Shown here in pieces: positions 1 to 11,652 of a stretch of 11,652 nt of DNA. A program made the position numbers and the translations under genes. Source of the DNA: Gemmatimonadota bacterium. GTDB lineage: Bacteria; Latescibacterota; UBA2968; UBA8231. Each line of letters begins with the position of its first letter. Positions within the stretch are counted from its first letter, which is position 1. The notes below the pieces were generated by a model, which was given only the letters and a program-made list of their open reading frames with translations, did not search any database and was not told the DNA's origin. Location: the NCBI GenBank assembly GCA_018673255.1, contig JABHDC010000198.1, positions 1 to 11,652 on the forward strand, read 5' to 3'.

Positions 1-2
1 CA

Positions 3-1340
3 CCTCTGTCGATGATCGAGACAACGATCACCCTGAAGCCGGAGTCACAGTGGCGGGATGGCATGACGCGGGAGCGTCTCGTCGACGAGCTGGATGCGGC
101 GGTGAAATTCCCGGGGTTGACCAACGCCTGGACCATGCCGATCAAGACGCGCATCGACATGCTGTCGACGGGTATCAAGACACCGGTCGGTATCAAGATC
201 GCTGGTGAGGATATCGAAGTCCTGCAACAGATCGGTCAGCAGATCGAGGAGGTGATTCGACGACAGACCGGTACGCTGAGTGTCTATGCGGAGCGGGTCG
301 CTGGTGGGAACTACCTCGACTTCGACATCGATCGTTCGGCCATCGCCCGTTATGGGCTGACCGTGGGTGACGTGCAGGATGTGATCATGTCGGCCATCGG
401 CGGTATGAATATCACGTCCACCATCGAGGGTCGGGAACGGTACCCGGTGAATCTGCGCTACGGACGTGAGTTGCGAGACAATCTTCCCGCTCTCGAGCGG
501 GTCCTGATCCCGACGCCTTCAGGGGTGCAGATCCCGATCGGTCAGGTGGCCGACCTGCATCTTCGCAAGGGGCCACCGGCGATCAAGAGTGAGAATGCCC
601 GTCTAAATGCCTGGGTCTACGTTGACATCCGTGGGATCGACGTCGGCACCTATGTGGAGGCAGCGCGCGCCGCGGTTGCGCACGAGATCGAATTGCCCCC
701 GGGCTACAGTCTGACCTGGAGTGGGCAGTACGAATACATGCAGCGGGCCGAGGAGCGACTGAAGCTCGTCGTGCCGATCACATTGGCCATCATTTTTCTG
801 CTGCTGTATCTCAACTTCCGGTCCGTGACCGAGTCTCTCATCATCATGCTCAGCATGCCCTTCGCGCTGGTCGGTGGGATCTGGCTGATGGATCTGCTCG
901 ATTACAACATGAGCATCGCCGTCGGGGTCGGTTTCATCGCCCTGGCTGGTGTGGCTGCTGAAACGGGGGTGATCATGCTGTTGTATCTGGATCAGGCCTG
1001 GGACGAGATCCGGCGGCGACGTCAGGAGGCGGGTGAGTTGCTGACGCAAGAGGATCTCTACACGGCCGTGACAGCGGGTGCAGTCGATCGAGTGCGCCCC
1101 AAGGTGATGACGGTGACGGCGACGATGGCTGGCCTGCTGCCCATTATGTGGGGCAGTGGCACCGGATCGGAGGTCATGCAGCGGATCGCCGCACCCATGG
1201 TCGGCGGTCTCGTATCATCAACGCTTCTGACCCTGCTGGTGATCCCCGTGATCTATGCCGTCTGGCAGAGCTGGGTGCACCGCCACGAGTTCAATCAATC
1301 AACGATCCATTCTACTCAATCAGAAGGTGAATCATCATGA
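3..1340 (+). CDS. cusA: CusA-like heavy-metal RND efflux pump, C-terminal part (5' end outside window)
   Basis: Inner-membrane proton-driven pump of the HME-RND family, which exports Cu(I)/Ag(I) through a CusCBA-type tripartite complex. The frame is open to the window edge, so the ATG at 12 is internal; about 600 N-terminal residues of a ~1040-residue protein are missing. Numbering from that Met: the stretch NAWTMPIKTRIDML (38-51) is typical of Cu/Ag members, and Met50 aligns, by my recall of E. coli CusA, with metal-ligand Met672; the other two ligand Mets would lie outside the window. Porter-domain sequence follows, then hydrophobic helices from about 253. In AGVAAETG, Glu317 and in VRPK, Lys364 match the proton-relay residues Glu939 and Lys984 of E. 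coli CusA. The stop overlaps the next gene by ATGA. A CzcA-type divalent pump is the alternative; the methionine-rich signature favours Cu/Ag. Confidence 0.9.
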   Translation, partial: PLSMIETTITLKPESQWRDGMTRERLVDELDAAVKFPGLTNAWTMPIKTRIDMLSTGIKTPVGIKIAGEDIEVLQQIGQQIEEVIRRQTGTLSVYAERVAGGNYLDFDIDRSAIARYGLTVGDVQDVIMSAIGGMNITSTIEGRERYPVNLRYGRELRDNLPALERVLIPTPSGVQIPIGQVADLHLRKGPPAIKSENARLNAWVYVDIRGIDVGTYVEAARAAVAHEIELPPGYSLTWSGQYEYMQRAEERLKLVVPITLAIIFLLLYLNFRSVTESLIIMLSMPFALVGGIWLMDLLDYNMSIAVGVGFIALAGVAAETGVIMLLYLDQAWDEIRRRRQEAGELLTQEDLYTAVTAGAVDRVRPKVMTVTATMAGLLPIMWGSGTGSEVMQRIAAPMVGGLVSSTLLTLLVIPVIYAVWQSWVHRHEFNQSTIHSTQSEGESS

Positions 1341-1777
1341 GATTATTCCTCACCCTGAGCGCCACGATGGCACTGTTGCTCGTCGGCTGGCAGGCCGATG
1401 GCCAACACGAGGGCCACGGCGACCATGCCGAGGCCAGTGAGACTCAGCACTCGGACGCAGAACACGTACCCCAGATGGACCCCATGACGGGCAAGGTGAC
1501 GATGGAAGGTGAGATCGTCGACATCACCTGCTACCTGCGGCATGCGGCCAGTGGCGAGCAGCACGTGAAGTGCGCCCTCTTCTGTGCGGACCAGGGTATG
1601 CCCTTCGGTTTCCTCGAAAAGGAATCGAAGACGATCTATCTGCTGCTACCCGGTGAACACGAGAGCCCACTGAAAGGACTCCGGGAACACATCGGGTCAC
1701 CCGTGAAGATCACCGGCGATCTCACCCACGGACGCGGGCTGACAGGGCTGCAGATCGAAGAGGTGGAGACGTTGTAG
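1337..1777 (+). CDS. Small exported His/Cys-rich protein, candidate periplasmic metal-binding partner of the efflux pump
   Basis: 146 residues, family not identified with certainty. Residues 1-22 form a signal peptide (MRLF, then a hydrophobic core), probably cleaved near Gly22. The mature N-terminus (23-50) is rich in His, Asp, Glu and Met (HEGHGDH, QH, EH, MDPM), like metal-binding tails. A compact domain from about 54 carries Cys65, His69, His76, Cys79 and Cys83 (C-x13-C-x3-C) followed by GMPFGFLE; the beta-rich C-terminal half with SPVKITGDL resembles an OB-fold. The ATG overlaps the pump's TGA (ATGA) and has an AGAAGGTGA Shine-Dalgarno about 7 nt upstream, so it is translationally coupled to the pump. 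I infer a periplasmic copper/silver-binding or redox accessory role; no function is proven by the sequence. It stops 11 nt before the convergent gene. Confidence 0.85.
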   Translation: MRLFLTLSATMALLLVGWQADGQHEGHGDHAEASETQHSDAEHVPQMDPMTGKVTMEGEIVDITCYLRHAASGEQHVKCALFCADQGMPFGFLEKESKTIYLLLPGEHESPLKGLREHIGSPVKITGDLTHGRGLTGLQIEEVETL

Positions 1778-1788
1778 ACGGGTAATCT

Positions 1789-2898
1789 TCAGTAGATCAG
1801 ATAGAAACCTGAGTCGGGTCGGGCGACGGCCGCGGCCCGACTCCAGGGAGGGATCGCGGTGGTGATCCTGCCGGTATCGATCAGCTGCAATGCAGGATCA
1901 AACAACAGCCAGACCAGATCGCCGCCCTGTGCCCAGGCGGTGCCTTGGGCCCACGCGATCAGCAGCTGACCGGCAGCGTCCATGGCGATAGTGGGGTGTT
2001 TGCGGCCATCCCCATCGCCCGGCACGGCCCTTGGCGTGGACACCCCCGACGCTGACACCTTGGCCCACCAGATCTGCCCCTCTCTCTCCCACGCAAGCAG
2101 CGCACCGTCTGAAGACGGCTCGATCGCGGCTGTACTCATGGGGCACATGGAGGACTCCCAGGAATCCAGAGCGATCTGCTCGAATTGGTCGCCATTACCC
2201 CGCAGCAACTGCATTCCTCGCTCGGTCCCGCCCGTGGCACCACGGAAGAGGACGAACATCTCACTGCCTGCTGCGGCCCGCATGCCGCAACAGCCGCAGG
2301 CACCACTTTCTACCGGATTGGCTCGAGACTCAGCCGAGAAGGTACGCCCGCTGTCGGGCGACGACGCCACCCAGAGCCGGCGTGTGGATTCATCGGCCCC
2401 TGCATGCCAGGCGACATGGACGTTCCCGTCCCCATTTGCTGCCAGCGAGCCACCACCATCAAGGTGGTGTTCGTGTTGTGTGACATTTCGCTGGGGTTCA
2501 AAACCGCCCGCCGCGTCGCTGCGGGTGTAATACATGCCCGGATTCTCGTGGTCGGACGACATCCAGGCGACATGGATCCGATCCGCGCCCAGTGCCATGT
2601 GGCCCCCACGGACGGTGCCTATGGCGATGACCGTGCTGGCCACACCGTTCACCCGTACGGGGGCGGCAAAGATCGGGGCGGTGGCCGGGACGGATGGCGC
2701 GCGGGTGTAGTACAGGTCTCCAGCCGCGGGTTCGCCGGCGAAATACAGAAGGTGAAGGTTGCCATCCGCATCGATGGCCCCCTCGGGCTGTAGGCCACCT
2801 GAGGGGATTCGCAGGAATTCGATCGTGGGGGCAGCCGTTGAGGCAGTACACACACCGGCAACCAGCAGGAGCGGGAGCAGTCCGTTTCGTATCAGCAT
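1789..2898 (-). CDS. Exported sialidase-like beta-propeller protein with CGCC and CPM motifs
   Basis: 369 residues. Residues 1-23 are a signal peptide ending STAA, so the protein is periplasmic or secreted. The rest consists of repeated short beta-strand motifs (GNLHLLYF 46-53, RIHVAWMS 107-114, GNVHVAWH 158-165, GALLAWE) typical of sialidase/BNR propellers, with one good Asp-box, SPDSGRTF (180-187). The Arg triad and catalytic Tyr/Glu of true sialidases are not evident, so glycosidase activity is doubtful. Unusual for an exported protein are Cys201, Cys203 and Cys204 (CGCC, then GMR), Cys252 in CPM, and the cluster QHEHH (141-145), which could bind metal or form disulfides. An in-frame TAG 10 nt upstream leaves ATG 2898 as the only good start; no Shine-Dalgarno is visible and a hairpin abuts the ATG. 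It is last in the minus-strand operon, 35 nt after the response regulator. Confidence 0.82.
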   Translation of the reverse strand: MLIRNGLLPLLLVAGVCTASTAAPTIEFLRIPSGGLQPEGAIDADGNLHLLYFAGEPAAGDLYYTRAPSVPATAPIFAAPVRVNGVASTVIAIGTVRGGHMALGADRIHVAWMSSDHENPGMYYTRSDAAGGFEPQRNVTQHEHHLDGGGSLAANGDGNVHVAWHAGADESTRRLWVASSPDSGRTFSAESRANPVESGACGCCGMRAAAGSEMFVLFRGATGGTERGMQLLRGNGDQFEQIALDSWESSMCPMSTAAIEPSSDGALLAWEREGQIWWAKVSASGVSTPRAVPGDGDGRKHPTIAMDAAGQLLIAWAQGTAWAQGGDLVWLLFDPALQLIDTGRITTAIPPWSRAAAVARPDSGFYLIY

Positions 2899-2933
2899 GC
2901 CGGAAATCTATGGTCGTCCGGCCGCTGATGCGA

Positions 2934-4343
2934 TCAGTCGTCCTCTTCCGCGGCCACCTGGTGAGCATCGATGTGATACTTCGACAGCAGCCGATGTAGT
3001 GAGCGTCGGTCGATGCCGGAATGCTCGGCGGAGCGCGAGATGTTGCCCTTGAAGCTCTTGAGGACTTCGACGATATAGCGCTTTTCGAAGTCCTCGATCA
3101 GATGTTCCTTGGCGTCCTTGAAAGGCAGGTCCAGGTAGAATTCCGGGTGATCGCCGGCGCTGGTGCCTTCTGATTTCTTCACACTGGGCGGCAGATCTTC
3201 CGGCTGTACCACATCGTCGCTGGCCAGCACGAGGGCGCGTTCAATGACGTTCTGCAATTCGCGCACGTTTCCCCGCCACTCGGATCCCATCAGCAGGTCC
3301 ATCGCCTCAGGGGAGATGGTGGCCAGATTCATGCCGTTCTTTTGCGAGTAGACATGCAGATAGTGGTCGGCGAGCAGGGCGATGTCGTCACGTCGTTCGC
3401 GCAGGGGCGGGAGATGGATAGGGAAGGTGTTGATCCGGTAATAGAGATCCTCGCGGAATTCACCCTCGTCGACGACCTGCTCGAGGTTGCGGTTGGTGGC
3501 ACACACAAGGCGCACATTGACCTCGCGTTCCTGATTGCTGCCGAGGCGTCGGAAACGACCATCCTCCAGAACACGCAGGAATTTAACCTGTAGAGACGGT
3601 GGCAGTTCGCCGATTTCATCCAGGAAGAACGTGCCACCATGAGCCTCTTCGAGCAGTCCCGGCTTGGGGCGTGCAGCACTGGTAAAGGCCCCCTTCTCGA
3701 ACCCGAAGATCTCGCTCTCCACGAGATTCTCCGGCAGGGCGCCGCAGTTGATCGGCACGAAGGGACCTGAGGAGCGCTTGCTGTTGGCATGGATGGATCG
3801 GGCAATCAGTTCCTTGCCTGTGCCACTGGCCCCGGTGATCAGCACTGAGATATCGGTTTCGGCGATCTTCTTGATGGACTCGAAGATCTGCGTCATGGCG
3901 GAGCTCTTGCCGATGATATTGTCGAAACTGTAGTGACGGCTCAGCTGATCCTTGAGACTTTGATTCTCGCGCCGCAACGTACGCTTTTCCAGTGCCTTCT
4001 CGATCACAATGAGCAGATGATCGGGTGTGAAGGGCTTGGGGACGAAGTCGACGGCGCCGAGCCGCATCGCCTCGACAGCATCTTCGACGGTGCTGTAGGC
4101 GGTCATCATGAGCACCTGAATCTCGGGGGACGCCTCCCGCACTTTGCGCAGCAATTCCATGCCGCCCATACCTGGCATCTTGAGGTCTGTCAGTACGAGC
4201 TGGAAGTCTTCTGTCGAGAGGATCTCCAGGGCTTCTTCCGCACTGGCGGCGACACCGGTGCCGTAGCCCCGGCTGTCCAACAGGCGAGTACAACTGGCGG
4301 CGAGATCGACCTCATCATCGACGACGAGTATGCGTTCAGACAT
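2934..4343 (-). CDS. NtrC-family sigma-54-dependent response regulator
   Basis: 469 residues, full length for the family. REC domain (1-118): Asp9/Asp10, phospho-acceptor Asp53, Thr81, Lys103. AAA+ domain (about 142-375): Walker A GASGTGKE (171-178), Walker B in GGTFFLDE (236-243), the arginine-rich REDLYYRI segment and GNVRELQN (sensor II). A Fis-type helix-turn-helix closes the protein (about 425-462, with NISRSAEHSGIDRRSLHRLL). The sigma-54 contact loop reads GAFTSA (218-223), not the canonical GAFTGA, and is preceded by GFEK where GHEK is usual. When phosphorylated such proteins bind upstream enhancers and remodel sigma-54 polymerase. Its start overlaps the kinase stop by 8 nt, so that kinase is the likely partner. 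A likely target is the -24/-12 promoter of its own operon (6464-6479). It is ZraR/AtoC-like in layout, but no specific ortholog is assignable. Confidence 0.95.
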   Translation of the reverse strand: MSERILVVDDEVDLAASCTRLLDSRGYGTGVAASAEEALEILSTEDFQLVLTDLKMPGMGGMELLRKVREASPEIQVLMMTAYSTVEDAVEAMRLGAVDFVPKPFTPDHLLIVIEKALEKRTLRRENQSLKDQLSRHYSFDNIIGKSSAMTQIFESIKKIAETDISVLITGASGTGKELIARSIHANSKRSSGPFVPINCGALPENLVESEIFGFEKGAFTSAARPKPGLLEEAHGGTFFLDEIGELPPSLQVKFLRVLEDGRFRRLGSNQEREVNVRLVCATNRNLEQVVDEGEFREDLYYRINTFPIHLPPLRERRDDIALLADHYLHVYSQKNGMNLATISPEAMDLLMGSEWRGNVRELQNVIERALVLASDDVVQPEDLPPSVKKSEGTSAGDHPEFYLDLPFKDAKEHLIEDFEKRYIVEVLKSFKGNISRSAEHSGIDRRSLHRLLSKYHIDAHQVAAEEDD

Positions 4344-5484
4344 CCTGGGATTTCATCCTTTGCTCGTCAGGTCTCTGCGAGTCTGAGCCATTGCCGGCAC
4401 AGGGCAGATAGAGGGTAAAACGGGACCCTTTGCCCGGTTCGCTGGCAGCGACTAAGTGGCCATCATGGTCCTGGGCGATGCCGTAACTCACCGACAGGCC
4501 GAGACCGGTGCCCTGATTGGGCTCCTTCGTCGTAAAGAAAGGATCGAAGACACGTTCAAGCTGATGTGCATTCATCCCAATTCCTGTGTCCTGAACATAC
4601 ACGGCGACGAAACCATCGAATTCACCGCCGCCGATTCCAGATCCAAAAGTCAGGCAGCCACCCTCAGGCATCGCGTCGACGGCGTTGTTGACGAGATTGA
4701 GCAGAACCTGCTCGACGCGGGAGCCATCCGCTATCACTGGAGGCAGCAAATCGGTCAGATCCAGTGCGACCTCAACTCGGCGGCTCTGAAACAGGCCACT
4801 CATCAAACCTGCCGACCGCTTGACGATATCGTTTACGTCCAGGGGCGACATCGCCCCTGCCGTCGACGACTGCCGTGAGAATGTCAGCAAGCCAGCGACG
4901 ATGTGGCCGATCTTCTCGACTTGCCGGCGAATCACCGCAAGGTCCTCTTCGAGTTCGGTCGGCCCATTCGTGATGGCCGGTGACTCACTCAGCTGGCCTG
5001 CCCGCATGAGGATGATACCTGCGGGGTTGTTGACTTCATGAGCCACACCGGCAGCCAACTCACCCACTGCGGCAAGACGGGCGGCCTGCTGAAGCTGTTG
5101 TTGAGAGCGCTCCAGTTCGTAGGTGCGTTCATCGACCTTCTGACCCAGGGCGCTCTGAGCGGCATCCAGCGACGTCGCCATGTGGTCGAAGGCGCCGGCA
5201 AGGCGCCCAATCTCATCGTCTGAGTCGATCTGTAGACGGCGGTCGAGGTGCCCTTCTCCCAGTGCCTGTGCCAGATCGGTCAGGTCACGCAGTGGACGGG
5301 TAATATGACGGACGGCGAAATATACAGCGAAGGCGACGCCTCCCATAGTCCAGGCGCCCAACAGCAGATGAGCCCGTTGCAGACCCCAGCCGTCGAGGCG
5401 GTCCCAGATGAGCCAATTGCCGACGGCCAGGATCGCCAACACGATGAAACTCACAGTCATGGATATTTTCGTGCTCAGGTTCAA
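4336..5484 (-). CDS. Membrane sensor histidine kinase (2TM-HAMP-HisKA-HATPase), partner of the NtrC-type regulator
   Basis: 382 residues. Two membrane helices (about 9-27 and 39-58) enclose only ~11 residues (DRLDGWGLQRA), so there is essentially no periplasmic sensor domain. HAMP is about 59-112, followed by a Gln-rich coiled coil (115-136). HisKA has the phosphorylated His149 in AAGVAHEVNNPAG. The ATPase domain shows an N-box (NLVNNAVDAM), G1 (DTGIGM), F-box (FDPFFTTK) and G2 (GTGLGLS). This is the NtrB/ZraS type of kinase that phosphorylates sigma-54 activators, and the regulator gene overlaps its stop. The signal must enter through the membrane, HAMP or another protein; the PilZ protein upstream is a candidate. 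The start at 5484 is TTG, chosen because it supplies the usual short basic stretch before TM1; ATG 5460 (residue 9) is the alternative. Neither has a convincing Shine-Dalgarno. Confidence 0.93.
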   Translation of the reverse strand: MNLSTKISMTVSFIVLAILAVGNWLIWDRLDGWGLQRAHLLLGAWTMGGVAFAVYFAVRHITRPLRDLTDLAQALGEGHLDRRLQIDSDDEIGRLAGAFDHMATSLDAAQSALGQKVDERTYELERSQQQLQQAARLAAVGELAAGVAHEVNNPAGIILMRAGQLSESPAITNGPTELEEDLAVIRRQVEKIGHIVAGLLTFSRQSSTAGAMSPLDVNDIVKRSAGLMSGLFQSRRVEVALDLTDLLPPVIADGSRVEQVLLNLVNNAVDAMPEGGCLTFGSGIGGGEFDGFVAVYVQDTGIGMNAHQLERVFDPFFTTKEPNQGTGLGLSVSYGIAQDHDGHLVAASEPGKGSRFTLYLPCAGNGSDSQRPDEQRMKSQDV

Positions 5485-5525
5485 AACACAGATGTCTCTC
5501 GTGACGGCCGATCTGGCACCGTCAG

Positions 5526-6437
5526 TCAGTTGGTGTTGTTGTCGCCATTCGGACCGCCAACCAGGTCCTCGGGGTCGTCGCGTTCACTGCGGTGGATCTC
5601 CTGCATCACGCGACGGATTTCCGTCACTGGTGGATCCAGGAAATGAAGACTGATGGACAACTCTCCGGCCGCAGTACGACGAGTACTGACGACGCCGGAT
5701 TGCGTCGGTGGTAGCCAATACTGTGAGTCGGCGGACCAGATTTCTACCACGTCGCCTGCCGACAACTCAACGTTGGCACAGATTGCCGCGCCTCCCTCAC
5801 TCAGATCCGAGAGGCGCCCGGAGATTGGCGTGATATCGACGATGACGTCATCATCCGGTGCCGTCTCCTCATCGTTCTTCTGTACCAGCCAGATGGCGAT
5901 CTCGGCCTCGACCCGGACGAAGCTGCGCTCGTGAAATTCGTGGTCTGCCCGGGCGCCGAGTTTTTGCAGAATCCCGGCCAGTAGTGCGATCTCCTTCTCG
6001 CGCCGGCGGATACGCTTGCGCAAATCGGCCGTCAGGAATTGCCGACCGCTGCCAGTGGCGAGAATACTCACCGGATCGGTGCCGCCTGACAGCCGGCGAG
6101 CGATACGCCGAAGGTTGGACACCTCAATCGGCCTGAATCCCAGGGCCCCCGCCTGCTCACCGAAGCTGCGTGCCGGGGGCCTGTGTGAGGCCTTAGAGGC
6201 TTTTGCAGGTCGCGTGGACCGGTTGTAGACCCGAGCCAGCAGGAAGATGCCCACCACGAGCAGCAGGGCCACGACGAGGAACCAGAGGACATCGCCCTGC
6301 TCGTCCGAGCGGACCGAACTGCCCATCATCCGCCACATGTCGGCGCGCTCGTCAGCTCCCGCCACTGCGACCCAACCGAGTGTGGCAGCCAGTAAGACCC
6401 ACTTGAGCAACACCATCGTGAATCGATTCGCACGCAT
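5526..6437 (-). CDS. Membrane-anchored PilZ-domain protein (putative c-di-GMP receptor)
   Basis: 303 residues from ATG 6437, chosen because a near-perfect Shine-Dalgarno (GGAGGTGATC) lies 8 nt upstream; an upstream in-frame TTG at 6455 would place that SD inside the gene. A signal-like hydrophobic segment (about 8-27, ending VAGADE) is followed by a short, probably periplasmic, stretch and a second TM helix (about 51-68). The cytoplasmic part has a basic linker, a region of unknown fold (about 90-165) and a C-terminal PilZ domain: RSFVR (171-175, RxxxR) and DLSEGG (211-216, DxSxxG). Both c-di-GMP-binding motifs are present, although the spacing between them is longer than usual. PilZ proteins change conformation on binding c-di-GMP and act on partners. 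It is the first gene of the operon, 41 nt before the kinase, which suggests it modulates that kinase or the exported propeller protein; this is inference. Confidence 0.85.
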   Translation of the reverse strand: MRANRFTMVLLKWVLLAATLGWVAVAGADERADMWRMMGSSVRSDEQGDVLWFLVVALLLVVGIFLLARVYNRSTRPAKASKASHRPPARSFGEQAGALGFRPIEVSNLRRIARRLSGGTDPVSILATGSGRQFLTADLRKRIRRREKEIALLAGILQKLGARADHEFHERSFVRVEAEIAIWLVQKNDEETAPDDDVIVDITPISGRLSDLSEGGAAICANVELSAGDVVEIWSADSQYWLPPTQSGVVSTRRTAAGELSISLHFLDPPVTEIRRVMQEIHRSERDDPEDLVGGPNGDNNTN

Positions 6438-6450
6438 GGTGATCACCTCC
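6438..6450 (-). promoter_or_regulatory. Strong Shine-Dalgarno fixing the PilZ gene start
   Basis: On the minus strand the bases GGAGGTGATCACC run directly into the ATG at 6437. Ten contiguous bases (GGAGGTGATC) match the complement of the 16S rRNA 3' end, with 8 nt between GGAGG and ATG. This is the strongest ribosome-binding site I see in the window and it decides the start. Confidence 0.92.
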
Positions 6451-6463
6451 GTCAACTCAGAGG

Positions 6464-6479
6464 CGCAATCTCCATGCCA
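6464..6479 (-). promoter_or_regulatory. Sigma-54 (-24/-12) promoter of the PilZ-kinase-regulator-propeller operon
   Basis: The minus strand reads TGGCATG-GAGA-TTGCG against the consensus TGGCACG-N4-TTGCW: one mismatch in the -24 block (C to T) and one at the last base. The invariant GG (6478-6477) and GC (6466-6465) are exactly 10 nt apart. The predicted transcript start is near 6453, 16 nt before the ATG, a leader that just contains the Shine-Dalgarno. The operon itself encodes a sigma-54 activator, so autoregulation is the natural reading. Confidence 0.82.
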
Positions 6480-6550
6480 TGATGAGATGACGGGCTCGTG
6501 ATGCTAATCGGTTGTGCGCGAACGGATTGGGATTGTCAAACCGACGTCGA

Positions 6551-6578
6551 CCAGGTTCCGGTAAGGGCACCGGACTGG
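6551..6578. promoter_or_regulatory. Inverted repeat, candidate enhancer (UAS) for the NtrC-type regulator
   Basis: TCCGGT (6557-6562) and ACCGGA (6569-6574) are perfect 6-bp inverted arms around a 6-nt spacer. They are flanked by CCAG (6551-6554) and CTGG (6575-6578), which are also complementary but offset by 2 nt. The centre lies about 112 bp upstream of the predicted sigma-54 start (near 6453), a usual distance for an enhancer bound by a Fis-type HTH dimer. Binding is inferred from position and symmetry only. Confidence 0.45.
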
Positions 6579-6639
6579 GACAAGTCTGTCGCAGTCATCG
6601 ATAGAATGGGACGTATCAGGGACAATACACGGATCAGGT

Positions 6640-6697
6640 GGGGCGGTGATGCCCCGACCGGGCTGACAGGCGTCAGCCTCGTCTCACCCTGCGAGAC
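6640..6697 (-). terminator. Three tandem hairpins after the hybrid kinase gene, probable termination region
   Basis: Within 80 nt after the minus-strand stop at 6716 lie three inverted repeats: GTCTC/GAGAC (6681-6685 and 6693-6697), a perfect 7-bp GGCTGAC/GTCAGCC with a 4-nt loop (6661-6678), and GGGGC/GCCCC with a 6-nt loop (6640-6655). No U-tract follows on either strand, so this is not a textbook intrinsic terminator. It may be Rho-assisted or protect the mRNA 3' end. Together with the candidate enhancer and the -24/-12 promoter it accounts for most of the 278-bp gap at 6438-6715. Confidence 0.4.
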
Positions 6698-6715
6698 TCG
6701 ATCTGCGCCCCTGCT

Positions 6716-8311
6716 TCAGTCGTCGAGCTGAAGTCGAACCTGCTCGAGCAATTCTGACATTCCCAGGGGTTTGTGGAGGACCGGGCAGCTGCGACGTCGT
6801 GCTTCATCCCAGTCGATACCACCATCTGTGTGTCCGGTGACAATGATGGATCGCAAACCGGGCGACAGATCCTGCAGTTCGTAAGCCAGGTCAGTGCCAC
6901 GACCATCGGGGAGCAGCAGATCGCTGACCAGCAGGTCGAAACGGGCACTGGCGTGAGCTCTGCGGGCACTGGTCAGATCGCCGCAGGATGTCACGCGATA
7001 GCCGCTGCCTGAGAGCACCTGCTCCATGCGATCCCGCAATTCAGCATCGTCCTCCACGAGCAGGACCAATTCGCCCTGACCTGTGGTCTCTTCCTCTTCC
7101 TCTACCTTGGCCGTGCTGCTGACTTGGGTGCCCTCGCCACTGGGCAGGTAGATCTCGAAGCAGGACCCCTTGCCGGGCGTGCTGTGAACCTTGAGCCAGC
7201 CGCCGTGCGCCTCGACGATGCCATAGACGACTGAGAGCCCGAGCCCGGTTCCCTTGCCCGATTCCTTTGTGGTGAAGAACGGTTCGAACACCCGATCCTG
7301 TATCTCAACATCCATGCCCACACCGCTGTCATGGACGGCGAGCAGACAATACGGTCCCGGTTTGCCGCGACGATCCGTGTCCTGATCGGTGATCAGGATC
7401 GTGCGCGTCTCAATCGTCAGCACGCCTCCCTCGGGCATCGCGTCGCGTGCGTTGACGCACAGATTGATGAGAACCTGGTCGAGATTGCCGGGATCGGCAT
7501 CGACGATGCACATCTGGTCGGCCAGCTGCAGGACCACGTCGATATTGGCACCCAGGAGACGGCCCATCATCTTGCGCAGCTCGCCTACGTGATGATTCAA
7601 ATCGACGGGCTGTGGTTCCATCCGCTGGCGTCGGCTGAAGACGAGCAACTGCCGCGTCAGGTCTGCCGCCCGCAATACGGTCTTGCGGATCTTCTTCAGA
7701 TCGTCGCGCAACGAGGTCTCGTCGACCCGGGCCAGCAGCATGTCGACATCGAACAGCAGGATCCCCAACTGGTTATTGAAGTCGTGGGCGACGCCACCGG
7801 CCAACTGACCCACAGATTCCATCTTCTGTGCCTGGAGCAACTGCAATTCCAGTTGTTTTCGATCGGTGATGTCGCGCACGACACCGGTGAATTTCCGGTG
7901 GCCCGCCTCGACGAATTCCCCGACTGACAGTTCCATGGGGAACTCGTGACCGTCCTTGCGGCGCCCTCGGACCTCTCGACCGATGCCGATGACGTGGCGT
8001 TGGCCCGTCTCCAGATAACGCTCCAGGTAGTCATTGTGCTGCGAGGCATAGGGTTCGGGCATCAGGATGTGAACCGGCTTGCCGATGGCCTCGCTGCTGT
8101 CGTAGCCGAACATCTTCGCTGCGGCGGGATTGAAGGACTCGATGTGGCCACGCTCGTCGATGGTGATGATTCCATCGATGACGTTGTCCACGACTGACTG
8201 GTAACGGACTTTGCCGTCAGAAGGTTCCGTCGAATGGGTCCCGGCCAACTCGCGGCGCAGGGCACGCACCTCCTCCAATAATTCGGCGCGTTCTTTCTCG
8301 TCAGATGCCAT
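6716..8311 (-). CDS. Soluble PAS hybrid histidine kinase with C-terminal receiver; FixL-type heme PAS signature
   Basis: 531 residues, no membrane segment. Order: short coiled coil (5-24), PAS (about 36-150), HisKA with His176 (AGGVAHDFNNQLG), HATPase (NLCVNARDAM, DSGVGM, FEPFFTTK, GTGLGLS), an acidic linker and a receiver domain (about 414-531; Asp421/Asp422, phospho-acceptor Asp464, Lys near the end in LHKPLG). The PAS region MPEPYASQHNDYLERYL followed by VIGIGREVRGRRKDG aligns with FixL: His92 falls on the heme-ligating His200 and Arg112 on the O2-contacting Arg220 of B. japonicum FixL, with the same 20-residue spacing; Val107, Leu128 and Val130 fall on its hydrophobic pocket. An oxygen or redox sensor is therefore plausible, but many non-heme PAS domains share this subfamily signature. 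There is no output domain, so it must signal through a separate protein. It starts 5 nt after the channel gene's stop, with a weak ribosome-binding site. Confidence 0.92.
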   Translation of the reverse strand: MASDEKERAELLEEVRALRRELAGTHSTEPSDGKVRYQSVVDNVIDGIITIDERGHIESFNPAAAKMFGYDSSEAIGKPVHILMPEPYASQHNDYLERYLETGQRHVIGIGREVRGRRKDGHEFPMELSVGEFVEAGHRKFTGVVRDITDRKQLELQLLQAQKMESVGQLAGGVAHDFNNQLGILLFDVDMLLARVDETSLRDDLKKIRKTVLRAADLTRQLLVFSRRQRMEPQPVDLNHHVGELRKMMGRLLGANIDVVLQLADQMCIVDADPGNLDQVLINLCVNARDAMPEGGVLTIETRTILITDQDTDRRGKPGPYCLLAVHDSGVGMDVEIQDRVFEPFFTTKESGKGTGLGLSVVYGIVEAHGGWLKVHSTPGKGSCFEIYLPSGEGTQVSSTAKVEEEEETTGQGELVLLVEDDAELRDRMEQVLSGSGYRVTSCGDLTSARRAHASARFDLLVSDLLLPDGRGTDLAYELQDLSPGLRSIIVTGHTDGGIDWDEARRRSCPVLHKPLGMSELLEQVRLQLDD

Positions 8312-8316
8312 GTGTA

Positions 8317-9339
8317 TCAGTCGGTGGCCGAGGCGGCCAGGGCCCCAACGCGTTGGAGTTGGTCGTCACTACCCAGAACGATGAGTCGGTCGCCCGTCCT
8401 GAGAGCCAGGGCAGAGAGGCTGGCTACATACCCGGGCTCGGCGCGCGGCCGGCCCTCATTGTCGTGGAGTCCGACGACGACGCAACCGGTCAGACGGCCG
8501 AGGTCGGCATCTCTCAGCGTACGCCCGATCATGCGACTGTCGCCGGCGATGGTGATCTCTTCCAGCCGCAGATCGACTCCCGATTCGTGGATAACCGTAT
8601 CCAGGAAGGCGGACACATTCGGCCGCAACACGGTGGCCGCCATGCGCCGGCCCGCGATCTCAAAGGGAGAGATGACGTGGTTGGCGCCGGCGACACGCAG
8701 TTTGCTCTCCGAGCCTTTTTCATTTGCCCGTGCGATGATGTGCAGATCGGCATTCAGCTGGCGCGCCGTGAGGGTGACGAAGACATTCTCAGGATCGTCG
8801 TGCAACGCTGCAATGAGTCCACGGGCGCGTTCGATGCCGGCTTGCTGCAGCACCTCTTCCTGGGTCGCATCGCCTTCCACGCACGGGAAGCCCGAATCAC
8901 CGGAGACCTGTGATGAATCAAGGTTGATCTCGACGACCACGAAGCTCTGCCCGGCCTGCTGAAAGGCACTGGCGATCTCTCGCCCGACGGCGCCACAGCC
9001 GCACACGATGTAGTGGTCCTGAAGATTGGCGATCTTTCGGTCCAAACGACGTCCTCGCAGCAGTGTCCGAAGTTCGCCCTGCACGATGAAGGCACTGACA
9101 CCGGCCACGGCGAAACCGGCAAAGGCAAAACCCAGCATGACAAAAGCTATGCTAAACCACTGCCCTTGGGGTGATAAAGGATGGACTTCGCCATATCCCA
9201 CCGTGCTCAGGGTGATGACGGTCATATAGAGCGACTCGCGCAGACTCCAGCCTTCGATCGAGGCGTATCCGAAGGTGCCACCCGCCGTCAGCAGCAACAG
9301 CAGCACCACGGCTGCGACAAAATGACGAGTAGGGGTCAT
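8317..9339 (-). CDS. Two-TM potassium channel with cytoplasmic RCK (TrkA-N/TrkA-C) domain, MthK-like
   Basis: 340 residues, close in length to MthK. TM1 is about 7-26; the pore helix and selectivity filter TVGYG (46-50, in TLSTVGYGE) mark a K+-selective channel; TM2 is about 61-86 and Gly-rich, which would allow gating bending. The RCK N-domain starts at about 108 with HYIVCGCGAVGRE (nucleotide-binding GxGxxG 114-119) and the acidic residue of VVVEIN at the end of the second strand. A TrkA-C domain (about 255-335, ending RTGDRLIVLGSDD) follows. Such channels form tetramers in the inner membrane, gated by Ca2+, nucleotides or other ligands on the RCK ring. It is the first gene of a pair with the hybrid kinase. 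Its ATG 9339 has a modest CAGGTCG upstream. Its 5' end is back to back with the methyltransferase gene. The ligand cannot be read from the sequence. Confidence 0.93.
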   Translation of the reverse strand: MTPTRHFVAAVVLLLLLTAGGTFGYASIEGWSLRESLYMTVITLSTVGYGEVHPLSPQGQWFSIAFVMLGFAFAGFAVAGVSAFIVQGELRTLLRGRRLDRKIANLQDHYIVCGCGAVGREIASAFQQAGQSFVVVEINLDSSQVSGDSGFPCVEGDATQEEVLQQAGIERARGLIAALHDDPENVFVTLTARQLNADLHIIARANEKGSESKLRVAGANHVISPFEIAGRRMAATVLRPNVSAFLDTVIHESGVDLRLEEITIAGDSRMIGRTLRDADLGRLTGCVVVGLHDNEGRPRAEPGYVASLSALALRTGDRLIVLGSDDQLQRVGALAASATD

Positions 9340-9415
9340 GTCAGGCGACCTGTGCCGATTTGAGGCGGCGACATGTTATCTTTGTCGTCAGACACGCAAC
9401 GATCCTCTTCCACCG

Positions 9416-10426
9416 GTGAGATGCAGCATCGAGTCTTCCACAGAATATAGTGGTCCACAGGCCATCGACCTGCCGCCGGAATATATCGAACGCCTGGAGC
9501 GTCTGTTCGATGGCGATGCGAAACGCCTGAAGGCCTGTCTCCATGACATGGCTGCCGACGGGCCGACGGCATTCCGGGTCAATGGACTCCAGGCCACCTG
9601 GGAACAGGTGCGCGACGAGTTGGAACAGGTTGGGATCGAGCCGGACCGTCTTGACGGGATCGATGGTGTGTGGACCGTCCCGTCACAGAGCCACCGAGCC
9701 CTCACTGATACGCCGGCGGCGCGGGACGGACGGATCTATCTCATGACGCCCTCCAGTCTGCTGCCAGGGCTCTGTCTTGAACCACAACCCGGTGAAGAGA
9801 TCCTGGATCTGGCCGCGGCGCCGGGTGGCAAGACACTGCATCTGGCGGATTTGATGGAGAATCAGGGGCGGATTGCCGCGGTGGAAGCCGTGAAACCCAG
9901 ATTCCACCAGCTGCGACGCAATCTGGAGCGATGTGGCGCCCACATTGTCGATACCTATCTCGCTGATGGACGGGGCGTCTGGCGCAAGGTACCGGAACGC
10001 TTCGATCGAGTACTCCTCGACGCGCCGTGCAGTGCCGAGGGACGGATCGTACCAGGCGAGCCGGATTCCTGGAAATACTGGAGTCCTCGCAAGATCAAGG
10101 AAATGGCGAAGAAACAGCGTCGACTGGCCGAATCGGCCGTGCATTGCCTGAAGCCCGGCGGGATCCTCGTCTATTGCACCTGTACGTTGGCGCCAGAGGA
10201 GAATGAGGCCATCATCAACAGACTGCTTCGTCGTTTCGGCGACGCGTTGGAGATCATCGATCTGCCTCTGGCTGCCTCGATTCCCACGGAAGCGGGTCGC
10301 ACAACGTGGGCGGGGAAGTCATTCCACGAGGCGTTGTCCCTGACGCGACGTATTGTCCCGTCGCCACCGTGGGAGGGGTTCTACCTCGCCCGGTTGCGCA
10401 AGACCGCTTCCACGATACCGGTATGA
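9416..10426 (+). CDS. RsmB/NOP2-family RNA (cytosine-C5)-methyltransferase, probably 16S rRNA
   Basis: SAM-dependent m5C methyltransferase, 336 residues from GTG 9416. Motif I ILDLAAAPGGKT (129-140) binds SAM. Motif IV LLDAPCSAEG has Cys204, the residue that helps release product. Motif VI YCTCTLAPEENE has the nucleophile Cys255 that attacks cytosine C6. WSPRKIKEMAKKQRRL (221-236) is typical of RsmB/RsmF-like enzymes. It lacks the N-terminal NusB-like domain of RsmB and the C-terminal PUA region of RsmF, so the target (often 16S rRNA) is not assignable. Start: an in-frame ATG at 9338 would add 26 Cys-rich residues with poor codon bias and run over the divergent channel gene's start, so I prefer GTG 9416. 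Neither start has a clear Shine-Dalgarno, and homology becomes convincing only from about residue 19 (LPPEYIERL). The stop overlaps the next gene by ATGA. Confidence 0.9.
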   Translation: MRCSIESSTEYSGPQAIDLPPEYIERLERLFDGDAKRLKACLHDMAADGPTAFRVNGLQATWEQVRDELEQVGIEPDRLDGIDGVWTVPSQSHRALTDTPAARDGRIYLMTPSSLLPGLCLEPQPGEEILDLAAAPGGKTLHLADLMENQGRIAAVEAVKPRFHQLRRNLERCGAHIVDTYLADGRGVWRKVPERFDRVLLDAPCSAEGRIVPGEPDSWKYWSPRKIKEMAKKQRRLAESAVHCLKPGGILVYCTCTLAPEENEAIINRLLRRFGDALEIIDLPLAASIPTEAGRTTWAGKSFHEALSLTRRIVPSPPWEGFYLARLRKTASTIPV

Positions 10427-10917
10427 TCGGGATGACCGGAACCCGATGGATTGGCTGGTGGACCGGGGTCGTTCTCACCGTCGGCAGTGGCTGCTCAGAT
10501 GGTGAAGGGCCGACTCGTTCGTTGCTCGACGATGCCCAGCGGATGAGTCTGCTGATCGTGGAAGAGGCTCCCGCCGGGAGCGAGGCGGTGGTTCGGCTCG
10601 ACAGTGTAGGCTGGCGGCCGACGTTGGTGTTGCCGGCGCCCGGTCAGACCCTGGAAATCTCCGGTGACTATGCCATTGGATTCTACAACGACAGTGATAC
10701 GGCCTACGAGCTGCGAGACGATCTGCGTTTCTACGACGACGATGATTTCCTCATCGACAACTACATCCCCTTTTCGCTACCCGTGCGACTCGAGCCTCGA
10801 ATGACAACGTGGCAGAAGGGGCAATTTGTGTTGCGGGGGGAACCGGATGCGGCTCGATATGGCCTGAGGACCCTGCGCATCGTGATTCGTCTGACGGTGG
10901 CGGCCCCTCAGGAGTGA
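10423..10917 (+). CDS. Small probable lipoprotein or exported protein of unknown function
   Basis: 164 residues, family not recognised. The start ATG 10423 forms an ATGA overlap with the methyltransferase stop; ATG 10432 (residue 4) is the alternative. The same frame is open further upstream (ATG 10306), but that part lies inside the methyltransferase gene. The N-terminus has one Arg, a hydrophobic core (WIGWWTGVVLTVGSGC) and a Cys at about residue 24 followed by SDGEG. It looks like a lipoprotein signal, but the -3 residue is Gly rather than Leu/Val/Ile, so lipidation is uncertain. The mature part is beta-rich and acidic, with a run of Asp (YDDDDF) and phrases such as LEISGDYAIGFYND and LRTLRIVIRLTV that suggest an Ig-like or beta-sandwich domain of the cell envelope. 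No catalytic motif or metal cluster is visible. Co-transcription with the rRNA methyltransferase is likely but need not imply a shared function. Confidence 0.75.
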   Translation: MIGMTGTRWIGWWTGVVLTVGSGCSDGEGPTRSLLDDAQRMSLLIVEEAPAGSEAVVRLDSVGWRPTLVLPAPGQTLEISGDYAIGFYNDSDTAYELRDDLRFYDDDDFLIDNYIPFSLPVRLEPRMTTWQKGQFVLRGEPDAARYGLRTLRIVIRLTVAAPQE

Positions 10918-10956
10918 TCTCAGGCGAGCGTCCGTCTGGCAGGTGGTCGGACCCTC

Positions 10957-11484
10957 TCAGGCAGCGGTTGGACCATCGGAGATATCGATGTCGACCATGA
11001 TTTCATTGGCTACACCCTCAAGCGTTTCGCGCAGATGTTTCGTCGACACGCCCGTTGGCAATCGGACACTCAACGTTGCCGTGAAGAGGCGTCCACCCGA
11101 CATGGGAGCCTCCGCCGTCCCCGTCCGGATCTCCTCGATATTGATCCCGCCTTCACCGAGGGCACCTGACAGCTCACGCACGATGCCCGGCCGATCACTG
11201 CCAACCAGCTCGATCTGAACCGCGACGCCGGCGCTGTCCTCCTGGTCCCCGCTCTCGATGACGATCTGCAGGCCATCGGTGGACAACTCGCGCAGGGCCG
11301 CCTCCAGGGCCGAGGACCGCTCTTGCGCGACCTCCGCCCGCAGGATGCCGGCGAACTTGCCCGCCATTCGAGCCATCTGGCTCTCCTGCCAGCTGCCATC
11401 ATGTTCGGCCACGGCTCGCGACAGGGAACGGACCAGTCCAGGGCGATCGTCGCCGATTACGGTCAGCACCAGGGAAACGCTCAT
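10957..11484 (-). CDS. gcvR: GcvR-like double-ACT-domain protein (glycine cleavage system regulator family)
   Basis: 175 residues from ATG 11484. Two ACT domains in tandem: the first opens with SLVLTVIGDDRPGLV (4-18), the second with VQIELVGSDRPGIV in the C-terminal half; both carry the DRPG turn that binds small ligands, usually amino acids. There is no DNA-binding domain. E. coli GcvR has this layout and represses the glycine cleavage genes by binding the activator GcvA in response to glycine. GcvA is not in the window, so the symbol rests on layout and size. The frame is open to 11625, but that extension would translate the terminator and the tRNA, so it is not the true start. A weak GAGAGA lies upstream of the ATG. 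The gene converges on the lipoprotein gene with a 39-nt gap in which I see no terminator. Confidence 0.8.
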   Translation of the reverse strand: MSVSLVLTVIGDDRPGLVRSLSRAVAEHDGSWQESQMARMAGKFAGILRAEVAQERSSALEAALRELSTDGLQIVIESGDQEDSAGVAVQIELVGSDRPGIVRELSGALGEGGINIEEIRTGTAEAPMSGGRLFTATLSVRLPTGVSTKHLRETLEGVANEIMVDIDISDGPTAA

Positions 11485-11519
11485 CTGAAGTCTCTCTCGC
11501 GTGAAACGGCATCTTACAG

Positions 11520-11554
11520 AAAAGGGACGACGATCATTGTAGAATCGTCGCCCC
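11520..11554 (-). terminator. Intrinsic terminator downstream of tRNA-Arg
   Basis: On the minus strand an 11-bp stem (11544-11554 pairing with 11524-11534, one G-U pair) closes a 9-nt loop and is followed by TTTT (11523-11520). It lies about 10 nt past the tRNA 3' end and would stop tRNA transcription before the gcvR-like gene, whose ATG is 35 nt further on. Confidence 0.85.
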
Positions 11555-11563
11555 TCTCTGAGA

Positions 11564-11640
11564 TGGTGCACCCATAGGGACTCGAACCCCAAACCTCCTG
11601 ATCCGTAGTCAGGTGCTCTATCCAATTGAGCTATGGGTGC
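11564..11640 (-). tRNA. tRNA-Arg (anticodon ACG)
   Basis: 77-nt cloverleaf on the minus strand: acceptor GCACCCA/TGGGTGC, D-arm GCTC..GAGC, anticodon stem CCTGA/TCAGG with loop CTACGGA (anticodon ACG), a 5-nt variable loop, T-arm with loop TTCGAGT, discriminator A and an encoded CCA (11564-11566). All stems pair, with one G-U in the T-stem. ACG is normally converted to ICG by TadA and reads CGU, CGC and CGA. The promoter lies beyond the right edge of the window. Confidence 0.97.
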
Positions 11641-11652
11641 ACTTCGATTTGG

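Follow-up and report, generated by a model that had tools for sequence, protein, structure and literature searches.

A predicted sigma-54 promoter ahead of a PilZ-led two-component operon, with a recurrent upstream dyad and a putative regulon, in an uncultured bacterial lineage

Introduction

Sigma-54 promoters follow the -24/-12 consensus TGGCAC-N5-TTGCW, and by their geometry the transcription start falls 12 nt beyond the C in the -12 GC. NtrC enhancers carry tandem dyads, and PilZ receptors for c-di-GMP carry the motif RxxxR plus DxSxxG. Among two-component operons, AtoSC and ZraSR combine a HAMP-type kinase core with a REC-AAA+-Fis regulator, and autoregulation of ZraR is mentioned in a passage of PMC12316311. 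In NorR, a serine at the GAFTGA position gives signal-free activity that is still partly regulated, according to a section of PMC2941729. Desulfovibrio activators carry other GAFTGA variants, GAFTSA not being among those listed in a section of PMC4641369, by which 10 of the 12 variant activators would keep activity.

Here, we analysed an 11,652-nt stretch of DNA (contig JABHDC010000198.1; hereafter the window), for which a preliminary description made from the bare sequence had proposed a sigma-54 promoter. Like AtoSC and ZraSR, the operon behind this site encodes a kinase and a regulator of the architectures named above and is probably under sigma-54 control and autoregulated. In contrast to these systems, its proteins score below the equivalog cut-offs (for AtoC, 484 of 714 bits), its kinase shows by eye no sizeable periplasmic domain, a PilZ gene leads the operon, and both the upstream dyad and the predicted targets differ.

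Results

A near-perfect sigma-54 core match precedes an operon with its own activator

The preliminary description had placed -24 and -12 blocks with exact GG-N10-GC spacing here, and its coordinates and anatomy were right, on the minus strand (Table 1; on this strand the sequence reads TCATCATGGCATGGAGATTGCGCCTCTGAGTTGACGGAGGTGATCACCATG). Scored against the sigma-54 consensus TGGCAYRNNNNTTGCW, TGGCATGGAGATTGCG matches 11 of 12 defined positions, the mismatch being the last base (G, not W). The Y at position 6 of this scoring consensus was picked after the site had been seen, and with the strict C the match is 10/12, a score equalled in the whole window by one other GG-N10-GC site, at 6899-6884 inside the PAS-kinase gene. 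The exact pattern TGGCAYN5TTGC occurs once in the window against 0.07 copies expected, with at least one copy in 12 of 200 shuffles. In the 287-nt region from the upstream gene to the start codon, a score of 11/12 was reached in 1 of 1000 dinucleotide shuffles, in agreement with the earlier argument that the match is not a chance one. Relaxed to two mismatches, the pattern does not stand out in the window (6 found, 4.6 expected), so that the case for the site draws on how nearly perfect the match is, where it lies and how it is conserved. The site shares with sigma-54 promoters the spacing, most consensus positions, an upstream candidate activator dyad and an activator gene in the operon, and differs from them in the T, instead of C, after TGGCA, in a spacer AGA that the consensus does not ask for, and in a very short predicted leader. 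No structured RNA was matched in Rfam at E 0.1 in 5400-6800, and 5526-6560 had no match among plasmids. RpoN is encoded in 7/7 relatives tested.

Table 1. Positions of promoter elements and genes in the window.
Feature	Position	Strand	Remarks
Sigma-54 core promoter TGGCATGGAGATTGCG, -24 TGGCA and -12 TTGC	6464..6479 (read 6479->6464)	minus	exact GG-N10-GC
Predicted transcription start (+1)	6453	minus	12 nt past C of GC; inferred from promoter geometry
Predicted 16-nt leader GACGGAGGTGATCACC	6438..6453	minus	sequence
Extended Shine-Dalgarno GGAGGTGATC	6441..6450	minus	sequence; before ATG 6437-6435
Candidate enhancer (UAS) dyad TGCGACA-GACT-TGTCCCA	6576..6593; GCGACAGACTTGTCCC = 6577-6592	minus-strand reading	centre ~-132 from predicted +1
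Degenerate second half-site CGTCCC	6608..6613	minus	31 bp from dyad; ungapped in L001 alignment; by eye, weak
Gene 1: PilZ-domain protein, 303 aa	5526..6437	minus	Pfam PF07238 E 2.3e-5, 25.1 bits (cut-off 22.5)
Gene 2: HAMP-HisKA-HATPase histidine kinase, AtoS/ZraS-like core	4336..5484	minus	Pfam, NCBIfam
Gene 3: REC-AAA+(sigma-54 activator)-HTH_8 response regulator, AtoC-like, GAFTSA loop	2934..4343	minus	Sigma54_activat E 2.2e-71
Possible gene 4: 369-aa protein	1789..2898	minus	35-nt gap after activator gene
Upstream neighbour: PAS-histidine kinase-receiver hybrid protein	6716..8311	minus	flanks promoter region

That the operon carries its own sigma-54 activator was borne out by Pfam, which assigns to gene 3 the NtrC-type domain set of a PF00072 receiver, a PF00158 sigma-54 AAA+ domain and a PF02954 Fis-type HTH. 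The best NCBIfam models for the regulator and the kinase are AtoC and AtoS, each below its cut-off. The regulator reads GAFTSA instead of GAFTGA, alone among eight aligned regulators, while the HTH stretch GIDRRSLHRLL is identical in 8/8. Among the best 120 of 5418 matches, GAFTGA was found 93 times, GAFTDA 18 times, GAFTSA three times and other variants six times; the three GAFTSA proteins among the matches listed are the window protein (P0009), an identical fragment (P0074) and P0012. By analogy with the NorR serine variant, a GAFTSA-like loop need not mean an inactive regulator, and in the window activator it may raise basal activity.

The PilZ protein encoded by gene 1 is probably membrane-anchored, with two hydrophobic stretches seen by eye. 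Residues R171 and R175 of RxxxR and D211, S213 and G216 of DxSxxG are invariant in 7/7 aligned sequences, as in PilZ c-di-GMP receptors, which makes c-di-GMP binding plausible. In contrast to those receptors, the protein has hydrophobic N-terminal stretches and sits in a sigma-54 two-component operon. Its fold model was unreliable (mean pLDDT 57.5) and too poor for a fold search. P0001, from a source named Gemmatimonadetes bacterium, is 99% identical to it and also has 303 aa. Relatives of the regulator that bear a name were, among the matches listed, Gemmatimonadetes, Gemmatimonadota or Latescibacterota/Latescibacteria. Elsewhere in the window, a tRNA-Arg (acg) lies at 11564-11640 on the minus strand.

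The core promoter is conserved at operons of relatives with and without PilZ

A single locus of the genome collection, L001 (JABJJN010000003.1, genome G001), was confirmed to hold a relative of the PilZ gene. Synteny with the window comprises an RND pump (86%), a 146-aa protein, the 369-aa protein, the regulator (87%), the kinase (77%), PilZ (55%), the PAS hybrid (80%), an RsmB/F-like protein and a 203-aa protein; the last window gene (10957-11508) had no match in L001. Nor did the TrkA-type potassium channel gene at 8317-9339 (minus strand), which is partially matched (109 residues) in L102. The longest exact match between the upstream regions of the window and L001 is the identical 16-nt core TGGCATGGAGATTGCG, followed by the Shine-Dalgarno CGGAGGTGATC (11 nt) and a third match of 9 nt. 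In L001, an in-frame ATG inside the core, at 7890, lets the gene caller extend PilZ by 13 codons, from 313 to 326 aa. When 64 genomes of the phylum were searched for PilZ, no second PilZ-led operon beyond L001 appeared among the best matches, so the evidence for a conserved PilZ-led form comes from two loci.

Of the 47 genomes in the class of G001, seven, including G001 itself, match the regulator at 1e-170. Six other loci (L102, L097, L103, L104, L105 and L106) had no PilZ match (E 1e-10) in the stretches examined, and in 6/6 a core site starts the activator's operon. It reads GGGCATGAAGATTGCA in L102 and L097, CGGCATAGAGATTGCT in L103, L104 and L105, and CGGCACGAGAATTGCG in L106, where gene order differs. 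Conservation of the GG and GC blocks at orthologous loci, on which the preliminary description had staked its proposal in advance, was therefore found throughout, with an identical 16-mer in L001 and a -24/-12 site in all six further loci. Shuffles that scored as well numbered, of 1000, 3 for L102, 6 for L097, 5 for L103, 7 for L104, 3 for L105 and 65 for L106, whose predicted site is weak. In a MAFFT alignment of the window, L001, L102, L103, L104 and L105, six of the eight loci, GGCAT..AGATTGC was the only long invariant run. The spacer bases AGA (6469-6471 in the window, minus strand) are common to 7/8 loci. Several of the eight loci are close relatives and, by our grouping, form about four independent groups.

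Gene order around the site is likewise shared. The PAS hybrid lies upstream of the same promoter in L001, L102, L103, L104 and L105; in the latter four the core lies between the PAS hybrid and the kinase, and the L097 contig ends before the hybrid. The 369-aa protein has no Pfam or NCBIfam match and is matched beside the activator in L001, L102 and L097; its CGCCGM motif is also present in L001. Only in the window and L001, of the eight loci, does the PilZ gene sit between promoter and kinase gene. Five loci of PilZ paralogs were also looked at: no site was seen upstream of L008, the script found no open frame at L006 and L009, and the upstream stretch of L004 was uninformative (long open frame). 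At L005 (G047), an unlinked paralog, GGGCAGGTTTGTTGCT (10/12) lies ~190 nt upstream of the likely start.

A short predicted leader with a strong Shine-Dalgarno marks the PilZ-led form

The preliminary description had held that the leader is just long enough for a Shine-Dalgarno. The predicted 16-nt leader indeed holds GGAGGTGATC before the ATG; such a tight leader was seen in the two PilZ-led loci only. By the same count the L001 leader is 17 nt, its GC-to-Shine-Dalgarno distance being off by one base from that of the window. In two relatives without PilZ, a count by hand gave longer distances from the predicted start to the kinase (~37 nt in L102 and ~59 nt in L103), and no such Shine-Dalgarno was seen there. 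This separates the two elements: as judged from these comparisons, the promoter goes with the kinase-regulator operon, whereas the tight Shine-Dalgarno leader is a trait of the PilZ-led form. An in-frame TTG at 6455 is unlikely as the start since it lies upstream of the predicted +1. A palindrome in the leader, GGTGATCACC, was taken as chance and is not kept in L001.

To place this leader in a wider range, we surveyed the 7.1-Mb genome of G001, where GGAGGTGATC-N(2-7)-ATG occurs at only 8 sites. TGGCAYN5TTGC was found 73 times, against 21 for the backward-read pattern, and 41 of the 73 sites were followed, by script, by a start codon with a Shine-Dalgarno of at least 4 bases and a long enough frame. 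Among these 41, the L001 site has the shortest GC-to-start distance that leaves a real leader (28 nt; next 30), two rows that are shorter still (8 and 12 nt) leaving at most one leader base. Other relatives have similar distances, 25-29 nt, at three sites linked to a dyad (L162, L171 and L138). The leader is thus at the short end of the range and strongly built, yet not unique.

A candidate enhancer dyad recurs upstream of the core

Inverted repeats in the upstream regions suggested a dyad, which we scored as GRGACA-N4-TGTCYC. The window scores 11/12 at -132, L001 10/12 at -66, L102 and L097 12/12 at -108, L103 12/12 at -152, L104 11/12 at both -118 and -152, L105 11/12 at -152 and L106 9/12 at -112. 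Like NtrC enhancers, the family has dyads upstream of the promoter with a second copy, 33 bp away, in L102 (10/12), L103 (9/12), L104 (11/12) and L105 (9/12); no second copy was seen in L097. It departs from NtrC enhancers in its motif and in the second copies of L103 and L105, which reach only 9/12, and the window and L001 keep one dyad plus a half-site 31 bp away. Among 593 random 250-nt windows, 19% reach 9/12 and 2.4% reach 10/12; since 9/12 is common by chance, the L106 dyad and the 9/12 copies carry no weight. The window dyad differs from the best dyad at one position and would not stand out in the window by itself (0.64-0.69 expected), so that its weight comes from recurrence.

In relatives that encode this activator, the dyad turned up beside further sigma-54-like sites as well. 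Across 15 of 20 loci, a set that omits the near-duplicates L097, L104 and L105 as well as L106 and a site at -232, dyad positions showed helical phasing (Rayleigh R 0.59 at 10.5 bp, p 0.004). After repeated gene families had been collapsed p was 0.02 on 13 loci, and a preferred helical phase is only suggestive.

Dyads are concentrated in genomes that encode the activator

We then asked how the dyad is distributed among the 47 genomes. The seven activator genomes (40.1 Mb) contain 12 copies of exact GGGACA-N4-TGTCCC and the remaining 40 genomes (210.2 Mb) contain 7 (p 5e-6), in contrast to 2 and 40 copies of the backward-read control. With all 47 genomes pooled, the control is the commoner of the two (42 against 19 exact dyads), so that only its distribution speaks for the dyad. 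Ten of the 12 exact dyads in activator genomes have a GG-N10-GC site scoring at least 10 at 60-240 bp, and 6/12 have one scoring at least 11, compared with 127 of 2968 random centres (4.3%) and 0.6%, respectively. If the own-operon dyads of G046 and G047, a near-identical pair that helped to define the motif, are set aside, the count is 8/10; for exact dyads in the other genomes it is 2/7.

Composites of dyad and core, GACA-N4-TGTC-N(40-101)-GGYA-N6-TTGC, numbered 23 in activator genomes and 22 in the others (p 5e-8), or 20 and 22 once the G046/G047 duplicates were merged (p 2e-6); the backward control gave 1 and 9. For dyad and composite, density is 5- to 9-fold higher in the genomes that encode the regulator. 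Of the composites, 13 of the 23 in activator genomes and 6 of the 22 in the others include a full 12/12 dyad. Many of the 23 are probably chance: ten lack a full dyad, and several have long open frames across the site.

Target genes were assigned by Pfam, with NCBIfam scores looked at below the cut-offs. Besides the activator's own operon (L170, L159), genes behind full dyads encode a B12-binding corrinoid protein (L135 and L140, in G001 and G047), a 2-oxoacid:acceptor oxidoreductase alpha-like protein (L163, G001), a PFL-like protein (L162, G038), succinate-CoA-ligase-beta-like proteins (L138 in G040, L171 in G047), a CBM9-like protein (L158, G046) and an FG-GAP protein (L168 and L169, the scan covering L169 only). 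The L133 target had no match in the scan, and the 13 full dyads also include L164, which was unscanned. A composite with an 11/12 dyad precedes a universal stress protein gene (L141, G040). Such functions would point to fermentative or anaerobic carbon metabolism. A simple picture with one regulator is complicated by full dyads beside promoter-like sites in G008-G012 (L144, L145, L160, L146, L147 and L148), of which only G008 matches the regulator at 1e-130 or better (9e-136); the dyads of these genomes may be read by another activator.

Discussion

Our analyses indicate that 6479-6438 on the minus strand is probably a functional sigma-54 promoter plus leader of a positively autoregulated two-component operon. 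RNA polymerase with sigma-54 would wait at the -24/-12 core, and transcription would accordingly depend on rpoN. The operon's response regulator, phosphorylated most simply by the operon's own kinase, would bind the GRGACA-N4-TGTCYC dyad at about -132, loop to the polymerase and open the promoter, resulting in positive autoregulation. The transcript would begin near 6453, its first nucleotides serving as the ribosome site of the PilZ gene, and, with this gene lying between promoter and kinase gene in this lineage, the same switch would also control a predicted c-di-GMP-binding protein. It is an ordinary kind of promoter, well supported, in an uncultured lineage; what is added is the recurrent dyad and the predicted regulon.

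It is unlikely, though worth weighing, that the promoter is real and driven in trans by a different activator, with the operon's regulator acting elsewhere. The higher density of dyads and composites where the regulator is encoded speaks against such a division, as do the own-operon dyads of L102, L097 and L103 among the full 12/12 ones, even if genomes without a close ortholog also hold composites, 6/22 with a full dyad. Another signalling input does lie nearby in the PAS hybrid kinase, which is syntenic with the promoter in five loci. The unusual GAFTSA loop of the window regulator would fit a trans activator as well, but the NorR serine variant, active without signal, is described in a section of PMC2941729 as still partly regulated.

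A chance match, the operon being transcribed by read-through out of the PAS-kinase gene or by way of a housekeeping promoter that escaped recognition, is highly improbable. Eight loci carry a site, seven of them at a shuffle frequency of 0.1-0.7% each, the core is the best-conserved DNA between genes, and no sigma-70-like site was found in 6400-6800. Against this, a consensus match is no proof, another window site ties under the strict consensus, no terminator-like site was found in 6400-6800 that would stop read-through, and, to our knowledge, promoters of this phylum are poorly known. We rejected, as scarcely credible, that the conserved block is coding, an N-terminal extension of PilZ from the ATG inside TGGCATGG: the L001 ATG is in frame with PilZ (326-aa ORF), but in the window the frame is broken, reading ATG GAG ATT GCG CCT CTG AGT TGA with a stop after 7 codons, so that coding does not explain the conservation, no Shine-Dalgarno is seen by eye ahead of this ATG, the block is kept at loci without PilZ, the later start is the one used by P0002 and P0004, and P0001 is as long as the window protein (303 aa).

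Returning to the proposed autoregulated sigma-54 operon, a small anaerobic-metabolism regulon is probably attached to it, as far as dyads and gene assignments can tell. On a more speculative reading, less likely than not, the promoter would be the hub of an undescribed sigma-54 regulon of the lineage, in which an AtoC-like regulator reads GRGACA-N4-TGTCYC dyads that keep a preferred helical phase to sigma-54 promoters and turns on, besides its own operon, corrinoid-protein, 2-oxoacid oxidoreductase, PFL-like, succinate-CoA-ligase and universal-stress genes. The branch of the window would then have a c-di-GMP-binding membrane PilZ protein directly behind the promoter, and a change of the regulator to GAFTSA that may relax its control. 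Among the open-access papers listed, no title or abstract described a regulon of this kind, and none by its title dealt with sigma-54 or RpoN in Latescibacter-named groups, publication elsewhere being possible.

A promoter guess from bare sequence has in this way become a module with a conservation footprint, a proposed activator, a proposed binding motif and named targets. Although the lineage lacks genetics, these predictions can be tested with in vitro transcription and reporters in a heterologous host. The locus presents a case of a PilZ gene between promoter and kinase gene, with a strong ribosome site near the predicted 5' end of the transcript. If the proposed regulon is true, c-di-GMP would be tied to a metabolic switch in the branch of the window.
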